From the NCBI GenBank assembly GCA_038880555.1, contig JAVZRN010000002.1, forward strand, positions 62,001-126,000: a stretch of DNA of 64,000 nucleotides, in the 5' to 3' direction. The translations under genes and the position numbers were made by a program. Origin of the DNA: Candidatus Bathyarchaeia archaeon. Its GTDB lineage: Archaea > Thermoproteota > Bathyarchaeia > Bathyarchaeales > Bathycorpusculaceae. This document shows, piece by piece, positions 1 through 64,000 of this stretch (positions are counted from its first letter, which is position 1; every line of letters begins with the position of its first letter). The notes under the pieces are model-generated. The model was not told the DNA's origin and made no database searches. It saw nothing but the letters and a program-made list of their open reading frames with translations.

Positions 1-465
1 CACATGCCCCATTACAAGGCTTTTACACTTTAAAAGTGCTGGTGATGGCCAGCGGTGGCCGTGGAAAAAGCCTGCATCCCCTATGATGGTTCCGGATGAT
101 GGAAGGGTCTTTATGCCTTCTGGAAGTAGTGGTTCAAGGTTTCCGTCGTGGTTTCCCCGGATTACTTGTATTTCTCGGACGTGCGCTTTCAGTTCCGTGA
201 AGAAGTCAGGGACGTCGTGCCATTCGCCTATTTCTGCTGTTGCCACCGTGTGTTTAACATCACCTATTATTAGGAGTTTTTCCGGTCTATACAGACCTAT
301 AAGAGTTTTTAGCTTTTGCAGGAGTTTTGGCATTTGGGTTGGAACATGTATGCCCTTTTCTGAGAGGGCTATTTCCCATCCTATATGCAAATCCGACACA
401 ACCAAAATTCTTGTTTCCCTAGTCTTAACGAGGGCTGCGGGGTGGGGCATTAAAGGCGTTATCAT
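1..465 (-). CDS. Metallophosphoesterase, ICC-like (partial, 3' end outside window)
   Basis: Reading the minus strand from an ATG at 465 gives 155 codons that run off the left edge, so the C-terminus is missing. Calcineurin-type metal-binding motifs appear in order: VSDLHIG, IGDVKH, RGNHDG, FHGHRWP and finally MGHV. This is the archaeal ICC-like phosphoesterase pattern (COG1407 type), in which two metal ions cleave a phosphodiester or phosphomonoester; the substrate is unknown. The gene starts 10 bases after the stop of the inositol monophosphatase-like gene on the same strand, so the two are probably co-transcribed. Family call is firm, substrate is not. Confidence 0.85.
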   Translation of the reverse strand, partial: MITPLMPHPAALVKTRETRILVVSDLHIGWEIALSEKGIHVPTQMPKLLQKLKTLIGLYRPEKLLIIGDVKHTVATAEIGEWHDVPDFFTELKAHVREIQVIRGNHDGNLEPLLPEGIKTLPSSGTIIGDAGFFHGHRWPSPALLKCKSLVMGHV

Positions 466-475
466 CTGCTATGCT

Positions 476-1306
476 TCAACCCTTTTTTATTAGGCTTAAA
501 ATTTTCTCATGGATTTGCTGGTTGGCGGAAGCCACGAAGGTCAGCTTTTCCTTTGGATGTAGTTTGGCGTTTAAAGGCTTTCCGTCTGGTGTTGTGATTA
601 GTGCTCCAGCCTCCCTTATTATTAGCCACGCGGCTGCCGTGTCTGTTGTCCTAAGTTTTCCGCGGATGTCGATGAAGGCGTCTGTTGTTCCATCAGCCAC
701 ATAGCATAGCTCTAAGGCGTTGGCTCCTAGGTGGCGTATGTGCTTTGTCTTCTCAATGATGCTTGTTAGACGCGGTGCAACTTCACGCGCCTTGTAAGTG
801 TTTAGGTCTATGCCTATCACCGCATCCTCCAAGCTTACCTGTTTTGAAGGAGCTATTTTCTCATCGTTGCTGTATGCCCCTTTTCCCTTTTCCGCCGTGT
901 ATGTTGTGCCGTGGAAGAGGTCTGCCACCAATGCCGTGTGAATCGTGTCTAGCTTTGGCTCTGTGGACACTGCTATGGAAGTTGCGTAGAATGGTATGCC
1001 CCTTGTTAGGTTTGTTGTCCCATCTATTGGGTCTGCTATCACATAATTTTCGTCTGGATTTTCGCCGTATTCCCTTATGCCAGACTCCTCGCTTATCAAG
1101 GTGAAGGATATGCCCTGCCTAACAAGGGTTTCCACAATGGCTTTTTCAGCTTCTATGTCAATCTGTTTTATTGGATCGCCTCCAGCCCCAATACCGAGGG
1201 TTGGCTGCTGTTGTCCGCGAGCAACTTCCAAAAGCGGGGTTATCCGCTTTTTCACGTTGTCTCTGCAATGGATTAGTGCTGTTATCCAGTCGATCTCTTT
1301 CTTCAT
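476..1306 (-). CDS. Inositol monophosphatase / fructose-1,6-bisphosphatase family protein
   Basis: The 276-residue product has the Mg-dependent phosphatase signature: SEESG near residue 72 (metal-binding Glu pair), DPIDGTTN at 92-99 (metal-binding Asp residues), and TDTAAAW near residue 222, which supplies the C-terminal Asp. Length fits the archaeal IMPase/FBPase family, whose members hydrolyse inositol-1-phosphate and often fructose-1,6-bisphosphate. In archaea such enzymes supply inositol for phospholipid headgroups and compatible solutes; which substrate applies here cannot be read from sequence. It is cytoplasmic and lies upstream of the metallophosphoesterase on the minus strand. Confidence 0.88.
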   Translation of the reverse strand: MKKEIDWITALIHCRDNVKKRITPLLEVARGQQQPTLGIGAGGDPIKQIDIEAEKAIVETLVRQGISFTLISEESGIREYGENPDENYVIADPIDGTTNLTRGIPFYATSIAVSTEPKLDTIHTALVADLFHGTTYTAEKGKGAYSNDEKIAPSKQVSLEDAVIGIDLNTYKAREVAPRLTSIIEKTKHIRHLGANALELCYVADGTTDAFIDIRGKLRTTDTAAAWLIIREAGALITTPDGKPLNAKLHPKEKLTFVASANQQIHEKILSLIKKG

Positions 1307-1393
1307 GTCTTCTCCGTTTCCATTACGGTTTTCGTTTGATAAAGACTTTGCTGGATAAGGCGGAATTTAACATTAAATTAGCATGTGAAGGCG

Positions 1394-1407
1394 GCAAAAA
1401 ATATATG
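1394..1407 (+). promoter_or_regulatory. Probable TATA box for the etf/beta-oxidation genes
   Basis: An A/T-rich box (AAAAAATATATG) lies about 50 bases before the etfB start, in the only sizeable gap before the run of plus-strand catabolic genes. An archaeal initiation site would fall near 1430, leaving a short leader that contains the AGGAGAG ribosome-binding site at 1441-1447. Inferred from sequence only. Confidence 0.4.
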
Positions 1408-1454
1408 AAAACAGATGTAACAACAAAATTCAAAACCGATAGGAGAGAATGCCG

Positions 1455-2243
1455 TTGGACATTATTGTTTGTGTTAAACATGTTCCAGAGACAGCAGAAG
1501 CGGAACTTAAAATTGACGCGACTGGAAAGGGTATAGAAAAGGCTGGTTTGGTCTTTGATATTAACGAGTGGGACGACTACGCCTTGGAAGAGGCTGTGCG
1601 TATAAAAGAGAAGTTCGGCGGAACAGTCACAGCCATAACGGTTGGACCAGAAGACTCTGAAAGCACACTTCGAAAATGTCTCGCTAGAGGCGCCGATAAG
1701 GCTATACGCCTTACAGACCCAAAGTTCGCCGGCTCAGACGCTTATGCAACCGCAAAAATCCTTTACAACGTAATTAAAAATCTCCACTTTGATTTGATCC
1801 TCACAGGAGCACAGGCTGGTGATGATGGAAGTGCTGCTGTTGGTCCCGTCTTAGCCGAGTTGCTTGGCATTCCACATGCCACTATGGTTAAGAAGATTGA
1901 GTTTAGCAACGGGAAAGCTATTGTTAACCGAGAGTTGGAGGGCGGTTTAGAAGAACGTTTAGAAGTTAAGTTGCCAGCGCTTTTCGCTGTTCAGACGGGC
2001 ATTAATGAGCCACGTTACGTCTCCATTATGGGAATTCGCAAGGCTATGCAGAAAGAAGTCAAAGTTATGGGGTTGGCGGATATAGGTTTGAGCGAAAACG
2101 ACGTTGGTGAGGCTGGGTCATGGCTTAGGATAGAGAGGCTCTATATTCCGCCAGTGGAGAAGCAGGCGGAGTTCCTCAAGGGAAGCCCGGACGAAATAGC
2201 CACGAAGATTGTTGAAATCTTAAAGTCTAGGGGGCTGATTTAG
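1455..2243 (+). CDS. etfB: Electron transfer flavoprotein beta subunit
   Basis: The 262-residue protein opens with DIIVCVKHVPET, the standard EtfB N-terminus, and contains LTGAQAGDDGSAAVGPVLAELLG, the nucleotide-binding region of the beta subunit. It pairs with EtfA, encoded three bases downstream, to accept electrons from acyl-CoA dehydrogenases. I prefer a TTG start at 1455 over the in-frame ATG at 1449, because AGGAGAG at 1441-1447 is then 7 bases away rather than 1, and the TTG start gives the usual family N-terminus. Whether this EtfAB bifurcates electrons is not decided by what I can see. Confidence 0.93.
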   Translation: MDIIVCVKHVPETAEAELKIDATGKGIEKAGLVFDINEWDDYALEEAVRIKEKFGGTVTAITVGPEDSESTLRKCLARGADKAIRLTDPKFAGSDAYATAKILYNVIKNLHFDLILTGAQAGDDGSAAVGPVLAELLGIPHATMVKKIEFSNGKAIVNRELEGGLEERLEVKLPALFAVQTGINEPRYVSIMGIRKAMQKEVKVMGLADIGLSENDVGEAGSWLRIERLYIPPVEKQAEFLKGSPDEIATKIVEILKSRGLI

Positions 2244-2246
2244 GAT

Positions 2247-3236
2247 ATGACTGAAATTTTTGTGTTAGCTGAGCATAGGCAAGGACAATTAAGAGATATA
2301 ACCTTTGAAATGCTGACGAAAGCCAGAGAACTAGCTGAGAAAACAAACGCTGAGCCGGTGGCTGTTATTTTGGGCAAGAATGTTGGTGAACACGCCAAAA
2401 ACTTGGCTGAGCATGCCAAAAAAGTTCTGCTTGTTGAGGATGAAAAGCTCGAAAACTTCAACTCCGAAGCCTACCAAAAGGTTCTTTCTCATCTAATCAA
2501 GGAGCATAAGCCCCTTCTGACAATTACTGGGCACACATCTTATGGTGTCGAACTTGCTCCTAGACTTGCGGTAGCCCTAAACATTCCGTTGGCGACGGAC
2601 TGCATAGAACTAGCTTTTGAAGGCGACGCATTCACTGTTACGAGGCAGATGTATGGTGGGAAAGTAAATGTTAAGGCGATGCTCCGCAAGGCCGAAAGCT
2701 ACATGGTCACGGTGCGCCAGGCAGCCTTCCAAGCTCAAAAACCGCCCACACCATTAAACGGGCAAATAGTTGAAGTTCCATCACCCCTAACAGAGGAAAT
2801 AACCACTAAACGGTTCTTGGAATATGTTTTGCCACCGCCGGGAGGCGTTGACATAACAGCCGCAGAAGTGCTTGTCGGCATTGGAAGAGGCATTAAAGAC
2901 CAGGGCAACATACCAATGGTGGAAGAGTTGGCGAAAATGCTGGGCGGAGTGCTGGCGTGTTCGCGTCCAATTGTTGATAAGGGTTGGCTTCCAAGCGACC
3001 GGCAGGTGGGAACTTCTGGAAAAACTGTTAAGCCAAAGCTCTACATAGCCCTAGGCATAAGCGGAGCCTTCCAACATGTCCTCGGAATGAAAAACTCTGA
3101 TTTGATAATTGCTGTGAACAAAGACCCGAAGGCTCCGATATTCAGCTTTTCAGACTATGGCGTTGTTGAAGACTTGTTCAAGGTTGTGCCAGTGCTGAAA
3201 AACAAAATCAGCGAGTTAAAAGCTCAAAAAGCATAG
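2247..3236 (+). CDS. etfA: Electron transfer flavoprotein alpha subunit
   Basis: The 329-residue protein has an N-terminal ETF domain and the C-terminal FAD-binding domain of EtfA: GRGI near residue 212, SRPIVDKGWLPSDRQVGTSG, then GISGAFQH and a terminal INVNKD-like segment (IAVNKDPKAPIFSFSDYG). It forms the FAD-containing heterodimer with EtfB. The start lies three bases after the etfB stop, so the two are translated together. The next gene is an acyl-CoA dehydrogenase, the normal electron donor. No ETF:quinone oxidoreductase is in the window, so the next electron acceptor is unknown. Confidence 0.94.
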   Translation: MTEIFVLAEHRQGQLRDITFEMLTKARELAEKTNAEPVAVILGKNVGEHAKNLAEHAKKVLLVEDEKLENFNSEAYQKVLSHLIKEHKPLLTITGHTSYGVELAPRLAVALNIPLATDCIELAFEGDAFTVTRQMYGGKVNVKAMLRKAESYMVTVRQAAFQAQKPPTPLNGQIVEVPSPLTEEITTKRFLEYVLPPPGGVDITAAEVLVGIGRGIKDQGNIPMVEELAKMLGGVLACSRPIVDKGWLPSDRQVGTSGKTVKPKLYIALGISGAFQHVLGMKNSDLIIAVNKDPKAPIFSFSDYGVVEDLFKVVPVLKNKISELKAQKA

Positions 3237-3257
3237 TCTAGCAATGGAGGAGTCTGT

Positions 3258-4406
3258 ATGGACTTTAAGCTGACCGAGGAGCAAATGGAGATTAAACGGG
3301 CTGCCCGCGAATTCGCGGAAAAAGAGTTCACACCAGAACTAGCCCTAGAATACGACCAGAAAGAAGAGTTTCCGATGGAGCTTTACAAGAAAGCCGCCAA
3401 ACTGGGCTTCACGGGCATGCGTATACCACAAGAGTATGATGGGCAAGGATACGGCGTACTAGAAGAATGCTTAGTCGTTGAAGAGTTCTGCCGCGTTGAC
3501 CCAGGATTGGGAGTAGCTGTCTCCCTCGGAAACCTAATGGTCCCAGACGTCTTACTCAAGCACGGCACAGAAGAGCAAAAGGAAAAGTATATTCCGCCAT
3601 TGGCTAGGGGTGACAAAATTGCTGCGGCAGCCTTCACGGAGCCGGAGCACGGAAGCGACATAACCAAATTAGACACTACAGCTGTTAGGGTTGGCGACGA
3701 ATGGGTTATTAACGGCTCAAAACAGTTCATAACCAACGCTCCAATAGCCGACACCTTCATAATCCTATGCCAAACAGACCCCAACGCAACCCCACCCCAC
3801 CGCGGACAAAGTCTTTTCTTAGCAGAGAAGGGCATGCCAGGTTTGGAAGCGACAAAACTTCATGGCAAGATGGGCATAAGACCATGCGTTACCGGTTCAC
3901 TAGCTTTAAGCGACCTCCGCGTGCCCGCAAACAATCTTGTGGGCGAACTAAATAGGGGCTTTTATTATGCGCTTGAGCTTTTTGATGGAACCCGAATAAC
4001 CGTGGCTGCCCAAGCCGTCGGCATAGCTCAAGGAGCCTTCGAAAGAGCCCTAAACTATGCTAAAACCCGCAAACAATTCGGACAGCCCATAATAAATTTC
4101 CAAGGTGTCTCCTTTAAGCTGGCTGAGATGGCTATGAAAATTGAAACAGCCCGTCTGCTTACATATAAGGCGGCTTGGATATACGACCATGAAAAACCCA
4201 GCCCAGCTGCAACTTCAATGGCTAAGGCCTACGCAAGCCGCATTGCCATGGAAGTCACAGATGACGCCATCCAAATATTTGGTGGTTATGGCTATTTGGC
4301 AGACTACCACGTGGAACGCTTCCATAGATGCGCAAAGATAACCGAAATTTACGAAGGCACAAGCGAAATCCAAAAGCTAACCATCATCAACTTCTTAATG
4401 AAATAG
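3258..4406 (+). CDS. Acyl-CoA dehydrogenase (first copy)
   Basis: The 382-residue flavoprotein oxidises acyl-CoA to trans-2-enoyl-CoA. It has the full family layout: an N-terminal helical domain, the middle beta domain with AFTEPEHGSD and WVINGSKQFITNA, and the C-terminal helical domain with FGGYGYLADYHVERFHR. The catalytic base is Glu366 in YEGTSEIQ. A GGAGG site at 3246-3250 fixes the ATG at 3258. It sits between EtfA, its electron acceptor, and hydroxyacyl-CoA dehydrogenase. A second, clearly related copy lies at 5697. Chain length preference cannot be read directly. Confidence 0.94.
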   Translation: MDFKLTEEQMEIKRAAREFAEKEFTPELALEYDQKEEFPMELYKKAAKLGFTGMRIPQEYDGQGYGVLEECLVVEEFCRVDPGLGVAVSLGNLMVPDVLLKHGTEEQKEKYIPPLARGDKIAAAAFTEPEHGSDITKLDTTAVRVGDEWVINGSKQFITNAPIADTFIILCQTDPNATPPHRGQSLFLAEKGMPGLEATKLHGKMGIRPCVTGSLALSDLRVPANNLVGELNRGFYYALELFDGTRITVAAQAVGIAQGAFERALNYAKTRKQFGQPIINFQGVSFKLAEMAMKIETARLLTYKAAWIYDHEKPSPAATSMAKAYASRIAMEVTDDAIQIFGGYGYLADYHVERFHRCAKITEIYEGTSEIQKLTIINFLMK

Positions 4407-4511
4407 CCGTTTCTCTCCCCCTATTTTTCCCGACGGTTGTTGGCTGATTCTCAAAAGTTTTATTACACATGCCATCATATTCATTCTACTCTATGTCGGG
4501 AGAGGATTTGT

Positions 4512-5696
4512 TTGGCTGAAAAATTGAAGAAAGCCGCTGTAATTGGCTCTGGAGCAATGGGACATGGAATAACACAGCTTTTGGCCATGAGCGGGCTCGA
4601 AGTGGCAATGGTGGACATTAGCGACGAACTATTGCAGAAGGGCATGGAGAAAATTAGGTGGAGCCTAGGAAAGTTCGTCGAAAAGAGGAGAATTAGGCAG
4701 GAGGACGCGGATGCAGCCCTTTCAAGAATAAGGACAACAACAAGTTATGAGGAGGCAGCCAAAGACATAGACATCGCCATAGAGGCAGTCCCAGAAAATA
4801 TAGAGCTTAAAAAGCAGGTTTTCGCAAAACTTGACAGCATTGCGCCGCCACATGCAATTTTAGCATCTAATACCTCGACATTGAGTATAACGGAAATGGG
4901 GAACGCCACAAAACGCCCAGAAAAAGTGGCTGGGATGCACTTCTTCAATCCACCGCAAATGATGGCTCTAGTAGAGGTCATTAAAGGCGAAAAAACAAGT
5001 CAAGAGACGATAGACACCCTTGTGGAGCTAGCCAAAAAACTTGGAAAAACCCCTGTGGTTGTTAAAAAAGATGTGCGGGGCTTCATAGTCAACCGTGTTC
5101 TCGGAGCAGTTTTCAACGAGGCTTTCTGGGCTTACCACCGCGGTGAAGCAACAAAGGAGGGCATAGACGCCTCAGTCAAATATAGCGGCGGCTTCCCGAT
5201 GGGGTGGTTTGAACTGGCAGACTTCGTTGGGCTTGACATAGCCTATGAAGTTGGAAAAATCCTTTACGAAGCCTATGGTGAGCGCTTTAAACCATGCGCA
5301 GAGGTCATAGAACCCCTCGTCAAAGAGAAGAAGCTTGGACAAAAAACAGGCGTTGGCTTCTACGACTGGACTAAGGGAAGACCAAGAATACCCTTCAACT
5401 TGATGGAAGAATACGATGTTGAAAGGTCTTGGGCTGTAGCTGTAAACGAGGCTGCATGGCTAATACACGAAGGCGCAGCAACACCAGCAGACATAGACAC
5501 CGGAATGAAGCTTGGCACTTATTGGCCTTCTGGTCCATGCGAGTATGCAGATAGAACGGGCATAGACGCCATTGTCAACAAGTTGAAAGCGCTTTACGCC
5601 AAATACAACATGGAAATGTATAAGCCTTGCCCGCTGCTAGAAGAGTATGTTAGTAAGGGCTGGCTTGGTAAGAAAACTGGAAGGGGGTTCTACTAA
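4512..5696 (+). CDS. 3-hydroxyacyl-CoA dehydrogenase with duplicated C-terminal domain
   Basis: The protein (394 residues from this start) begins with an NAD-binding Rossmann fold (AVIGSGAMGHGI) and carries the family motifs ASNTSTLSIT and GMHFFNPP, followed by two C-terminal 3HCDH domains (near residues 185-285 and 300-394, the second around SWAVAVNEAAWLIHEG and PSGPCEYADRTG). It oxidises L-3-hydroxyacyl-CoA to 3-ketoacyl-CoA. The open frame continues upstream to 4437, but I chose TTG 4512 because GAGAGG at 4500-4505 is 6 bases before it and the upstream 25 codons do not look like family sequence. There is no fused crotonase domain; the hydratase is separate at 6903. Confidence 0.92.
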   Translation: MAEKLKKAAVIGSGAMGHGITQLLAMSGLEVAMVDISDELLQKGMEKIRWSLGKFVEKRRIRQEDADAALSRIRTTTSYEEAAKDIDIAIEAVPENIELKKQVFAKLDSIAPPHAILASNTSTLSITEMGNATKRPEKVAGMHFFNPPQMMALVEVIKGEKTSQETIDTLVELAKKLGKTPVVVKKDVRGFIVNRVLGAVFNEAFWAYHRGEATKEGIDASVKYSGGFPMGWFELADFVGLDIAYEVGKILYEAYGERFKPCAEVIEPLVKEKKLGQKTGVGFYDWTKGRPRIPFNLMEEYDVERSWAVAVNEAAWLIHEGAATPADIDTGMKLGTYWPSGPCEYADRTGIDAIVNKLKALYAKYNMEMYKPCPLLEEYVSKGWLGKKTGRGFY

Positions 5697-6851
5697 ATGA
5701 AGTTTGAATTAACAGAGGAGCAGATTGGAATAAAAAACGCTGTTAAAGAGTTCTGCGATAAGGAGTTTAAACCAGAACTAGCCTTGGAACTAGACAGAAA
5801 AGAAGAATTTCCCATGGAACTTTACAAGAAAGCCGCCAAACTAGGCTTTACAAGCATGTTCTTCCCCCAAGAGTACGGCGGGCAAGGGTATGGGCTTCTG
5901 GAAACATGCCTTGTAATAGAGGAAATGTGCAGGGCGGATTCCTCGCTTGGTGTGGCAATTTCAAGCGGAAACTTTGGCAGCGAATTAATACTGGCTTATG
6001 GCACTAAGGAGCAGAAGGAGAAGTATCTTCCCCCAATTTGCAGAGGCGACTATATTTCCGCGGCAGCTTTCACAGAGCCAAACATCAGCGGAAGTGACAT
6101 AACCCGTATGGAGACAACAGCCACAAAATATGGAAACGAGTGGTGGATTAATGGCACAAAAACCTTCATAACAAACGCCACAATAGCCGACTTCATAATT
6201 GTCTTAACTCAGACAGACACAAAGGTTAGACCAACATATCGCGGCGAAACCCTCTTTGTCGTCGATAGGGGAACGCCTGGGCTGGAAACAACAAAGCTTC
6301 ATAACAAGATGGGAATACGGTGTTCCGTAACGGGCGAAGTGCGCTTTGACAATGTTAAGGTTACTGACTGGCATATTGTGGGCGAGCTTAACAGAGGCTT
6401 CTACCACTCCATGGAGTTCTTCGACAAAACAAGGGTTGGTGTGGCAGCCCAAGCCGTTGGCATGGCCCAAGGAGCATGGGAAATAGCCTTCAAATATTCA
6501 AAGCAGAGGGAAGCCTTCGGACAGCCCATAATACAGCATGAAGCCATAGGCTGTACGTTGGCGGAGTTAGCCACAAAAATAGAGGCTGCGAGGCTCCTAA
6601 CCTACAAGGCTGCTTGGCTCATAGATGTTGGAAAAATGGACCCCATGGCGACGGCCATGGCAAAACAGTACGCAAGTCGCGTGGCAATGGAAGCTACGGA
6701 CTTCGCCATCCAAACATTGGGCGGTTACGGCTATTTGGGCGAATACCGTGTTGAAAGATACCACAGAGACGCAAAAATAACCGAGATTTACGAAGGCACC
6801 AGCGAAATCCAAAAACTTACAGTGCTCAAGTATCTCCTAAGAAAGTTCTAA
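5697..6851 (+). CDS. Acyl-CoA dehydrogenase (second copy)
   Basis: This 384-residue paralogue of the 3258-4406 protein starts directly after the stop of the hydroxyacyl-CoA dehydrogenase (TAA then ATG), so translation is coupled. It has AFTEPNISGSD, WWINGTKTFITNA, GGYGYLGEYRVERYHRD and the catalytic Glu366 in YEGTSEIQ. The substrate-facing segments differ from the first copy, which suggests different acyl chain lengths or branched substrates; that is inference. It would pass electrons to EtfAB encoded upstream. Confidence 0.94.
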   Translation: MKFELTEEQIGIKNAVKEFCDKEFKPELALELDRKEEFPMELYKKAAKLGFTSMFFPQEYGGQGYGLLETCLVIEEMCRADSSLGVAISSGNFGSELILAYGTKEQKEKYLPPICRGDYISAAAFTEPNISGSDITRMETTATKYGNEWWINGTKTFITNATIADFIIVLTQTDTKVRPTYRGETLFVVDRGTPGLETTKLHNKMGIRCSVTGEVRFDNVKVTDWHIVGELNRGFYHSMEFFDKTRVGVAAQAVGMAQGAWEIAFKYSKQREAFGQPIIQHEAIGCTLAELATKIEAARLLTYKAAWLIDVGKMDPMATAMAKQYASRVAMEATDFAIQTLGGYGYLGEYRVERYHRDAKITEIYEGTSEIQKLTVLKYLLRKF

Positions 6852-6902
6852 ATCTCCCAAAAGTAATATAGGCTATTCCACAAAACATGGTTTGGTGAAA
6901 TC

Positions 6903-7691
6903 ATGAGCAAAGCGTATGAAACCCTAAAAATTGAGAGGGAGGACAGCGTTCTGTGGATAATCCTAAACAGACCGCATAGGTTGAACGCCTTCAACGACGT
7001 TTTAATGGAGGAGCTTGCAGACGCCCTAGACACAGCTGACAGAGACCCATCCGTTAGATGCGTTGTGATAACCGGCGAAGGTGATAGGTCCTTCAGTGCT
7101 GGTGCAGACGTGACAATGTTTCCAAAGGCAACACCTGTTAAGGCTGAGGAGTTTTCTAGGCTGGGACAGAAGGTTTTCAGTAAAATTGAGGAAATGTCAA
7201 AGCCGGTTATAGCGGCAATTAATGGCTTTGCCTTAGGCGGAGGTTTAGAACTGGCGTTGGCCTGCGACTTTAGAATAGCCGCAGAACATGCAGAGCTGGG
7301 AAGCCCAGAAGTAAACTTAGGGCTTATTCCCGGATGGGGTGGAACCCAAAGGCTTGTGAGGATTGTTGGCTTGGCAAAGGCTAAGGAGATGGTTATGCTT
7401 GGAACAAGGCTTAAGGCTGAAGAAGCCCTAAAAATTGGCTTGGTTCACAAAGTTGTGCATTACGAGAAGCTTAGGGACGAGGTTCGCGATTTAGCCAAAA
7501 AACTAAGCGAGGGACCACCAATAGCGCTGAAGTATGCGAAATTCGCCATAAACTTTGGAACACAAGTGCCGCTGGATGCAGGCTTACGCATAGAATCAGC
7601 TCTTATGGGTCTAACCTTCTCAACAGAAGACTTGAAAGAGGGCGTAGAAGCCTTCATGTCGAGGCGGAAGGCCGAGTTTAAAGGAAAGTAA
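6903..7691 (+). CDS. Enoyl-CoA hydratase (crotonase family)
   Basis: The 262-residue protein matches crotonase in length and motifs: FSAGADV for CoA and oxyanion binding, GGGLELALACD with Glu116, and LGSPEVNLGLIPGWGGTQRL with Glu136. Both catalytic acids of true hydratases are therefore present, supporting hydration of 2-enoyl-CoA to 3-hydroxyacyl-CoA. A GGTGA site about 6 bases before the ATG supports the start. A 51-base gap separates it from the preceding gene; it continues the same-strand beta-oxidation run. Confidence 0.92.
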   Translation: MSKAYETLKIEREDSVLWIILNRPHRLNAFNDVLMEELADALDTADRDPSVRCVVITGEGDRSFSAGADVTMFPKATPVKAEEFSRLGQKVFSKIEEMSKPVIAAINGFALGGGLELALACDFRIAAEHAELGSPEVNLGLIPGWGGTQRLVRIVGLAKAKEMVMLGTRLKAEEALKIGLVHKVVHYEKLRDEVRDLAKKLSEGPPIALKYAKFAINFGTQVPLDAGLRIESALMGLTFSTEDLKEGVEAFMSRRKAEFKGK

Positions 7692-7758
7692 AAACACTCC
7701 CACATTCCCCACATTTTTAATTGTTCAAAATTTGAATGGCGAATGGAAGAGTGGTGAT

Positions 7759-8931
7759 ATGAGGAAAGTTGCAATCATTGGTGTTGGGAGCTCCAAGTTT
7801 GGAGTTAGAAACGATGTTAATGTGGCGGAACTTGCCTTTGAAGCTTTCAAGCCTTCAATTGAGGATGCTGGGATAACGCCAAAGGACATAGAGTTTGTAG
7901 CCGTTGGCTCAACAGGAGCTGGGGCATGGTATGAAGAGCTTCTCCCAGCCGTGGTTTCAGCCGAGTATTGTGGTTTAACCGGGGCTGGGCTTCTGCGCTG
8001 TGAAGCCGCATGTGCAAGTGGAAGCGCCGCCTTCGCTACAGCCTACTGGGCTGTGGCAAGTGGGCAAGCCGAAATTGCGGCGGCTTTGGGTGTTGAGAAA
8101 ATGCGGGAGATTGATACTCCCACAATGATGGAGTGGATTGGTAGAGCTGGATACTACCTATGGGAGTTCCACAACTTCGGCTTGACTTTCCCGGCTTATT
8201 ATGCTTTGTATGCAACCGCCCACATGGCAAGGTTCGGCACAACAGAAGAGGATTTGGCTTTAGTTGCTGTTAAAAACCACAAGTACGCTTCAATGAACCC
8301 GATAGCGCACCTCCAAAACAGAATAACAGTTGACGACGTGTTATCTTCCATGGTTATTGCCGCTCCACTAAAACTCTTCGACTGCTGCCCAGTTTCTGAC
8401 GGTGCTGCCTCAGTAATCCTCGCCTCTGAAGAGAAGGTTAAGGAGCTTAAGGTTGACACGCCAGTTTGGGTTGCTGGTATAGGATATGCCTCTGGAACAG
8501 CTAACATGAGTAAGAGGCTTGACTATGTGGGATTGGAAGCCAGCGTGGCAGCAGCCCAAAAAGCCTACAAAATGGCGAATGTAACACCGGACCAGCTTGA
8601 CGTTGCAGTGGTCCACGACTGCTTCACCATAGCTGAAATAATGGCATACGAAGATTTAGGCTTCTGCAAGAAGGGCGAAGGCGCCAAACTAATCAGAGAG
8701 GGACAAACTGAAATAGGCGGAAAAATCCCGGTGAATGTCGACGGCGGCTTAAAAGCCAAAGGTCACCCGATTGGCACAACCGGCTGCTCAATGATATACG
8801 AGTTGACAAAACAGCTGAGAGAAGAGGCTGTCGAAAAGAGCAGGCAAGCTCCAATGAAAAATTACATAGCCCTAGCCCACAATGTGGGCGGAACCGGACA
8901 CTACTGTTACGTGACAATTTTAAGGAGATGA
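7759..8931 (+). CDS. Archaeal thiolase (acetyl-CoA C-acyltransferase family)
   Basis: The protein (390 residues) starts MRKVAIIGVGSSKFG and has the nucleophilic Cys85 in CEAACASGSA, the HDCFTIAE segment, GGLKAKGHPIGTTG and a late HNVGGTG. This is the archaeal SCP2/thiolase type, which works with a DUF35 zinc/OB-fold partner; that partner follows five bases downstream. In this cluster it most likely cleaves 3-ketoacyl-CoA to acetyl-CoA, though family members also make acetoacetyl-CoA for mevalonate synthesis. ATG 7759 is preferred over in-frame TTG 7732 because GGTGAT lies just before it and the family N-terminus starts there. Confidence 0.9.
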   Translation: MRKVAIIGVGSSKFGVRNDVNVAELAFEAFKPSIEDAGITPKDIEFVAVGSTGAGAWYEELLPAVVSAEYCGLTGAGLLRCEAACASGSAAFATAYWAVASGQAEIAAALGVEKMREIDTPTMMEWIGRAGYYLWEFHNFGLTFPAYYALYATAHMARFGTTEEDLALVAVKNHKYASMNPIAHLQNRITVDDVLSSMVIAAPLKLFDCCPVSDGAASVILASEEKVKELKVDTPVWVAGIGYASGTANMSKRLDYVGLEASVAAAQKAYKMANVTPDQLDVAVVHDCFTIAEIMAYEDLGFCKKGEGAKLIREGQTEIGGKIPVNVDGGLKAKGHPIGTTGCSMIYELTKQLREEAVEKSRQAPMKNYIALAHNVGGTGHYCYVTILRR

Positions 8932-8935
8932 GAAG

Positions 8936-9367
8936 ATGGCTGTTATGCCCTCCATAAAATCAAGAGAAGTAAAAATCGTACAGGATATTCCCATAAGCAA
9001 GACGCTTCAGTTTTGGGAAGCCCTTAAACAGGGGAAAATCCTAGCCACAAAATGCAGAAAATGTGGAAAACTGTATTTTCCACCGGCTGCTGATTGTTCA
9101 AACTGCTTGGCTTCAGACATGGAGTGGGTTGAACTCAGCAGTGAGGCTACAATAGAAACTTTCACCCACGTGGTTGTTAGACCAACAACCTTTCAGCAGG
9201 AAAAGCCCTACACAGTGGCCATCGGCAAGCTCAAAGAAGGCGTTAGGGTGCTCGCTTGGCTTACGGGTTTTAAACTTTCAGAGGTTAAAGTGGGAATGAA
9301 AGCCAAACTTGTGGCAAAGCTGACACCCGAAGGACGCCCGACATACGAGTTCACCCGACCAGAATAA
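8936..9367 (+). CDS. DUF35 zinc-ribbon/OB-fold acyl-CoA-binding protein
   Basis: The 143-residue protein has a rubredoxin-like zinc ribbon with Cys40, Cys43, Cys54 and Cys57 (CRKCG and CSNC), followed by an OB-fold region. In archaea DUF35 proteins bridge thiolase and HMG-CoA synthase and hold the CoA intermediate. Here the partner is the thiolase ending at 8931. AAGGAG at 8922-8927 is 8 bases before the ATG and overlaps the end of the thiolase gene. No HMG-CoA synthase gene is in the window, which fits a catabolic thiolase pair. Confidence 0.88.
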   Translation: MAVMPSIKSREVKIVQDIPISKTLQFWEALKQGKILATKCRKCGKLYFPPAADCSNCLASDMEWVELSSEATIETFTHVVVRPTTFQQEKPYTVAIGKLKEGVRVLAWLTGFKLSEVKVGMKAKLVAKLTPEGRPTYEFTRPE

Positions 9368-9422
9368 ATCATGGAAAGTATTATTACTCCAAAAACCGCA
9401 AATATCTCTAATAGGGTTTAAT

Positions 9423-11156
9423 ATGCCAGCGAAAAGGAAAAAGAAGGTTGAAGAGGAGAAAATTGAAAAGCCACCGGAAAAGCCATGGTACAAGTTTTGG
9501 CCTCCAGGCGTTAGAAAACACATAGACTATCCAGAGGTGCCCCTCTTCGAGTTTTTGAGGGATTCTGCCAGAAAATATCCAGATAAAACTGCAATTATCT
9601 ACTTTGACAGAAAGATAACCTTTAGAGAGCTGGATCTGCTTTCTGACAAGTTCGCAACAGCCCTAGTGGATTTGGGAGTGAAAAAAGGAGACAAAGTTGC
9701 CATATTTCTTCCAAACATTCCGCAGTTTGTAATTTCGTATTATGGTGCTTTGAAGGCTGGGGCGATTGTAACAGCGATAAGTCCACTCTACAAGGAACGG
9801 GAGGTTGAGCACCAATTAAATGATTCTGAAGCTGAAACAATAGTTGTTTTAGACATGCTTTATCCAATTGTTGAGAAGGTTTGGGAGAAAACAAAGCTTC
9901 GAAACGTTATAGTGGGAGGCCTAAAGGATTACATGCCAACTTTTAAGGCGGTTCTTGGTTCTCTGTTGAAAAAGATTCCATCCCGCAAGGTAGAGCGCAG
10001 GGCGAACGTCTACTTCTTCACGGAACTCATGGCAAGATACGAGGCCAAACCGCCAAAAGTTGAAATAAATCCGCGGGAGGATTTGGCTGCCCTCCAATAC
10101 ACGGGCGGAACCACCGGCATCTCTAAAGGAGCCATGCTTACCCACATGAATCTTGTTTCAAACGCCGTTATGTGCAAAGAATGGCTTCAAGCCAACGAGG
10201 GCGAAGAAGTTGTTTTAACAGTTCTTCCACTCTTTCACATTTACGGCATGACAACAAGCATGAACGCCCCAATATTCTTCGCTGGAACAATGGTTATGCT
10301 GCCCCGCTTCGACCCAGTAGCCGTCTTGGAAGCCATCCATAAATATAGAGTGACAGTATTCTGTGGAGCGCCAACAATGTACGCCATGCTTCTAGCCCAC
10401 CCAGACCTCAAAAAATACGACCTCACATCAATAAAATTCTGCGTATCCGGTGCGGCTCCACTCCCACCAGAAGTTCAAAAGAAGTTTATGGAGGTAACCG
10501 GCGGCGTCTTAGTCGAGGGTTATGGACTTACAGAGTCATCACCCGTGACGCATGCTAACCCGCTTGACAGGACCATGAAAACCGTGAAAATAGGCTCAAT
10601 TGGGATTCCGTGGCCTGACACCGACGCTAAAATAGTTGATATAGAAACTGGCGAAAAAGAGCTTCCGCCGGGAGAAATCGGCGAACTGATAGTTAAGGGG
10701 CCGCAGGTGATGAAGGGCTACTGGAAAATGCCGGAGGAAACAGCCGAAGTCTTAAGAAACGGCTGGCTTTACACCGGCGACATTGGTAAAATGGATGAGG
10801 ACGGCTACTTCTACATAACAGACCGGAAGAAAGACCTAATCAAGTATAAGGGTTACAGCGTCTACCCGAGGGAGCTTGAAGACGTCTTATATGAACATCC
10901 CGCCGTGAAACTCTGCGGGGTTATAGGCAAACCAGACCCGGTTGCCGGTGAAATACCAAAGGCTTTCGTTGTGCTGAAGGAAGGAATGACCGCCACCGAA
11001 GAGGAGCTTATGAAATTTGTGAACGAGAAGGTTGCACCCTACAAGGCAATCAGGGAGTTGGAAATTCGCAAGGAACTTCCGCTAAGCGCTGTTGGCAAAG
11101 TTCTCCGCAGGGTCTTACGGGAAGAAGAGCTTAAAAAACTGGCTGCTAAAGCCTAA
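9423..11156 (+). CDS. Long-chain acyl-CoA ligase (AMP-forming)
   Basis: The 577-residue protein belongs to the ANL adenylating family. It has the P-loop YTGGTTGISKGA, GYGLTESSP, YTGDIG, DRKKDLIKYKG and the catalytic C-terminal Lys in AVGKVLRR. It would activate fatty acids to acyl-CoA through an acyl-AMP intermediate, the entry step of the pathway encoded upstream. The first 25 residues are strongly charged (KRKKKVEEEKIEK). It lies 55 bases after DUF35 on the same strand. Substrate range cannot be read from sequence. Confidence 0.92.
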   Translation: MPAKRKKKVEEEKIEKPPEKPWYKFWPPGVRKHIDYPEVPLFEFLRDSARKYPDKTAIIYFDRKITFRELDLLSDKFATALVDLGVKKGDKVAIFLPNIPQFVISYYGALKAGAIVTAISPLYKEREVEHQLNDSEAETIVVLDMLYPIVEKVWEKTKLRNVIVGGLKDYMPTFKAVLGSLLKKIPSRKVERRANVYFFTELMARYEAKPPKVEINPREDLAALQYTGGTTGISKGAMLTHMNLVSNAVMCKEWLQANEGEEVVLTVLPLFHIYGMTTSMNAPIFFAGTMVMLPRFDPVAVLEAIHKYRVTVFCGAPTMYAMLLAHPDLKKYDLTSIKFCVSGAAPLPPEVQKKFMEVTGGVLVEGYGLTESSPVTHANPLDRTMKTVKIGSIGIPWPDTDAKIVDIETGEKELPPGEIGELIVKGPQVMKGYWKMPEETAEVLRNGWLYTGDIGKMDEDGYFYITDRKKDLIKYKGYSVYPRELEDVLYEHPAVKLCGVIGKPDPVAGEIPKAFVVLKEGMTATEEELMKFVNEKVAPYKAIRELEIRKELPLSAVGKVLRRVLREEELKKLAAKA

Positions 11157-11182
11157 CCTTCCATCTTTCTTTGTTGCTACTT

Positions 11183-12721
11183 TTAAACAGGCTCGCTTAG
11201 CTTCTTCCCAAACTTTTCAGTCCACTCGCTGACTGAAATGGCGAACTGTTTTTCCACTTTGTTTCTGTGAAGGCTGTTGTATGTGCAGAAGGGTCTAATC
11301 TTGCCGTCGGGCGTTGCGTAGTGTATGACGCATCTTTGCACGCGGTCTAGGTCAAAGTTCCAGACGTCCATAAAGTGCATTATCCCAATCATGACTATTC
11401 TGCGCATGAATTTTCCAAGCGCTTCATAACTTCCCTTCGTTATAACATCTTTAAGCAAGCCTCTAACAAGCGGCGACTTCACTAATGGCAATAGTTCCAA
11501 CATCTTCATTTTCGCTGTTGTCCTCTTGCCCTTAACGCCAGAATAGTAGATGTTCCAGAAGATTTCGGCGAAACGGTCAACATCTACATACTGCGTAATG
11601 GGCTTGTATGAGCCGCCCTTTTCAACAACAAGGAAGGTTGCCGCTCCACACATGGGATGCATTGTGAATTCTGGATAAACTCTATTCTTTACAATGCTCA
11701 TGCCCTTGGAAATTGGAACAGGCCAATTGACGGGACGCCAGTCCCAACGCGTGACAATTCCGTTTGTCTGTTCCTCTATCAGTTTAATGGTGTCTGGCAC
11801 TGTTATGCGCATTTTCCGCATCTCGTCCTTTCGGGCTCTCCCAGCCATGGAAATGGGTTGAATGTTTATGCATCTGACAACATCGTGGTTTTCAACTGCA
11901 TAGCGTACTATGTCGCCGAGGTCTTTGTCGTTTACACCTCTTGCAAGGGTTACGACTAAAACTATCGAGTCTAAGCCTATTTTTCTAGCGTTTTCCAAAA
12001 CCTTATGCTTGATTTTTACGAAGTCTGTTCTGCCCCTTGTTTTCTTGTAGATTTCTTCCCTTAAACCGTCAAATTGAAGGTAAAGTGTGCTCATGCCGGC
12101 GTCTAAAAGCTTTTTGAAGTAGTCGATGTCTTCTGCAAGGCGCAAGCCATTAGTGTTCACTTCCACGTGCTCCACACCCGCCTTTTTCGCCTCCGCGACC
12201 AGTTGTGGCAGATCATTTCTTATTGTTGGTTCGCCCCCGCTGAACTGAAGCGCATTGCAAGCCCATGGCTTATTGTTTCTAAGCAGTTTGATCATGTCTA
12301 CAATCTGTTCGTATGTTGGTTCATAGACATAGTTGACCGCCCCGGCATAGGCGAAGCAGACGGGGCAAGCCATGTTGCAGCGGTTTGTGACGTCTATTAT
12401 GCCTAAAACCGTGTAGGACTTGTGTTGGGTGCATAAGCCACAGTCGTAGGGACACCCCTTAACGGTTTTTGTGCGGGGGTTCTCTAATCCACTTCCGATG
12501 TATTTGGCGTTGTACCATTCTCTGAAAATCCATTTGAAAAGCTCAGCGTCCCCCCAATAAACATCCTCAAACTTTCCATGTTCTGGGCATGTTTTCTCAA
12601 GGTATATTACGCCGTGTTCCTCATAGATTCTCATGGGAACCCTGTTTAGGCATTCTGGACATAGGCTTGTTGAGTAAGTTTCAAACCTTGCTTCTTCTTG
12701 TTTTTGCATGCCAATCGCCAT
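11183..12721 (-). CDS. tes: Tes-like radical SAM protein (tetraether lipid synthase family)
   Basis: The 512-residue protein has three cysteine sets typical of COG1964/Tes: an N-terminal rubredoxin-like group (CPEC at 21-24, CPEHG at 45-49), a cluster motif GCPYDCGLC at 89-97, and the radical SAM motif CNMACPVC at 115-122, followed by FSGGEPT. Characterised Tes enzymes join two diether lipids tail to tail to make membrane-spanning tetraethers, and are about this long. The assignment rests on motif order and length; COG1964 also contains members of other function. The gene is divergent from a TrmB-type regulator and appears nearly leaderless, with a TATA-like ATTTTAATA about 30 bases before the ATG. 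Confidence 0.75.
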   Translation of the reverse strand: MAIGMQKQEEARFETYSTSLCPECLNRVPMRIYEEHGVIYLEKTCPEHGKFEDVYWGDAELFKWIFREWYNAKYIGSGLENPRTKTVKGCPYDCGLCTQHKSYTVLGIIDVTNRCNMACPVCFAYAGAVNYVYEPTYEQIVDMIKLLRNNKPWACNALQFSGGEPTIRNDLPQLVAEAKKAGVEHVEVNTNGLRLAEDIDYFKKLLDAGMSTLYLQFDGLREEIYKKTRGRTDFVKIKHKVLENARKIGLDSIVLVVTLARGVNDKDLGDIVRYAVENHDVVRCINIQPISMAGRARKDEMRKMRITVPDTIKLIEEQTNGIVTRWDWRPVNWPVPISKGMSIVKNRVYPEFTMHPMCGAATFLVVEKGGSYKPITQYVDVDRFAEIFWNIYYSGVKGKRTTAKMKMLELLPLVKSPLVRGLLKDVITKGSYEALGKFMRRIVMIGIMHFMDVWNFDLDRVQRCVIHYATPDGKIRPFCTYNSLHRNKVEKQFAISVSEWTEKFGKKLSEPV

Positions 12722-12751
12722 GTTATGGTTTAAGGTCTTGGCTTGTGGCTA

Positions 12752-12776
12752 TATTAAAATTTCCATAATTTTAATA
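12752..12776. promoter_or_regulatory. 25-bp palindromic operator candidate between tes and trmB
   Basis: Two perfect 10-base arms (TATTAAAATT and AATTTTAATA) flank a 5-base spacer TCCAT. The repeat sits in the 79-base gap between the divergent tes-like and TrmB-type genes. Each arm also contains a plausible TATA element: the right arm lies about 28 bases before the ATG at 12801, the left about 30 before the ATG at 12721. A dimeric regulator bound here would cover both promoters. The symmetry is seen; the regulator is inferred. Confidence 0.6.
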
Positions 12777-12800
12777 GGGTGAAAAGTATTATTCTCTTTC

Positions 12801-13544
12801 ATGAGCGCAAAAATAAAGACCACGCTTAAACGAGCTGGACTGACAGAATATGAGGCGGATGCGTACCTACTGCTCATAGAGAAGGGCGCGCTAACAGCCA
12901 AACAAATAAGCTACGGAGCACAAATACCCTACTCCAAAGTTTACCAAGTCCTGAACAGCCTAGAAAAGAAGGGGTGGATAGAGGCAGCAAGAAAAAGACC
13001 GAGCAGATACTTTCCAAAATCACCTGAAATAGCCCTAAAAACGGCTAAGGCAGCCTTTGAGAATGAGTGGCTGCAAATCGAGAAAACCATAACCGACGAG
13101 CTGCTCCCCATTTATGAGAGGCTGAAAACCAAAGAGAAGTATGATGTTTGGCTTCTGAGAGGCGCATTAAACATAATTTCAAAGTTTAAGGAAATGGCTA
13201 AAAAATGTAGGCAGGAGATGCTCATAGCCCTACCATTCACCAAAGAAGAGTTTCTGCTGGATTTCTACCAGTTGCTCCACTCTTTTATCGGCGAAAAGGT
13301 GCTGGTTCGCTTCATGATGTTGAAAGGATTAAGCGAAAACGTGTATGGGATGCTTTCAAAAATCGGCGAGGTTAAATGTCGAGAAAAAATGTTTGGCGGT
13401 GGAGCCATATCAGACAGCAGCGAAGTTTTACTGCTTTTCAGCGACGAAAGGGGCGAGATAAGCGCCATATGGTCTGACCATCCAGGCTTGGCGGCACTAG
13501 CCAAAGACTACTTCAACTATTTGTGGAAAGAGCCAGAAGAGTGA
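12801..13544 (+). CDS. TrmB-family transcriptional regulator
   Basis: The 247-residue protein opens with a winged helix of the TrmB type (AGLTEYEADAYLLLIEKGALTAKQIS, then IPYSKVYQVLNSLEKKGWIE, residues 11-70), followed by a phospholipase-D-like or effector domain of about 150 residues. Family members repress or activate genes in response to sugars or other ligands. The transcript looks leaderless: a TATA-like box is about 28 bases before the ATG and there is no ribosome-binding site. It is divergent from the tes-like gene, so that gene is a natural first target. The ligand is unknown. Confidence 0.85.
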   Translation: MSAKIKTTLKRAGLTEYEADAYLLLIEKGALTAKQISYGAQIPYSKVYQVLNSLEKKGWIEAARKRPSRYFPKSPEIALKTAKAAFENEWLQIEKTITDELLPIYERLKTKEKYDVWLLRGALNIISKFKEMAKKCRQEMLIALPFTKEEFLLDFYQLLHSFIGEKVLVRFMMLKGLSENVYGMLSKIGEVKCREKMFGGGAISDSSEVLLLFSDERGEISAIWSDHPGLAALAKDYFNYLWKEPEE

Positions 13545-13585
13545 AACTTTAAACCAGCGTTTTAAATGTGATTAAGCTTCAAGAG

Positions 13586-15874
13586 ATGGACACAGTGCGG
13601 GTCAAAGTTAGAGTCACTGGCATAATTCAAGGTGTTGGATTTCGCCCTTTCATATACCGCATAGCCGTAAAAAACGGCTTAAAAGGCTATGTTAGAAATA
13701 TGGGTGACGCGGGAGTTGAAATTCTCCTAGAAGGTGGAGAAAAAGCCATCCGTAGTTTCCTAAGGGATTTGAAAGAAAAGAAGCCGCCACTGGCGCATAT
13801 TCACGAAATTATTACATTAAAACTTGAAGGCGAAAACCAATATACAAGCTTTACAATCGAGAAAAGCTCTGAGGAGTCTGAGCTTTCTGGCTCTATTATT
13901 CCGCCAGATGTTGCCATATGTGACGAGTGCCTAAAGGAATTAAGGGAGAAAGGCAACCCCAGATACGAATACTTTTTCATAACGTGCACTGATTGCGGTC
14001 CAAGATACACAATTATTGAGAGGCTTCCCTATGACCGGGAAAACACCACAATGCGGGACTTTCCCATGTGCAGTTTCTGCCAAAAAGAGTACAAAGACCC
14101 TTTGAATAGACGTTTCCACGCGCAAACGGTGGCTTGTCCAAAATGCGGCCCTAAGGTTTACTTAACCACATGCAAAGGCGAACTGGTTTCCTCCAACGAC
14201 CCGATAAGGGAGGCGGGTAAACTGCTTGTAGAAGGCTTCATTGTCGCCATTAAAGGGTATGGTGGCTTTCATGTGGCAGCGGCAACCACAAAGGATGAGC
14301 CCTTGATAAGGCTTAGGAAGGCAAAGCATAGGAGGCAGAAGCCCTTCGCTATTATGGCGCGAAGCCTTGAGGTTGTACGGTCCTTTGCTGAAGTGAGCCC
14401 AAAAGAAGCCGAGCTTTTAACTTCATATACACGTCCAATAGTGCTTCTGAAAAAAAGCAGCGAATACCGCCTTTCAAATCTGGTTGCTCCGGGTTTGCAT
14501 AATGTTGGCGTCATGCTTCCCTATACTGGATTGCACTATATGTTGTTTGACAGCGTAGACGAGCCAGCCTTTGTTATGACCAGTGCGAATCCGCCAAACC
14601 AGCCCATAGTTAAAGACGATGAGGAAGCCCTAAAGACGTTGGGCGCCATCGTTGACTATTTCCTATTTCACAATAGGCGGATAGCCCACAGATGCGACGA
14701 CTCGGTTGTGCGGGTGCACGACGAGAAACTGGTTTTTATTAGACGTTCGAGGGGTTACGCGCCCGCACCAATAATACTGAGGGAGAAAGCCAAAAAATGT
14801 GTCTTGGCTTTGGGGGGAGAACTGAACAACACCACTTGTATTTTGCTTGGCAACAAAGCCTTCATATCCCAGCATATAGGCGATGTGGAAAACATAGAAA
14901 CCCGAGATTTTTTGGAGATTGCAGCCAAACATTTAATTCGCCTAACAAATAGCAAGGTGGACGCTGTTGCATGCGATTTACACCCAAAGTTCACAACAAC
15001 AAAGCTTGCACAAAACTTGGCGGAGGAGAACGGTTGGCAACTTTTCCAAGTCCAACATCACTATGCCCATGTTGCGGCCTTAATGGCTGAACACGGCGTA
15101 TCCGAAATCGTTGGTGTCTGCTGTGATGGCTACGGATACGGCGCTGACGGCGAGGCTTGGGGAGGCGAAATAATACTGGGCCTAAAAGATTCTATGGAAT
15201 TTAAACGCCTAGCCCACCTTGAAAAACAGCCCATGATCGGTGCTGATTTGGCTACCCGTTATCCGCTTAGAATGGCGGCTGGAATATTACACAAAAAAGT
15301 GGATGTGGAAAACTGGCTCATGCAGAATATGGGGCGTTTCCCTCACGGCGAAAGTGAAGTTCAACTCGTTCTCCAGCAGTTGAAAAAGGGGGTTGGCACT
15401 GTTAAAACAACAAGCTGTGGAAGGATTTTAGATGCGGTTGCAGCCACTTTAGGTGTATGCTTCGAGCGAACATATGAGGGCGAGCCAGCCATGAAGCTGG
15501 AATCAACAGCCATGAATGGAAAAGATGTCTTGACATTAAAGCCAATAATTGAGGGCAACACCTTAAACACAACAGAACTGCTGTTGGAGATATTTGAAAA
15601 CAGAGATAAATGCGACATACATGACTTGGCTTTCTCCGCCCACGCCTACCTAGCTAAAGGCCTAGCAGAATTAGCCATAGAAAAAGCATTAGAAAATGGC
15701 GTAAAAACCGTCGGCTTTTCTGGCGGAGTTGCATGCAACGAGATATTAACGAGAATCATGCGGGAAACCGTTGAAGCAGCTGGCTTAAAATTTCTTGTTC
15801 ATGAGGCGGTTCCACCCGGTGACGGTGGTTTATCTTTTGGTCAAGCTTTCACTGCCGGGCTGCTGTCAACGTAA
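13586..15874 (+). CDS. hypF: Carbamoyltransferase HypF, NiFe-hydrogenase maturation
   Basis: HypF makes the thiocarbamate on HypE that becomes the cyanide ligand of NiFe hydrogenase. Domains appear in order: acylphosphatase (IIQGVGFRPF, residues 1-90), zinc-finger cysteines (CDEC, CTDCGPRYT, CSFC, CPKC, about 108-187), a YrdC-like domain (200-380) and a Kae1-like carbamoyltransferase domain (about 400-762) with HHYAH and GVCCDGYGYGADGEAWGGE. Length 762 is normal. ATG 13586 is chosen over GTG 13568 because TTTTAAA at 13560-13566 is then about 24 bases upstream, as for a leaderless transcript. hypC follows 46 bases later. Confidence 0.95.
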   Translation: MDTVRVKVRVTGIIQGVGFRPFIYRIAVKNGLKGYVRNMGDAGVEILLEGGEKAIRSFLRDLKEKKPPLAHIHEIITLKLEGENQYTSFTIEKSSEESELSGSIIPPDVAICDECLKELREKGNPRYEYFFITCTDCGPRYTIIERLPYDRENTTMRDFPMCSFCQKEYKDPLNRRFHAQTVACPKCGPKVYLTTCKGELVSSNDPIREAGKLLVEGFIVAIKGYGGFHVAAATTKDEPLIRLRKAKHRRQKPFAIMARSLEVVRSFAEVSPKEAELLTSYTRPIVLLKKSSEYRLSNLVAPGLHNVGVMLPYTGLHYMLFDSVDEPAFVMTSANPPNQPIVKDDEEALKTLGAIVDYFLFHNRRIAHRCDDSVVRVHDEKLVFIRRSRGYAPAPIILREKAKKCVLALGGELNNTTCILLGNKAFISQHIGDVENIETRDFLEIAAKHLIRLTNSKVDAVACDLHPKFTTTKLAQNLAEENGWQLFQVQHHYAHVAALMAEHGVSEIVGVCCDGYGYGADGEAWGGEIILGLKDSMEFKRLAHLEKQPMIGADLATRYPLRMAAGILHKKVDVENWLMQNMGRFPHGESEVQLVLQQLKKGVGTVKTTSCGRILDAVAATLGVCFERTYEGEPAMKLESTAMNGKDVLTLKPIIEGNTLNTTELLLEIFENRDKCDIHDLAFSAHAYLAKGLAELAIEKALENGVKTVGFSGGVACNEILTRIMRETVEAAGLKFLVHEAVPPGDGGLSFGQAFTAGLLST

Positions 15875-15920
15875 GCATAAATGATTTATTTTTGTCTGTT
15901 TTGCTATTTCGCAGATAATG

Positions 15921-16163
15921 ATGTGTTTAGCTATCCCAGCGAAAGTTGTAAGCGTTCAAGGTAATGTTGCAAGAGTGGATTTTGGAGGAGGCATAATAAG
16001 GGAGGTTGACATAAGCCTCGTAGAAGTCAAGCCTGATGATTATGTGCTTGTCCATGCTGGTTACGCCATCCAAGTTTTAAGCAGAGAAGAAGCAGAAGAA
16101 ACACTGCGTTTATGGAGTGAACTTCTAGAAACTGAAGAAAAGCTTGAACGAAATAATATATGA
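15921..16163 (+). CDS. hypC: Hydrogenase maturation chaperone HypC
   Basis: The 80-residue protein begins MCLAIPAKV, the HypC signature; Cys2 becomes N-terminal after Met removal and binds iron together with HypD. Two ATGs are adjacent at 15918 and 15921. The second puts the essential Cys at position 2 and is preferred. The rest of the chain folds as the small HypC/HupF beta barrel (VARVDFGGGIIREVDISLV, DYVLVHAGYAI). It lies between hypF and hypD, with 9 bases before hypD. Confidence 0.95.
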   Translation: MCLAIPAKVVSVQGNVARVDFGGGIIREVDISLVEVKPDDYVLVHAGYAIQVLSREEAEETLRLWSELLETEEKLERNNI

Positions 16164-16172
16164 TGAGTTGAA

Positions 16173-17255
16173 ATGTTTAAGCATTTAAAATTTAGAGACC
16201 CTAATTTAACGAAGCGTGTCATCGGAAAAATCCGTGAAGCTGCTCCAAAACGTGATACCGTGAAGATATGCCATGTCTGCGGCACCCACGAGTGGACGAT
16301 AACCCATTTTGGACTGAGAAGCCTTCTACCACAAAACGTTGAGGTCATAGCCGGACCGGGATGCCCAGTATGTGTGACACCAGCCTCTGAAATAGACGAG
16401 GCTGTGCAACTAGCCCTAAAAGGGGTGGTTGTCACATGCTTTGGAGATGTACTCCGCGTGCCAGGGTCTGAAAAATCTCTTTTAGATGCCAAGGCGGAAG
16501 GCGCAGACGTCAGAGTCGTCTACAGCGCGTTAGACGCTGTTAAAATGGCTAAAAAAGAGCCAGATAAAGAATTCGCCTTTTTCGCCATAGGCTTTGAAAC
16601 AACAGCCCCCTCAACCGCCCTAGAAGTTCTGAAAAAACCGCCAAAAAACCTAAGCTTTCTGGTCTCCCATCGTCTTATACCACCAGCAATGGAGCTTCTC
16701 CTCGGAATAGGAGACCTCCACATAGACGGTTTCATCGCTCCAGGGCACGTGAGCACCATCATAGGTTTAAAAGCCTATGAAATTTTCCCGAAAGCTTATC
16801 GCATGCCAACCGTAGTGGCTGGATTTGAACCATTAGATGTACTATTTGCCATATACATGGTCTTAAAACAGGTCAAGGATAATGCGGCACGTTTAGAAAA
16901 TGAGTATGTTAGGGCTGTAAGCTGGGAAGGAAATGTCAAAGCACAAGAGCTAATGCATAAGGCATTCAAAATTGTGGATGGAGAATGGCGCGGTTTAGGA
17001 AAACTTCCATCATCAGCATTCAAATTGAGAGAAGAATACAGCGAATACGACGCACGGGAAAGGTTCGGGGTAAAAATCAGTCACGGGAGAGACCTATTGC
17101 CGGGATGCCAGTGCCATCTTGTAATGATCGGAAAGATTAAGCCCACAGAATGCCCCCTCTTTATGAAAGCTTGCACTCCGCAGAAGCCTATGGGCGCATG
17201 TATGGTAAGCATGGAAGGAACCTGCAGCATATGGGCAAAGGCAATAAATACCTAG
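16173..17255 (+). CDS. hypD: Hydrogenase maturation protein HypD
   Basis: HypD is the iron-sulfur protein on which the Fe(CN)2CO unit is assembled with HypC. The 360-residue sequence has CHVCGTHEW near residue 31, GPGCPVCVT near residue 68, ATGFETTAPSTA-like FAIGFETTAPSTA, and the C-terminal 4Fe-4S cysteines in LLPGCQCHLVMIG, ECPLF, ACTP and GACMVS. All conserved cysteines that I can place are present. The gene follows hypC by 9 bases, so hypFCD form one transcription unit. Confidence 0.95.
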   Translation: MFKHLKFRDPNLTKRVIGKIREAAPKRDTVKICHVCGTHEWTITHFGLRSLLPQNVEVIAGPGCPVCVTPASEIDEAVQLALKGVVVTCFGDVLRVPGSEKSLLDAKAEGADVRVVYSALDAVKMAKKEPDKEFAFFAIGFETTAPSTALEVLKKPPKNLSFLVSHRLIPPAMELLLGIGDLHIDGFIAPGHVSTIIGLKAYEIFPKAYRMPTVVAGFEPLDVLFAIYMVLKQVKDNAARLENEYVRAVSWEGNVKAQELMHKAFKIVDGEWRGLGKLPSSAFKLREEYSEYDARERFGVKISHGRDLLPGCQCHLVMIGKIKPTECPLFMKACTPQKPMGACMVSMEGTCSIWAKAINT

Positions 17256-17286
17256 AAGAATAGAATAACGTAATATGTGATGCCCC

Positions 17287-17451
17287 ATGTCGGAAGAAAA
17301 TATTAGGAAAGAAGTTATGGAGCTTAGAGAAAGAGTTGTAAAACTTGAGGTAAAGGTTGAAGAGCTCACCAAACGCGTTGATACTCTTTCAAACTATGCA
17401 AGAGAACTCTATAACTACTTGCAAAAACAAGCAAGCAAACCAGCATTCTAA
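17287..17451 (+). CDS. Small coiled-coil protein of unknown function after hypD
   Basis: An ATG at 17287 opens 54 codons ending in TAA at 17451. The product begins MSEENIRKEVMELRER and continues in heptads (VVKLEVKVEELTKRVDTL), then YARELYNYLQKQ. It is charged, lacks Cys and membrane segments, and should form a short coiled coil. It starts 31 bases after hypD on the same strand and may share its transcript. I do not recognise a family. Regular heptads and codon-like composition make it more likely real than chance. Confidence 0.6.
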   Translation: MSEENIRKEVMELRERVVKLEVKVEELTKRVDTLSNYARELYNYLQKQASKPAF

Positions 17452-17466
17452 GATAAAAGAAAAGGG

Positions 17467-17916
17467 TTATGGCGGAGGCGGTGGTGGGGGCCCCTCTGGT
17501 GGAGGCCCTTTTCCAAAGAAAGCTTTGACATGCGGTCTCGTTAAGTAATACAATATCAGTATGTTAATGATTAAGCTGATTATCCCTGATGGAAGCGACA
17601 GAATGCTAAGGATTAAGCCGATAATTGAAAACACTAGGCATAGGGTCCAAGCCCATCCTTTTCCAGTCCATAAACCATAAGCAATGAAAAAAGAAATCAG
17701 TCCCAGAATCACCATTATGACTCCTATTGCAATCAACATTCCAGCGACAAGTCCGCCAAGGCCCGGCACTTCCGGAACCCCCGGCATTTCTCCCATGATA
17801 GCTCCGATGAAACCTGCTGCCATAAGCATTAAAGCACCAGCACCTAATGAGAAGAGTGCACTAATGATTTCTAGAATTGCAAGTACCGTGACTCCAAAGG
17901 GTCTTTCTGTTGCCAT
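17467..17916 (-). CDS. Four-helix membrane protein with polyproline tail
   Basis: The 149-residue protein has about four hydrophobic segments (near residues 9-30, 32-41 plus 54-76, 86-103 and 106-123) and a soluble C-terminal tail, HVKAFFGKGPPPEGPPPPPPP. The tail ends in seven prolines, encoded by a C-rich run that reads as G-rich repeats on the plus strand. It resembles small archaeal multi-pass membrane proteins of the DUF4064/DUF2127 kind, but I cannot assign a family. It converges on the small coiled-coil gene and lies next to hypE on the same strand. Confidence 0.7.
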   Translation of the reverse strand: MATERPFGVTVLAILEIISALFSLGAGALMLMAAGFIGAIMGEMPGVPEVPGLGGLVAGMLIAIGVIMVILGLISFFIAYGLWTGKGWAWTLCLVFSIIGLILSILSLPSGIISLIINILILYYLTRPHVKAFFGKGPPPEGPPPPPPP

Positions 17917-18069
17917 ATTTTTATTTCACCAAACTTTGGTGTATTTACTGTTCGATTATATATTATCTTCGGTTTGGAAAATAATTCTACGGCAGCTTCA
18001 AATATTAAGTTAAGTTGTTATTGTTTTTAACTGCATTAGGAAAATAAATTTGTAAATGTAAACATGGAC

Positions 18070-19140
18070 TTAGCATATTCTTGGAACAGGGTCTCCTACT
18101 GGCCTTGCTATTATTCTTTTTCCGCCAACCACGGTTTGCATGGCAACACCCTTAAAATCTTTAGTAGTTTCACCTATGATTTCCGCTTCTTTTCCTTCCT
18201 CTGTCGTTTTCAACAGTTTTAGAATTTCTTCAGCTTTTTCTCTTACTACACCTATTATTATTTTTCCTTCGTTCCCAACCTCCAATGGGTCTAATCCCAG
18301 CATTTCGCATGCTGCTCGTACATTTTCCCTTATTGGAATCTTTTCCTCATGGACTAGTATGCCAACCTTTGATTTTTCGCTGAACTCGTTTAGGGCGTCT
18401 GCCAAGCCACCACGTGTGGGGTCTTTCATGGCGACTACGCCGCCAACATCCCCTAACAAACGCTGGATGAGTTGGTTTAAGGGTTTAACATCGGATTTGA
18501 TGTCGCTTCCAAAGCTTAGGCCCTCTTGGGCTGACAAGACCGCCAAGCCATGGTCGCCTATTGTGCCGGAAAGTATTATTTTGTCTCCTGGTTTAAGGTT
18601 TGAGTCTAAAATCCAACGGGTCTTAAAGTCGCCTCTAAAACGTTTAACGACTGCCAAATTTTTTTCCAAGGCTTCTGTTCTCCGTCCGATTCCAGAAACA
18701 TTCACCACGCATCCGCCTAGGCTTCCCTTCTCTACAACTTTTGTGTCGCCTGTGACAATACTTACATTGGCTTCCCGGCACGTTTGTTCCATGCTTGCTA
18801 GAATCCTTTCAAAATCTGTTAGGGGTAAGCCTTCTTCTAAAATGAAGCCACATGCCAAGGCGTAGGGTTCGGCCCCTAAAACTGCAATGTCATTAACAGT
18901 GCCAGAGACTGCTAGGCGTCCAATGTCTCCGCCGGGGAAGAATATGGGTTTCACAGCATGAGAGTCGCTTTTCAAAACGATGTCGCCGACAACCGCGGCG
19001 TCGTCTAAAGCCTCAAGGGGCACCTCAAAACTTGAGCTTTTTGCACTGCCAAAGTATTTTAGAACGTAGTTTTTGACGAGGTCGTGCATGACTGTTCCGC
19101 CGGCACCGTGCAACATTGTGATGTGTCCGTTCCTCTTCAT
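18070..19140 (-). CDS. hypE: Hydrogenase maturation protein HypE
   Basis: HypE is the PurM-superfamily ATPase that dehydrates its C-terminal thiocarbamate to thiocyanate for the cyanide ligand. The sequence has the N-terminal LHGAGG, the ATP-binding SDSHAVKPIFFPGGDIG and DPTRGGLADALNE, and ends in VPRIC, with the obligatory C-terminal Cys. ATG 19140 is chosen over ATG 19152 because GGTGG precedes it by 5 bases. It is encoded opposite to hypFCD, separated by two small genes. Confidence 0.95.
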   Translation of the reverse strand: MKRNGHITMLHGAGGTVMHDLVKNYVLKYFGSAKSSSFEVPLEALDDAAVVGDIVLKSDSHAVKPIFFPGGDIGRLAVSGTVNDIAVLGAEPYALACGFILEEGLPLTDFERILASMEQTCREANVSIVTGDTKVVEKGSLGGCVVNVSGIGRRTEALEKNLAVVKRFRGDFKTRWILDSNLKPGDKIILSGTIGDHGLAVLSAQEGLSFGSDIKSDVKPLNQLIQRLLGDVGGVVAMKDPTRGGLADALNEFSEKSKVGILVHEEKIPIRENVRAACEMLGLDPLEVGNEGKIIIGVVREKAEEILKLLKTTEEGKEAEIIGETTKDFKGVAMQTVVGGKRIIARPVGDPVPRIC

Positions 19141-19292
19141 CGGGTCCACCATTGGGAATCAATAAGGTCTTAGGTTAAACATAAATGCATCGAAGACCCG
19201 CAAAGCTTTGCAGAGTTTAACCACTAAATTTTGAAAAAGGCGTGTTTTGTTGGTTTTTGGCAAACTTTAAAATGTACTGGTTTATGGAAAAC

Positions 19293-19301
19293 CATATAAA
19301 C
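19293..19301 (+). promoter_or_regulatory. TATA box of the ribosomal-protein cluster
   Basis: CATATAAAC lies about 50 bases before the GTG start of rpl22. Transcription would begin near 19322, just before TTGGAGAG at 19328-19335, which serves as ribosome-binding site. This box argues against the longer open frame starting at 19242, which would begin upstream of the promoter. Confidence 0.55.
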
Positions 19302-19343
19302 CGCCATGTAGCTGTTCAATTGCACAGTTGGAGAGTCTATCGA

Positions 19344-19835
19344 GTGCCAAAATGGGGATACTCCATACCGGAAGAGGCATTAGACCCTGAGAAAACGGTT
19401 AAGGCAAGCGGGCGAGAGGTTAGGGTATCCCATAAATCTGCCCGCGAAGTATGCGGTGCAATAAAGGGCATGATGCTTGCAGAAGCCAAAAAGTTTTTGA
19501 GGGATGTAATAGCCAAAAAGAGGGCAGTCCCATTCACAAGGTTTAAGAAGAAAGCCGCCCACCGCCATGGACTGGAAAGGGCTTATGCTGGCAGATACCC
19601 AATAAAGGCTGCGAAACAGATTCTTAAAATTCTCGAGGGCGCAGAAGCCAACGCTGAAAATAAGGGATTAGACATTGAAAGGCTCAAAATAATTCATGCT
19701 TCAGCCTATCCAGGAATGAAGATCAAACGTTACATGCCGAGAGCTTTTGGAAGAGCCACACCAAAATTCGAAACCCTAACCCACATTGAAATAGCCCTAG
19801 AAGAGCAGCCAGAGGTAACCGCGGAGGAAGCCTAA
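19344..19835 (+). CDS. rpl22: Large ribosomal subunit protein L22 (uL22)
   Basis: The 163-residue protein starts VPKWGYSIP, the usual archaeal L22 N-terminus, and continues DPEKTVKASGREVRVSHKSAREVCGAIKGM, with the conserved tip region PKFETLTHIEIAL. L22 lines the exit tunnel and binds 23S rRNA. The GTG start at 19344 is supported by the upstream GGAG and by family alignment; the frame is open back to 19242 but that stretch is not L22-like. It is the first gene of the cluster, with hypE divergent upstream. The stop overlaps the S3 start by one base. Confidence 0.95.
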   Translation: MPKWGYSIPEEALDPEKTVKASGREVRVSHKSAREVCGAIKGMMLAEAKKFLRDVIAKKRAVPFTRFKKKAAHRHGLERAYAGRYPIKAAKQILKILEGAEANAENKGLDIERLKIIHASAYPGMKIKRYMPRAFGRATPKFETLTHIEIALEEQPEVTAEEA

Positions 19836-20533
19836 TGTCCGTCGTTAAACATTTTATCTCAAAATCGAGGAAAAGAGCTGAAATCGACGAATTTCTGCAG
19901 AAAAAACTTGAAAAAGCTGGTTACGGCGGGGTAAACATTTCAGAAACCCCCCTCGGAACCCACATAGTCATTTATGCCATGCGCCCCGGCCTCGTGATAG
20001 GGAGGAGTGGCGAGACTATAAGGGAACTCGCAAAAATATTAGAGGAGAAATTCAAAGTTTCAAACCCGCAAATTTCAGTTTCTGAAATCGAGGTTCCGGA
20101 GTTGAACCCATACATTGTTGCCACACGCATAGCCTCAGCCCTACAGAGGGGAGTGCACTTTAGACGAGCAGGTTTCTGGGCTTTAAACCAAGTTATGGAG
20201 GCTGGAGCCTTAGGGGTAGAAATAATCATTAGTGGAAAACTGCGAACTGAACGAGCCAGATATGAAAAGTTTAGGAGTGGCTACTTGCCAAAGTGTGGAG
20301 ACCCCGCCCTAAAATATATGCGTAAAGCCGAAGTACACGTCCAGCTTAAACCAGGCATTTACGGCGTTAAAGTTAGGATAATGCCTCCAGACGCCAAGTT
20401 TCCAGACAAAATCCAAATAGTTGAGGCCCCACCGGCAGAAGAAACGCTTGAAGAGGTTTTAGAAGAGACACCTACAGAAGAGACTAGGGAGGCAAGCGAA
20501 GAAGAAAAAGAGAAGGAGGAGGCAGCAGAATAA
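19835..20533 (+). CDS. rps3: Small ribosomal subunit protein S3 (uS3)
   Basis: The 232-residue protein has the KH domain with GLVIGRSGETIRELAKIL near residues 54-70, then the C-terminal S3 domain (GVEIIISGKLRTERARYEKF, LKPGIYGVKVRIM). It binds 16S rRNA at the mRNA entry site. The last 35 residues are a Glu-rich tail (EEVLEETPTEETREASEEE), longer than the core needs. It overlaps rpl22 by one base and abuts rpl29. Confidence 0.96.
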   Translation: MSVVKHFISKSRKRAEIDEFLQKKLEKAGYGGVNISETPLGTHIVIYAMRPGLVIGRSGETIRELAKILEEKFKVSNPQISVSEIEVPELNPYIVATRIASALQRGVHFRRAGFWALNQVMEAGALGVEIIISGKLRTERARYEKFRSGYLPKCGDPALKYMRKAEVHVQLKPGIYGVKVRIMPPDAKFPDKIQIVEAPPAEETLEEVLEETPTEETREASEEEKEKEEAAE

Positions 20534-20773
20534 ATGCCCATAATTAGGGTTAAGGAAATAAGGGAAATGCCGCCAGAAGAGCGGCGTAAAAAGCTTAACG
20601 AGTTCAGAACAGAACTTCTTAGGCTTAAAACTATGGTGAAAGCTGGCGGCACGGTGGAAAATCCCGCTAGAATAAAGGAGCTGCGGAGGGCTATTGCCAG
20701 AATATTGACGGTGGAAAACGAGCAAAAAATGGAGGCTGTTACGGCAAAGGGCAGAAAGAGGGAAGGCAAATGA
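20534..20773 (+). CDS. rpl29: Large ribosomal subunit protein L29 (uL29)
   Basis: The 79-residue helical hairpin protein contains RVKEIREMPPEERRKKLNEFRTELLRLKT and PARIKELRRAIARILTVENE, the standard L29 pattern. The ATG directly follows the S3 stop, and the stop overlaps the rnp1 start by 4 bases, so S3, L29 and Rnp1 are translationally coupled. Confidence 0.95.
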   Translation: MPIIRVKEIREMPPEERRKKLNEFRTELLRLKTMVKAGGTVENPARIKELRRAIARILTVENEQKMEAVTAKGRKREGK

Positions 20774-21051
20774 AGGTGACGCCAGACATAATACGATACG
20801 AGTTTATTGGAACCGAAGTGAAAGTTGCCCGAAGTACTCATAGCGGCTATGTGGGACTGCGTGGCAAGGTAATTGACGAAACGCGGAACACGTTCACTAT
20901 ACTTCATGATGGTAAAAGGAAAATTGTTATAAAAGATTCTTCCGTGTTTCATTTCAAGTTTCCTGATGGAACCGTTGTTGAAATTGATGGTAAGCTTCTT
21001 GTTGGAAGACCTGAAGACCGCCTCAAAAAACGTGTTAGGAGGCTTTGGTGA
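20770..21051 (+). CDS. rnp1: Ribonuclease P protein component 1 (Rpp29/Pop4)
   Basis: The 93-residue protein is an Sm-like barrel with HSGYVGLRGKVIDETRNTFTI, the Rpp29 signature, and DSSVFHFKFPDG. It binds the RNase P RNA with Rpp21 and helps in tRNA 5' end maturation. Location between L29 and S17 is the usual archaeal position. It overlaps L29 by 4 bases and S17 by one base. Confidence 0.94.
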   Translation: MKVTPDIIRYEFIGTEVKVARSTHSGYVGLRGKVIDETRNTFTILHDGKRKIVIKDSSVFHFKFPDGTVVEIDGKLLVGRPEDRLKKRVRRLW

Positions 21052-21371
21052 TGGCATTAACCTTTAAAAAACCTAAGAAAACCTGTAATGACCGGAACTG
21101 CCCATTTCATGGAAGCCTTCCAATAAGAGGCCGCATATTAGAGGGCGTGGTGGTAAGCGCGAAAATGGATAAAACCGTCATAGTGCGCCACGACTATCTG
21201 AAATATGTCCCAAAGTTCATGAGGTATGAAAGGCGGCGGAGTCGTATCCCATCCCATAACCCGCCATGCATAGACGCAAAGGAAGGCGACCGTGTCGTAA
21301 TAGCCGAATGTCGACCAATAAGCAAGACGGTCTCCTTTGTTGTTGTGGAAAAGAAAGAGGAGGCGCAATAG
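21051..21371 (+). CDS. rps17: Small ribosomal subunit protein S17 (uS17)
   Basis: The 106-residue OB-fold protein includes DRNCPFHGSLPIRGRILEGVVVSAKMDKTVIVRHDYLKY, the archaeal S17 pattern, then RIPSHNPPCIDAKEGDRVVIAECRPISKTVSFVV. ATG 21051 is preferred to TTG 21045 and GTG 21048: TAGGAGG at 21037-21043 is 7 bases before it, and MALTFKKP fits the family. The ATG overlaps the last base of the rnp1 stop codon. Confidence 0.95.
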   Translation: MALTFKKPKKTCNDRNCPFHGSLPIRGRILEGVVVSAKMDKTVIVRHDYLKYVPKFMRYERRRSRIPSHNPPCIDAKEGDRVVIAECRPISKTVSFVVVEKKEEAQ

Positions 21372-21812
21372 ATGGCTGCAAAAGCAAAAACAAGGGGCCT
21401 TATTGCAAGGGGAGTGATCGGTCAAAGGCCAAAAATCTCTAGGGGGTTGCCAGCCGGCTCCATCTTGAAATGTGCGGACAATACCGGAGCTCGAGAGCTG
21501 CGCCTAATTCAAGTTATGGGTTATAAGGGCAGGCTTAGGCGTGTGCCCTCCGCTGCTGTTGGCGACCGCATAACAGTCTCTGTTAAACATGGAACCCCCG
21601 ACATGAGAAAAAAGATATTCCAAGCAGTTGTTGTTAGGCAAAGAATGCCTTTCAGAAGGGCTGACGGCGTATGGGTTCAATTTGAAGACAACGCGGCGGT
21701 AATAATAACCCCGGAGGGCGAAATGAAAGGCTCTGAAATTCGCGGACCAGTGGCGAAGGAGGCGGCTGAAAGGTGGCCCAGAATAGCAAGTGCTGCCAGC
21801 ATCATAATCTAG
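21372..21812 (+). CDS. rpl14: Large ribosomal subunit protein L14 (uL14)
   Basis: The 146-residue barrel protein has [23 protein letters not shown], the invariant L14 segment, and [48 protein letters not shown]. It sits at the subunit interface. The ATG directly follows the S17 stop. The first 20 residues ([20 protein letters not shown]) are a basic archaeal extension. Confidence 0.96.
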
Positions 21813-21828
21813 TGGGGGTGAAATTTGT

Positions 21829-22434
21829 ATGCAGGTAATAACCAAAACGTCTAAACCTTCAAAACAGAGAAAGATGCTTTTCCAAGCCCCAGACCACATA
21901 CGCTACAAGCATTTCGCTGCTCCCTTATCGCCTGAACTAAGAAAATCTTATGGAACTAGAAGCCTTCCGGTGAGAAGTGGCGACACGGTTCGCGTTATGA
22001 GGGGAGACCATAAAGGGTTTGAGGGGAAGGTTGCCCGCGTTGATAGGAAAAAGTTTAGGATTTATGTTGAAGGCTTGACCCGAGAAAAGGTTGACGGCTC
22101 AACCGTTTTTGTTCCAATACACCCATCAAAGGTCATGATAACAAAACTTAACCTCGATGATAAGTGGCGAAAGAAAATTCTGCAAAGGCGGAAGGAAGCC
22201 AAAGAAGTCGCAGAAAAAATTGTGGAGAAACCTCCAGAAGAAATAAGGGTTGTTGAGGAAAAGCCTCCCGCCGTAGAAGAGCTACCGCCAAAAGAGAAAA
22301 AGCCGGTGAGGAGAAAAAGAGCTGCAAAGAAGCCGAAGAAAAAGGGAGAAGAAAAAGCAGAGGAAAAGACACAAGAGGAAAAGAAAAAAGCTGGAAAAAA
22401 GCGCAAAAAAGCGGAGGAATCCAAACTTGGGTAG
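21829..22434 (+). CDS. rpl24: Large ribosomal subunit protein L24 (uL24) with Lys/Glu-rich tail
   Basis: The first 125 residues are normal archaeal L24, with KHFAAPLSPELRKSYGTRSLPVRSGDTVRVMRGDHKGFEGKVARVDRK, a KOW-motif barrel that starts large-subunit assembly. Residues 130-201 form a low-complexity tail of alternating Lys, Glu, Pro and Ala, not part of the fold. The gene ends 8 bases inside rps4e. GGGGGTGA lies 8-15 bases before the start. Confidence 0.95.
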   Translation: MQVITKTSKPSKQRKMLFQAPDHIRYKHFAAPLSPELRKSYGTRSLPVRSGDTVRVMRGDHKGFEGKVARVDRKKFRIYVEGLTREKVDGSTVFVPIHPSKVMITKLNLDDKWRKKILQRRKEAKEVAEKIVEKPPEEIRVVEEKPPAVEELPPKEKKPVRRKRAAKKPKKKGEEKAEEKTQEEKKKAGKKRKKAEESKLG

Positions 22435-23194
22435 GAAAGGCGGCTCAACAACTCTTAAACGTAAGCCAGCGCCTAGAATCTGGCCAATACATAGGAAGGA
22501 GTATTTGTGGGTTGTAAAGCCAACTCCTGGTCCCCATTCTCTGGAGAGCTGTCTGCCCATAACCCTGCTCTTACGCGACATTTTAGGTGTTGCAAAAACA
22601 AGAAAGGAAGCAAAAATAATAACCGCTCACGGGAAAGTTTACGTTGACGGGAGAGTTAGGCGGGACGACAAGTTTCCAACAGGACCTATGGATGTGGTTT
22701 CACTCCCCGATTTGGATAAGCATTTCCGCATATTGCCTTCGCATAAGGGTTTAATTCTGCATCCAATAAGCAAGGAGGAAGCCAGCTTCAAGCTTTGCAG
22801 AATAGAGAACAAAACTGTGGTGAAGAATGGGCATATACAGCTGAACCTCCACGACGGTTCAAACGTGCTTGTAAAGGTTGCCGACCCGAAGAATCCTCAA
22901 GAGGATGTTTACAGCACCTTTGACACCATTAAGGTCAGCCTACCCGATAGGCAAATTCTGGAGCACATCAAGATGAAGGAGAACGATTATGTTATAATCA
23001 CTGGTGGGAAAAACGTTGGAAAACATGGCAAGATTGTTGAGATTGTTGAAATTGAGAAGGTTAAGGGTAAAAAGCGCAAAGACGCCATAGTAACAGTGGA
23101 GGACGAGAAAGGCAACCGTTACCAAACAGTTATGGAGTTCGTTTTTGCAATAGGCGAAACAAAACCGCTCATATCTTTGCCGGAGGCTCAATAG
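22427..23194 (+). CDS. rps4e: Small ribosomal subunit protein S4e (eS4)
   Basis: The 255-residue protein contains an S4 RNA-binding domain (ESCLPITLLLRDILGVAKTRKEAKIITAHGKVYVDGRVR), a central S4e domain and a KOW segment (GGKNVGKHGKIVEI). It is present in archaea and eukaryotes only. Translation starts at TTG 22427, giving the family N-terminus GRKGGSTTLKRKPAPRIWPI; GCGGAGG at 22411-22417 is 9 bases upstream. It overlaps rpl24 by 8 bases. Confidence 0.96.
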   Translation: MGRKGGSTTLKRKPAPRIWPIHRKEYLWVVKPTPGPHSLESCLPITLLLRDILGVAKTRKEAKIITAHGKVYVDGRVRRDDKFPTGPMDVVSLPDLDKHFRILPSHKGLILHPISKEEASFKLCRIENKTVVKNGHIQLNLHDGSNVLVKVADPKNPQEDVYSTFDTIKVSLPDRQILEHIKMKENDYVIITGGKNVGKHGKIVEIVEIEKVKGKKRKDAIVTVEDEKGNRYQTVMEFVFAIGETKPLISLPEAQ

Positions 23195-23195
23195 A

Positions 23196-23735
23196 ATGTC
23201 TGAAGATGAGATCAGAAAAAGGTGGGAGGAAAACCCTATGCTCAAACCGAGGATAGACAAGGTTGTCATCAATATAAGTGTTGGAAAATCCGGAGAGCCT
23301 CTTGAAAAAGCCTCAAAAGTGCTGAAGGATTTGACTGGGCAAACACCATGCAAGAGAAAGGCGAAGAAAACCATTAGGGATTTTGGAATAAGAAGGGGTG
23401 AACCGATGGCTTGTATTGTAACGCTTAGAAAGCAGAAAGCCATAGAATTTTTGAAAAAAGTCTTACACGTAGTTGATTATAAGATTCCAAAGAGCTGTTT
23501 TGATAGGTTTGGTAACTTTGCTTTTGGAATAAAGGAGCATATAGAAATTCCTGGGGTCAAATATGACCCTGAGATAGGGATTTTCGGTATGGACATTTGC
23601 GTTTCGCTAAGCCGACCTGGATGGCGTGTTAAAAATAGGCGCAGAGGTGAGGCGAAAATAGGTTCAAGCCACGTCTTAACACCTGAGGAAGCTATGGTTT
23701 TTGTTAAGGACGCTTTGGGGGTTGAAATAGTTTAG
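23196..23735 (+). CDS. rpl5: Large ribosomal subunit protein L5 (uL5)
   Basis: The 179-residue protein has [51 protein letters not shown], and [22 protein letters not shown], the archaeal L5 sequence. It binds 5S rRNA and contacts the P-site tRNA. GGAGG at 23182-23186 is 9 bases before the ATG. rps14 follows 14 bases downstream. Confidence 0.96.
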
Positions 23736-23749
23736 GTAGAGGGATTTAT

Positions 23750-23914
23750 GTGGGTAAAAAGAAGCCTAAAAAGGAAAGAAAATACGGCAAGGGCGCCAGG
23801 CCATGTGTAAGATGCGGCTCATATGGGCCTATTATTCGGCGTTATAATTTATATTTGTGTAGGCATTGTTTTAGGGAAGTAGCCAAAAAACTTGGGTTCC
23901 AAAAATATGAGTGA
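23750..23914 (+). CDS. rps14: Small ribosomal subunit protein S14 (uS14), zinc type
   Basis: A 54-residue protein starting at GTG 23750 reads [53 protein letters not shown] in the known archaeal S14 pattern, with zinc cysteines CVRC and CRHC. GAGGGA at 23738-23743 is 6 bases before the GTG. An overlapping ATG at 23748 is in another frame and does not give S14. The gene is short and easily missed. Its stop overlaps the S8 start by 8 bases. Confidence 0.95.
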
Positions 23915-24311
23915 TGAGGAAAGCATGATGGATGTGCTGTCAAACGGCTTGACAACAATCTTGAACAACGAAATGCGTAACAAACGCGAATGTGTTGTTA
24001 GCCCAGCCTCTAAACTTTTAGGCAAGGTTTTAAGGGTTATGCAGTTAAACGGCTACATAGGCGAATTCGAATTCATAGATGATGGGCGCTCCGGGAAGTT
24101 TAAAGTCCAACTTTTGGGCAGAATAAACAAGTGTGGTGCCATAAGACCTCGCTTCGCCGTTAAGGTTAACGAGATTGAGGATTGGGAGAAAAAGTTTTTG
24201 CCATCAAGAGAGGTGGGACTTTTAATAATCTCGACTTCAAGAGGGGTGCTATCCCACAGGGAGGCTAAAGAAAAAGGCATTGGAGGCAGACTCTTAGCCT
24301 ACGTCTATTAA
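23907..24311 (+). CDS. rps8: Small ribosomal subunit protein S8 (uS8)
   Basis: The 134-residue protein has [51 protein letters not shown] near the start and a C-terminal [29 protein letters not shown], the S8 signature. It binds the central 16S domain. Starts at 23907, 23925 and 23928 are all possible; GAGGA at 23916-23920 favours 23925 or 23928, whereas 23907 gives overlap coupling with rps14. Confidence 0.95.
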
Positions 24312-24325
24312 GAGGGATTTGGCAA

Positions 24326-24874
24326 ATGCGGGCTGTTGAAGTCTCGAAAGTCGTTCAAATTCCAGAAGACGTGGAATTAACCCTCGAAGGAAAGAAGGTG
24401 ACAGTTAAAGGCGTGAAAGGAACCTTAACCAGAGACTTTTCTTACGCTCCAGTTTCAATGGAGCTACAAGGCAAAAGTCTCCGTATTTGGGCTAATTGGC
24501 CCCGCAAAAAGGAGAGCGCCTTGGTTGGCACAATTTGTGCTCACATAAATAACATGATTACCGGGGTTAGGAAAGGCTTCACATACAAGTTGAAGATAGT
24601 TTTTTCCCACTTTCCAATTTCTGTTAAAGTCCAAGACGGAATGGTGCTTATCGAAAACTTTACTGGCGAAAGAAACCCGAGAAAAGCGAAAATCGTCGGC
24701 AACGCAAAGGTGAAAGTCTCCGGCGACGACGTAATTGTTCAAGGAATAAATCTTGAAGAAGTAAGCCAAACAGCCGCAAACATAGAACAAGCCACAAAAG
24801 TGCGGAGGAAAGACCCCCGCGTCTTCTTGGACGGCATATACCTATACGAGAAAAGTGAGGGGATGGAAGCATGA
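24326..24874 (+). CDS. rpl6: Large ribosomal subunit protein L6 (uL6)
   Basis: The 182-residue protein has the two L6 domains: [29 protein letters not shown] and [20 protein letters not shown], followed by [28 protein letters not shown] and [14 protein letters not shown]. It lies near the factor-binding site of the large subunit. GAGGGA is 8 bases before the ATG. It overlaps rpl32e by 4 bases. Confidence 0.96.
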
Positions 24875-25422
24875 AAGAGCAGAACGTCGCCACTGTAGAA
24901 AAAGCCCTGAAGATAAGGACTAAACTGAAAAAGAAAAAGCCTGACTTTGTGCGACAGGAAAGCTGGCGTTACGATAGGTTAAAGGAGAACTGGCGCAGAC
25001 CAAAAGGCATAGACAACAAAATGCGGAGAAAAATTAAGGGGTGGCCTGCCACTGTAAATGTTGGATACAGAGGACCGAAAGCTGCTAGGGGGCTCCATCC
25101 ATCAGGTTATGAAGAGGTTTTAGTGCATAATGTTGATGAACTTAAGAAGGTGAACCCTAAAACTCAAGCCGTGCGGATTGCCCACACCGTTGGTAGAAGA
25201 ATTAGATTACAAATTCTTGCGGAGGCAAGGAAGAAGAAAATAACAGTTTTGAACGTGGGAGTTAAGGAAGAGGAAAAGAAGAAGGAAGTGGAGAAAGCCG
25301 AAGCTGAAGGAGAGAAAGAGACTGGAAAAGAGGCTGAGGAGGAAGAAAAAGAAAAGCCAGTTGAAGCGAAACCCAAAAGGAAAAGGACAAAGAAAAGCGA
25401 AGGAGGAGAGAAAGAACAGTGA
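24871..25422 (+). CDS. rpl32e: Large ribosomal subunit protein L32e (eL32) with acidic/basic tail
   Basis: Residues 20-130 match L32e: [63 protein letters not shown] and [24 protein letters not shown]. Residues 131-183 form a Glu/Lys-rich tail ([18 protein letters not shown]). The family is absent from bacteria. It overlaps both neighbours (rpl6, rpl19e) by 4 bases. Confidence 0.95.
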
Positions 25423-25874
25423 CAAGTCTAAAAAGCCAGAGGCGCCTAGCAGCCCAAATTTTAAAGGTTGGGCAGGATAGGGTGTGGATAGACCCTAATA
25501 GGATAGAGGATGTTGAAGCCGCCATAACCCGCGAGGAAATTAGGAAGCTCATCCACGAGGGTGTAATTAAGCCTTTAAAGGAGAAGGGTGTCAGCCGATC
25601 AAGAGCAAGAATTATTCACCAAAAGAAGAAGAAAGGCTTGAGACGGGGACCTGGAAGCAGAAGCGGTGCAGCCAAAGCTAAAATTTCTAAAAAGGAGGCT
25701 TGGATGAACAAGGTTCGCGCCTTAAGGAAAAGGCTTCGCGAATTAAAAGCTGAAAAAATAATCACCGAAAACACTTACAGAAAGCTTTACACAATGGTTA
25801 AAAGCGGAAGGTTCACGTCTGTCGCCGATATGGAGAGGTTCCTAAAGGCTCATGAACTCTGGAGGAAACGTTGA
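25419..25874 (+). CDS. rpl19e: Large ribosomal subunit protein L19e (eL19)
   Basis: The 151-residue protein starts at GTG 25419 ([27 protein letters not shown]) and has [50 protein letters not shown], the L19e core, then a long C-terminal helix. It is specific to archaea and eukaryotes. The GTG overlaps the rpl32e stop. Confidence 0.95.
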
Positions 25875-26473
25875 TGGCAAGGAGTTCACGTTATAGTGTA
25901 TCATACCGCCGAAGAAGAGAGGGCAAAACAGATTATCGGAAAAGAAAAGCCTTAATCCTTTCCAGAAAGCCTAGGCTTGTGGTTCGCGGCACACTCAAAA
26001 ACATCATTGTCCAAATAGTTGCCGCCAAACCCAACGGCGACGAAGTTTTGGTTTCAGCCCACAGCAGAGAACTCCTAAAAAATTATGGTTGGAAAGCCCC
26101 TAGGGGGAATCTTCCAGCAGCCTATTTAACAGGACTTTTATGTGGGTTAAAAGCCAAAGCGAAAGGCATTAAAGAGGCGGTTTTAGACATTGGACTGCAT
26201 TCTCCCACGAAAGGTGCAAGGGTTTTTGCAGCCCTTAAGGGAGTTTTGGATGCTGGTTTGAGTGTCCCGCATGGAGAGGAGAAACTGCCAGATGAGAAGA
26301 GAATTCAAGGCGTGCACATAGCCCAGTATGCAAAAATGCTCACGACAAACACTGAAAAGTATATGGCGGCATTCTCAAAGTATCTTGAGAATAAGATTCC
26401 TCCGGAGAGCCTCCCAGAACATTTTGCAGAAGTTAAGAAGGCTGTAATTGCCGCCTTTAAGGGCGAGGGGTAA
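25874..26473 (+). CDS. rpl18: Large ribosomal subunit protein L18 (uL18)
   Basis: The 199-residue protein binds 5S rRNA. It has [43 protein letters not shown] and [40 protein letters not shown], the archaeal L18 pattern. ATG 25874 is preferred to TTG 25871: GGAGG at 25861-25865 is 8 bases upstream, and the ATG overlaps the last base of the rpl19e stop. Confidence 0.95.
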
Positions 26474-26477
26474 AAGC

Positions 26478-27113
26478 ATGGCAGTGGATAGAGCTAGAAG
26501 TTTGGAAGAGTGGGTTCCCAAAACCCGTCTTGGAAAACTGATTCAGGAAGGTAAAATAACCTCTATTGAAGAGGTTTTTATGGAAGGCTTGCCCATCCGT
26601 GAGCCTCAAATTGTTGACGCTTTGCTTCCAGACCTCCAGGAAGAGGTTATAAACATAAATCTAGTGCAGAAGCAGACAGATGCTGGTGAAAAGTCTAGGT
26701 TTAAGGCGATAGTTGCTGTTGGAAACAGGGACGGATATATTGGGCTTGGAGCTGGAAAGGCAAGTCAAGTGCGGACAGCAATAGAGAAGGCGGCTGCAGA
26801 CGCCAGATTAAACCTTGTTCCGATAAGGCGGGGATGCGGAAGCTGGGAATGCGGATGCGGAAAACCCCACTCCGTCCCATTCCAAGTTGAGGGCAAATGC
26901 GGCGGCGTAAGAGTTGTCATAATCCCTGGACCAAGAGGCTTGGGCTTGGTTGCCAGCGAAGTTGCAAAAGTTATCCTTGGACTCGCAGGGATAAAAGATT
27001 GTTGGACAAGGAGTTATGGTGCAACAAGGACTGTCCCATCCTTTGCATATGCAGTTTTTGACGCTTTAAAGAAGACTTACAGCCTAATAACACCAATGGA
27101 TTGGGTGAGATAG
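26478..27113 (+). CDS. rps5: Small ribosomal subunit protein S5 (uS5)
   Basis: The 211-residue protein has the double-stranded RNA-binding S5 domain (VININLVQKQTDAGEKSRFKAIVAVGNRDGYIGLGAGKASQV) and the C-terminal domain (GPRGLGLVASEVAKVILGLAGIKDCWTRSYGATRT). It takes part in decoding accuracy. ATG 26478 is chosen because GAGGGG at 26465-26470 precedes it; the open frame to 26448 lies inside rpl18. Confidence 0.95.
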   Translation: MAVDRARSLEEWVPKTRLGKLIQEGKITSIEEVFMEGLPIREPQIVDALLPDLQEEVININLVQKQTDAGEKSRFKAIVAVGNRDGYIGLGAGKASQVRTAIEKAAADARLNLVPIRRGCGSWECGCGKPHSVPFQVEGKCGGVRVVIIPGPRGLGLVASEVAKVILGLAGIKDCWTRSYGATRTVPSFAYAVFDALKKTYSLITPMDWVR

Positions 27114-27602
27114 TTGCCCGAAGAAACCGAAGGCCGAAAATGTATAGCAGCTGTAAGAGTCCGCGGAATTATAAGCGCACCATTGCAAGTTAGGGAAACC
27201 TTAAAAATGTTAAACTTGAAACGGAACAATTATGCAGTTTTAATTGATAATAGGCCTTCTTTTCTTGGGATGTTAAAAACAGCCCAAAGCTTTGTTACGT
27301 GGGGCGAAATTTCAAAGGAAATCTTGAAGGTGCTGCTGAAGGAGAGGGGGAGACTCGTCGGGAACAAGAAATTGACAGATGATTACGCCAAGAAGCTTGG
27401 TTACGCCTCTTTAGAAGAGCTTGCAGAAGCAATATATAACTGCAAAGTTGAATACTGGAAGCTTCCAAACATCCAGCCATATTTTAGGCTGCATCCGCCA
27501 ACTAAAGGTTTTAAGGGCAAGATCAAGAAAGGCTATGGCGTGGGCGGCGAGCTGGGATATCGCGGCGAAAAAATTAACGAGCTTTTGGAGAGAATGATTT
27601 AA
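27114..27602 (+). CDS. rpl30: Large ribosomal subunit protein L30 (uL30)
   Basis: The 162-residue protein is the long archaeal L30: CIAAVRVRGIISAPLQVRETLKMLNLKRNNYAVLIDNRPSFLGMLKTAQSFVTWGEI, then an alpha-helical extension ending FRLHPPTKGFKGKIKKGYGVGGELGYRG. It starts at TTG 27114, immediately after the S5 stop. The normal next gene is L15; here a small heat-shock protein gene comes first. Confidence 0.95.
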   Translation: MPEETEGRKCIAAVRVRGIISAPLQVRETLKMLNLKRNNYAVLIDNRPSFLGMLKTAQSFVTWGEISKEILKVLLKERGRLVGNKKLTDDYAKKLGYASLEELAEAIYNCKVEYWKLPNIQPYFRLHPPTKGFKGKIKKGYGVGGELGYRGEKINELLERMI

Positions 27603-27679
27603 GCTCCACTGATGATGTGGCGATACCTTTTATAGTTAGTTTTAGAATGCGTTTGTGTTAAGGGGGAGGAAAAAGCAGC

Positions 27680-28117
27680 GTGAGATGGCGAAGGAGCGAG
27701 AAACGACCAAAATGGTTTAGAACTGCGAAAAGACAGGGCAGGACCGAGGATAAAATTTTCAAGTTTAAAAATTTGAGGGTTGAGGAACGAAGTCCACGCA
27801 AGTACAAAAGTTTGAAATCTTTTAAGGTTAAAAATTGGAGGGAACCCGAGCCGCTGGTGGATGTTTTTAGGGAAAAAGATAGGATAGTTATTGTCGCAGA
27901 GCTCAAGGGCTTTAAAAGGGAAAACATAAAAGTTCAAGCTGAAAAACGGCAGCTAACTTTGATGGCAAAGGCTCAAGGACGCAGATACTATAAAAGTTTA
28001 AATCTTCCAGACGCTGTGATTCCAGAAGCAGCCCGCATAACATATAAGAATGGAGTCCTCGAAATACAGTTAAAGAAAGCCATAGAAGAGAGACCACTGG
28101 ACAAGGTTGCTGGTTAA
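27680..28117 (+). CDS. Small heat-shock protein (Hsp20/alpha-crystallin) with basic N-terminal extension
   Basis: The 145-residue protein has an alpha-crystallin domain at about 56-136 (VDVFREKDRIVIVAELKGFKRENIKVQAEKRQLTLMA, then YKSLNLPDAVIPEAARITYKNGVLEIQLKK). Residues 1-55 are rich in Arg and Lys (RWRRSEKRPKWFRTAKRQGR). There is no C-terminal I-x-I anchor, so oligomer assembly may differ from typical sHSPs. It starts at GTG 27680, with GGGGGAGG at 27662-27669, 10 bases upstream. It lies between rpl30 (77 bases) and rpl15 (2 bases), in the same direction. A ribosome-associated chaperone is a reasonable but unproved idea. Confidence 0.85.
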   Translation: MRWRRSEKRPKWFRTAKRQGRTEDKIFKFKNLRVEERSPRKYKSLKSFKVKNWREPEPLVDVFREKDRIVIVAELKGFKRENIKVQAEKRQLTLMAKAQGRRYYKSLNLPDAVIPEAARITYKNGVLEIQLKKAIEERPLDKVAG

Positions 28118-28119
28118 AG

Positions 28120-28557
28120 ATGCCCCATAAACTTAGGAAAATCCGCAAAAAACGCGGTTCAAGAACCTGCGGCTACGGAAGAGTAGGACAGCATAGAAAA
28201 TCAGGCTCCAAGGGATACCGAAGGGCTGGACGTCACAAGCACGGCTGGACATACGTCATAAAATACGAGCCAGAATACTTCGGGAAAAAGGGCTTCACTT
28301 CACCTAAAAGTTTGAGGCAGGAAGTCAAAATCATAAATGTTGGAGAACTTGAAGAAATAGCCGAAAAATGCGGAAAAACAGAGAAAGGCAAAATTCTCAT
28401 AGACTTGGAAGGTTTAGGCTATACAAAGCTTCTCGGCGCTGGAAAAGTAACGAAACCTCTAATTGTTAAAGTTGCCTCCTGTTCGAAATCGGCGGTTGAA
28501 AAAATAGAGGAGGCTGGAGGACAAGTTATAGTAGAGTCTCAAAAAGCTGGGGAGTAG
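28120..28557 (+). CDS. rpl15: Large ribosomal subunit protein L15 (uL15)
   Basis: The 145-residue protein begins PHKLRKIRKKRGSRTCGYGRVGQHRKSGSKGYRRAGRHKHGWTYV, the Gly/Arg-rich archaeal L15 N-terminus, and ends with the L15/L18e domain (LGAGKVTKPLIVKVASCSKSAVEKIEEAGG). It starts two bases after the sHSP stop. secY follows 10 bases later, as is common. Confidence 0.96.
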   Translation: MPHKLRKIRKKRGSRTCGYGRVGQHRKSGSKGYRRAGRHKHGWTYVIKYEPEYFGKKGFTSPKSLRQEVKIINVGELEEIAEKCGKTEKGKILIDLEGLGYTKLLGAGKVTKPLIVKVASCSKSAVEKIEEAGGQVIVESQKAGE

Positions 28558-28567
28558 CTGTTAACCC

Positions 28568-29986
28568 ATGGCTGGAAGATTCCTAAACATGTTCAAACCC
28601 CTTGCGCGTTTCATCCCAGAAGTGAAGGCTCCAGAGCGCAGAGTAAGCTTCAATGAAAAACTCTTCTGGACAGCCATAGCCCTAATAATATACCTAATAA
28701 TGGCCAGTAACGCTTGCAGCCTTTATGGCATTCAAAGGTCAGAAGAATTCGCCCCCTTAAGAATAATTTTTGCTTCAAGCCGCGGCACTTTGATGGAGCT
28801 AGGCATAGGTCCAATCGTGACTGCCGGCTTAATTTTACAACTTTTAGTAGGTTCCGCCATAATAGAATGCGACATGTCGAAGCCTGAAGACAGGGCCTTA
28901 TTTACAACAGCCAGCAAAGTTTTAGCGATAATTCTCACGGGAGTGCAAGCATCAGCCTACATAATAAGCGGAATGTACGGCAACCTGCCCGGCACAACAG
29001 CCATAATCGTTTTCCTACAACTTATAGCCGCTGGGTTCATAGTTCTACTCTTAGACGAGCTTATCCAAAAAGGTTGGGGGTTCGGCAGCGGAATAAGCCT
29101 CTTCATAATGGCGGGTGTTGCACAACAAATATTCCTTCAATGCTTCGACATAAGCGGAGCCGTTGATGAATACTACAATCACGGAATATTTCCTGCGCTG
29201 GTCAGTGCAATAATTAATGGGAAACCAATTACGGGATTATGGTTAAGAGGCAATCTACCATCCTTAACAGGATTTATAGCGACAATAGCTGCTTTCCTTG
29301 CGATAATCTACATGGAAGGCGTTAGAGTAGAACTTCCACTTTCCTATGCCGGTTACCGTGGCTTTAGAAGCCGCTATCCAATAAAGTTATTATACGTTTC
29401 GAACCTTCCGGTAATTTTTGCATCGGCGCTTTTCGCCAACATATACTTCTTCTCGTATCTCCTATGGAGCCAACCATGGGGTAGAGACAACCCTTGGATA
29501 CAACTTTTGGGTTCATATAGACGTGATCCCAATAGCAATCAATACGTTCCCGCAGGAGGCCTTGTATATTTTGTGACTTCGCCGGGCAACCTTACAAACG
29601 TGATGCATGAGCCATTAAGAGCCATTGGATATTTAGCAATTCTCATAGTCTTCTGTGTAATCTTTTCGCTTACTTGGCTTGAGGTTGGAGGTTTGGGGCC
29701 TTCAACGGTGGCGAAGCAGCTTGTGGATGCTGGCATGCAGATTCCGGGTTATAGGCGTTCTGGTAAAGCTGTTGAGCAGATTCTTAAACGCTATATTCCA
29801 GCAGTTACTGTTTTAGGCGGAATCATTGTAGGGTTGATTGCTGGTTTGTCAGACTTCTTCGGAGTTTTCGGCTCCGGAATAGGGATTTTACTTTCTGTAG
29901 GCATAATCTACCAGTATTACGAAATCCTGGTGCGGGAGAGGGCTGCTGAAATGTATCCAGCCTTCAGAAGAATATTTGGAGAGTAA
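28568..29986 (+). CDS. secY: Preprotein translocase subunit SecY
   Basis: SecY is the channel subunit of the SecYEbeta protein translocase. The 472-residue protein has ten predicted membrane helices, the plug and early motifs (ELGIGPIVTAGLILQLLVGSAII), VELPLSYAGYRGFRSRYPIKLLYVSNLPVI and FSLTWLEVGGLGPSTVAKQLVDAGMQIPGYRRSGKAVEQILKRYIP. Length matches the archaeal family. It ends 12 bases before the DUF106 gene. The adenylate kinase gene often found after archaeal secY is missing here. Confidence 0.97.
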   Translation: MAGRFLNMFKPLARFIPEVKAPERRVSFNEKLFWTAIALIIYLIMASNACSLYGIQRSEEFAPLRIIFASSRGTLMELGIGPIVTAGLILQLLVGSAIIECDMSKPEDRALFTTASKVLAIILTGVQASAYIISGMYGNLPGTTAIIVFLQLIAAGFIVLLLDELIQKGWGFGSGISLFIMAGVAQQIFLQCFDISGAVDEYYNHGIFPALVSAIINGKPITGLWLRGNLPSLTGFIATIAAFLAIIYMEGVRVELPLSYAGYRGFRSRYPIKLLYVSNLPVIFASALFANIYFFSYLLWSQPWGRDNPWIQLLGSYRRDPNSNQYVPAGGLVYFVTSPGNLTNVMHEPLRAIGYLAILIVFCVIFSLTWLEVGGLGPSTVAKQLVDAGMQIPGYRRSGKAVEQILKRYIPAVTVLGGIIVGLIAGLSDFFGVFGSGIGILLSVGIIYQYYEILVRERAAEMYPAFRRIFGE

Positions 29987-29998
29987 TGGAGGAAGGCT

Positions 29999-30466
29999 AT
30001 GTCCTTCTTACCAACAGAACCTCCGGGCTCAACGCTTTTCATTTTCCTCCTCGCAGCCACAATATCCTTCCTTATTTCCCTTGCAAATCGTCTAACAACA
30101 GACCCTGAAAAAACGAAGGCTTGGAGAAAGGAAATCGCCGAGTGGAATGAACAATTACGGGAAGCCCGGAAAAGCGGGAATAAGAAGCAGATGGAGAAGC
30201 TTATGAAAAAACAGCAGTATGTACTACAGCTGCAGGCGAAAATGTCTTGGCAATCAATGAAAGTGTCATTCCTCTTCTTCATCCCCTTAATGATAGTTTG
30301 GTTCTTCTTAAACAATACATATATCAATAAACCGCCAATGGCGTATTTTCCAGGAATAGGTCCCCAATTACTTTGGCTTCCACCTCTGTTCTGGTGGTAC
30401 CTTCTATGCTCCTTCCTTTTCAGCACGCTGTTCTCCCATCTATTAGGACTTACAAGCGTGGAGTGA
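29999..30466 (+). CDS. DUF106 membrane protein (archaeal YidC/EMC3-like insertase)
   Basis: The 155-residue protein has three membrane segments (near 13-29, 92-108 and 129-150) and a long charged coiled coil between the first two (DPEKTKAWRKEIAEWNEQLREARKSGNKKQMEKLMKKQQYV). This is the Oxa1-superfamily archaeal form, thought to insert membrane proteins alongside SecY. GGAGG is 5 bases before the ATG. The position between secY and rpl34e is standard in archaea. Confidence 0.9.
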   Translation: MSFLPTEPPGSTLFIFLLAATISFLISLANRLTTDPEKTKAWRKEIAEWNEQLREARKSGNKKQMEKLMKKQQYVLQLQAKMSWQSMKVSFLFFIPLMIVWFFLNNTYINKPPMAYFPGIGPQLLWLPPLFWWYLLCSFLFSTLFSHLLGLTSVE

Positions 30467-30471
30467 TCAGT

Positions 30472-30750
30472 ATGCCTAGACCAGCTCGGCGTACTCGCAG
30501 TTGTAAGCGCGTTTTTAAGGCGTTGCCCGGAGGACGTACTGGCGTACATTTTAAACGTGAAGTTCCCAAAAGTGGCGGTTGTGCCCGATGCGGCAAACCT
30601 CTTGCTGGGGTTCCTCGTCTGCTACCCCACGAGGCAAGGAAACTTAACAAGACAAAGAGAAGCATTTCAAGGATCTATGGCGGGCATCTTTGCCACAACT
30701 GCCTAAAAGCAGCCCTAAAACAAGCGGCACGAACACCTAGTGCCGCATGA
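30472..30750 (+). CDS. rpl34e: Large ribosomal subunit protein L34e (eL34)
   Basis: The 92-residue protein begins PRPARRTRSCKRVFKALPGGRTGVHFKREVPKSGGCARCGKPLAGVPRL and ends with RIYGGHLCHNCLKAAL, so the zinc cysteines CARC and CHNC are present. ATG 30472 is chosen because the family starts there; the open frame extends upstream inside the DUF106 gene only by chance. The cytidylate kinase gene follows. Confidence 0.95.
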   Translation: MPRPARRTRSCKRVFKALPGGRTGVHFKREVPKSGGCARCGKPLAGVPRLLPHEARKLNKTKRSISRIYGGHLCHNCLKAALKQAARTPSAA

Positions 30751-30760
30751 GGCTTTTCGT

Positions 30761-31351
30761 ATGGCAAAGGAACCATTAATTATTTGTGTTTGTGGAATGG
30801 CTGGAAGTGGAAAAAGCACTCTGGCTAAAAAACTGGCTGAAAAGTATGGACTTAAGTACTATTCCGGCGGGGATGCCTTAAAGGCTTTGGCTTTGGAAAA
30901 GGGCCATAAGCCAGCGGAGCACGGTTGGTGGGAAAGCAAGGAAGGCTTATCATTCTTAGAGAAAAGGGAGAAGAACCCAGAGTTTGACAAGGCTGTAGAC
31001 CAGAAGCTTTTGGAAATTGCAAAACAGGGAAACGTAGTCCTAGACAGTTGGACGATGCCATGGCTTCTCGAAAAAGGGTTTAAGATATGGCTTGAGGCTT
31101 CGCCTAGAAAAAGGGCTGAAAGGGTAGCCAAAAGAGACAAAATAACCGTTAAGGAGGCATTAAAAGCCTTAAAAAAGAAAGAAGAGAAGACAAAATTAAT
31201 CTATAGGAAGCTTTACGGTTTCAAATTAGGTGAGGATTTCACCCCGTTCCATTTAATATTGGACACTGACAATTTGTCCGCCGAAGAAGTTTTTCAAGTC
31301 TTAAGCATGGTTTTGGACAAGCTGGTTTTTGGCGAGCAGAACTTCGCGTAA
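30761..31351 (+). CDS. cmk: Cytidylate kinase
   Basis: The protein (196 residues) has Walker A in CGMAGSGKSTLAKKLAEKYGLKYYSGGDALKALA, the archaeal CMP kinase pattern, with VLDSWTMPWLL and the LID region SPRKRAERVAKRDKIT. It phosphorylates CMP and dCMP. ATG 30761 gives the family N-terminus; an earlier frame start at 30740 lies inside rpl34e. In many archaea L14e and TruB/Cbf5 genes follow; I do not find them here, so the conserved cluster ends with this gene. Confidence 0.92.
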   Translation: MAKEPLIICVCGMAGSGKSTLAKKLAEKYGLKYYSGGDALKALALEKGHKPAEHGWWESKEGLSFLEKREKNPEFDKAVDQKLLEIAKQGNVVLDSWTMPWLLEKGFKIWLEASPRKRAERVAKRDKITVKEALKALKKKEEKTKLIYRKLYGFKLGEDFTPFHLILDTDNLSAEEVFQVLSMVLDKLVFGEQNFA

Positions 31352-31364
31352 ATTTTTTAAAGTA

Positions 31365-31392
31365 TAGAGGAAACTTCTATAACGTTCCTCTA
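31365..31392 (+). terminator. Inverted repeat at the end of the ribosomal cluster
   Basis: Perfect 8-base arms TAGAGGAA and TTCCTCTA flank a 12-base loop, 13 bases after the cmk stop and just after a T-rich run (TTTTTT at 31353-31358). It may end the ribosomal-cluster transcript or act on the next gene, which starts 41 bases later. The symmetry is seen; the role is inferred. Confidence 0.4.
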
Positions 31393-31433
31393 GACTAGAA
31401 TCCATATTCGAATCCAAATCGTACGCGCGGGGA

Positions 31434-31823
31434 TTGGAGAGCTTGAAAATATTAATTTTCAGCTCTATGATCACTATGGCTTTCGTTCTCGTGATTCTTT
31501 ATGGGCTTATCCCAATAACTTGGGAAACCGCCCAAACATTGTTCACATACAATCTCCTATTTCTGCTCATTCTTTTGCCCTTAAAAGGGTCTTGGACGAG
31601 AAAAATGGCAATACACTTGTTAGGCAATATCCTAAGTTTTATCTGGAGTACCCTCTTCTACCTATCCGCCCACTCAATTGCTGGGCAAGTGGACGGAATG
31701 TTTAATGCTTTGTATGTTATTTTAAGTCCGCTGTTGAACGTTTTGTGGGTTGTCGCATTTTGGTCCACAAGTTTAACCTTTTTGGCTGAGAAGGAAGAAG
31801 GAAAGCGGTGGAAAGCTTGGTAA
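31434..31823 (+). CDS. Small four-helix membrane protein upstream of a glycosyltransferase
   Basis: The 129-residue protein has four hydrophobic segments (about 5-24, 34-50, 59-80 and 91-113) and a charged C-terminus (EKEEGKRWKAW). No family is recognised. Starts at TTG 31434 or TTG 31443 are possible. Its last 16 bases overlap the start of the glycosyltransferase gene, so the two are translationally coupled and the products probably work together in the membrane. Confidence 0.7.
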   Translation: MESLKILIFSSMITMAFVLVILYGLIPITWETAQTLFTYNLLFLLILLPLKGSWTRKMAIHLLGNILSFIWSTLFYLSAHSIAGQVDGMFNALYVILSPLLNVLWVVAFWSTSLTFLAEKEEGKRWKAW

Positions 31824-33115
31824 TAGAAATTTTGGAAGCTTTGCTCATTTTATCGACGGCTTTAATGGCGGCATACCTTGTTCGCCACTACATTTTCACT
31901 ATAACTGTTGCTAAGAGACCAAAGAAAAATGGAAGTTCTAGAGCTATAAGTGCGGAAACGACTTACAAGCCAAAAGTTTCAATTTTAATACCTGCCCGCA
32001 ATGAAGAACGTGTCATTGGAAGGATTCTTCAAAGAATGACAGAGCTGACATACCCAAAGGATAAGTTGCAGGTAATAGTGATAAATGATGCTTCAACAGA
32101 TAAGACAGGAATCATAGCGGAAAAGTATTCGAGGCTGCACCCTTACATAATTGTTGTGGAGAGAAGTAAAGAGGAGGGTGGACGTGGGAAGGCTGCCGCT
32201 CTAAACGCTGGAATGAAGTCAGCTGACGGCGAAATAGTCCTATGCTTTGATGCTGACTATTACCCGCAAAGAGACATTGTAGAGAAACTTGTGAAAGAGT
32301 TTGATGACCCGAAAGTTGGGGCGGTTCAGGGTAGAGTTGTTGTGCTGAACGAGCCGCAGAATATTGTCACAAGGCTTGTTGCCCTTGAGAGGATAGGCGG
32401 ATACCGTGTTGATCAAGAAGCCCGCGACAGCCTCAGCTTAATAACACAGTTCGGCGGAACTGTTGGAGGATTTAGGCGCGCACTTTTAGAATCCCTCGGC
32501 GGATGGGATGAAAACATTCTGGCGGAGGACACAGACTTAACTTTTCGTGTTTATCTCGCTGGTTACAAGGTTAAATATGTTGGTGACGCGGAGTGCTATG
32601 AGGAGGCCGTTGAAAGTTGGCGAGCCTACTGGAAGCAGCGGTACAGATGGGCTAAGGGACATATGCAATGCGCCTTTAAACATTGGCTAAGCGTTTTGAA
32701 AAGCAAAAAACTTGGGTTTAAGGAAAAAATTGACGGCCTACTCCTGTTAAACGTCTATTTCCTTCCAATAATCGTCCTTTTCTCATGGATCATTGGAATT
32801 TCGCTGACTTTTCTAAAATTTTCGCAGTGGTCTACCCCATTTTGGATGACATTCTCTATCACCCTTTACAGCTCTATTGGAAACTTTGCCCCATTTTATG
32901 AGATTGGAGTTGGAGCATATCTTGACGGTAGGAAGAGAGCGCAGTGGCTTGTCCCTCTACTCTTTTTCACCCTCTTATACAATGTTCCTATATGCACAAA
33001 AGCCCTCGTCGACATCCTCATTTCAAAAATTCTGAAGAAAAACAACAATTATTGGGAGAAAACCGAGCATTCCGGCAATGGAAACTGTTATATTATGAAT
33101 GGCACAAAACTTTAA
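31808..33115 (+). CDS. Processive glycosyltransferase family 2, membrane-bound
   Basis: The 435-residue protein has an N-terminal membrane helix (about 5-27), a cytoplasmic GT-A domain with SILIPARNEE, DAD at 148-150, the acid EDTD at 240-243 and QRYRW at 277-281, then three further membrane helices (about 310-400). Presence of D, DxD, ED and QxxRW is the signature of processive synthases such as cellulose, hyaluronan or poly-N-acetylglucosamine synthases. It likely builds and exports a surface polysaccharide; the sugar is unknown. It starts at GTG 31808, inside the previous gene, and is followed by a small membrane protein gene 11 bases on. Confidence 0.88.
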   Translation: MESLVIEILEALLILSTALMAAYLVRHYIFTITVAKRPKKNGSSRAISAETTYKPKVSILIPARNEERVIGRILQRMTELTYPKDKLQVIVINDASTDKTGIIAEKYSRLHPYIIVVERSKEEGGRGKAAALNAGMKSADGEIVLCFDADYYPQRDIVEKLVKEFDDPKVGAVQGRVVVLNEPQNIVTRLVALERIGGYRVDQEARDSLSLITQFGGTVGGFRRALLESLGGWDENILAEDTDLTFRVYLAGYKVKYVGDAECYEEAVESWRAYWKQRYRWAKGHMQCAFKHWLSVLKSKKLGFKEKIDGLLLLNVYFLPIIVLFSWIIGISLTFLKFSQWSTPFWMTFSITLYSSIGNFAPFYEIGVGAYLDGRKRAQWLVPLLFFTLLYNVPICTKALVDILISKILKKNNNYWEKTEHSGNGNCYIMNGTKL

Positions 33116-33126
33116 AAAGGTAGAGA

Positions 33127-33378
33127 ATGATTCCGGCTTCGGCTTTAACATCGGCTGTAATGTTGTTTTTTGGAGTTATAACTTTCATTATCATAATGCT
33201 TTTACCGGCGCTCATGGAGCTAAAAAAGCCAAAGGATGCGGGTCCAAAAGTGTTGGAAAACGACGAGAGGCATGGAATTAATCTGCTAATTAACATGGAA
33301 AGCGAGGCCAAATTTGATTGGGCAACTATAAGAAGAGTTGCGGAAATAATTGCATTCCTCCCAAGTTTAGAGCCTTAA
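33127..33378 (+). CDS. Small single-span membrane protein downstream of the glycosyltransferase
   Basis: The 83-residue protein has one hydrophobic segment (about residues 6-27), then a soluble part with KKPKDAGPKVLENDERH and a C-terminal helix. No family is recognised. It begins 11 bases after the glycosyltransferase stop, with GGTAGAG just before the ATG, and is likely co-transcribed with it. A helper subunit of the polysaccharide synthase is possible but unproved. Confidence 0.65.
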   Translation: MIPASALTSAVMLFFGVITFIIIMLLPALMELKKPKDAGPKVLENDERHGINLLINMESEAKFDWATIRRVAEIIAFLPSLEP

Positions 33379-33382
33379 AACC

Positions 33383-33423
33383 TAAATTTAGAAAGCCTCA
33401 TACAGAAGGGCTTTCCAAATTTA
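33383..33423 (+). promoter_or_regulatory. Long inverted repeat before the threonine-synthase-like regulator gene
   Basis: Two 15-base arms (TAAATTTAGAAAGCC and GGCTTTCCAAATTTA) match at 14 of 15 positions and flank an 11-base loop. The repeat begins 5 bases after the preceding stop and ends 28 bases before the ATG at 33452, which has its own ribosome-binding site (GGAGAGGGAAGAGG, 33431-33444). It includes TATA-like AAATTTA in both arms. It could be a terminator of the upstream gene, an operator or an RNA leader structure. Confidence 0.5.
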
Positions 33424-33451
33424 ATGGTTAGGAGAGGGAAGAGGCTTTCTG

Positions 33452-34855
33452 ATGTTCTTCCTGGAGTGCGTGGCATGTGGTGCAAAATTTGGAGCTTATC
33501 CGCCACAATATAGCTGTAAGAAATGCGGCAGTCTATTAGAATATAAATGCGATGATGAAACACTTAGAACTGGCAAATTTGTCGGTTCCTTTAATTTTTG
33601 GCGTTATAGGAAGCTTCTGCCAGAGGTTAGAAATGTTGTCTCTTTGGGGGAAGGGGGAACCCCACTTGTTAAGGCAAAGAGACTTCTCAAAAGCGTTGGA
33701 TTAAGCAATATATGCTTTAAAGATGAGACTCGAAATCCAACAAATTCTTTTAGGGATAGATGTGCCACCCTAATTGTTTCCAATGCTGTCGATTTGGGGT
33801 ATAAGTCGGTTGTTTGCGCTACAAATGGAAACCTTGGGGCCTCTTTGGCCGCGTACTGTGCAAAGTCTGGATTAACATGCCATGTTATAGTGCCAAGAAA
33901 CGTTGATATGGGAAAACTTGCCCAAATGCTCATCTACGACGCCGTAATTGAAGAATGTGGAGAAACAGTGGACAACTCGCTAAAAAGGGCTGATGAATTA
34001 GCCAAAGAAATGGGCTGGTATCCAGGGTCCGCCGAGTTTAATCCGCTAACCATAGAAGCCTTAAAAACCATCGCTTACGAGGTTTACGAGCAAATGGGCG
34101 TCCCAGAATGGTTTATAGCCTCCATGGGAAGCGGCGGGACATTATATGCCATTTGGAAAGGCTTCAAAGAACTTGAAATAAGGGGTGAAATAAACGCTCC
34201 TCCCAGGATGGTCGGCGTTCAAGCTGAAGGATGCTCACCAATTGTAAAGGCATACACCCAAAATGCACAAGAACCTATTCTTGAAACAAGGCCATCAACC
34301 CATGCGCTTGCCATACTCGTTAAAAACCCACGGTATGGCAAACTAGCCCTTAAAGCCATCAAAGAATCCCAAGGAATAGCCATAACAGTTTCAGACGATG
34401 AGATTTTCTCAGCAGAGCAGGAAATTGCAAAACTTGAAGGAGTCTTCGCCGAGCCAGCAAGTGCAGCAACATATGCAGCGCTCAAGAAACTTGTAAACCA
34501 GCATGTAATCGATAAAAAGGACAAGATTGTGTGTCTGATAACCGGAAGCGGCCTAAAGGCAACAGACATCCTCCAAGCCTTAACAAAGAGAAGAAAAACA
34601 GCCATTGTGGGGCTGGAGCTTAGCACAAAAGAGAAGATATTACGGATCTTATATGAAACGGATGCTTATGGCTATGAATTATGGAAAAAACTTGGGAAAG
34701 TGATGACAAGGGCAGCAATTTATCAGCATCTAAACGAGTTGTCAAAAAATGGGCTGATTTCAAGTTATGAAAAAGGTGGTCGAAGGTATTTCAGGATAAC
34801 AAAACGTGGAATAAAAGCTCTCCAAGCATTCGATAACCTAAAGCTTCTATTATAG
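33452..34855 (+). CDS. Threonine-synthase-like protein fused to a winged helix, PLP lysine replaced by Arg
   Basis: Residues 1-380 follow archaeal threonine synthase: a zinc ribbon (Cys6, Cys9, Cys22, Cys25), GEGGTPL at 66-72, FKDETRNPTNSFRDR at 89-103, ATNGNLGASLAAY at 123-135, the phosphate loop GSGGT at 226-230 and ITGSGLK at 363-369. In threonine synthases the motif reads NPTGSFKDR and its Lys holds PLP; here codon AGG at 33752-33754 puts Arg101 there. Residues 391-467 are a PadR-like winged helix (KEKILRILYETDAYGYELWKKL, AAIYQHLNELSKNGLI, GRRYFRITKRG). I infer a DNA-binding sensor rather than an active synthase. An ECF transporter gene follows 67 bases downstream. Confidence 0.82.
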   Translation: MFFLECVACGAKFGAYPPQYSCKKCGSLLEYKCDDETLRTGKFVGSFNFWRYRKLLPEVRNVVSLGEGGTPLVKAKRLLKSVGLSNICFKDETRNPTNSFRDRCATLIVSNAVDLGYKSVVCATNGNLGASLAAYCAKSGLTCHVIVPRNVDMGKLAQMLIYDAVIEECGETVDNSLKRADELAKEMGWYPGSAEFNPLTIEALKTIAYEVYEQMGVPEWFIASMGSGGTLYAIWKGFKELEIRGEINAPPRMVGVQAEGCSPIVKAYTQNAQEPILETRPSTHALAILVKNPRYGKLALKAIKESQGIAITVSDDEIFSAEQEIAKLEGVFAEPASAATYAALKKLVNQHVIDKKDKIVCLITGSGLKATDILQALTKRRKTAIVGLELSTKEKILRILYETDAYGYELWKKLGKVMTRAAIYQHLNELSKNGLISSYEKGGRRYFRITKRGIKALQAFDNLKLLL

Positions 34856-34889
34856 GTTTTCAGTTTTACAAATCACAAACTTAAAATAG

Positions 34890-34905
34890 TATAGTTGTAA
34901 CTATA
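34890..34905. promoter_or_regulatory. 16-bp palindromic operator candidate before the ECF transporter gene
   Basis: TATAGTT and AACTATA flank the dinucleotide GT, a perfect 7-base inverted repeat. It lies 17 bases before the ATG at 34923, in the 67-base gap after the winged-helix fusion gene, and overlaps the region where an archaeal transcript would start (a TATA-like CTTAAAATA is at 34880-34888). A winged-helix dimer is the natural ligand; that is inference. Confidence 0.5.
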
Positions 34906-34922
34906 ATAAAAAGGTTCACAAA

Positions 34923-35675
34923 ATGTCCCTAAAGTCTGCCGCAGACTTGACAAGACGGTTAAGCATTACTGGCATTTTTACAGCCCTTGTCTGTATAGCG
35001 ACAATAAGTTTCACTGTTTATGTACCCAGCACCAAAGGCTATTTTAACATAGGGGAAACAATGGTTTACACATCAGCCTTGCTTTTCGGCCCCTACGTAG
35101 GAGCCGTTGCTGGTGGTGTTGGTTCTATGCTTGCAGATGTTTTCCTCGGTTATTATTATTATGCACCTGCAACTTTGGTGATTAAAGCCTTTGAAGGTTT
35201 TCTCGTCGGTTTCCTCAGCCGAAAAGGGCGAGTTTTTGTTAGGTCTTACACCAAACGTGAATGGAGAATTTTCACGATTGAAATGGGGATACTCGTAGGA
35301 ACACTTATCAGCCTTATTGGTTATCTCTATTACAGCGGTCTTGTTGAATTATACTCTGGCATAGTTTCCACAGAAAATCCGGCATCAACATTTTTCATTC
35401 CAGTTGAGTTTTGGTTTGGAATAGGCGTCCTCACAGTTGCCCTAATAGCAGTTTTATCCTTAATATCTGAATCCGAATTCAGTTTAGCGATAGTTTCATG
35501 CATCTTTGGAGGGTTGTTGATGGTTTTTGGTTACTTCCTCTACGAGCAACTTTTCCTCGGAGTGTTTGCCTTCGCCGAAGTCCCCATAAACATTGGGCAA
35601 ATGACTGTTGGCGTAATTGTTGCAGCTCCCATTGTTCGAATTGTAAAGCAAGCCTTGCCACAACTTAAAAGCTAA
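34923..35675 (+). CDS. ECF transporter S component (vitamin/cofactor uptake), substrate unknown
   Basis: The 250-residue protein has about six membrane helices and the S-component core pattern GYFNIGETMVYTSALLFGPYVGAVAGGVGSMLADVFLGYYYYAPATLVIKAFEGFLVGF near residues 39-98. S components bind a vitamin or precursor and dock on a shared EcfA/EcfT energising module; no such module is in the window, so it must be encoded elsewhere. The substrate cannot be read from sequence. The neighbouring PLP-enzyme-like regulator and AIR-synthase-like gene suggest a cofactor or amino-acid-derived compound. Confidence 0.82.
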   Translation: MSLKSAADLTRRLSITGIFTALVCIATISFTVYVPSTKGYFNIGETMVYTSALLFGPYVGAVAGGVGSMLADVFLGYYYYAPATLVIKAFEGFLVGFLSRKGRVFVRSYTKREWRIFTIEMGILVGTLISLIGYLYYSGLVELYSGIVSTENPASTFFIPVEFWFGIGVLTVALIAVLSLISESEFSLAIVSCIFGGLLMVFGYFLYEQLFLGVFAFAEVPINIGQMTVGVIVAAPIVRIVKQALPQLKS

Positions 35676-35706
35676 AAATGCTGAAATATCCGTTGAGGCA
35701 TTAAAA

Positions 35707-36732
35707 TTGAAACTGCCATTTGGAAAGGTTCCCATTGAAATACTGAAAGAGGTTGTCTTCAAAAATCTGGGGTTTAAACGCAGGGAGGTTGTCCTCGGGC
35801 CTTCAGCAGGTTTTGATGGCGCGGTTATCGATTTGAACGGAAAATCCCTAATAGCTTCGATGGATCCAATTACTGGCGCTGTTGAGCGCATTGGCTGGCT
35901 TGCGGTGAACATCAACGCGAATGATGTTGCCACCTTCGGTGTGGAACCAGCGTTTTTCCTTTCATGCATACTCCTTCCAGAAAATGCCGATCGAAAAATC
36001 ATCGAGGTTATCTGTTCGCAGATGGATGCCGCTGCAAGAGATTTGAAGATAGCAATTATTGGTGGACACTGCGAGATAACGCCTGGACTTGCCAATCCAG
36101 TTGTTATAGGATGTGCCCTTGGAATCGCGGAGAAAGGGTGTTACGTCACTGCTGGTGGAGCCAAGCCAGGAGACAAACTTATTTTGACAAAAAGTGCTGG
36201 CATGGAAGGAACAGCCATACTTGCAACTGAACACTATAATAGGCTTCTAAATATGGGCGCCGATGATAAGCTGTTAAAGTCTGCACAGAAGTTTTTTGAG
36301 AGAATAAGCGTTGTTAAAGATGGCATTGCAGCCTTCAAAACAGGTGGAGTAGATGCAATGCACGACCCAACAGAAGGCGGTGTCCTCGGAGGCATTCATG
36401 AAATGGCAGATGCCTCAAACTTGGGCGTTAAAATTTTCGAAGAGAAAATTCCAGTGGCAAAGGAAACCGCGGAAATCTGTAGGCTTTTGGGGATAGATCC
36501 ATTACAACTGATAAGCTCCGGAGCCATGCTTATCGCGGCAAAACCAGAATACACGGAATACATAATCGAAAAATTGAAAGAGGAGAAAATTGAGGCTTCT
36601 GTAATTGGCGAGTTCTTAGGCGATCCAAAAGCGCGTGTAATGGTTCGGAAAGATAAACGTGAAACAAGTCTCCTACGTCCGGAATGTGACCATTTATGGA
36701 TGGCATTAACAACGCATAAAAGGGTCTCATAA
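35707..36732 (+). CDS. AIR synthase-related protein (PurM/HypE/ThiL superfamily)
   Basis: The 341-residue protein has the superfamily features: an N-terminal Asp-containing ATP-binding region (FDGAVIDLNGKSLIASMDPITGAVERIGWLAVNINANDVATFGVEPAFFL), GGHCEITPGL and the C-terminal MHDPTEGGVLGGIHEMADAS. It lacks HypE's C-terminal Cys (it ends HKRVS), so it is not a cyanide-ligand maturase. Its reaction is unknown; relatives phosphorylate thiamine phosphate or amidine precursors. It starts at TTG 35707, 31 bases after the ECF gene, on the same strand. Confidence 0.78.
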   Translation: MKLPFGKVPIEILKEVVFKNLGFKRREVVLGPSAGFDGAVIDLNGKSLIASMDPITGAVERIGWLAVNINANDVATFGVEPAFFLSCILLPENADRKIIEVICSQMDAAARDLKIAIIGGHCEITPGLANPVVIGCALGIAEKGCYVTAGGAKPGDKLILTKSAGMEGTAILATEHYNRLLNMGADDKLLKSAQKFFERISVVKDGIAAFKTGGVDAMHDPTEGGVLGGIHEMADASNLGVKIFEEKIPVAKETAEICRLLGIDPLQLISSGAMLIAAKPEYTEYIIEKLKEEKIEASVIGEFLGDPKARVMVRKDKRETSLLRPECDHLWMALTTHKRVS

Positions 36733-36748
36733 CGGTAAATGTTGCATG

Positions 36749-37783
36749 CTAACGTTTTTTCAAGAAGAATTTTACGCCCCGCCACTTATCCCTAACTATT
36801 TCAAGGTTACCAGCAACATTTCCATGAATCGAGTAGAAAATGTAGCAGAGATAGGTGCATCTTTCACATTCACTATACTTTCTGCGGAGGGCTTCAAACC
36901 TCTCACTTTTCCAAAGGTTGGGCAGATCGAAAATCGAGGCAACCGGTTCATGAAGGTGGCAACCAGCAACTTCACCTCGATGATTTATTACAAAGAAATT
37001 CTGAAGCGCACGGCACCTCCAAATTCTCTTATTCTCAAGATAAAGGTGCTTAACAGCCTCCAAAACTTTCGTTGTGATTAAAACATTGTCGTCTTCTCGC
37101 TTCATTTCTAGAAGTGAGTCGCAAACCTTTATCATGGCATCCCTATCCCTTATTAGAAAATGGTCTTCAGCCTTACCTATCTTGAAAAGGGAGTTTGAAC
37201 ATTCCGCCGCATCATAAGAGTATAGGGAATACCATACTGGGATACCTCTGTCTAGGAAGTATTTGGTGAAGTCAACAATCTCGTAAAGATTAGCCTGCGA
37301 AATGGTTGGAGTTACACTTACGTTGATGCCTTCTTTATGGAGCTTTTCAACAGCTTCCATAGCCCTTTTCCATGCGCCTTTAACGCCTCTTATGTGGTCG
37401 TTTTTTCCCGGGTTTAGGCTGTCTATTGAAATTGCTACAAAATTTGCGTGTCGTAAAGCGTCAATTTTTTCAGCTGCCATACTGCCGTTATCATAAACTG
37501 TTGTGAAAAAGTAACGTGATGCATATTCAATTATTTCATTGATGTCTGCTCTCAAGAGTGGATTGCCGCCAGATATTAAAACTTCAACAACGCCTAGTTT
37601 CCGAAGGATATCTAAACCCTGTTTAATCTCCTCAGTTGACAGTTCCTCATCATCTTGTTCTCGCCAGACATTGCATCCAGCACAACGGTAATTGCATTTC
37701 CTTGTAACCATCCATTGGACATGGTAGGGTCTGTTTGGAGCTAAAACCCGCGATACAATGCCTAAGGCTTTCCTAATTGACAT
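36749..37783 (-). CDS. Radical SAM protein with C-terminal cysteine cluster
   Basis: The 344-residue protein has the radical SAM motif CNYRCAGC (Cys30, Cys34, Cys37), SGGNPLLR for SAM binding and a SPASM-like set near the end: CRALQ, GCHLH, ECERCTYLC. The layout resembles HpnH-type and related archaeal radical SAM enzymes, which act on lipids or peptides; the substrate is not evident. It converges on the AIR-synthase-like gene (16 bases apart) and is upstream of glycosyltransferases. Confidence 0.8.
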   Translation of the reverse strand: MSIRKALGIVSRVLAPNRPYHVQWMVTRKCNYRCAGCNVWREQDDEELSTEEIKQGLDILRKLGVVEVLISGGNPLLRADINEIIEYASRYFFTTVYDNGSMAAEKIDALRHANFVAISIDSLNPGKNDHIRGVKGAWKRAMEAVEKLHKEGINVSVTPTISQANLYEIVDFTKYFLDRGIPVWYSLYSYDAAECSNSLFKIGKAEDHFLIRDRDAMIKVCDSLLEMKREDDNVLITTKVLEAVKHLYLENKRIWRCRALQNFFVINHRGEVAGCHLHEPVASIFDLPNLWKSERFEALRRKYSECERCTYLCYIFYSIHGNVAGNLEIVRDKWRGVKFFLKKR

Positions 37784-37958
37784 CTAAGGCACCGCTTGAA
37801 CCCGCACGATCATTTTATCATCAATACCTTTCGGTTTGAGATATAAAACTGTTAATGGCACGAATGAAACTTTAAAACTTGAAGGAGCTATAAATCCTTT
37901 TAATCTCTTAGGCTACCAATTTGGAATAATTGTTACGCACAGTGAGATGGTGTAGCTG

Positions 37959-38699
37959 GTGACTATCCAGAAAGTGGACGTTGTGGTGCTCACCAAAAAC
38001 AGCGAAAGAGTTCTAGAAAAATGTCTAAACTCAATTTATAGGAACATTCCAGTGAACCGCTTAATAATAGTTGATGGATACTCAACCGACAATACTTTGA
38101 GGATTGTTGAAAAGTTTAGAGAGAAATGTGAGAATGTGGTTCTGTTAATGGACAATGGGACGCGAGGGAGTGCAAGAATGAAGGGCATAAACGAAACAGA
38201 AACAGACTGGTTCGTCTTTGTAGACAGTGACGTCGTATTATGCAATAAATGGTTTGAAAAGGCCAAAAGTCTTGTAAGAGAAGACGTTGGAGGGGTCTGG
38301 GGTATAGAGATATGGGAAGGCATCAAAAACCCAATTGTACTGAAGCTATTTCTGAAAATAACTAGGAAAATTTTCGATTTGAGGGGAGGAACCCACGATC
38401 TGCTCGTACGACGAGACATAATAAAGGACATAAACATACCAAGAAATTTACACGTTTTTGAAGATGCTTTCATTAAAGAATGGATTGAGAAAAAAGGCTA
38501 TAAACTGGTCGCAGCCTATGACCCATACTGCATACATTACAGACCACCAGAAGCTTGGACGATAGATGGAAGCATCCGCATACTTATTGAGAACCTGCGC
38601 TTCGGAGAACTTCGTAGGCTTCCAAAATTATGCATGGCATACGCGTTTTACACAGTTTATGTCTTGTACAGAAGTTTATTTAAAAAGATTAAAAGCTAG
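37959..38699 (+). CDS. Glycosyltransferase family 2
   Basis: The 246-residue protein has the GT-A start VVVLTKNSERVLEKCLNSIYRN, DGYSTDNT and the metal-binding DSD in FVDSDVVL. It transfers a sugar from a nucleotide or lipid carrier, probably in cell-surface glycan or N-glycan synthesis. It starts at GTG 37959 with GGTG about 6 bases upstream. It has no processive QxxRW motif and no clear membrane helix. A 175-base gap before it contains a TATA-like CTATAAATC. Confidence 0.83.
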   Translation: MTIQKVDVVVLTKNSERVLEKCLNSIYRNIPVNRLIIVDGYSTDNTLRIVEKFREKCENVVLLMDNGTRGSARMKGINETETDWFVFVDSDVVLCNKWFEKAKSLVREDVGGVWGIEIWEGIKNPIVLKLFLKITRKIFDLRGGTHDLLVRRDIIKDINIPRNLHVFEDAFIKEWIEKKGYKLVAAYDPYCIHYRPPEAWTIDGSIRILIENLRFGELRRLPKLCMAYAFYTVYVLYRSLFKKIKS

Positions 38700-38709
38700 A
38701 CAGCTGTTC

Positions 38710-39420
38710 CTATGGGTATTCTCTCGTGTACCGTGAAAGCAAAGCTTTCTTTGTTAATATATAAAAAGAACCAATAATAAACCATAGTAGAGAAACTTTC
38801 AGATAACCATTTTTCTCAAATCTCCTCATTGAAACGTACCCCTTTGCGTTGCGGACGAATTTCATTTTTCCATATTTCCTCAGCTTTAAGGACATATCCA
38901 CATCTTCACCACATGCATTTTTATCTGTGAAGCCTCCAACCTTTTCAAAGGCGTCCCTTTTAATCGCAACAGCTGTCCCTAATTTTCCAAAACATGGGAT
39001 TTTTGCTTTCCTCAAAATTAGATTTGATAATTCCTCTTTGCCGTATGCTAGCCATGCTTTCAATTTTCCTTCTTTAGGAAGCAAATCTCCATACGCGGCC
39101 ACAACTTTGTCTTCATTTAGATATGGCAGAACTGCATCAATCCAGTTTGGAAGGAGAGTTATATCGGCATCTACGAAGAGGAGGATGTCTCCCCGTGCTT
39201 CTTTCGCTCCGATGTTTCTTCCAGCGGGTATTATGCAGTTTTGAATTAATACTTTGTCCGCGTATTTTCTAGCTATGTCTACAGTTTTATCTTTCGAATG
39301 TGAATCAACAACTATTATTTCTTTGCTAGTGTATGTCTGATTCTTAAGAGACTTTAGGCAGTCTTCTATGTAACGCTCCTCATTAAGGGTTGTTACTATT
39401 ATTGAAACTAATTTTGACAT
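38710..39420 (-). CDS. Glycosyltransferase family 2
   Basis: The 236-residue protein begins VSIIVTTLNEERYIEDCLKSLKNQTYTSKEIIVVDSHSKDKT, then NIGAKEARGDILLFVDADITLLPNW with the DAD metal motif, and CGEDVDMSLKLRKYG with the catalytic acidic residue. A C-terminal hydrophobic stretch (VSLLWFIIGSFYILTK) may anchor it to the membrane. It converges on the other GT2 gene with 10 bases between stops. The sugar is unknown. Confidence 0.83.
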   Translation of the reverse strand: MSKLVSIIVTTLNEERYIEDCLKSLKNQTYTSKEIIVVDSHSKDKTVDIARKYADKVLIQNCIIPAGRNIGAKEARGDILLFVDADITLLPNWIDAVLPYLNEDKVVAAYGDLLPKEGKLKAWLAYGKEELSNLILRKAKIPCFGKLGTAVAIKRDAFEKVGGFTDKNACGEDVDMSLKLRKYGKMKFVRNAKGYVSMRRFEKNGYLKVSLLWFIIGSFYILTKKALLSRYTREYP

Positions 39421-39552
39421 GACGGCTCCGTTTTCTGGCTTAGGTAATGGCTTTATTCTCTCTACCTAGTTAAAAATTTTCATGAAGGGTTGGGGAAAAC
39501 CTAAATTGTATGTTTGCAGATGGTGTTTAACAAGTTGTTGGGTTGATGGTTT

Positions 39553-39927
39553 ATGGCGGAAGAGGAAGACCCGGTTAAGTTGCATAAGGATGGAAACACG
39601 TTATACGAGACTGGCAAGTATGAGGAGGCTAAAGAAAAGTTTCTGAAGGCTTCTGAGCTATACAAGGGGAAGAACAACTTCTTTGACGCCACATATGCCC
39701 TCTTCAAGGCTGGCGAATGCGCTTTCATGCTGAAGGATTATGCCGGAGCCGCTGAGTATTTCCTTAAGTCTGCTGAGCTTTCCTTCCAAAAGGGCTTTGA
39801 CAGGTTTGGTGTCAGCGCATTGGAGTATGCAAGAGACTGCTATAGAGCCTTAGGCGAAAACGAGAAAGTTACGGAGACTGAGAAAAGGATAAAAGAGATT
39901 AAAGCGAAGCTCGAAGAGTCCTTCTAG
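39553..39927 (+). CDS. TPR-repeat protein
   Basis: The 124-residue protein consists of about three tetratricopeptide repeats: KLHKDGNTLYETGKYEEAKEKFLKASELY, ATYALFKAGECAFMLKDYAGAAEYFLKSAELS, then EYARDCYRALGENEKVTETEKRIKEI. TPR proteins mediate protein-protein contacts. There is no signal peptide or membrane helix. The partner is unknown; the next gene is DNA ligase, 97 bases downstream. Confidence 0.78.
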   Translation: MAEEEDPVKLHKDGNTLYETGKYEEAKEKFLKASELYKGKNNFFDATYALFKAGECAFMLKDYAGAAEYFLKSAELSFQKGFDRFGVSALEYARDCYRALGENEKVTETEKRIKEIKAKLEESF

Positions 39928-40024
39928 AAACTGTTGCATTCCTCCTTTTTATTCTATCTATGCCAAAATAAACGATTTTAATTTCCTTGCGTCATTTTAA
40001 CATGGCAGAGTAAAGTGTGTTATT

Positions 40025-41728
40025 ATGCCTACACTCTTTAGGGCTCTGGCGGAATTATGTGAGAGACTTGAGGGAATGAGCCGGCGGGTTCCAGCCATAA
40101 ATCTTGTAGCGGATTTTCTGAAAAGCCTTGAGCCAGATGAGATTGAGCCAGCAGTTTCAATGATTTTGGGGAGACCTTTTCCAAAATGGAGTCAGCAAAC
40201 TCTTGATGTGAGTTGGGCAACTTTAAGCGAGATTATTAAGCGTATAACTGGGGTTGAGTGGAAAGTTTTCCTTGAAGCCTTTAACAAGACTGGGGATGTG
40301 GGTTCTGCTGCAAAGATTGTCTTTGAAAGCTGTAAGGTCAGGCGGCAGGCAGTGCTCCTTGAAAAACCTTTAACGATATTGGAGGTTAGGCGGAGTTTTG
40401 AGGCTATAGCTGAAACCGTTGGATATGGCTCTAAAGAGAAGAAAGAGCGCCTAGTCGAGGCTCTGTTTAGTTTGGCTTCCCCCATTGAGGCAAAGTATCT
40501 GGTTAAAATATTCATTGGCGAGATGCGAACCGGCTTTCATGAAGGATTGATGGAACAAGCAGTTTCAAAGGCTTTTCAGATACCGCTTGAAGCCGTTAAA
40601 AAGGCTGGAATGGCGCTTGGGGATATCTGCACTGTGGCGGCGTTAATTAAGACTGAAGGGAGGGAAGCGCTTTCAAAAATTAGCTTTCAAGTTTTTAGGC
40701 CCGTTAAGCTTATGCTGGCTCAAATGGCTAATGACGTGGCTGAAGCTTTAAAAGAGCATGGCGGACGAACAGCCTTTGAGCATAAACTTGACGGTGCTCG
40801 GGTTCAAATTCATAAGTGCGGTGATGACGTGCGAATTTTCAGCCGTAGATTAACAGACGTCACCCAAAGTTTGCCAGAAATAGCCGACATTGTAAAAAGG
40901 GAGGTTAAAGCCCGTGAAGCCATTATGGAGGGCGAGGTAATAGCCATAGATAATAAAGGGCACCCGATTCCTTTCCAGCACCTTATGCGGAGGTTTAAGA
41001 GGGTTCATGAAATAGAAGATGTGGCTGAAACAATCCCGGTTAGGCTTTACCTCTTTGACGTTTTATACTTGAACGGTGAAAGCCTAATTTCGCTGCCCTA
41101 TCTTCAGCGGAGACAAATGTTGGCTGAAAATGCCGGAGGAATACCATTGACAAAGCAGATAATTACAGACGATGTCCAGGAGGCAGAGCAATTCCTTAAA
41201 GAAGCTATCGACTGTGGGCATGAGGGGCTTATGGCTAAGAGGTTAAACAGCGAATACACGCCTGGAATTCGTGGAAAACATTGGTTGAAGATAAAGCCAA
41301 TTCTTGAACCATTAGACTTGGTTATTGTCGCCACCGAATATGGTTATGGACGGAGACGCGAGTGGCTTTCAGACTATTATCTGGCGGCCCGTGACGCTGA
41401 AACTGGCGAATTTTTAATTGTTGGCAAAACCTTCAAGGGATTAACGGACTCCGAAATCATCGAGATGACAAGACGCCTAAAAGAGCTAGCCATAAAAGAG
41501 GAGTACCGCAGGGTCGACGTCACTCCAAAAATTGTTGTGGAGGTAGCCTATAACGAAATTCAGAAAAGCCCAAAATACAAGTGCGGCATGGCACTGCGGT
41601 TTGCACGGATAACCCGCATAAGGGATGATAAAAACCCAGAGGAAGCCGACACCATACAGAAGGTTAGGGAAATCTACCAAAAACAATTTTTGAAAAAGGG
41701 TAATATAAGGCTAGAAGACAGCATTTAA
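40025..41728 (+). CDS. lig: ATP-dependent DNA ligase
   Basis: The 567-residue enzyme seals nicks in replication and repair. It has an N-terminal DNA-binding domain (1-220), the adenylation domain with the active-site Lys in EHKLDGARVQIHK, EGEVIAID, EGLMAKR and WLKIKP, and a C-terminal OB-fold domain. Length and motif order match archaeal ligases. Its stop overlaps the first codons of the E1-like open frame, though that gene more likely starts at 41764. Confidence 0.94.
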   Translation: MPTLFRALAELCERLEGMSRRVPAINLVADFLKSLEPDEIEPAVSMILGRPFPKWSQQTLDVSWATLSEIIKRITGVEWKVFLEAFNKTGDVGSAAKIVFESCKVRRQAVLLEKPLTILEVRRSFEAIAETVGYGSKEKKERLVEALFSLASPIEAKYLVKIFIGEMRTGFHEGLMEQAVSKAFQIPLEAVKKAGMALGDICTVAALIKTEGREALSKISFQVFRPVKLMLAQMANDVAEALKEHGGRTAFEHKLDGARVQIHKCGDDVRIFSRRLTDVTQSLPEIADIVKREVKAREAIMEGEVIAIDNKGHPIPFQHLMRRFKRVHEIEDVAETIPVRLYLFDVLYLNGESLISLPYLQRRQMLAENAGGIPLTKQIITDDVQEAEQFLKEAIDCGHEGLMAKRLNSEYTPGIRGKHWLKIKPILEPLDLVIVATEYGYGRRREWLSDYYLAARDAETGEFLIVGKTFKGLTDSEIIEMTRRLKELAIKEEYRRVDVTPKIVVEVAYNEIQKSPKYKCGMALRFARITRIRDDKNPEEADTIQKVREIYQKQFLKKGNIRLEDSI

Positions 41729-41763
41729 TGTGCCGTTCCCCACGTCATCAAGGAAGATTTGAA

Positions 41764-42810
41764 ATGACAAAGACACGAAAACCTAGCATTTCATACGATG
41801 AATTTTACAGTCGACAACTTGTTATGAAGGAGCTTGGACGTGAAGGACAGGAGAAGCTTGCAAGGGCAAGGGTTGCTGTTGTTGGGCTCGGCGGACTTGG
41901 CACGGTTGCATCACTTTATTTGACACTTGCTGGTGTTGGCTACCTACGCCTAATAGACCAAGACACAGTGGAGCCACACAATCTCCACAGACAAGTCTTG
42001 TACACGCCAGAAGATCTGCGATATCCAAAGGCTGAGGTTTCTGCAAAGAAGCTCATGGAGATAAACCCCTTCGTTAAGGTCGAAGCTGTTCCAGAGAACT
42101 TGAACGTGGACAATACCGAAAAACTGTTGAAAGGCGTGGACTGTGTTGTTGACGGCTTGGATAATATGCGCACCCGCTATATCGTTAATCGAACTTGCAT
42201 AAAGCTTAAGATCCCATATGTTTTTGGAGCTGCCATAGGCGTAGAGGGCAACCTTTCAGTTTTCGCCCCGCCCGAAACCCCATGCCTAGAATGCGTCTTG
42301 CCAAACATTGATGATAGAAACCTACTAACATGCGATGTTAGGGGAGTTTTGGGCGCAACTCCGGGAATCATTGGAACAATTGAGGCTATGGAAACAATAA
42401 AACTGCTAGCTGGAATTGGAACACCATTAAAAGGTAAGCTTATGGTATGCGACTTCAGCGACATGTACTTCACCACAATAAACATATACAAAAGGGAAAA
42501 CTGCCCAGCATGCCGAGGAGAAGTCGCCGCCCAAAAACCACGGGAAAAGCTTGTATGGCTATGCGGAAGAAAAACAGCCAACATAAACCCCGAAAAACCA
42601 ACAAAACTAAACCTCGAAACCATCCACACCAAAATAGAGCAAAACTTCAAAGTGCGTGTAAAATCTTCAATGGCCATAGTCTTCACACACAAAAACTACG
42701 AGATAACGCTGTTTAACGGCGGACGCATGCTAATAAAAAACGTAGACAATGAAGAAAAAGCCCTAAAAATCTATAAAGAAATAGCCCAAAAAATAGGGTT
42801 AAACCAATAA
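41764..42810 (+). CDS. E1-like adenylyltransferase (ThiF/MoeB/UbaA family) with extra C-terminal domain
   Basis: The 348-residue protein has the E1 nucleotide-binding motif VVGLGGLGTVASLYLTLAG, R-rich IDQDTVEPHNLHRQVLY, zinc cysteines CLEC and CPAC, and the catalytic Cys region LLTCDVRGVLGATPGIIG. It would adenylate the C-terminal Gly of ubiquitin-like small modifier proteins or of sulfur carriers for molybdopterin and tRNA thiolation. After the zinc site, about 90 residues (LETIHTKIEQNF ... GGRMLIKNVDNEEKALKIYKEI) form an extra domain absent from standard MoeB/ThiF. ATG 41764 is preferred to 41728. Confidence 0.87.
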   Translation: MTKTRKPSISYDEFYSRQLVMKELGREGQEKLARARVAVVGLGGLGTVASLYLTLAGVGYLRLIDQDTVEPHNLHRQVLYTPEDLRYPKAEVSAKKLMEINPFVKVEAVPENLNVDNTEKLLKGVDCVVDGLDNMRTRYIVNRTCIKLKIPYVFGAAIGVEGNLSVFAPPETPCLECVLPNIDDRNLLTCDVRGVLGATPGIIGTIEAMETIKLLAGIGTPLKGKLMVCDFSDMYFTTINIYKRENCPACRGEVAAQKPREKLVWLCGRKTANINPEKPTKLNLETIHTKIEQNFKVRVKSSMAIVFTHKNYEITLFNGGRMLIKNVDNEEKALKIYKEIAQKIGLNQ

Positions 42811-42851
42811 AACCTTTATTACACACTTAACAAAGCTTTAATTGAAAGCGT

Positions 42852-42924
42852 GCCGGGGTGGCCGAACGGTTCAGGCGGCTGCCTGCAGAGCAGCTATATG
42901 TGGGTTCAACTCCCACCCCCGGCT
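42852..42924 (+). tRNA. tRNA-Cys (GCA)
   Basis: A 73-base cloverleaf: acceptor arms GCCGGGG and CCCCGGC; a 3-bp D stem; anticodon stem GCTGC/GCAGC with loop CTGCAGA, giving anticodon GCA at 42885-42887; T arm GTGGG/CCCAC with loop TTCAACT. The discriminator is T, as expected for tRNA-Cys. No CCA is encoded and there is no intron. A TATA-like CTTTATTA lies about 30 bases upstream. Confidence 0.95.
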
Positions 42925-42984
42925 CTATTGGGCGAATCCGACTTTCAATAAATTGGTTATAACTTAAAGAAAGGAGGTTGGGAG

Positions 42985-45900
42985 CTATAGGGAATTTTTA
43001 AACAAAATTCTTGTTATGTTTTGGCATTTCATCTTTATTTTGTATATGTTTTTTCTTTGCTGGAATGCGAATACTGCGGCGATTAGCCCTATTATGGCGA
43101 GTATAATTGGGAGAATGTTTGGGCTGAATTCTGACACCACCCATGTTCCAACTATTTCGATTCGGTGGCTCGAATGGGTATAGTTTAGAGTTATGAAGAC
43201 GTAGTCGTCATTTTCTGTTACCGTGTACTCGCTTTGATCTAATGCTTGTCCGTCAATTTTCACAGTCCATTCTGCGGGGCTTGCGTAGAGAAGCGTCCTT
43301 GGAATTGCCACTTGACAGAAGCCTGTTCCTGCGGCGCCGGTGACGTTGAAGCTTATGCCTGGAAGGTTTGGGTTGAAGTTGAAGTTGCTCATTGTGGAGT
43401 TTGTGAAGATTATGACATTATGGGTTCCAATGTAGTTTACTATTTGCTGGTAAGCTATGCGGAACTCCAAATCTTTTAGGCTGCTTAATGAAACGTTTTC
43501 CCACACCATTGTCTTGAGGTCTGTTGATGTCGAATCTGGTTGTGGCATGGTGCCCTGTGCATATAACAAGATTGTGCGGGTTCCATTGAAGGCACCTGTT
43601 ATTGTTATTTTCAGTTTTTGGAACTCTCTCGGCGGCTCGTATGGGTCGTAGCTTGTCATGTTGAAGAACCTGTACAGTTTGAACCTTACATTGTCAACCA
43701 CGTCTGTTGGCGGTTGGAGAATTAAGCCATTGAAGCTCAGAAGCATCCAGTCCTCGCCCAATCTGATCTCAGCTGAAAAGTTGCTCGCATCAATTATTGT
43801 CTCGTTTAGCAGGCGTAGTTGCCATGGCATATACCACGGGTTAGTGGCGTTCCAGTAATCTATGTAGAAACGTTTTATGTGGTTTAGCTCGGCTTTGAAG
43901 TCGCCCTCAAGGGTCCATGTTGCGGTGAAATTCGCTTTTCCATTTGTGTAGTTTATTATGGCATCGTACATTGTCAAATTGCAGTATTTAACACTCAAGT
44001 ATTCCTCAAATATTTGGCGTAACTGCTCATTAGGCACTGTTTCTGGCAGCAGCGTGGTCATGTCACCCTCCAGTTGGGTGCTGTTTATTAACAATAAAGC
44101 ATTTAGTGTCAACTTTTGTGTGTCGCTGAAGTACTGTGTATCCAAACGGAAGTCTTTGATGGCGTAGGCTGTGGCGTTTAGGATTTTAAGGTATGCTGTA
44201 ATCTGCGTCCTGTATTCTGGTGGAACTGTTGGAGGCACCTTCTCCAGCATGTTTCCCCACAGTTCTGCAACGTTGCATAAAACAGCCATGTCTATCGTAG
44301 CTCGTTTTAGCGTGTGATAGTAGTCTAGTGTTAAAGAGACTTTTTCAACGGATGAAGAGACCGAGTCTAATATGGCGTACGCGAACTGTTCCGACTGGGG
44401 ATAACCTCTAAACATCATCTGGTTTAGAAGTTTTGCAAAAAGCATCGTGAAGTTTCCATGCAAAGTGACATTATACCTAATTTCTGCACCGTTGCCGTCC
44501 GGCCACTCTGTCTTTGTTGTGTTTAATTGCGTGCATATGATTAGGCCGTCTGTCATGTTGGCAATCAAGCCATTTGGTCCTGGAAGCGTGCTGTTTAAAT
44601 GGACGAGAAGACCTTCAAGGATTGTGGAGTTTATATTTCCTATTGGTGGCGGATAGTTGCCATAAGTAATGTTTATGTGGTCTGTTAGGCGTAATTCTGT
44701 TCTATTTCCATCGAAGTCCACTACGATATCCAAAAAGCCCGGAATGAAAGGTATAAGGTAGAATGTTATGTTTCCAGCGAATTCTCCATCTTCAAAGTCC
44801 GCCTTCACCGTTATATCTGTGGCGTTGAATGGAAACATCGACCCTAATGAGACTGGCAGTTTCGTCTCTCCTAGTAGGTTAAAGTTGAGCATGCCATTAC
44901 CGTAACGGCCTGTCAACCCAAAATCGCTTGAGTTGAAGGGGTAGGTTTCGCCTGCCGCAGGCGGCATTAACACTGTTAAGGCTAGTGTTGTGTTTGATAG
45001 GCCGCTCTGAATCTTTGATTTAAAGAGCGCAGTTGTGGAGTTGAAGGGCCACTGAAACATGTCATCCGTTGGCAGGAGTAAAGCTCCGGATAAGAAGCCT
45101 GTTGTAGTTCTTCCAGCTGTTGAAAGGTTTATTGAAGCATTTATCAATGGGCCAGTGTTTTGTGGATATATATGCGTATAATTGAACAAACCGTCAAGAG
45201 CTATTGTGCCATTGGGATAGACTGTAAAATTAACTTGCATGTCTTCTGAAGGTGCGTCGAAAAGTGTGTAATTGTACTTTCTTGAAAGCGGAGCTGAATT
45301 AATGCTGTCTAAACGTGTCCAAGAGTTAACTTCAAATAGATTTATTCCGCTGATGTTTTGAGGGCTGAAATGGTTGTAAACGAGCTTAGGACCATAAAAT
45401 TCAAAATATACTGTATGAATGCCAACGTCAAGGTGAGGCCAAACGGTTTGATAAACGTCTAGGTATTTTCCATTTTCAGATAACTGATAAACGTCAATAG
45501 CATAGTCGCTTTCCTCCTCAACTTCAACTTCAATTCCAACTCTTAGATAGTTAAATAATTCATTGCCGTCGGTGTCAACACCTTCATCTAATATTTTTCT
45601 CGTGAACCTTGCAGAATAATCAAAATCCGTATAATTATATGCTCGACTTAATGGAATAAATTTTCTGTAGTCAATTGTATAGCTGTAAGTTGATTCGTCT
45701 ATCCAAAGGAGTTGTATCCAATCAATCATTGTGATGTTGGTCACATGAGAGGCATAAATTCTTGGTCCATAAATTGAAACGCTTACGTAACATGTTCCTG
45801 TTGCTAAAACTGCTCTTGCGGTGCTGTATACGTCTACGTAGTAGTAGGATGCATTAGTCAAATACCCAACATTAACTTGATATAATCCGCTTTCTGCGAC

Positions 45901-46455
45901 ATCAATTTCAAAGCTTATGTTGAGGTAATTGAAGAATCCATCACCATCAGTGTCCACACCATTATCGTAGATTACGTTTGTGAATTTTGCTCCTGGTTCA
46001 TCAAACTCCGAATATTTGTAAGTTTTTGATAGACTTAGTTCTTGGCGATAATCCCACCAGTGATAATTTTTGTCGTAAAGTTGTATATTAACAAGTTTTG
46101 TCACGTTAATCTTCGATTGTTGTATAACTGCACCGAGGAATCTCACGCTTATGTTTTGTGACCCCGTGTTGAGATAAGTTGTGTTGGAAACACCAATCCA
46201 TACATATTGATATTCATCACCAAGTCCACTTACTTGGAGAGTATAAGTTCCAGCGGTAGCCACGTTTACTTCCAGTTTTGCAACCAAATAATTGTATAGT
46301 CCATCTCCATCCGTGTCCAAGCCATAATCATAGACATTTCCGGTCAATTTGGCACCGTTAACTGCTTTTGTTATTTTGGTAATCCATAACGGCGAAATTG
46401 CTGCCGACAAGAGTAGAAAAATTGCGGCAATTGAAATATGCGTTTTCCTTTTCAT
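42985..46455 (-). CDS. Large exported protein with three Asp-rich repeats and C-terminal membrane anchor
   Basis: The 1156-residue protein has an N-terminal signal sequence (residues 1-31), three tandem repeats of about 120-126 residues beginning near 41, 163 and 289, each opening with an Asp-rich loop (LDTDGDGLYNYL, VDTDGDGFFNYL, VDTDGNELFNYL) and closing with a Leu-Ser-x-x-Tyr-x-Tyr ... Phe-Asp segment. The Asp pattern resembles calcium-binding loops. A long region with many N-x-S/T sites follows (about 420-1090), and one membrane helix near the end (ILPIILAIIGLIAAVFAF) with a basic tail. It is a cell-surface protein; the function is unknown. GGGAG is 8 bases before the ATG. Confidence 0.85.
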   Translation of the reverse strand: MKRKTHISIAAIFLLLSAAISPLWITKITKAVNGAKLTGNVYDYGLDTDGDGLYNYLVAKLEVNVATAGTYTLQVSGLGDEYQYVWIGVSNTTYLNTGSQNISVRFLGAVIQQSKINVTKLVNIQLYDKNYHWWDYRQELSLSKTYKYSEFDEPGAKFTNVIYDNGVDTDGDGFFNYLNISFEIDVAESGLYQVNVGYLTNASYYYVDVYSTARAVLATGTCYVSVSIYGPRIYASHVTNITMIDWIQLLWIDESTYSYTIDYRKFIPLSRAYNYTDFDYSARFTRKILDEGVDTDGNELFNYLRVGIEVEVEEESDYAIDVYQLSENGKYLDVYQTVWPHLDVGIHTVYFEFYGPKLVYNHFSPQNISGINLFEVNSWTRLDSINSAPLSRKYNYTLFDAPSEDMQVNFTVYPNGTIALDGLFNYTHIYPQNTGPLINASINLSTAGRTTTGFLSGALLLPTDDMFQWPFNSTTALFKSKIQSGLSNTTLALTVLMPPAAGETYPFNSSDFGLTGRYGNGMLNFNLLGETKLPVSLGSMFPFNATDITVKADFEDGEFAGNITFYLIPFIPGFLDIVVDFDGNRTELRLTDHINITYGNYPPPIGNINSTILEGLLVHLNSTLPGPNGLIANMTDGLIICTQLNTTKTEWPDGNGAEIRYNVTLHGNFTMLFAKLLNQMMFRGYPQSEQFAYAILDSVSSSVEKVSLTLDYYHTLKRATIDMAVLCNVAELWGNMLEKVPPTVPPEYRTQITAYLKILNATAYAIKDFRLDTQYFSDTQKLTLNALLLINSTQLEGDMTTLLPETVPNEQLRQIFEEYLSVKYCNLTMYDAIINYTNGKANFTATWTLEGDFKAELNHIKRFYIDYWNATNPWYMPWQLRLLNETIIDASNFSAEIRLGEDWMLLSFNGLILQPPTDVVDNVRFKLYRFFNMTSYDPYEPPREFQKLKITITGAFNGTRTILLYAQGTMPQPDSTSTDLKTMVWENVSLSSLKDLEFRIAYQQIVNYIGTHNVIIFTNSTMSNFNFNPNLPGISFNVTGAAGTGFCQVAIPRTLLYASPAEWTVKIDGQALDQSEYTVTENDDYVFITLNYTHSSHRIEIVGTWVVSEFSPNILPIILAIIGLIAAVFAFQQRKNIYKIKMKCQNITRILFKNSL

Positions 46456-46498
46456 TTTAATATCTCCCTAACGCAAATGCTGTTATGTTGTGTAAATG

Positions 46499-46510
46499 TT
46501 TTATAAATAC
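46499..46510. promoter_or_regulatory. Shared TATA region of two divergent genes
   Basis: TTTTATAAATAC serves both directions: for the permease gene it lies about 25 bases before the ATG at 46531, giving a leaderless transcript, and on the other strand (GTATTTATAAAA) it lies about 45 bases before the exported-protein ATG at 46455, leaving a leader with a ribosome-binding site. The gap between the two genes is only 75 bases. Confidence 0.5.
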
Positions 46511-46530
46511 TTTAACAACTATTGTTTGAA

Positions 46531-47721
46531 ATGAGACTGCTAACGTTTTGCTTCCGCAACTTATTCCGAAGAAAGCTTAGAACAAGCCTTTGCATTTTAG
46601 GTGTAGCCTTGGCAACAGCATTTGTTATTGCGGTTGGTGCGACCACAACGCGTTACATAACCGTAATTAAGAGTATGAACGTGCTTTTCAGCGGACAAAT
46701 TATGGTTGTAACCAAAGGAGCGATAGTGATTCAAGCAATACCGATAACCCGTGGCATGCTTCCTGAAACGCTGGCGAACGAGTTTAAGGAAGGCTTTCCA
46801 GAAGTTGAAGATGCTGTTCCAGCCTTACTAGTTACGCCTTCAATTTATTTTGGGAACACTCTTTTACCAGTGCCTGAAAATTTCACTCTCGGCATACCCG
46901 TTGACAAGTGGCAAAAGGTTCTCAGCCCATTAGTGCTGAAAAGCGGCGGACGTCTTCCAGCAAACGAAACATGCAGTGAAGTGGTTGTAGGCGGTTCCTT
47001 GGCAAGCCAATATAGTTTAGCTGCCGGGGACATGCTGCAGATTTGCGGGTATAACCTAACAGTTGTTGGAGTTTTAGACACGAAATCAGCTGTTTTAGAC
47101 CGCTTTTTGGTCATGTCCTTGCAACTTGCTCAAAAAATTTACGGATATCAAGGCAAAGCTAACATGATTTTAATAAAACCTGTTAAGAACTGTGAGCCGA
47201 AAGACCTCGCGGCAGCCATTGAAAATCATGTGGATTATAAGGATTCTGTTAAAGCCTTAACAGAGGATGAGAGGAACGATGTAGTTCAACCAATCTTCGC
47301 CCAAATTGAAAGCTGGAACATCGGCATACAATCCGTTGTCTTCATTATGAGCCTCATACTCGTCATGACAGTAAACCTCATGAGCGTTTCAGAAAGACGC
47401 CGAGACTTTGCAACCTTAGATGCTTTAGGCGCACCAATAAGCTACATTTTCCGCATAGTAATTTTTGAAGCCGCCTTGATAGGCATATTAGGCGGAATCT
47501 TTGGGATAATTCTCGGCTCTATAGCAGCCGTTGTCTTAGCAAGCCTATACACAAACATACCACTACAACTTTTCCTTCATGGATTGTTTGACGTAGTCAC
47601 ACCCGCCTATATGATTCAAATCTTCGCTACAGTTGTTGCGGTTTGCTGCCTCGGCGGAGTGCTTCCAGCAGTAAACGCTGCAAAAATGCGGATAGCCGAA
47701 GTTTTGAGGGCAGAGTATTAA
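46531..47721 (+). CDS. MacB/FtsX-type ABC transporter permease
   Basis: The 396-residue protein has one N-terminal membrane helix (about 15-36), a large extracytoplasmic domain of roughly 230 residues (MacB-PCD type) and three C-terminal helices with the FtsX motif region SVSERRRDFATLDALGAP. Such permeases, with a LolD-like ATPase, act on substrates outside the membrane rather than moving them across it. ATG 46531 has no ribosome-binding site but a TATA box 25 bases upstream. The ATPase gene overlaps its stop by one base. Confidence 0.88.
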   Translation: MRLLTFCFRNLFRRKLRTSLCILGVALATAFVIAVGATTTRYITVIKSMNVLFSGQIMVVTKGAIVIQAIPITRGMLPETLANEFKEGFPEVEDAVPALLVTPSIYFGNTLLPVPENFTLGIPVDKWQKVLSPLVLKSGGRLPANETCSEVVVGGSLASQYSLAAGDMLQICGYNLTVVGVLDTKSAVLDRFLVMSLQLAQKIYGYQGKANMILIKPVKNCEPKDLAAAIENHVDYKDSVKALTEDERNDVVQPIFAQIESWNIGIQSVVFIMSLILVMTVNLMSVSERRRDFATLDALGAPISYIFRIVIFEAALIGILGGIFGIILGSIAAVVLASLYTNIPLQLFLHGLFDVVTPAYMIQIFATVVAVCCLGGVLPAVNAAKMRIAEVLRAEY

Positions 47722-48395
47722 TGAAAATCAAAACCGTTAACCTAACACGAATTTTTTATGCTGGCGGTTCAAAGGTAATTGCCGTCAACAACGTTAACCT
47801 TGAAATCGGCGAGGCGAAGTTTATAGCAATAACCGGGCCTTCGGGTTCTGGGAAATCCACCCTCCTAAACCTTATAGGATTAAATGATAAGCCCACAGGC
47901 GGCAAAATCTTCATAGACGGTGAAGACGTCTCAGATTGGACAAATGTGAAACGTAGGAAGGTGAGGCTTTTGAGGATGGGTTTTGTCTTTCAGACTTTTA
48001 ATTTGCTGCCAACCTTGACAGCTCTAGAAAATGTTGAGCTTCCAATGGCTTTAGCTGGGAAAAGTCAAAGGGAGCAGCGGGAAAACGCCCTAAAACTCCT
48101 TGAAGCTGTGGGTTTAGGCAAAAGAATTCACCACAGACCAAAAGAGCTGAGCATGGGTGAAATGCAACGCGTGGCCATAGCTAGAGCTTTGGCGAACAAT
48201 CCAGAAATTATAATTGCAGATGAGCCTACAGGCGAACTGGACTCTAAAACCGCAAAAGAGATAATAAACCTACTGTTGGACGTGAACAAGGAAAGGAAAA
48301 CAACGGTTATTGTTGCAACTCATGATGAAAAAATTGTTGACGCAGCTGACGAAATCTACACCTTAAAAGATGGTATGTTAACTTTCAAAGTTTAA
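47721..48395 (+). CDS. ABC transporter ATP-binding protein (LolD/MacB type)
   Basis: The 224-residue ATPase has Walker A GPSGSGKST, Q-loop FVFQTFNLLP, a signature LSMGEMQRVAIARAL in which the second Gly of the usual LSGGE is Met, Walker B IIIADEPTGELDS and the switch His in VATHDEK. ATG 47721 is right after the permease stop (TAATG overlap), so both are made together. The open frame upstream to 47643 is inside the permease gene. Confidence 0.92.
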   Translation: MKIKTVNLTRIFYAGGSKVIAVNNVNLEIGEAKFIAITGPSGSGKSTLLNLIGLNDKPTGGKIFIDGEDVSDWTNVKRRKVRLLRMGFVFQTFNLLPTLTALENVELPMALAGKSQREQRENALKLLEAVGLGKRIHHRPKELSMGEMQRVAIARALANNPEIIIADEPTGELDSKTAKEIINLLLDVNKERKTTVIVATHDEKIVDAADEIYTLKDGMLTFKV

Positions 48396-48402
48396 ACTTC
48401 AA

Positions 48403-49812
48403 TTATCCACCATTTTCTTGCTTTATGACCGCCTTTGCCCAGTTCCCATATTTTATCCAAAGTATGGCTATTATTCCGCCTATGATGTTGCTTATTGCTA
48501 TGGCTAGCCAAACTCCTATTGAGCCCATGCCGAGAATGAAAGCCATAAAATAGCCCGCAGCTATTCTCATTACCCAAAGCCTCAACATTCCCAAGCCTGT
48601 TGGAAATGTTGTGTGTCCAGAGCCTCTTCCAACTGATAGGGCTACTGCAAAAAGTCCAAAAAATGGAAGGGTAGGCAGCAACGTTTGGAGAAAGATGTCC
48701 GTCTCATTTATTGTGTTGGGGTCGTCTGCGAAAACGTCAACCAAGTTTCTTCTAACAGGGTATATTATGGCTGCACTTGCCATTATCAGGGCAAATATTA
48801 AAAGAGCTGCCTTGAAGGCCACTTCTCTTGCTCTTTTCTGGTTGTTTGCGCCTAGGCTTTGTCCTATCATTATGGCTGGGGCTCCGCTTAAACCCCAAAG
48901 CGCAGCATCCACGATGTCCAATATTATAAAGCCTATAGAGAAGGCTGTCGCCGTTACAATTCCAAGCATATTGACAAGTTTAAGCTGCATGAGAAAGGCG
49001 AAACCATTCGTCAAACCAAGTGTAAGAATTGGCAGCCCTATGCGCATAACTAAACGGGCCCATGCGGCGTCTATTTTCCTAGTGGGCCTTATGCGGAGCT
49101 CAGGGTAATATTTCCTCAGGATACATGTTAGGGCTGTTATCGATATTATTTTACCCATGACATCCGTTATAGCGGCTCCAACCACCCCAAGTCTTGGAAA
49201 TGGCCCTATGCCCAAAACAAGAAATGGGTCTAGGGCTATGTTTATGGCGACAGATGCAACATTAACGATTGCCGGCCTTTTTGTGTCTCCAACGCTTTGG
49301 AGGATTGTTGTGTATGTTAGGGCTATGTAGTTGAAAAGCACGTCAAAGGCTATGACGCCAGAATACTTCATGACATCCTCAAAAATTTCGGCGGGTGTGG
49401 ACATAACGACTGTAAAAATTGTGTTTCTAAGCGCAAAAAGGAGTATGCTTAGGGTGCCACCAGATAGGAGGGAAAGCGTAAAGAAGCGTGAGGCTGATAC
49501 ACTTGCTTCTCGATAGGCTTTGCTTCCCACATACTGTGAGATTATGCTTAGGCTTGCCGTGGTGATGGCGTTTGCAAGGGCTTGAAAAAGCACGAGAATA
49601 GGCCACATCTGCCTGGGAACAGCCACAGCTTGTTCGCTGTAGACGCTAAGCCAATAAGTGTCAGCCACATTGTAGGCCACAACCACAAGCTGATTCACAA
49701 GGGGAGGGGTTCCCAACCAAAAAATTGTGCGGATAATGGGACCGTTAATAATCTTGTCTCTATACTTGCTTATCCCGCCTGGCTCTGGCAAACTTTCAGA
49801 GTCTTCAGCCAT
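48403..49812 (-). CDS. MATE family efflux transporter
   Basis: The 469-residue protein has twelve predicted membrane helices and the MATE repeat pattern (WLGTPPLVNQLVVVAYNVADTYWLS in the first half; IGLPILTLGLTNGFAFLMQLKLV in the second). It would export cationic compounds in exchange for Na+ or H+. ATG 49812 (MAEDSESLPEPGG) is preferred to an upstream start at 49941, because the longer form would overlap the DUF362 gene by 77 bases. It is convergent with the ABC ATPase gene. Confidence 0.87.
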   Translation of the reverse strand: MAEDSESLPEPGGISKYRDKIINGPIIRTIFWLGTPPLVNQLVVVAYNVADTYWLSVYSEQAVAVPRQMWPILVLFQALANAITTASLSIISQYVGSKAYREASVSASRFFTLSLLSGGTLSILLFALRNTIFTVVMSTPAEIFEDVMKYSGVIAFDVLFNYIALTYTTILQSVGDTKRPAIVNVASVAINIALDPFLVLGIGPFPRLGVVGAAITDVMGKIISITALTCILRKYYPELRIRPTRKIDAAWARLVMRIGLPILTLGLTNGFAFLMQLKLVNMLGIVTATAFSIGFIILDIVDAALWGLSGAPAIMIGQSLGANNQKRAREVAFKAALLIFALIMASAAIIYPVRRNLVDVFADDPNTINETDIFLQTLLPTLPFFGLFAVALSVGRGSGHTTFPTGLGMLRLWVMRIAAGYFMAFILGMGSIGVWLAIAISNIIGGIIAILWIKYGNWAKAVIKQENGG

Positions 49813-49864
49813 AGGCTTCCCTTTACGTTGAAAAAGAAATCTTAAAAGCTTTTCCGAAAGGTTT

Positions 49865-50725
49865 TCAGAAATATTCAAAGATTTTCGAAGAAACAGACCT
49901 TCGAAAATTCCTCCTAACCTTTTCAATAGACTCTCCAACAACCTCTATATTTTCTAGTTGGCATGTTCCAAGCCCCCTTTTCTTAGCCAAAACCAGATGC
50001 TTAACCTCTGTGGGTGAAACGCCCATTACCGCTGCGCCGACAGCGTCAACAGCAACTGGATCTGTGCCCGCAATAACTAAATCCATTTTCACAGGGTTTC
50101 CGCTTGTTTCATGTCCCTCTCCAGCTATTATTCCGTCAATAACTGTTAGGCTTGGTTTAAGCACAGAGGCTAAGTCTGCAATGTTTGCGTGGAGCCTCCC
50201 GTTGTGCATGCTTCCTTTCGAGGCTAGGGCTCCCATCATGTTCTTTATTCCAAGCGTGACTGTGGCGAGTCTATGAAGCTTAAGTTTTGGAACACTTATT
50301 ATCACGCTTTCCAGAGCTGTTTTAGCCACCTTAACCTTCTTTAGGGCTAGGGGATTGGGCGGATAAACCTCAACGAAAGCATCCTTGTTAAGGTCAACAA
50401 GCTCCACCTTCCACTTTTTGCTTATCTTGTCTATCCCCGCAACCTTGAAAGCTTCAAAAGTGTCTGCCCAACCGCTCCCCTCACCAATAACAACATTGTC
50501 TTTACCATGCTCTTTAAGGAATTTAACAACCCCTTCTACCACTCTGCCGTCTGTTGTAACTCCAGTGGACGGGTGCTGAGCCGTTATGTAATTCGGCTTT
50601 ATCAAAATTGGTTTTTCAGCGGAAAGAACAGCATCTAAATCCGACTTCACAGCATTAATTGCCTTGACTGTTGTTTCTATAGGGTCTGAGCCCTTAATTA
50701 TGGCAACTCTGCTTGCTTTACCCAT
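49865..50725 (-). CDS. DUF362 domain protein
   Basis: The 286-residue protein is a DUF362 domain: KPILIKPNYITAQHPSTGVTTDGRVVEGVVKFL, IGEGSGW, and a C-terminal SVPKLKLHRLATVTLGIKNMMGA with DPVAVDAVGAAVMG. Many relatives carry ferredoxin clusters; this one has only one cysteine and no ferredoxin motif. Function is not established for the family. ATG 50725 is preferred to GTG 50731. It precedes the MATE gene on the same strand. Confidence 0.82.
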   Translation of the reverse strand: MGKASRVAIIKGSDPIETTVKAINAVKSDLDAVLSAEKPILIKPNYITAQHPSTGVTTDGRVVEGVVKFLKEHGKDNVVIGEGSGWADTFEAFKVAGIDKISKKWKVELVDLNKDAFVEVYPPNPLALKKVKVAKTALESVIISVPKLKLHRLATVTLGIKNMMGALASKGSMHNGRLHANIADLASVLKPSLTVIDGIIAGEGHETSGNPVKMDLVIAGTDPVAVDAVGAAVMGVSPTEVKHLVLAKKRGLGTCQLENIEVVGESIEKVRRNFRRSVSSKIFEYF

Positions 50726-50862
50726 TTGCACACTTGAAAGTCAAATCAAAATGCGGCAATTTAACACTTCCCATTTCACACTAAAGAAAAAGAAGCGGGA
50801 GAAAATGAAATCTAAGCTTGCACTGGTGAAGGCCAAGCGTTTTCAAGTCTTAGAAGAGGCTT

Positions 50863-50925
50863 TTACTTCTTCTCCTCCTTTTTCTCCTCTTTCTTTTCTT
50901 CCTTCTTCTTCTTTGGCATGGCCAT
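50863..50925 (-). CDS. Possible 20-residue Lys/Glu peptide gene (uncertain)
   Basis: An ATG at 50925 opens 20 codons and TAA at 50863-50865. After MAMP the peptide is only Lys and Glu in short runs. GGTG immediately precedes the ATG and a TATA-like TTTTTAAATG on the same strand (50953-50962) lies about 33 bases upstream, so a transcript is plausible. It could equally be a low-complexity purine tract. The surrounding 310-base gap (50732-51041) holds nothing else except the promoters of its neighbours. Confidence 0.25.
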   Translation of the reverse strand: MAMPKKKKEEKKEEKKEEKK

Positions 50926-50952
50926 CACCAAAATTTGCTGGGAAAAACAGAG

Positions 50953-50967
50953 CATTTAAAAATTTTT
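50953..50967 (-). promoter_or_regulatory. TATA-like box on the minus strand
   Basis: CGAAAAATTTTTAAATG on the minus strand resembles an archaeal TATA/BRE element and points toward the 20-residue open frame and the DUF362 gene. It is supported only by its sequence and spacing. Confidence 0.3.
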
Positions 50968-51008
50968 CGCTTCCCCCTACAGCTGTTTAAAGGTTATTAT
51001 GCTACAAT

Positions 51009-51018
51009 ATTTTTAAAT
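51009..51018 (+). promoter_or_regulatory. TATA box of hypA
   Basis: ATTTTTAAAT is centred about 28 bases before the hypA ATG at 51042, the distance for a leaderless archaeal transcript. There is no strong ribosome-binding site before that ATG. Confidence 0.55.
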
Positions 51019-51041
51019 CTGGCTTTGTTGAAGGCTTTCCT

Positions 51042-51440
51042 ATGCATGAGTGGGCCTTGGCAGAAGCAATAATCTCCTCTGTTTCACAGATAGCTGAAAA
51101 AGAGGGATTAAAAGAGGTTAGGGAAGTCAAAATAAAAGTGGGCGAACTCCAGCAGGTGGAGATAGACATTTTGGAGTGCGCCCTATCAGAGCTTAAGATG
51201 GCGAAATTCAAAAACGCCAAATTTTTCATAGAAACCGTCAAAGCCGAGCTGCAATGCAGAGCCTGTGGACAAAAATGGTCTTTTAACAGAAATGAGCTTG
51301 ATGGAGAATCAACTGAAGCCATACATTTTGTTCCCGAAACGGTGCACGCCTACATTAAATGTCCAAGATGCGGTAGCCCAGACTTTGAAATTTTGCAGGG
51401 AAGAGGCGTGTGGCTTGAAAGCATAAAGGGAGTCAAATAG
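51042..51440 (+). CDS. hypA: Hydrogenase nickel-insertion protein HypA
   Basis: HypA delivers nickel to NiFe hydrogenase. The 132-residue protein has the nickel-binding N-terminus MHE (His2, Glu3), KVGELQQVEIDILECAL typical of HypA, and zinc cysteines at 72, 75, 107 and 110 (CRAC, CPRC). The insertion between the cysteine pairs is the archaeal form. hypB follows two bases after the stop. It is 32 kb from hypD/hypE, so the maturation genes are in two loci. Confidence 0.94.
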   Translation: MHEWALAEAIISSVSQIAEKEGLKEVREVKIKVGELQQVEIDILECALSELKMAKFKNAKFFIETVKAELQCRACGQKWSFNRNELDGESTEAIHFVPETVHAYIKCPRCGSPDFEILQGRGVWLESIKGVK

Positions 51441-51442
51441 CC

Positions 51443-52180
51443 ATGCTCGACCCTCGGGAAACAGTTATTGGCAAAAGACTTGAAAAGGTAAAAAGCATAA
51501 TTGCCGTTTCAAGCGGCAAGGGCGGTGTTGGAAAAAGCCTTGTTGCCTCCACGCTTGCGCTAATACTGGCAAAGAAAAACTTTAAAGTTGGGCTGTTTGA
51601 CTTGGATTTCACAAGTCCTTCAACACACCTAATTTTAGGCGTTAAAGATGCTAAGCCAAAAGAGGAAAAGGGAATAATTCCAGCAGATGTTTACGGTTTA
51701 AAATATGTTTCAATTGTTGCCTACTCTAAAGAAAGAGCTTTGCCCTTAAGAGGCGCAGACGTTTCAAACGCCCTTATAGAACTTTTTGCCACAACAGTAT
51801 GGGGGGACTTGGACTTCTTGATAATGGATATGCCTCCAGGCATAAGCGACGTCACATTAGACCTTATTAGGCTTGTTAAGGGCATAAAGTTCCTAATAGT
51901 TACGACACCTTCTCCGCTTGCCCTTGAAACCGTTAAAAAGCTGCTGGGACTGCTTGCAGAGCTTAAAGTGCCAGTTAAGGGTGTTATTGAAAACATGAAA
52001 GTTAGGGAAAGCGCTCTTATATCAAGAAATGTATCGGATGCAGGTTTCCCCTTCCTTGGAGATTTGCCCTTCGACTCAAAAGTTGAGGAATCACTTGGAA
52101 ACGTGGATGCGCTTTTAAAAACGGATTTTGCCAAAAAGCTGGCTGAAATAGTCTCAAAAATCTCCTTTAACCATGCTTAG
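51443..52180 (+). CDS. hypB: HypB of the archaeal Mrp/MinD ATPase type
   Basis: The 245-residue P-loop ATPase has the deviant Walker A SSGKGGVGKS (23-32), FDLDFTSPSTHLILG and LIMDMPPGISDVTLDLIRL, as in Mrp/NBP35/MinD proteins, not the GTPase HypB of bacteria. In Thermococcus an Mrp/MinD ATPase encoded with HypA acts as HypB in nickel insertion; the direct hypA neighbour here supports the same role. An alternative is an iron-sulfur carrier of the Mrp family, but the CxxC motif of NBP35 is absent. Confidence 0.82.
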   Translation: MLDPRETVIGKRLEKVKSIIAVSSGKGGVGKSLVASTLALILAKKNFKVGLFDLDFTSPSTHLILGVKDAKPKEEKGIIPADVYGLKYVSIVAYSKERALPLRGADVSNALIELFATTVWGDLDFLIMDMPPGISDVTLDLIRLVKGIKFLIVTTPSPLALETVKKLLGLLAELKVPVKGVIENMKVRESALISRNVSDAGFPFLGDLPFDSKVEESLGNVDALLKTDFAKKLAEIVSKISFNHA

Positions 52181-52586
52181 CTGTTTTCCTAGCCTTTTTT
52201 CCTTTTGTTTCGCTTGTAACCATCTTCTTAGACAGCAAAACTTCCTCCATTGAGTTTGCCTTTCGAAGCTCGTTCATATACCAGCTTCTGTCCCTTGAAT
52301 AGCTTATTCCAGCCGTTATCCCATAGACAATCAAGGTGAGACCACAGATTATTAGGGCTAAACCCAGAATAGTTCCGCTGTGGAAAACAGTGTAATACGG
52401 AATGAATAAAAACCAATCTGGGTTTCTCTCGATCACGCTGCTAATTAGTAGGTTTTCAAGTATCCCTCCCACAAAGAATGTTGTTCCAGCTAGAAACATT
52501 AGATAGGCTACTGTCTCGTTGTGCCTTGACTCTTCAGCCTTCTCGTGTAAATAGTCTCTGTAGGACATGATCCTCGGTATTCTCAT
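52167..52586 (-). CDS. Two-helix membrane protein of unknown function
   Basis: The 139-residue protein has an N-terminal charged helix (YRDYLHEKAEESRHNET), two membrane segments (about 26-50 and 68-92), and a basic C-terminus (SETKGKKARKTAKHG). I do not recognise a family. The ATG at 52586 is about 30 bases after a TATA-like CATATAATA on this strand, so it is probably leaderless. The gene overlaps the hypB end by 14 bases on the opposite strand. Confidence 0.7.
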   Translation of the reverse strand: MRIPRIMSYRDYLHEKAEESRHNETVAYLMFLAGTTFFVGGILENLLISSVIERNPDWFLFIPYYTVFHSGTILGLALIICGLTLIVYGITAGISYSRDRSWYMNELRKANSMEEVLLSKKMVTSETKGKKARKTAKHG

Positions 52587-52666
52587 TATCGGACCTATAC
52601 CTAAATCTTATTATATGGAAATAAGTATTGCAGAAAAGTATTGGAAATCCGCGGAGAAACAAGGAT

Positions 52667-53413
52667 TTGTCACCAATTAAGGCTGTAATGTTTGATTTCA
52701 TTGGCACGCTGGTTAACGTTAAGGGTTACAGCCTAGAAGCTTCAAAGATGAAGCTTTATAGGGCTATCGTTGACGCTGGCTTCAAAGTAGCCCGAGAAGA
52801 CTTTTTAGAAGCATACAGTCGAGCCCATGAAAAGTACCGTGTTATACGCTATCAGAAGCTTGTGGAGGTTACAAATGCCATATGGATTTCCGACGCCCTA
52901 AATAGTTTGGGATTTAAGACAAGCCCAGAAGACACCCACATAAAGACCGCTGTTAACATTTTCTTTGAGGATTACTTGAACTCGTTTAGGCTAAGAAAAT
53001 GCGCAAAACAAACATTGGAAACGCTATCCAATGATTATAAGCTTGGGCTTATTTCGAACTTTACATATGCCCCAGTGATATATGCTGGACTCAGAAGGGT
53101 TGGGATAAGCAAATTTTTTGACGTAATACTTGTTTCGGACGCTTTTGGCTGGCGAAAACCGCACGCCAAAATTTTTGAGGAAGCATTAAAAAGGCTCGGG
53201 GTTAGGGCTAAAGAGGCTATTTATGTTGGAGACAGCCCGGAAGAAGATATTAAGGGCGCAAAGCAGTTGGGCATGAAAACGGTTTTTGTTGCCTCCCAGT
53301 TTTTCCCGCGTGATAGGTTGCTTGAAAGCGAACAGAAACCAGATATAATAGCCAAAAACATGTGCGAGGCGAAAAGAAAAATTCAAGATATAATTCGCTC
53401 CAATAAGCTTTAG
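52667..53413 (+). CDS. HAD-superfamily hydrolase
   Basis: The 248-residue protein has motif I FDFIGTLVN with the nucleophile Asp, motif II ISNF, motif III Lys in WRKPHAKIFEEAL and motif IV GDSPEEDIKGAKQLGMKTVFV. The residue two after the nucleophile, normally Asp in phosphatases, is Ile, a change also seen in dehalogenases; so the phosphatase role is uncertain. TTG 52667 is favoured (GGAG about 10 bases before); TTG 52628 upstream is possible. The substrate is unknown. Confidence 0.8.
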   Translation: MSPIKAVMFDFIGTLVNVKGYSLEASKMKLYRAIVDAGFKVAREDFLEAYSRAHEKYRVIRYQKLVEVTNAIWISDALNSLGFKTSPEDTHIKTAVNIFFEDYLNSFRLRKCAKQTLETLSNDYKLGLISNFTYAPVIYAGLRRVGISKFFDVILVSDAFGWRKPHAKIFEEALKRLGVRAKEAIYVGDSPEEDIKGAKQLGMKTVFVASQFFPRDRLLESEQKPDIIAKNMCEAKRKIQDIIRSNKL

Positions 53414-53505
53414 TTTCAAGGACTTTTTGGCGTCTTTATGTCTTTGGAATTTAGAAAAGGTTAAATCTTATTCGCTGAGTTCGCTTATTGTCTGGTGGTA
53501 TAAGC

Positions 53506-53784
53506 ATGGCTGGTCTTTTGGATATCGTTGCGCTGGTCCCCCCGTTAATTGCAGGAATGGTGGTGGGCTATTGTTTAAGGGGTAAGAAACTTTTTAGTAT
53601 TGAAAAACTTGTCCTTGGCGTCATTTTGGTGCTTATTTTCTCTCTAGGGTTTTCAATAGGCTTAAACACCCAACTTTTGGAAATAATGCCAACTATCGGG
53701 CTTAACGCCATAGTGCTCTTGTTCATGACGTTGCTTTTCAGCATAGTTTTCGTAAAGGCAGCCAGAAAAATGGTGAGAATATGA
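53506..53784 (+). CDS. LysO-type lysine exporter, N-terminal half
   Basis: The 92-residue protein has about three membrane segments (MAGLLDIVALVPPLIAGMVVGY, LVLGVILVLIFSLGFSIGL, IGLNAIVLLFMTLLFSIVF) and matches the first part of the LysO/YbjE (DUF340) lysine exporter. In bacteria this is one protein of about 300 residues; here the C-terminal half is a separate gene whose start overlaps this stop by 4 bases. ATG 53506 has TGGTGG 7 bases upstream. Confidence 0.75.
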   Translation: MAGLLDIVALVPPLIAGMVVGYCLRGKKLFSIEKLVLGVILVLIFSLGFSIGLNTQLLEIMPTIGLNAIVLLFMTLLFSIVFVKAARKMVRI

Positions 53785-54392
53785 TGAAATATGTTTTGCC
53801 CACACTTGCCCTTGGAATTTTAGCGGGGTACTTGAACAACAATTTTGGTGTTCCATTGTTAAGCACATTTTTTTCGGAATACGCCTTCAACTTCTCGCTA
53901 ATCGCATTGCTGTTCTTAATGGGTACGCTTTTCGCAATGGATGAAAAAGCCGTGGCAAAAATAAGGGAAGCCAAATTTAGAATACTGGTTTTTCCACTCG
54001 CTGTGGCTTTGGGCAGTATAACAGGAGGACTTATTGGCGGAATAATCCTTAGAATTGACGTGTTCGCCTCCATGGGAGTCTGTGCTGGCTACGGCTGGTA
54101 CACGCTAGCCGGACCAATGGCTGGACAGCTTTTCGGGCTAGAGTGGGGAGCCCTCGGCTTCGCAGTAAATCTCCTCAGAGAACTCGCCACAATAGCAGCC
54201 ACGTCACTAGTTGCAAAACTGGACAAGTATGCGCCAATAGCAATGGGAGGTGCAACGGCAATGGACACAACACTACCCGTAATAGTGCGCTACTGCGGCC
54301 AAGAAACCCTTATAACAGCCTTCTCCAGCGGCTTCATCTTAACAGTGGCAGCACCCTTCACCATAACCGCCATAGCAGCCATCGCCCATTAA
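53781..54392 (+). CDS. LysO-type lysine exporter, C-terminal half
   Basis: The 203-residue protein has about six membrane segments and the DUF340/LysO core: MGTLFAMDEKAVAKIREAKFRILVFPLAVALGSITGGLIGG, VCAGYGWYTLAGPMAGQLFGLEWGALGFAVNLLRE and GGATAMDTTLPVIVRYCGQETLITAFSSGF. It should pair with the upstream half to make one exporter of lysine or a similar amino acid. The overlap of 4 bases with that gene favours equal translation. Confidence 0.82.
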   Translation: MMKYVLPTLALGILAGYLNNNFGVPLLSTFFSEYAFNFSLIALLFLMGTLFAMDEKAVAKIREAKFRILVFPLAVALGSITGGLIGGIILRIDVFASMGVCAGYGWYTLAGPMAGQLFGLEWGALGFAVNLLRELATIAATSLVAKLDKYAPIAMGGATAMDTTLPVIVRYCGQETLITAFSSGFILTVAAPFTITAIAAIAH

Positions 54393-54586
54393 GGCTTGTC
54401 CCTAAACTTTTCAGATGCTGGCTCCCCGCCAACACCCCAATGCGTTTTAGGAACTTCATGCACAACCACTTCGACAACGCTTTCCGGAACACCCAAGCCT
54501 CCAAACACCCTTGTTATCTCCCTAATCAATGTTTTGATGCGGTCCCTTCCAAAACCCTCCCAAACATACACATGAACTATGGGCAT
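54389..54586 (-). CDS. 4-oxalocrotonate tautomerase-family protein
   Basis: The 65-residue protein starts MPIVHVYVWEG. After Met removal Pro becomes N-terminal, the catalytic base of this family, so ATG 54586 is chosen over 54595. Length and the beta-alpha-beta pattern (KTLIREITRVFGGLGVPESVVEVVVHEVPKTHWGVGG) fit. It would tautomerise small keto acids; the substrate is unknown. It overlaps the LysO gene by 4 bases, convergently. Confidence 0.82.
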   Translation of the reverse strand: MPIVHVYVWEGFGRDRIKTLIREITRVFGGLGVPESVVEVVVHEVPKTHWGVGGEPASEKFRDKP

Positions 54587-54640
54587 ACACACCAACCCTT
54601 TAGTCTACAATTATGTGCCTTTCAAGTTAAAAGTCTATGG

Positions 54641-54715
54641 TGCGGCCGCCGGGATTTGAACCCGGGTCGTCAGCGTGGCAGGCTGATGTCCTAGTCCAGG
54701 CTAGACTACGGCCGC
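54641..54715 (-). tRNA. tRNA-Gly (GCC)
   Basis: A 75-base cloverleaf on the minus strand: acceptor GCGGCCG/CGGCCGC, anticodon stem TCAGC/GCTGA with loop CTGCCAC, giving anticodon GCC; T arm CCGGG/CCCGG with loop TTCAAAT; discriminator A. No CCA is encoded and no intron is present. It starts 54 bases from the tautomerase start. Confidence 0.95.
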
Positions 54716-54896
54716 CCAAATAATTTCCGTTTATCCTCTTATCCATGTTTTCCTAAAAAGCATTATGTTCCGTGTTGTTAATAGCAAATGTCAATTTTGT
54801 GTTGAGTGGGAGACTGCAAAATTGATAGTCCTCCCTCTAGTTTTCTTGGTTGCTTTATAGTCAAGTTTTTATTGCTTGTTGGCTTTTTGTATTGTG

Positions 54897-55778
54897 ATGT
54901 TTGGTAAGGAGTTTTTTGTTAATCGTTATCGATTGTTGGGTTGGGAGTTTAGGGATGTTACGCCAAAACAAGCCATTAGGGTTAATGCCATGAACGTTAA
55001 GGGCATCAACATTGTAGAGAGGCTTAAGGGTTTAGGTGTTGGGCTTGAGGAAATTCCATTTGTCAGTGGCGGGTACTGGGTTGTCCATTCTGATTTTTCC
55101 GTTGGTGCTGCAGTAGAATATCTTTTGGGTTATTACTCTATCCAGGAGGCGGCAGCCCAAATCCCAGCAACATTATTTACGGATTTAAAGGGCAAGACTG
55201 TTTTGGATGCTTGTGCTGCTCCGGGCGGAAAGACTGTTCAGCTGGCTGATTTGATGGATAACACCGGCGTTATTGTGGCTTTGGACGTTAACACGCATAG
55301 GCTTAAAGCCCTAGCGAACCAGCTGGAGCGGTGCCGCGTAAAAAACACCATTGTTTATAGGTTGGACGCTAGAAAGGCCTCAAGGCTTGGTTTAAAGTTT
55401 GATAGAGTGCTGCTTGATGTTCCATGTTCTGGCAACTTCGCCACTGACAAGGAATGGTTTAGGCGGAGAACGCTAGCTGATGTTAAGCGAAACGCTAGGC
55501 TTCAGAGGGAGATTCTCACTGAGGCCGCTAGGGTTCTAAAGGATGATGGCGAAATAGTTTATGCCACATGCTCCCTAGAGCCAGAAGAGAACGAGTTAAA
55601 CATAGACTGGGCTGTGAAGAACCTAAACCTCGAAACCGTGGAAATAGAATGTTATGGGGAGGAGGCGCCAACAGAAATTTTCGGCAAAAGGCTGGACAAC
55701 TCCGTAAGGAATTGCCGCCGCATATGGCCGGGTGAAACTCAGGGCTTTTTTATCTGTAAACTCAAAAAACGCGGGTGA
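54897..55778 (+). CDS. NOL1/NOP2/Sun family RNA cytosine-5 methyltransferase
   Basis: The 293-residue protein has the SAM-binding VLDACAAPGGKTVQLADLM and both catalytic cysteine motifs, DVPCSGN and ATCSLEPEENE. It would methylate cytosine C5 in tRNA or rRNA. ATG 54897 is preferred over the frame start at 54876. The N-terminal part (1-80) resembles the domain that precedes the methyltransferase in archaeal NSUN proteins. The following gene, a PUA protein, starts 9 bases after the stop and probably works with it. Confidence 0.88.
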   Translation: MFGKEFFVNRYRLLGWEFRDVTPKQAIRVNAMNVKGINIVERLKGLGVGLEEIPFVSGGYWVVHSDFSVGAAVEYLLGYYSIQEAAAQIPATLFTDLKGKTVLDACAAPGGKTVQLADLMDNTGVIVALDVNTHRLKALANQLERCRVKNTIVYRLDARKASRLGLKFDRVLLDVPCSGNFATDKEWFRRRTLADVKRNARLQREILTEAARVLKDDGEIVYATCSLEPEENELNIDWAVKNLNLETVEIECYGEEAPTEIFGKRLDNSVRNCRRIWPGETQGFFICKLKKRG

Positions 55779-55787
55779 ACTGAGTTT

Positions 55788-56279
55788 ATGGCTGAGCTTA
55801 TAGAGGATTTTGCCGGACTTTTCGGCGCTAAACTTGGCTTGGACAAAAGTTTGGTGGCCAAGAAGAAGGGTAAGTTTTTCTTGCTCAGCCCGAATTTGAA
55901 GGAGTTGGCTGGAAAAGACGGCGACTGGCTTTTTGCGGGTACGTATATAGGAAAAATTGATGGTGGCAAGTTTTATCCAAGTTTTCCCCTGCTTTATATG
56001 ATTACAGACAAAGCCCAAAACAGGGTGGTTGTTGATGATAAGGCGGCTTGGCTTTTCGTTTGTGGCAGAGATATATTCAAGGAGGGAATATTGGGGGCTT
56101 ATGGCTCAAAGAGTAAGGGCACCTACACACTGGTTTTTAATCGCTATGACGAGTGCCTTGGCTTTGGCAGAATATTAAGAAACATAGAAAAGGCGAAAAG
56201 CGGCGTGGTCGTCAAAAACATTTTAGATATTGGAGATTTCCTAAGAAGAGAGCGAAACACAAGAGTTTCAAAGACCTAA
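55788..56279 (+). CDS. PUA-domain protein (NIP7-like)
   Basis: The 163-residue protein begins with a small domain (1-65) and ends with a PUA-like segment: KFYPSFPLLYMITDKAQNRVVVDDKAAWLFVCGRDIFKEGI and RYDECLGFGRIL. This arrangement resembles archaeal and eukaryotic NIP7, a factor for ribosome biogenesis. It follows the NSUN methyltransferase gene and may supply its RNA-binding part. The exact partner is unknown. Confidence 0.75.
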   Translation: MAELIEDFAGLFGAKLGLDKSLVAKKKGKFFLLSPNLKELAGKDGDWLFAGTYIGKIDGGKFYPSFPLLYMITDKAQNRVVVDDKAAWLFVCGRDIFKEGILGAYGSKSKGTYTLVFNRYDECLGFGRILRNIEKAKSGVVVKNILDIGDFLRRERNTRVSKT

Positions 56280-56281
56280 GC

Positions 56282-57574
56282 TCAGCTCGATTTTATTTTG
56301 CTGACTAGCTCTTCTATTTTAACCTTGCTTTGTTCTTTTCGTTGCATATCTCTTAAGACTACGGCTCCTTCGCTTAGTTCCCTTTCGCCAACTATAATTA
56401 CATGGCTTATTCCTCTTCTGTCGGCGTCCTCCAAAGCTTTTGTCACTTTCCGCCCCATGACCTCTGTTTCAACAGCTATTCCATCTTTCCTTAGCATTTC
56501 TGAAATCCTTAAAGCTTCATCGTTCAAGTTTTCATTAACTGGAATGAGCATTACTCTTTTTCCCTCTTCGATTGGTGGGCTGATTTTCTGCTCTTGCATA
56601 GCAAGCATTATTCTGTCTATTCCATGAGCAACCCCAACGGCTGGTGTCGGTTCGCCTCCAAACAGTTCAACGAGTTTATCGTATCTTCCCCCACCAGCCA
56701 GCGCAATGTCGAGTTCTGGAACGTAAACTTCGAAAATCATTCCGGTATAATATTCCAGTCCGCGGGCGAAGCCAGCATCCACCGTTATGTTCGGCTCCTT
56801 CGTTGTTTCCCTTACTAGTTTTAGGATTTCTCTAAGATTTTTCACGGCATCAAAGGCTGTTCCATAACCTTTAGTAAGTTTTTCCATTTCCTCTAAAATG
56901 CTTGTTGTGTTGCTCCCTCTTAAGCTAACCAACATCTGAAGCGTTTTTAGGCACTTGTCTGTTGCTCCCGCTTCTTTCACGATGTTTATGGCATCTTCAT
57001 ATTGTTTTTTGTCCATAAGTTGCATGACGCGGTTTTGGGTTTCCTCTTCGAGTCCTTCGCGGCTTAAGATGCCTCTTAAAACGCCGACGTGTCCAATTTT
57101 GAAGGAGTAATTTTTCAACCCCACAGCCCTCATTAAAGTGTTTGTTAGCAATAGAACTTCGGCGTCGGCTTCTGGTTTTTCAGAGCCCATAAGCTCAAAG
57201 TTTGACTGCCAAAACTCTCTGAAGCGTCCCTTTTGTGGTTCGTCATACCTGTAGAGGCTTCCCACGCAAAACAGCCTCAACGGTTTAGGCTCGTTTCGCA
57301 TTGTTGTTGCCACAAGCCTTGCAACAGAAGCCGTGAACTCCGGTCTTAGGGCAACTTTTCTCCCACCCAAATCTTCAAAGGCATACATTCTTGCTCGGAC
57401 TTCTTCGCCAGCCTTCGCCGCAAGCAGTTCATAGGACTCGACAACAGGCGTTATTATTTCCTTGTATCCATATAGTTTGGCGGTTTCTCTGGCTTTTTCC
57501 TCTATAAACCGCATTAATCTTGCTTCTTCTGGTAGGAAGTCCCTCATCCCACGGACTGTTTTGTAGGCGCTCAT
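56282..57574 (-). CDS. hisS: Histidyl-tRNA synthetase
   Basis: The 430-residue class II synthetase charges tRNA-His. It has motif 1 at the start (GMRDFLPEEARLMRFIEE), motif 2 LRPEFTASVARLVATTMR ... FCVGSLYRYDEPQKGRFREFWQSNFEL, the histidine-specific GLEYYTGMIFEVY and motif 3 GGGRYDKLVELFGGEPTPAVGVAHGIDRI, followed by the anticodon-binding domain. Length fits. It converges on the PUA gene with two bases between stops. Confidence 0.96.
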   Translation of the reverse strand: MSAYKTVRGMRDFLPEEARLMRFIEEKARETAKLYGYKEIITPVVESYELLAAKAGEEVRARMYAFEDLGGRKVALRPEFTASVARLVATTMRNEPKPLRLFCVGSLYRYDEPQKGRFREFWQSNFELMGSEKPEADAEVLLLTNTLMRAVGLKNYSFKIGHVGVLRGILSREGLEEETQNRVMQLMDKKQYEDAINIVKEAGATDKCLKTLQMLVSLRGSNTTSILEEMEKLTKGYGTAFDAVKNLREILKLVRETTKEPNITVDAGFARGLEYYTGMIFEVYVPELDIALAGGGRYDKLVELFGGEPTPAVGVAHGIDRIMLAMQEQKISPPIEEGKRVMLIPVNENLNDEALRISEMLRKDGIAVETEVMGRKVTKALEDADRRGISHVIIVGERELSEGAVVLRDMQRKEQSKVKIEELVSKIKSS

Positions 57575-57604
57575 AACATGTTCACGTTTTAGGCGCTTAC
57601 GCTT

Positions 57605-58165
57605 TTATGGTAAGGTTAATTGTGAGACGGAATAGTAAACTATTTCGCCTCTTCGGCTCATAACAGCCAAAATTAGCTCCTTTTTTAGGCTTTGGCATTG
57701 CCTCATTATTTGGGTTAGTTCCTCCATTTTTATTGGTTTGCCCTCCTGAAGGCTTAGGATTAGGTATTTAGCTGTGTCCTTTCCATATTCGCCTCTTTCG
57801 TAAACTCTGAAGTCTACGCCTAAGCCGAAGCCTTCGCGGACAACATATCCGCGGCTTCTTAGGTCTCTGTAAACCAAGTACTTAGCCCAAGCATTTTCGT
57901 CGGTTTTCTCTGCGACTTGCAGAAGTTTTTGGAAGTCCATTTGCTCGCCTTCCTCATCTTTAACTGAGACCAGCCCCTTCTCCAAGAGGTGGAGTGCCTC
58001 GTAAAAGTTTAGGAGAAGCCCGCCGTTTTCTTCTATGCCATAGCCCTTTGCTTTAAGCTCCTCTATTCTTTGTTTGCTGGTTATTTTCACTCCCTTTTCT
58101 ATTAATGTTCCCTCAATTTTTGTTTCTTGGCGTGTTGACTGCGGCTGCTCCTTATTTTTGTTCAT
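57605..58165 (-). CDS. endA: tRNA-splicing endonuclease subunit, catalytic His position altered
   Basis: The 186-residue protein has the two-domain EndA layout. The C-terminal nuclease domain shows YLVYRDLRSRGYVVREGFGLGVDFRVYERG, with Tyr122 in place of the catalytic tyrosine, and SLKKELILAV with the catalytic lysine near 161. In family members such as M. jannaschii the His follows the Tyr by ten residues in a KEHS-like motif; here the aligned segment is KDTA (129-132), so Thr131 stands there. It may be the structural subunit of a heterotetramer, or have changed chemistry. It is 5 bases from mtnA on the same strand. Confidence 0.82.
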   Translation of the reverse strand: MNKNKEQPQSTRQETKIEGTLIEKGVKITSKQRIEELKAKGYGIEENGGLLLNFYEALHLLEKGLVSVKDEEGEQMDFQKLLQVAEKTDENAWAKYLVYRDLRSRGYVVREGFGLGVDFRVYERGEYGKDTAKYLILSLQEGKPIKMEELTQIMRQCQSLKKELILAVMSRRGEIVYYSVSQLTLP

Positions 58166-58170
58166 AGGCT

Positions 58171-59190
58171 TTAACCGTGCTGGCTTATTTTTGCCAAATC
58201 GTCCTTATATAGGATGCCTTCCTCGCAGATGATTGCCGTCACATATTTTATTGGCGTAATGTCAAAGGCCGGATTTAGGGCTGGAACGCCTTCTGGGGCT
58301 ATCCGCTCAGAACCTATACATGTCACTTCTTCTGGGTTTCGCTCCTCTATTGTTACGTCTGCCGCTCTGTGGGCTAGGTCGAAGGTGGATTTTGGAGCCG
58401 CCACATAAAACGGTACGCCATGCTCTTTGGCTAGAACGGCTATCTGGTAAGTTCCAATCTTATTGATGACTGCGTCTCGCACTATTCTGTCGGCTCCGAC
58501 AATAACTTTATCCACCATCCGCTTATACATGACATATCCAACCATGGTGTCGCTTATCAGGGTGACTGGTATGCCGTCCCGCTTAAGCTCGTAGGCTGTT
58601 AGGCGGGCGCCCTGCAGCTTTGGCCTTGTTTCGGTGGCGATAACCCTAACTTTCTTGCCTTGTTCAGTGGCTGCCCTAATAACGCCTAGGGCTGTTCCAT
58701 AGTCAACTGTGGCTAGTGCTCCAGCGTTGCAGTGCGTCAGTACGGTGTCTCCATCATTGATTAGGGCGGCTCCATACTTTCCCATCGAACGGTTTGCTGC
58801 GGCGTCCTCGTCAGCTATTCTATTTGCTTCTTCAACGACGAAGACGGCTAATTCCTCAGCGTTTCCTTGGAAAGCCCTAGCCTTGTTTAAAATCCTGTCA
58901 ACCGCCCAGAAGAGGTTAACCCCTGTCGGTCTGGTCTTCCGTAATGTGTTTGCCGCCTCTTCCAATTCGTGGATAAGCTCTTCTTTCCGCCGTGCCTTTG
59001 AATGGTAAGCTGTCAGCGCCAAGGCGTAGGCTGCGGCAACCCCGATTAGTGGAGCACCCCTAATCTTCATGGTTTTTATGGCTTCAGCCACTTCACTACA
59101 ATTTTTCAGCTTTAGAAACTCTGTTTTGTGAGGGAGCTTCGTCTGGTCTATTGTTATGACTGTTCCGTTGCGCCACATTATGGTTCGCAT
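58171..59190 (-). CDS. mtnA: Methylthioribose-1-phosphate isomerase
   Basis: The 339-residue protein has MKIRGAPLIGVAAAYALAL, TRPTGVNLFWAVDRI, THCNAGALATVDYGTALGVIRAA and the catalytic Asp in VGADRIVRDAVINKIGTYQIA, the MtnA pattern. It isomerises methylthioribose-1-phosphate in methionine salvage. A related archaeal family isomerises ribose-1,5-bisphosphate in AMP recycling; the TRPTGVNLFWA segment and length favour MtnA. It is encoded with endA. Confidence 0.9.
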   Translation of the reverse strand: MRTIMWRNGTVITIDQTKLPHKTEFLKLKNCSEVAEAIKTMKIRGAPLIGVAAAYALALTAYHSKARRKEELIHELEEAANTLRKTRPTGVNLFWAVDRILNKARAFQGNAEELAVFVVEEANRIADEDAAANRSMGKYGAALINDGDTVLTHCNAGALATVDYGTALGVIRAATEQGKKVRVIATETRPKLQGARLTAYELKRDGIPVTLISDTMVGYVMYKRMVDKVIVGADRIVRDAVINKIGTYQIAVLAKEHGVPFYVAAPKSTFDLAHRAADVTIEERNPEEVTCIGSERIAPEGVPALNPAFDITPIKYVTAIICEEGILYKDDLAKISQHG

Positions 59191-59257
59191 TCGGTATCCA
59201 CCTCTCCTTGCCCGCTAACCGTTTATGCCGGTTAGGTATAAATCTTGTTAGACACGT

Positions 59258-59992
59258 GTGAGAGGGGATGGTGAACAAGTTTTGAAGAGGGAAAGCCTCC
59301 AAACCATCGTTGAAAAGCTTGGAACGCGATATTCCGAAATCTTAGGCATAGACCTAAAAAGCCGAGAGGAGAAGGAAATTTTCAAATGGTTTTTGACCTC
59401 CATACTTTTCGGCGCGCCCATAACCGAAACGTCCGTCATAAAAACTTACAAGTGCTTCGAAAAGCGAGGCGTCTTAACTCCTCAAAAGATTTTGGAAACC
59501 GGCTGGGACGGCTTAGTGCAGATTCTCGACGAGGGCAGCTACACACGTTACGACTTCAAAACGGCTGACAAACTTCTCGAAGTTATGCGAAACTTAATAG
59601 AAAAGTATGGCGGAAAGCTGACCACCATTTATGAAGAAGCCCATGACCACGCAGATTTGGAAGAGAAGCTTAAAAGTTTAGGAAAGGGTGTCGGCGACGT
59701 GACTGTGGGCATATTCCTAAGGGAGCTGCGCGACGTTTGGGAGAAAGCCAAACCAAAACCAACAAGCCTCGTTGTAATAGCAGCCAAAAACCTTGGAATA
59801 ATTGATGAGAAATCTCCAAAGGATGTTTTGCGGCAGCTTGAAGATTTTTGGGCTGAGAATGCTGTTTCTGGCAAGTCCTTCATAAACTTTGAAACTGCGC
59901 TGCTTCGCCTAGGAAAGAACTATTGTAGAAAGGAAAAATGCACCGCTTGCCCGGTTAGGGCGGAATGCAAACGCCACTTTACGGAGGCTTAA
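59258..59992 (+). CDS. Endonuclease III-like HhH-GPD protein with iron-sulfur cluster
   Basis: The 244-residue protein has a helix-hairpin-helix/GPD region (LLEVMRNLIEKYGGKL ... LGKGVGDVTVGIFLRELR) and the C-terminal cluster CRKEKCTACPVRAEC, with C-x4-C-x2-C-x5-C spacing, two residues shorter in the first gap than in E. coli EndoIII. It probably acts in base-excision repair. The usual catalytic Lys in the hairpin is not obvious, so the glycosylase specificity is open. GTG 59258 or TTG 59282 could be the start; the latter has GGTGA 7 bases before it. Confidence 0.8.
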   Translation: MRGDGEQVLKRESLQTIVEKLGTRYSEILGIDLKSREEKEIFKWFLTSILFGAPITETSVIKTYKCFEKRGVLTPQKILETGWDGLVQILDEGSYTRYDFKTADKLLEVMRNLIEKYGGKLTTIYEEAHDHADLEEKLKSLGKGVGDVTVGIFLRELRDVWEKAKPKPTSLVVIAAKNLGIIDEKSPKDVLRQLEDFWAENAVSGKSFINFETALLRLGKNYCRKEKCTACPVRAECKRHFTEA

Positions 59993-60713
59993 TGTAGGTT
60001 ACAACTTCTATTGGGCATTCTTCCGGAAGCTTTAACCGTTTCCGCCACTCGTCGCCTATGGCTATGAGGGAGAAAACCCCTGAAATTTCAGCCTTCGCCT
60101 TACGAACCAAGTTAACGAGGGCTGCCTGCGTTTCACCGGTCTTGATCATGTCATCAACTATTAGGACGCTGTCCCGCTTTTTGATGGCGTCCTTTGGAAC
60201 ATAAAGCGTCATTGTCACGCCGGAATCCCTAAGCACAAACGTTTCCTCCAAAAACTCTTTAACGCCAACCTCCTTGCTTCTCTTGGCTATGACAAGGTTT
60301 ACGCCTAGGGCGTTTGCCACCATAGTCGCCAAAGGAATTCCGTCAACAGCCGCCGTAAACACTTTTGTGACACGTTTTCCAGCGAAATTTGCAAGCGCAT
60401 GATTAGCCGCCTGCTGGAGAATGTTAAAATCGCCAATAATCTCAGTATTGTCGAAATAGCCATCCTCATTAAACCTTATCCGGTTACGAAGCTCGTTCTC
60501 CAAACCAACAAACTTTGACAAGACTTTCCATAGCTGCTTGGCTCTGGCAGTGTTTGGCAAAACATGCCCTTTAGCGTACCTGCTTAGAACCGTTACTGGC
60601 AATCCAGTCTTCGCCGACAACTCGCGATACGTGATATTCCGCTTGTATTTTGCTGTTCTAAGAAGCTCTATAGTCATCAAACGCAGTTTCAACTCCTCCG
60701 CATGTGTGCTCAT
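59979..60713 (-). CDS. HTH-phosphoribosyltransferase regulator (GfcR/OPRT-like)
   Basis: The 244-residue protein has an N-terminal helix-turn-helix (NITYRELSAKTGLPVTVLSRYAKGHVLPNTARAKQLW, about 25-60) and a type I phosphoribosyltransferase domain with the PRPP loop VLIVDDMIKTGETQAALV near 186. This fusion is the GfcR-type archaeal regulator, which senses PRPP or a related compound. ATG 60713 is chosen over 60731, with GGAGG 6 bases upstream. It converges with the endonuclease III-like gene with a 14-base overlap. Confidence 0.85.
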   Translation of the reverse strand: MSTHAEELKLRLMTIELLRTAKYKRNITYRELSAKTGLPVTVLSRYAKGHVLPNTARAKQLWKVLSKFVGLENELRNRIRFNEDGYFDNTEIIGDFNILQQAANHALANFAGKRVTKVFTAAVDGIPLATMVANALGVNLVIAKRSKEVGVKEFLEETFVLRDSGVTMTLYVPKDAIKKRDSVLIVDDMIKTGETQAALVNLVRKAKAEISGVFSLIAIGDEWRKRLKLPEECPIEVVTYIKPP

Positions 60714-60824
60714 CAGCCCTCCCCCATACACAAGGACTAGTTAAATTCCAAAGCGTTTACATCTTATTATTACCTTTCCAATTTATAATTTCCGCTCGAA
60801 AACCGAACAGTACGCAACAAACGT

Positions 60825-61811
60825 TTATGGCGCCTTCGCCAACCCCACCTCGATGGTATATTCAAACCCGTCTCTGTAAACCGTTAGGTGGACTTTTTCG
60901 CCAGCCCTTTTCTTGTGGATTTCGCCTAGAAGCTTCTCTATTCGTGTTATTGGCACGTCGTCCAAAGCCAGTATTATGTCGCCTGCCACTATGCCAGCCT
61001 CATGCGCTGGGCTTCCCTCCACAACCCTTGTCACCAAAACGCCTTCATCCACTGGTATTCCATAATAGCGGGAAATCTCTTTCGTAAGGCTTAAGCCCAT
61101 TATCCCAAGCCACGGGCGCGTGTGCACACCCTTTGATATGATTTCTGCTGCACATTTCTTAGCTGAGTTTATAGGAATGGCGAATCCAATTCCATGGGCA
61201 TAGGGAATAATCGCAGTGCTTATGGCGACAACCTTACCATTAATGTCTACCAGTGGTCCGCCGCTGTTTCCGGGGTTTATGGCAGCATCCGTTTGGACGA
61301 GGTTTTCTAAAAGCTCATTTTTAGATTCTATGGTTCGGTTTAGGGCGCTTATAACACCCGACGTTATCGTTGGTCCACCAGCCAAGCCGAAGGGGTTACC
61401 AATGGCGTAGACACGTTGTCCAATTCTCAACTTGTCGGAGTCTCCAAGCTCTGCGTAGGGCAAACCCTTCCTGTCCACTTTGACGACGGCTATGTCGTGG
61501 ATTGTGCATGTTCCAAGCAAGTGTCCATTTAAAACCTCGCCATTCCAAAGCGTGACGGCTATGCGTTCTGCGCCCTGAACAACATGGTTGTTCGTCAATA
61601 TGTGCCCTTCGCTGTCTATTATTGTTCCAGAACCCATACCCTTGACTGGGAAGACTTGGTAGAAAATGTCCTGAATCAGCCTTATCGTGCTGATGTTAAC
61701 AACACACTTGCTAACCTTTTCAAGAACATCTAAAACTCTAGACTCATCGTTAGCCGCCAACTTAATCGCCACTGTTAAAATCTTCTGTAGGGCTTTAAAC
61801 GCTTTCCCCAT
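60825..61811 (-). CDS. HtrA-type serine protease with PDZ domain, no signal peptide
   Basis: The 328-residue protein is a trypsin-like HtrA: catalytic His in TNNHVV, Asp in HDIAVVKVD and Ser in AINPGNSGGPLV, followed by one PDZ domain (GVLVTRVVEGSPAHEAGIVAGDIILALDD). There is no N-terminal signal sequence or membrane helix (it begins MGKAFKALQKILTVAIKLAAN), so it probably acts in the cytoplasm as a protein quality-control protease. It overlaps the end of the MFS gene by 17 bases. Confidence 0.88.
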   Translation of the reverse strand: MGKAFKALQKILTVAIKLAANDESRVLDVLEKVSKCVVNISTIRLIQDIFYQVFPVKGMGSGTIIDSEGHILTNNHVVQGAERIAVTLWNGEVLNGHLLGTCTIHDIAVVKVDRKGLPYAELGDSDKLRIGQRVYAIGNPFGLAGGPTITSGVISALNRTIESKNELLENLVQTDAAINPGNSGGPLVDINGKVVAISTAIIPYAHGIGFAIPINSAKKCAAEIISKGVHTRPWLGIMGLSLTKEISRYYGIPVDEGVLVTRVVEGSPAHEAGIVAGDIILALDDVPITRIEKLLGEIHKKRAGEKVHLTVYRDGFEYTIEVGLAKAP

Positions 61812-63006
61812 ATTTCACTTTGGTTTTTGTATAGGCGTTAATGAGCAAGGCAACAGCGGTGGCTTGTGTTACGAGAACGTAGGCTACTACAGCAAAGTAT
61901 GGGATTTGTAATTCTACCATTAAACCATATACCGCTCCACCAATTAACATACCAACACCATAAGCTGTGTTAAATATGCCGTATGCTGTCCCCCGCTGAG
62001 AAATTGGAGCAAAACCTGAAACGGCAGCGCGGTAAATGGACTCTTGCATTCCCAAAACCAGACCGAAAAAGGCCGCAGCCACAATCAGCATTGTCAAGTC
62101 TGCGTTAGCCATGGCGAAGAATGTTGGAACAACCGACAGAATGAACGGCAGCATCAAAACCCTAATCTTGAACTTGTCATAGGCGAATCCTGCAAAAAGT
62201 GCAGTTGGCGCGTCCACCCCTTGTATAAGCGTGTAGATTAGGGGGACAATCCACAACTGGTTCGTTGGTTTCAGAATCTCCGTAGCCTTGAAAAGTATTA
62301 ACTCGAAGGGTATAAGTCCAACAGTGTTCAGCAAAACAGCCGCTGTGTAAACATAGAAGGCTTTCCCAAGTTTACCTTCGCCCTTTCCCAGCGTTGCCTC
62401 TGCTGGCTCGGCAGCTTTTCTCCAGCCAACTTTCCTAAATGTGTAGGCTAGAAATGCCAAAAGCATGATGAAGGGTAATGCTAGAAGGCTAAAGGTCAAA
62501 TTGTAATTGTTGCTGGTGTAAAACATTAAGCCAGCTACGACAAGGGGACCTAAAATGGCGCCTATCTGGTCTAAAAGTTCATGGATGCCGAAGGCTTTTC
62601 CAGCGCCAACTCCTCGACTCACAATTGATAGCACGGCGTCTCTTGCCGGCGATCTTATGGCTTTTCCAATCCTTTCCAGAAGCACCAAGATTATTGCTAT
62701 TTCCCAAATTCTCGTAATCCCTAACAGCGGAATTGATATGATGAGTCCGTATCCTAAAAATATGAAAAGCCAGTAAGCCCTCGTGGTGTCCGCAAGTCTT
62801 CCGCTTACAAGCCTTAGGGCGTATCCCAAAAACTCTCCAAATCTGCCGAAGAAGGCTATGGCGAAGGCGGAGGCTCCAAGAAACTCTAGGTATGGTGTAA
62901 CAATTCCCCGCGAACCCTCATAGACAATGTCTCCCATGAGGCTTACTATTCCAAGAAGGAGAATGGCCGCATAGGCATTTTTCGCGTTCACTAAGCCATT
63001 TTTCAT
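61795..63006 (-). CDS. MFS family transporter
   Basis: The 403-residue protein has about twelve membrane helices and MFS-type loops (FGRFGEFLGYALRLVSGRLADTTRAYW between helices 2 and 3; APISQRGTAYGIFNTAYGVGMLIGGAVYG later). The N- and C-halves are joined by a charged loop (AAEPAEATLGKGEGK). The substrate is unknown. It is upstream of the HtrA gene on the same strand, with a 17-base overlap. Confidence 0.82.
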   Translation of the reverse strand: MKNGLVNAKNAYAAILLLGIVSLMGDIVYEGSRGIVTPYLEFLGASAFAIAFFGRFGEFLGYALRLVSGRLADTTRAYWLFIFLGYGLIISIPLLGITRIWEIAIILVLLERIGKAIRSPARDAVLSIVSRGVGAGKAFGIHELLDQIGAILGPLVVAGLMFYTSNNYNLTFSLLALPFIMLLAFLAYTFRKVGWRKAAEPAEATLGKGEGKLGKAFYVYTAAVLLNTVGLIPFELILFKATEILKPTNQLWIVPLIYTLIQGVDAPTALFAGFAYDKFKIRVLMLPFILSVVPTFFAMANADLTMLIVAAAFFGLVLGMQESIYRAAVSGFAPISQRGTAYGIFNTAYGVGMLIGGAVYGLMVELQIPYFAVVAYVLVTQATAVALLINAYTKTKVKYGESV

Positions 63007-63037
63007 TATGGTTCCTGCTGAAGGTAGCCTTTTATTT

Positions 63038-63496
63038 CTAGGGTGAAGTTAAGAGTTTCGCTATCTTTTCAAGCCATTCCCTATCCTTCTCGTCAAAACT
63101 GCCATACTCGTCGCTGTCAACGTCCAACACCGCCACTACCTCGCCATTTTTATCAAAGACTGGCACGGCAATTTCAGACTTTGACCTCGGGTCGCATGCA
63201 ATGTGCCCCGGAAACTCGTGGACATTTGGCACAATAATGGCCTTTCCAGTTTTAACGCATTTTCCACAAACACCAGTGTAGGCTATTCTGGCGCATGCTG
63301 GCGGCCCCTTCGATGGACCAAGCTCAAGCCACTCCTCTTTTGGTATGTAGAATCCAACCCAGAAATAGTATGGAATTTTTTCCTTCAAAACACCGCATAC
63401 AAGCGCCATCTTTTCCTCAAAGGATTTTCTCCCAATTTCTTCCCTTATAGTGTTGAAGCATTCACCGTAAACCTTGTCTTTCGCTTGATGTTCCAT
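63038..63496 (-). CDS. Free methionine-(R)-sulfoxide reductase (GAF domain)
   Basis: The 152-residue GAF protein has the three cysteines of fRMsr in order: PPACARI, TGVCGKCV and FPGHIACDPRSKSEI. Family members reduce free methionine-R-sulfoxide. Length is right. ATG 63496 is preferred to TTG 63520. It has one more cysteine (in GKC) than the minimal set. A 31-base gap separates its stop from the MFS gene start. Confidence 0.85.
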   Translation of the reverse strand: MEHQAKDKVYGECFNTIREEIGRKSFEEKMALVCGVLKEKIPYYFWVGFYIPKEEWLELGPSKGPPACARIAYTGVCGKCVKTGKAIIVPNVHEFPGHIACDPRSKSEIAVPVFDKNGEVVAVLDVDSDEYGSFDEKDREWLEKIAKLLTSP

Positions 63497-63602
63497 AGCA
63501 TTCCCAACTTTAATCAGCAAATTTAAAACATGTTTTGATTGGATAAAGCTTTTATTGATGTCTAGGTTTAGTTTGGCAAATGCCCCCTAAAGATGATGTG
63601 AG

Positions 63603-64000
63603 ATGGCTTTGCAAAAAGGCGACTTTATACTGTTAGACTATGTGGCAAAGGTGAAGGAAACAGGTGAAGTTTTCGACACAACGATTGAAGAGGTGGCCAA
63701 AAAAGAGCGCCTATACAAGGAGGGCGAAATCTACGAGCCAAAACTTGTCGTTATAGGCGAAGGCTGGGTTCTTAAGGCTTTGGACGAAAGCCTAACAAAC
63801 ATGGAGGTTGGAAAAACTGAAACAGTGGAAATACCGCCCGAAAAAGCCTTTGGAGCAAGAGACCCTGAAAAAGTTAGACGTGTTCCCCTTAGACACTTGA
63901 CGGCTAAGGGTATAACCCCAACCCTTGGGATGCGCCTCGAATACGATGGCAAAATGGCAACCGTTAGGGCTATTGGCGCCGGGCGTGTCCTTTTAGATTT
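63603..64000 (+). CDS. FKBP-type peptidyl-prolyl isomerase (partial, 3' end outside window)
   Basis: From ATG 63603 the frame is open to the window end (132 codons). The product starts ALQKGDFILLDYVAKVKETGEVFDTTIEEVA and continues VVIGEGWVLKALDESLTNMEVGKTETVEIPPEKAFGARDPEKVRRVPL, the archaeal long FKBP pattern with an insert-in-flap domain. It speeds proline isomerisation in protein folding. The C-terminus is cut off. It is divergent from the fRMsr gene. Confidence 0.88.
   Translation, partial: MALQKGDFILLDYVAKVKETGEVFDTTIEEVAKKERLYKEGEIYEPKLVVIGEGWVLKALDESLTNMEVGKTETVEIPPEKAFGARDPEKVRRVPLRHLTAKGITPTLGMRLEYDGKMATVRAIGAGRVLLD

Follow-up and report, generated by a model that had tools for sequence, protein, structure and literature searches.

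Hsp20 genes have been reported in the S10-spc cluster of ribosomal protein genes in four Thorarchaeotes and one Odinarchaeote (LCB), and the available text of that report proposes horizontal transfer as their origin (Tirumalai et al. 2023, PMC10833476). In the literature collection searched, this was the only paper listed on small heat-shock proteins (sHSPs) in ribosomal protein gene clusters. A search of that collection combining Bathyarchaeia, Hsp20 and ribosomal protein returned none, and the available text of two papers on archaeal ribosomes (PMC13324472 and PMC10516650) contains no mention of Hsp20. The latter does describe, in the same portion, three ribosomal proteins gained by the crenarchaeal 50S subunit, aL45, aL46 and aL47, as novel folds, and proposes that aL45 and aL47 of Sulfolobus lie near SRP54 or the translocon. 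Dedicated chaperones of ribosomal proteins have been described in yeast, where they can capture nascent chains. One of these, Sqt1, is a WD propeller that holds its ribosomal protein by a negatively charged surface (PMC4491177, available text).

The gene examined here lies in a window of 64,000 nucleotides (the whole stretch of DNA that was analysed) from a Candidatus Bathyarchaeia archaeon. Like the Asgard Hsp20, with which it was compared by the published description only, it has been added to the S10-spc cluster. While the presence of Hsp20 in this cluster in some Asgard archaea was already known (PMC10833476, available text), the new features are the basic shift of the whole protein, a conserved WRR leader, a basic linker that evolves fast, and the lack of a convincing IxI tail in the clade that includes the window copy, here referred to as the basic clade. 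The best PDB sequence match of the window sHSP is an archaeal Hsp20, Hsp20.1 of Sulfolobus solfataricus (4rzk, 64 bits), which has the same short alpha-crystallin domain (ACD) fold (rmsd 1.3, 46 % identity, 81 columns). The score against the NCBIfam archaeal Hsp20 equivalog NF041800 was 91 bits, below the cut-off of 140. Unlike 4rzk and the proteins covered by NF041800, sHSPs of the basic clade carry a basic arm where an ordinary N-terminal one would be, lack the IxI tail and have a pI of about 10.4. The likeness to Sqt1 is that of a chaperone tied to ribosomal protein production, but the binding face of Sqt1, negative in the available description, is opposite in charge. Like aL45–aL47, as these are described in the available text, the window-clade sHSP may be a lineage-specific addition to the archaeal large subunit; however, those proteins are novel folds, whereas the sHSP has an ACD.

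Gene order and the putative transcript

The sHSP coding sequence (27680..28117, forward strand; GTG start, stop included, 145 aa) is found between the genes for uL30 (27114..27602, PF00327, Ribosomal_L30) and uL15 (28120..28557, PF00828, Ribosomal_L27A), and uL15 is followed by SecY (28568..29986, PF00344), all on the same strand. There are 77 nt between the end of uL30 at 27602 and the sHSP start, with a Shine-Dalgarno-like GGGGGAGG at 27662..27669 (+) identified by sequence reading, and the uL15 ATG at 28120 is 2 nt past the sHSP stop. These coordinates agree with a preliminary description of this DNA, which placed the gene between rpl30 and rpl15 and two bases from the latter. PF00011 (HSP20) matches residues 63–137 with 34.2 bits (cut-off 20.8). 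The open reading frame is a real gene: dN/dS in the ACD is 0.08 and 0.14 when the window copy is compared to its two relatives from the same genus.

Some match to the window sHSP was found in all 40 genomes of relatives searched. The preliminary description had called for a survey of the L30-sHSP-L15 order and would have been undermined by an insertion confined to this genome. The survey has now been run, and the sHSP-uL15 order is kept in the lineage: a near-full-length orthologue is present in 23 of 24 genomes of the window's family, directly before uL15-secY in all 23. The exception, G007, is an assembly that is 64 % complete and also lacks uL15. Among these family loci, secY follows uL15 in 23/23 and uL30 is upstream in 19/23, inside the stretch fetched. 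Named loci were picked by uL15, not by sHSP. They are the best 80 by closeness to the uL15 query and are rich in relatives for that reason, nearly all being titled Candidatus Bathyarchaeota or a bathyarchaeal genus, and the sHSP is directly before uL15 in 60 of them. In 58 loci, the uL15 start falls between −17 and +26 nt relative to the stop codon of the sHSP, and the two genes overlap in 11 of them. Start codons were assigned by a script and could be wrong for some rows (L124, L131 and L133 look too long). In 21 of the 60, uL30 is not within ~700 nt upstream, in some cases from a contig end, and the sHSP and uL15 are still joined. The unit that stays joined is sHSP-uL15-secY, the sHSP being tied more lastingly to uL15-secY than to uL30.

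Outside the window's family, 85 regions with uL15 were taken from a set of 151 genomes, covering 35 further families of the phylum, and 15 of these regions have an sHSP before uL15. These belong to eight families (f2, f6, f11, f15, f18, f33, f35 and f37), and the same order was seen in one f4 genome (L032). Gene calls in this survey are HMM matches on ORFs of at least 40 aa, which a very divergent sHSP could escape. From the counts by family, the sHSP-uL15 arrangement therefore has a patchy distribution in the phylum and is fixed in the clade of the window copy. Some individual loci depart from the usual layout. The cluster is split in two f37 loci (L267 and L279, from G143 and G128), with sHSP-uL15-secY at one place, while at the other uL30 is followed after ~0.8–1 kb by a second, different Hsp20. 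Two f15 loci (L174 and L175, from G042 and G050) have uL30-uL15 gaps of ~180–200 nt without a recognisable sHSP, which may hold sHSP remnants; other f15 members have the sHSP. Two of the 23 genomes searched with PF00011, G046 and G050, had no Hsp20 match despite claimed completeness of 96–98 %.

The gap between uL30 and the sHSP contains a BRE/TATA-like promoter element, GCGATACCTTTTATA, at 27620..27634 (+), recognised as a sequence pattern. Of the 58 named basic-type loci that could be assessed (omitting L120, which belongs to another type, and L073, with too little upstream sequence), 55 have the pattern built on GCGATACCTTTTATA upstream of the sHSP, and the TATA box is mostly ~45–58 nt ahead of the start codon. 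It was not found before any of 21 stand-alone Hsp20 paralogues. Stand-alone paralogues of the family (L239, L242, L237, L244, L246 and L247) have a conserved promoter element of their own, AGCA(T/C)AA(A/G)ATTTATA-like, that is unlike that of the operon copy. GCGATACCTTTTATA was also considered as a general motif of a ribosomal protein regulon. This was rejected, as the element has one exact copy in its own genome, and sites with up to two mismatches number 32 versus 40 for a reversed-pattern control. An Rfam search for an RNA leader in the gap gave nothing at gathering scores (two tRNAs were found elsewhere in the window), and a sigma-70/terminator scan of 27560–27700, of a kind unsuited to archaea, found nothing.

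This element suggests that the sHSP gene probably heads its own transcript. Given the conserved promoter in the gap and the sHSP and uL15 staying joined without uL30, the likely transcript is sHSP-uL15-secY. The earlier view that the gene is inside the operon holds for gene order, but the 77-nt gap with its conserved promoter element argues against it for the transcript. Similarly, production with ribosomal proteins would apply to uL15, as part of the sHSP-uL15-secY unit, and not to uL30, from which the sHSP is separated by the promoter element.

Architecture and charge of the basic clade

The protein can be divided into a conserved N-terminal leader (residues 1–13, WRR...K..KWF; 27680..27718, +), a variable basic linker (residues 14–54; 27719..27841, +), the ACD (residues 55–134; 27842..28081, +), supported by PF00011, AlphaFold2 and 4rzk, and a C-terminal tail lacking an IxI anchor in the tail pattern check (28082..28114, +). 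These parts were compared in alignment A3, which contains 56 of the 60 operon copies and the window copy (57 rows; L120, L124, L131 and L133 were excluded). PF00011 matches all 57, placing them in the Hsp20/alpha-crystallin family. In the leader, 55/57 rows have W3 and 57/57 have R or K at position 5, and no amino acid differs between the window copy and the two same-genus copies. Leader dN/dS was 0.70–1.45 in three pairs, from tiny counts, and firm ratios cannot be expected from so short a segment. The ACD has dN/dS of 0–0.15 in 16 of 17 pairs, the remaining value of 0.70 (L077-L080) being based on very few changes. The linker gave 0.09–0.56 (15 of 17 pairs estimable), and with so fast a linker, part of the N-terminus may be weakly constrained. 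AlphaFold2 pLDDT is ~90 for residues 61–130 and 40–56 for residues 1–50, and the N-terminus is predicted to be a disordered arm. A layout of this kind, in which a loose tether of basic residues joins a short conserved leader to a folded domain, is what would be expected of a docking arm. However, a WFRRRR-like start also occurs in ordinary stand-alone paralogues, and the leader alone is therefore no new ribosome motif.

Some A3 members also match the CS domain (32/57) or an SHQ1-like CS domain (16/57), with E values up to 0.01. SHQ1 is an RNP assembly factor, and the likeness may be at the level of the fold only. One stand-alone Hsp20-like protein (L231, from G023) is 252 aa long, with a long charged coiled-coil-like N-terminus and without an IxI tail, and by eye resembles a gas-vesicle protein.

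The Arg/Lys richness of the N-terminus pointed out previously is confirmed by the composition of the first 54 residues, which have 41 % K+R and a net charge of +17. None of the other window genes among the 23 compared is higher (uL15, 31 % and +15), the names of the other ribosomal proteins in this comparison coming partly from our own reading of the ORFs. The basic character extends to the whole protein. All 59 named copies of the basic clade have a pI of 10.0–10.9 (mean 10.4), whereas the mean is 6.6 both in other operon sHSPs (n=16) and in stand-alone copies (n=36). Mean net charge of the ACD is +4.9 in the basic clade versus −3.4 and −2.1 in these two groups, and that of the N-terminal part is +16.0 (8 to 24; K+R 0.33) versus +1.3 in both. 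As the stand-alone controls include 21 copies from the window's family, the charge shift is not proteome-wide. Within the ACD, basic residues were gained at positions 88, 91, 97, 111, 130 and 132 and acidic residues lost at positions 57, 68, 79, 82, 90, 97, 106 and 114, comparing 19 family rows with 44 others (two f2 rows were set aside). The basic extension, whose absence from orthologues would have told against the preliminary description, is present in 59/59 basic-type named copies, though the charge is weaker in some, with an N-terminal net down to +8.

Two features of canonical sHSPs are thus lacking in the basic clade: the near-neutral, amphipathic N-terminal arm and the C-terminal IxI anchor of oligomeric members. 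Using a loose pattern, an IxI-type tail was detected in 2/59 basic copies, versus 14/16 other operon and 35/36 stand-alone copies. Both basic-clade matches are doubtful, as the VIV of L079 runs on into NEG, and L119 stops just past the last ACD strand. The window copy has no IxI tail, and the missing anchor motif had been correctly recognised.

The operon sHSPs of other families (L120, L183, L184, L146, L226 and others) occupy the same place before uL15 but differ in their mean pI and in having an N-terminal helix that is amphipathic by eye. They look ordinary: the start is RRRR-rich, and then come an amphipathic WFDIFDEF-like stretch, a GFSxxIGPDGKP segment (in most copies), the ACD and the IxI-type tail. 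The f2 and f4 copies look intermediate. The former are basic, yet retain NPWFD-FDDIE, and in the latter both a WFDIFDEI stretch and the tail, QKIFVK, are retained. Two f11 operon sHSPs from the same class (L157 and L158, from G063 and G078) are only mildly basic and have neither the IxI tail nor GFSxxIGPDGKP, and may have lost the oligomer anchors independently.

Origin of the operon copies

In a tree of the ACD (81 columns, 65 rows selected by us), one starred group (97/98) contains 26 of the 29 rows of stand-alone Hsp20. For the 36 operon copies, three label changes are required, against a mean of 21.7 after shuffling, and a single operon clade was not rejected (AU p 0.39). On these values a recent insertion of the sHSP is unsupported. 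With this number of columns and rows, the tree suggests a single origin without proving it, and old vertical residence of the operon sHSP within this phylum fits the tree, which is suggestive. This differs from the horizontal transfer proposed for the Asgard Hsp20 (PMC10833476, available text). On a SecY+uL15 tree (FastTree, 158 loci after removal of 9 of 167, with long-branch joins flagged), sHSP presence or absence needs 11 changes, and losses or transfers must therefore have occurred. The basic form corresponds to one branch of this tree, with the gene in 60/60 rows and local support of 95.

Possible functions of the basic clade

The basic pI, the lost oligomer parts and the place before uL15 suggest that this sHSP now works on the ribosome. 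The reading we prefer, to which we give a probability of about 0.45, is that an old operon sHSP became, in one clade of Bathyarchaeota, a basic protein that probably does not oligomerise and that docks on ribosomes or their large-subunit precursor. The WRR leader and basic linker would hold rRNA, and the tethered, now positive ACD would sit on or over the ribosome surface and there aid folding, assembly or stress protection. Its own promoter would drive production of the sHSP along with that of uL15 and SecY. This model starts from the gene order and its conservation, the recharging of the whole protein, the IxI loss, the predicted disordered N-terminus, the promoter element and the single basic clade, and would extend them to RNA or ribosome contact, oligomeric state, transcript structure and function. 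Against it, a neighbouring gene can be retained for co-expression alone, the linker dN/dS reaches 0.56, N-terminal charge falls as low as +8, and ordinary paralogues also have the WFRRRR-like start. The preliminary description named rRNA and nascent ribosomal proteins as possible partners. Judging from charge, binding to rRNA or the ribosome is likely, as it fits the pI and the positive ACD. Binding of nascent basic ribosomal proteins appears less likely by analogy with Sqt1, whose negative surface (PMC4491177, available text) has no counterpart here in the pI of all 59 copies or in the mean whole-domain charge of the ACD. Replacement of NAC at the tunnel exit was rejected, as NAC is found in 39/40 genomes, among them all 24 from the window's family.

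It is possible, though we consider it unlikely, that recharging (pI ~6.6 to 10.4) and loss of the oligomer anchors turned an ordinary sHSP before uL15 into a true lineage-specific ribosomal protein in this Bathyarchaeota clade, a fixed, stoichiometric component of the 50S subunit in which the ACD serves only as a structural block and has lost its chaperone role. The ribosomal-protein-like pI and tail composition, the presence of the gene in every row of its clade, the ribosomal protein neighbourhood with a close or overlapping uL15 start, and the crenarchaeal precedent of aL45–aL47 (PMC10516650, available text) all favour this. However, the ACD is strongly conserved and belongs to a domain family that usually holds clients, and the linker is more variable than we would expect of a tail threaded into rRNA. 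The patchiness of the arrangement, the ordinary sHSPs at the same place in other families and the relaxed linker dN/dS would be accommodated by an ordinary stress chaperone, whose place only gives co-expression with uL15 and secY and whose basic arm either has another use, such as binding clients or the nucleoid, or has drifted since the anchor was lost. We rate this as rather unlikely, since the charge shift is one-way, includes the ACD and is seen in 59/59 copies, while the 21 same-family stand-alone copies are unshifted as a group; the leader is also constrained, and the sHSP is never missing in its clade wherever uL15 is found.

Two narrower roles are suggested by the neighbouring genes. 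Immediate adjacency, with overlap in 11/58 loci, and the capture of nascent chains by yeast dedicated chaperones (PMC4491177, available text) would suit a dedicated chaperone that captures uL15 as it is made next to the sHSP, but this is very unlikely because both proteins are basic (uL15, pI 10.0; sHSP, pI 10.6) and the client face described for Sqt1 is negative. Least probable is a holdase at the ribosome-translocon junction for SecY-bound nascent chains. It would be in keeping with secY following in all 23 family loci and with the proposed location of Sulfolobus aL45/aL47 (PMC10516650, available text), but uL15-secY adjacency is general, being present in most loci without an sHSP, and proximity to secY therefore says little for such a role.

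The docking model predicts that the sHSP will be found in bathyarchaeal ribosome preparations. The findings also suggest that the Hsp20 in the ribosomal protein cluster of Asgard archaea may be an old inherited arrangement and not a stray transfer. The ordinary operon sHSPs, the half-changed copies and the fully basic form make up a natural series for how a stress chaperone joins, or becomes a guest of, the translation machinery.

Follow-up and report, generated by a model that had tools for sequence, protein, structure and literature searches.

A lysine-less threonine-synthase-like protein with a winged helix, a probable PLP-sensing repressor of vitamin B6 acquisition in Bathyarchaeia

We suggest that the gene at 33452-34855 of the window (the whole stretch of 64,000 nucleotides of Bathyarchaeia DNA analysed here), labelled as a threonine synthase, most likely encodes not that enzyme but a DNA-binding switch over vitamin B6 uptake and, where present, PLP synthesis. 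We give the reading of the protein as a PLP-sensing transcriptional repressor of vitamin B6 acquisition a probability of about 0.8. The domain architecture, the loss of the lysine, the operator, its targets and the co-occurrence of operator and fusion were all computed; what we infer is binding of the operator by the fusion protein, the choice of PLP as ligand over an adduct of PLP with an amino acid or a further vitamer, and the direction of the response. The survey covered the window's own phylum and 14 control genomes.

Results

Domain architecture of the fusion protein

The earlier note had described a threonine-synthase-like protein joined to a winged helix, with Arg101 in the place of the PLP lysine, and Pfam, the alignment to 1UIM and the AlphaFold2 model confirmed this description. 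The window protein starts with a zinc ribbon, followed by a lysine-less PALP domain (fold type II, threonine-synthase-like) and a C-terminal winged helix of the PadR type.

33452-34855, + strand: regulator gene (ThrC-like/winged-helix fusion), 467 aa (open reading frame, Pfam, NCBIfam, AlphaFold2, fold search)
33467-33526, + strand: zinc ribbon, residues 6-25, with Cys6, Cys9, Cys22 and Cys25 invariant in 42 sequences
33638-34546, + strand: PALP (fold-type II) domain, residues 63-365 (PF00291, E 4.9e-78)
34577-34618, + strand: linker, residues 376-389 (pLDDT below 50, AlphaFold2)
34637-34825, + strand: PadR-type winged helix, residues 396-458 (PF03551, E 4.7e-12)

The AlphaFold2 model (mean pLDDT 89.8) is confident except for the linker 376-389, and its core has the ThrC fold: the best PDB matches are all threonine synthases, the highest TM (by target length) being 0.86, and the nearest solved proteins by sequence are threonine synthases as well. 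The PadR profile PF03551 scored 46.2 bits on the window protein, above its cut-off of 27, and Pfam detected no GntR domain, the winged helix being C-terminal and of the PadR type. DSSP of the model places the winged helix at about 392-467, with the helix-turn-helix at about 407-432 and the wing at about 436-449; in the region of the PadR dimerisation helices the monomer model has one terminal helix, 451-466.

This architecture is already captured by the NCBIfam family NF004170/PRK05638 under the name 'threonine synthase'. Profile positions 2-441 of 442 align to window residues 4-460, and the score of 403 bits is below the curated cut-off of 421, though the match is full length.

Replacement of the Schiff-base lysine

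The database search and the alignment of the lysine column proposed in the earlier note detected winged-helix fusions clade-wide, with Arg at this column in most of them. Among 38 distinct fusions the residue is Arg in 29, Ile in 4, Lys in 2, and Phe, Met and Leu in one each; Lys is found in each of four true ThrC proteins encoded nearby. Other Bathyarchaeia relatives (the closest with 84% identity) all carry the winged helix; their lysine column has Arg or, in rare cases, Met or Ser. Full-length fusions were also found in several other families of the window's phylum, and the Desulfurococcaceae-like family (G141 and G236, both likely Staphylothermus, and others) has the motif NPTGSFRDR and the highest NF004170 scores.

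33752-33754, + strand: Arg101 (AGG), aligned with the Schiff-base lysine Lys61 of Thermus thermophilus ThrC (1UIM)
33830-33832, + strand: Asn127, equivalent to Asn87 of T. thermophilus ThrC, kept in 38/38 fusions
34049-34051, + strand: Thr200, aligned with Arg160 of T. thermophilus ThrC, Arg in 0/38 fusions
34127-34141, + strand: glycine-rich loop GSGGT, residues 226-230, at the PLP-phosphate loop GNAGN of ThrC (alignment)
34541-34543, + strand: Thr364, equivalent to Thr317 of T. thermophilus ThrC, Thr in 33/38 fusions

Arg101 was read from a single window, which is the only point in favour of a sequencing or assembly error; the same column reads Arg in dozens of assemblies that were made independently and represent several families of archaea, which rules this out, and we regard its probability as negligible.

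In the T. thermophilus enzyme we take Asn87 to contact O3' and Thr317 to contact N1 of PLP, Arg160 to bind the substrate phosphate, and Thr85 and Ser155 to be the residues holding phosphohomoserine. The last three are gone from the fusions (Arg160 kept in 0/38, Thr85 in 2/38, Ser155 in 1/38). Judged by this alignment, the presumed PLP-contacting residues, with the glycine-rich loop among them, are kept in the fusions and the presumed phosphohomoserine-binding residues are lost.

Homologues with a normal lysine, named in the earlier note as evidence against its reading, were limited to two winged-helix members (G404 and G277), and G404 has an operator of the kind described below upstream of an EcfS transporter gene. 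Since two fusion members carry Lys, the loss of lysine is not required for the regulator role. The maximum-likelihood tree has two clades of fusions, R/K with support of 81/75 and I/L/M with 100/99, and a single origin of all fusions is possible. The winged-helix fusions L098:9610-11019 and L101:4662-6071, with Lys at the Schiff-base column, lie inside the Arg clade. Members of the I/L/M clade (L076, L080, L081, L102, L103, L104) have Ile, Leu or Met at this column and a longer wing.

The operator and its genomic distribution

The gene downstream of the fusion encodes EcfS, the S component of an ECF transporter, and a conserved palindrome is located directly in front of it.

34880-34887, + strand: putative TATA-box-like element CTTAAAAT abutting the operator, read from the sequence
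34887-34908, + strand: operator TAGTATAGTTGTAACTATAATA, with one mismatch against the consensus and separated by 14 nt from the EcfS start codon
34923-35675, + strand: EcfS (PF07155), HmpT/PdxU2-like (vitamin B6), the predicted regulated gene

The Bathyarchaeia consensus is a 22-bp palindrome, TAGTATAGTT-NN-AACTATACTA, directly upstream of EcfS, and for the window copy 0.00 occurrences were expected in shuffles. The AT-rich element immediately 5' of the operator is also found in L067, L077, L138 and L140, and a site between a TATA-like element and the start codon would be the position expected of a repressor.

We scanned 347 upstream regions from 20 Bathyarchaeia loci. All 15 EcfS upstream regions have 0-2 operator mismatches, and 330 of the other 332 regions have 5-9; the remaining two contain EcfS operators already counted, picked up from spurious open reading frames. 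In 61 relatives the operator is present in 34/35 genomes with the fusion versus 0/26 without it (p 2e-16, a value not corrected for phylogeny), and it occurs once or twice per genome, only in fusion-bearing genomes. G070 has the fusion, and the operator was not found there at up to 1 mismatch. The links to the adjacent transporter gene and to the palindrome at 34890-34905 proposed in the earlier note are strongly supported.

The earlier note had also pointed to two palindromes. The one at 34890-34905 proved to be the core of the conserved operator 34887-34908; for the one at 33383-33423 no matching conserved palindrome was seen in the upstream regions of related fusion genes, and autoregulation at that site was rejected on this ground.

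EcfS genes that are unlinked to the fusion often keep the operator (G062, G064, G071, the f24 genomes and G404, where the fusion is of the Lys type and a short EcfS on a different contig is preceded by the operator ATATTTTAGTTATAACTAGAATAT); linkage therefore does not explain the operator. At some unlinked EcfS promoters (L183, L190, L193, L196) a clear operator was not seen. Desulfurococcaceae-like genomes have the operator form CTTAAAGNNNAAACTTTA. In the I/L/M clade (L102-L104, L076, L080, L081) a different palindrome or none was found; in L104 such a palindrome, TATATAAGATTAAGCTTATATA, occupies the intergenic region that the fusion shares with the divergent EcfS.

These distributions bear on whether the palindrome belongs to a different transcription factor, the fusion being merely linked. 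Binding of the operator by the fusion is what we infer, Lrp-like genes adjoin the fusion in some Desulfurococcaceae-like genomes, and a co-occurring regulator could own the operator. The presence of the operator nevertheless follows that of the fusion from genome to genome, also where EcfS and the fusion lie apart, and a palindrome fits a dimeric winged-helix protein, which makes another owner improbable. That the fusion protein regulates B6 genes through the palindrome is, in our estimate, very probable.

EcfS and other neighbouring genes

The EcfS gene matches PF07155 with E 2.8e-31, and S components of this type are the commonest neighbour of the fusion (25/40 loci), across lineages that otherwise differ in gene order. 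In Desulfurococcaceae-like genomes the genes form the operon regulator-EcfS-EcfAA'-EcfT, and in L103 and L104 EcfS is divergent from the fusion gene. EcfS is present in 28/30 further-checked genomes (nearly all fusion-bearing), even where it is unlinked.

By sequence, EcfS has a single relative in the PDB, HmpT/PdxU2 (4HZU chain S, profile E 1.1e-16), and HmpT is also the best fold match (TM 0.79 versus at most 0.63 for other S components, by target length). Four of the six HmpT pocket residues (Glu41, Tyr120, Asn140 and Gln143) correspond to invariant or near-invariant Glu45, Tyr204, Asn223 and Gln226 of the archaeal EcfS; the other two, His84 and Gln87, correspond to invariant Lys88 and Glu91. 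The archaeal proteins are about 250 aa long, and most of them carry an internal insert of some 70 residues relative to HmpT/PdxU2. HmpT binds pyridoxamine (PMC4860826). This homology, together with the operator in common with pdxS, suggests that the EcfS of the window may carry a B6 vitamer.

35707-36732, + strand: AIR-synthase/ThiL/HypE-like ATP-dependent protein, a possible regulon member

A gene of this type is often located 3' of EcfS (13 loci; for instance, L168:1546-2562), and in G422 an operator-like site lies 27 nt upstream of a homologue. In the same genome 7/9 one-mismatch operator-like sites are not in front of B6-type genes and were treated as chance. The product is tentatively a candidate for a so far unrecognised B6-vitamer kinase. 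The next gene, 36749-37783 on the minus strand, encodes a radical SAM protein. Its NCBIfam matches, of which TIGR03961/NirJ-like is the closest, all score below cut-off, and homologues occur in 7 surveyed neighbourhoods.

pdxS as a second target

Two operator sites, found without prior expectation, are located immediately upstream of pdxS, which is followed by pdxT (PLP synthase). In Bathyarchaeia with both an R-type fusion and pdxS, the operator precedes pdxS in 4/4 (3, 2, 1 and 1 mismatches). G236 has only two exact copies of CTTAAAGNNNAAACTTTA genome-wide, upstream of EcfS and of pdxS. In G263 pdxS and pdxT follow a second, more decayed ThrC/winged-helix gene (L142, G263:C2) with the motif NPTGLYSDR, i.e. 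Ser at the lysine column, and no such operator site was found at this pdxS locus. The operator common to pdxS-pdxT ties the regulon to PLP.

PdxS was detected in 5/60 fusion-bearing genomes versus 181/338 others in the phylum sample, and it was not found in the window's own genome (1.75 Mb, 97% complete). Since PdxS is rare in the fusion carriers, most of them, including the window genome, look like B6 importers.

The earlier note had proposed PLP, an amino acid or phosphohomoserine as the ligand. Of these, PLP (or a B6 vitamer) is favoured because the operator marks B6-type EcfS genes and pdxS; threonine was not supported, and phosphohomoserine is disfavoured for the reasons given in the next section. 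An EcfS regulator with another ligand (another B6 vitamer, an external aldimine of PLP with an amino acid, or a different vitamin such as hydroxymethylpyrimidine) has to be weighed here. Hydroxymethylpyrimidine was first thought to be the cargo of HmpT (PMC4860826), two of the six pocket residues differ, and the protein has no lysine to anchor PLP. Against such a ligand, the pdxS-pdxT operator connects the regulon to PLP, and the predicted PLP contacts are kept; we consider it unlikely, and PLP itself reasonably probable.

The threonine pathway and the true threonine synthases

Homoserine dehydrogenase (PF00742) is missing in 24/50 fusion-bearing genomes, among them the window's own genome and 9/10 of the Desulfurococcaceae-like ones. 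True, Lys-bearing thrC paralogues without the winged helix are present in the same genomes as the fusion and in some are its divergent neighbours. In several Bathyarchaeia the Lys-bearing thrC lies near homoserine dehydrogenase, and in most genomes it is unlinked to the fusion. The window's own genome has a Lys-bearing ThrC-like protein (L002, G000:C1:994089-995171), which is very divergent (tree branch 2.8), despite the missing homoserine dehydrogenase.

A genuine threonine synthase with an accessory DNA-binding domain, as PRK05638 names it, would agree with the ThrC fold and family and with the TIGR00260 score above its cut-off. The Schiff-base lysine is missing in 36/38 fusions, though, and this together with the lost phosphohomoserine residues, the separate Lys-bearing paralogues and the missing homoserine pathway led us to reject an active threonine synthase as very improbable.

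The same data bear on a regulator of threonine or homoserine metabolism that senses phosphohomoserine or an amino acid. It would accord with the ThrC ancestry and with four loci in which the true thrC and the fusion are transcribed divergently (L078, L082, L083, L084). In the fusion-thrC intergenic regions of these loci no operator palindrome was seen, and the only high-scoring operator sites in the thrC-divergent neighbourhoods are those of EcfS; the palindrome as an operator of the divergent thrC was therefore rejected. With thrC unlinked in most genomes, homoserine dehydrogenase often absent, and Arg160, Thr85 and Ser155 lost, phosphohomoserine is disfavoured and a threonine regulator is quite improbable. 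The preferred reading remains a regulator of B6 genes.

Discussion

We propose the following mechanism for the PLP-sensing repressor. A dimer would bind through its winged helices to the 22-bp operator, which in the promoter of the ECF S-component gene is flanked by the TATA box and the start codon, and to the site in front of pdxS-pdxT in genomes that have these genes; once bound, it would block transcription. The ThrC-like domain would have turned into a sensor in which the contacts for the phosphate, the ring nitrogen and O3' of PLP are kept. As the Schiff-base lysine is replaced, mostly by Arg, and the substrate residues are lost, PLP could be held reversibly, without catalysis. Plentiful PLP would fill the former cofactor pocket without forming a Schiff base, and the PLP-bound form would repress B6 uptake and synthesis; with scarce PLP, repression would be lifted, releasing B6 uptake and, where present, pdxST. 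Repression as the sign of the response is well favoured, slightly more so than PLP as the ligand.

MocR proteins join a GntR winged helix to an aminotransferase-like domain of fold type I and are reported not to be present in Archaea, and the PdxR regulons include pdxST, pdxK and pdxU, the last for B6 transport (PMC5320631). Like MocR/PdxR, the window protein joins a winged helix to the fold of a PLP enzyme, and like the PdxR targets, the operator precedes genes of B6 uptake (EcfS) and PLP synthesis (pdxS), a likeness that is a functional analogy only. Unlike them, it has a fold-type II domain with a zinc ribbon, a C-terminal winged helix of the PadR type and no Schiff-base lysine. It is not a MocR/PdxR member, since the sensor fold, the helix-turn-helix type and the domain order all differ. 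Our results strongly support the type of regulator that the earlier note had envisaged, an analogue of MocR/PdxR with a different design, in which the PLP domain is of fold type II and has lost its lysine.

With the threonine synthases (1UIM, 2ZSJ, 2D1F) the protein has in common the fold, the PLP phosphate loop and the equivalents of Asn87 and Thr317, and it differs in lacking the Schiff-base Lys and Arg160 and in its extra winged helix. NF004170/PRK05638 has the same full-length architecture but is named as an enzyme, and neither the lysine loss nor a regulatory role is noted there. The CymR-CysK complex of Bacillus subtilis, as cited in PMC12895370 (Tanous et al. 2008), is a parallel case of a DNA-binding regulator that is modulated by a PLP enzyme of fold type II; it differs in having two separate proteins, an active enzyme and a role in cysteine metabolism. 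In the open-access literature we found no prior description of a ThrC/winged-helix fusion, a fold-type II PLP regulator or an archaeal B6 regulator. An archaeal B6 regulator of this type was apparently undescribed before.

Taken together, the data make it likely, at a strength between those for repression and for PLP as the ligand, that the fusions are a dedicated archaeal B6 regulator convergent with MocR/PdxR, in which a fold-type II enzyme became a non-covalent PLP sensor, with a regulon of the B6 ECF transporter, pdxST and perhaps the AIR-synthase/ThiL-like kinase, and that the clade is misnamed. PRK05638 is probably misnamed, and because of the name the threonine pathway is called too often in archaeal genomes. 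According to PMC9997740, most B6 transporters have yet to be identified, and the finding offers candidates for an archaeal B6 regulator and for a B6 transporter, with a specific operator. It would represent a second, independent path from a PLP enzyme to a PLP sensor, in which the Schiff-base lysine may be dispensable or even selected against.
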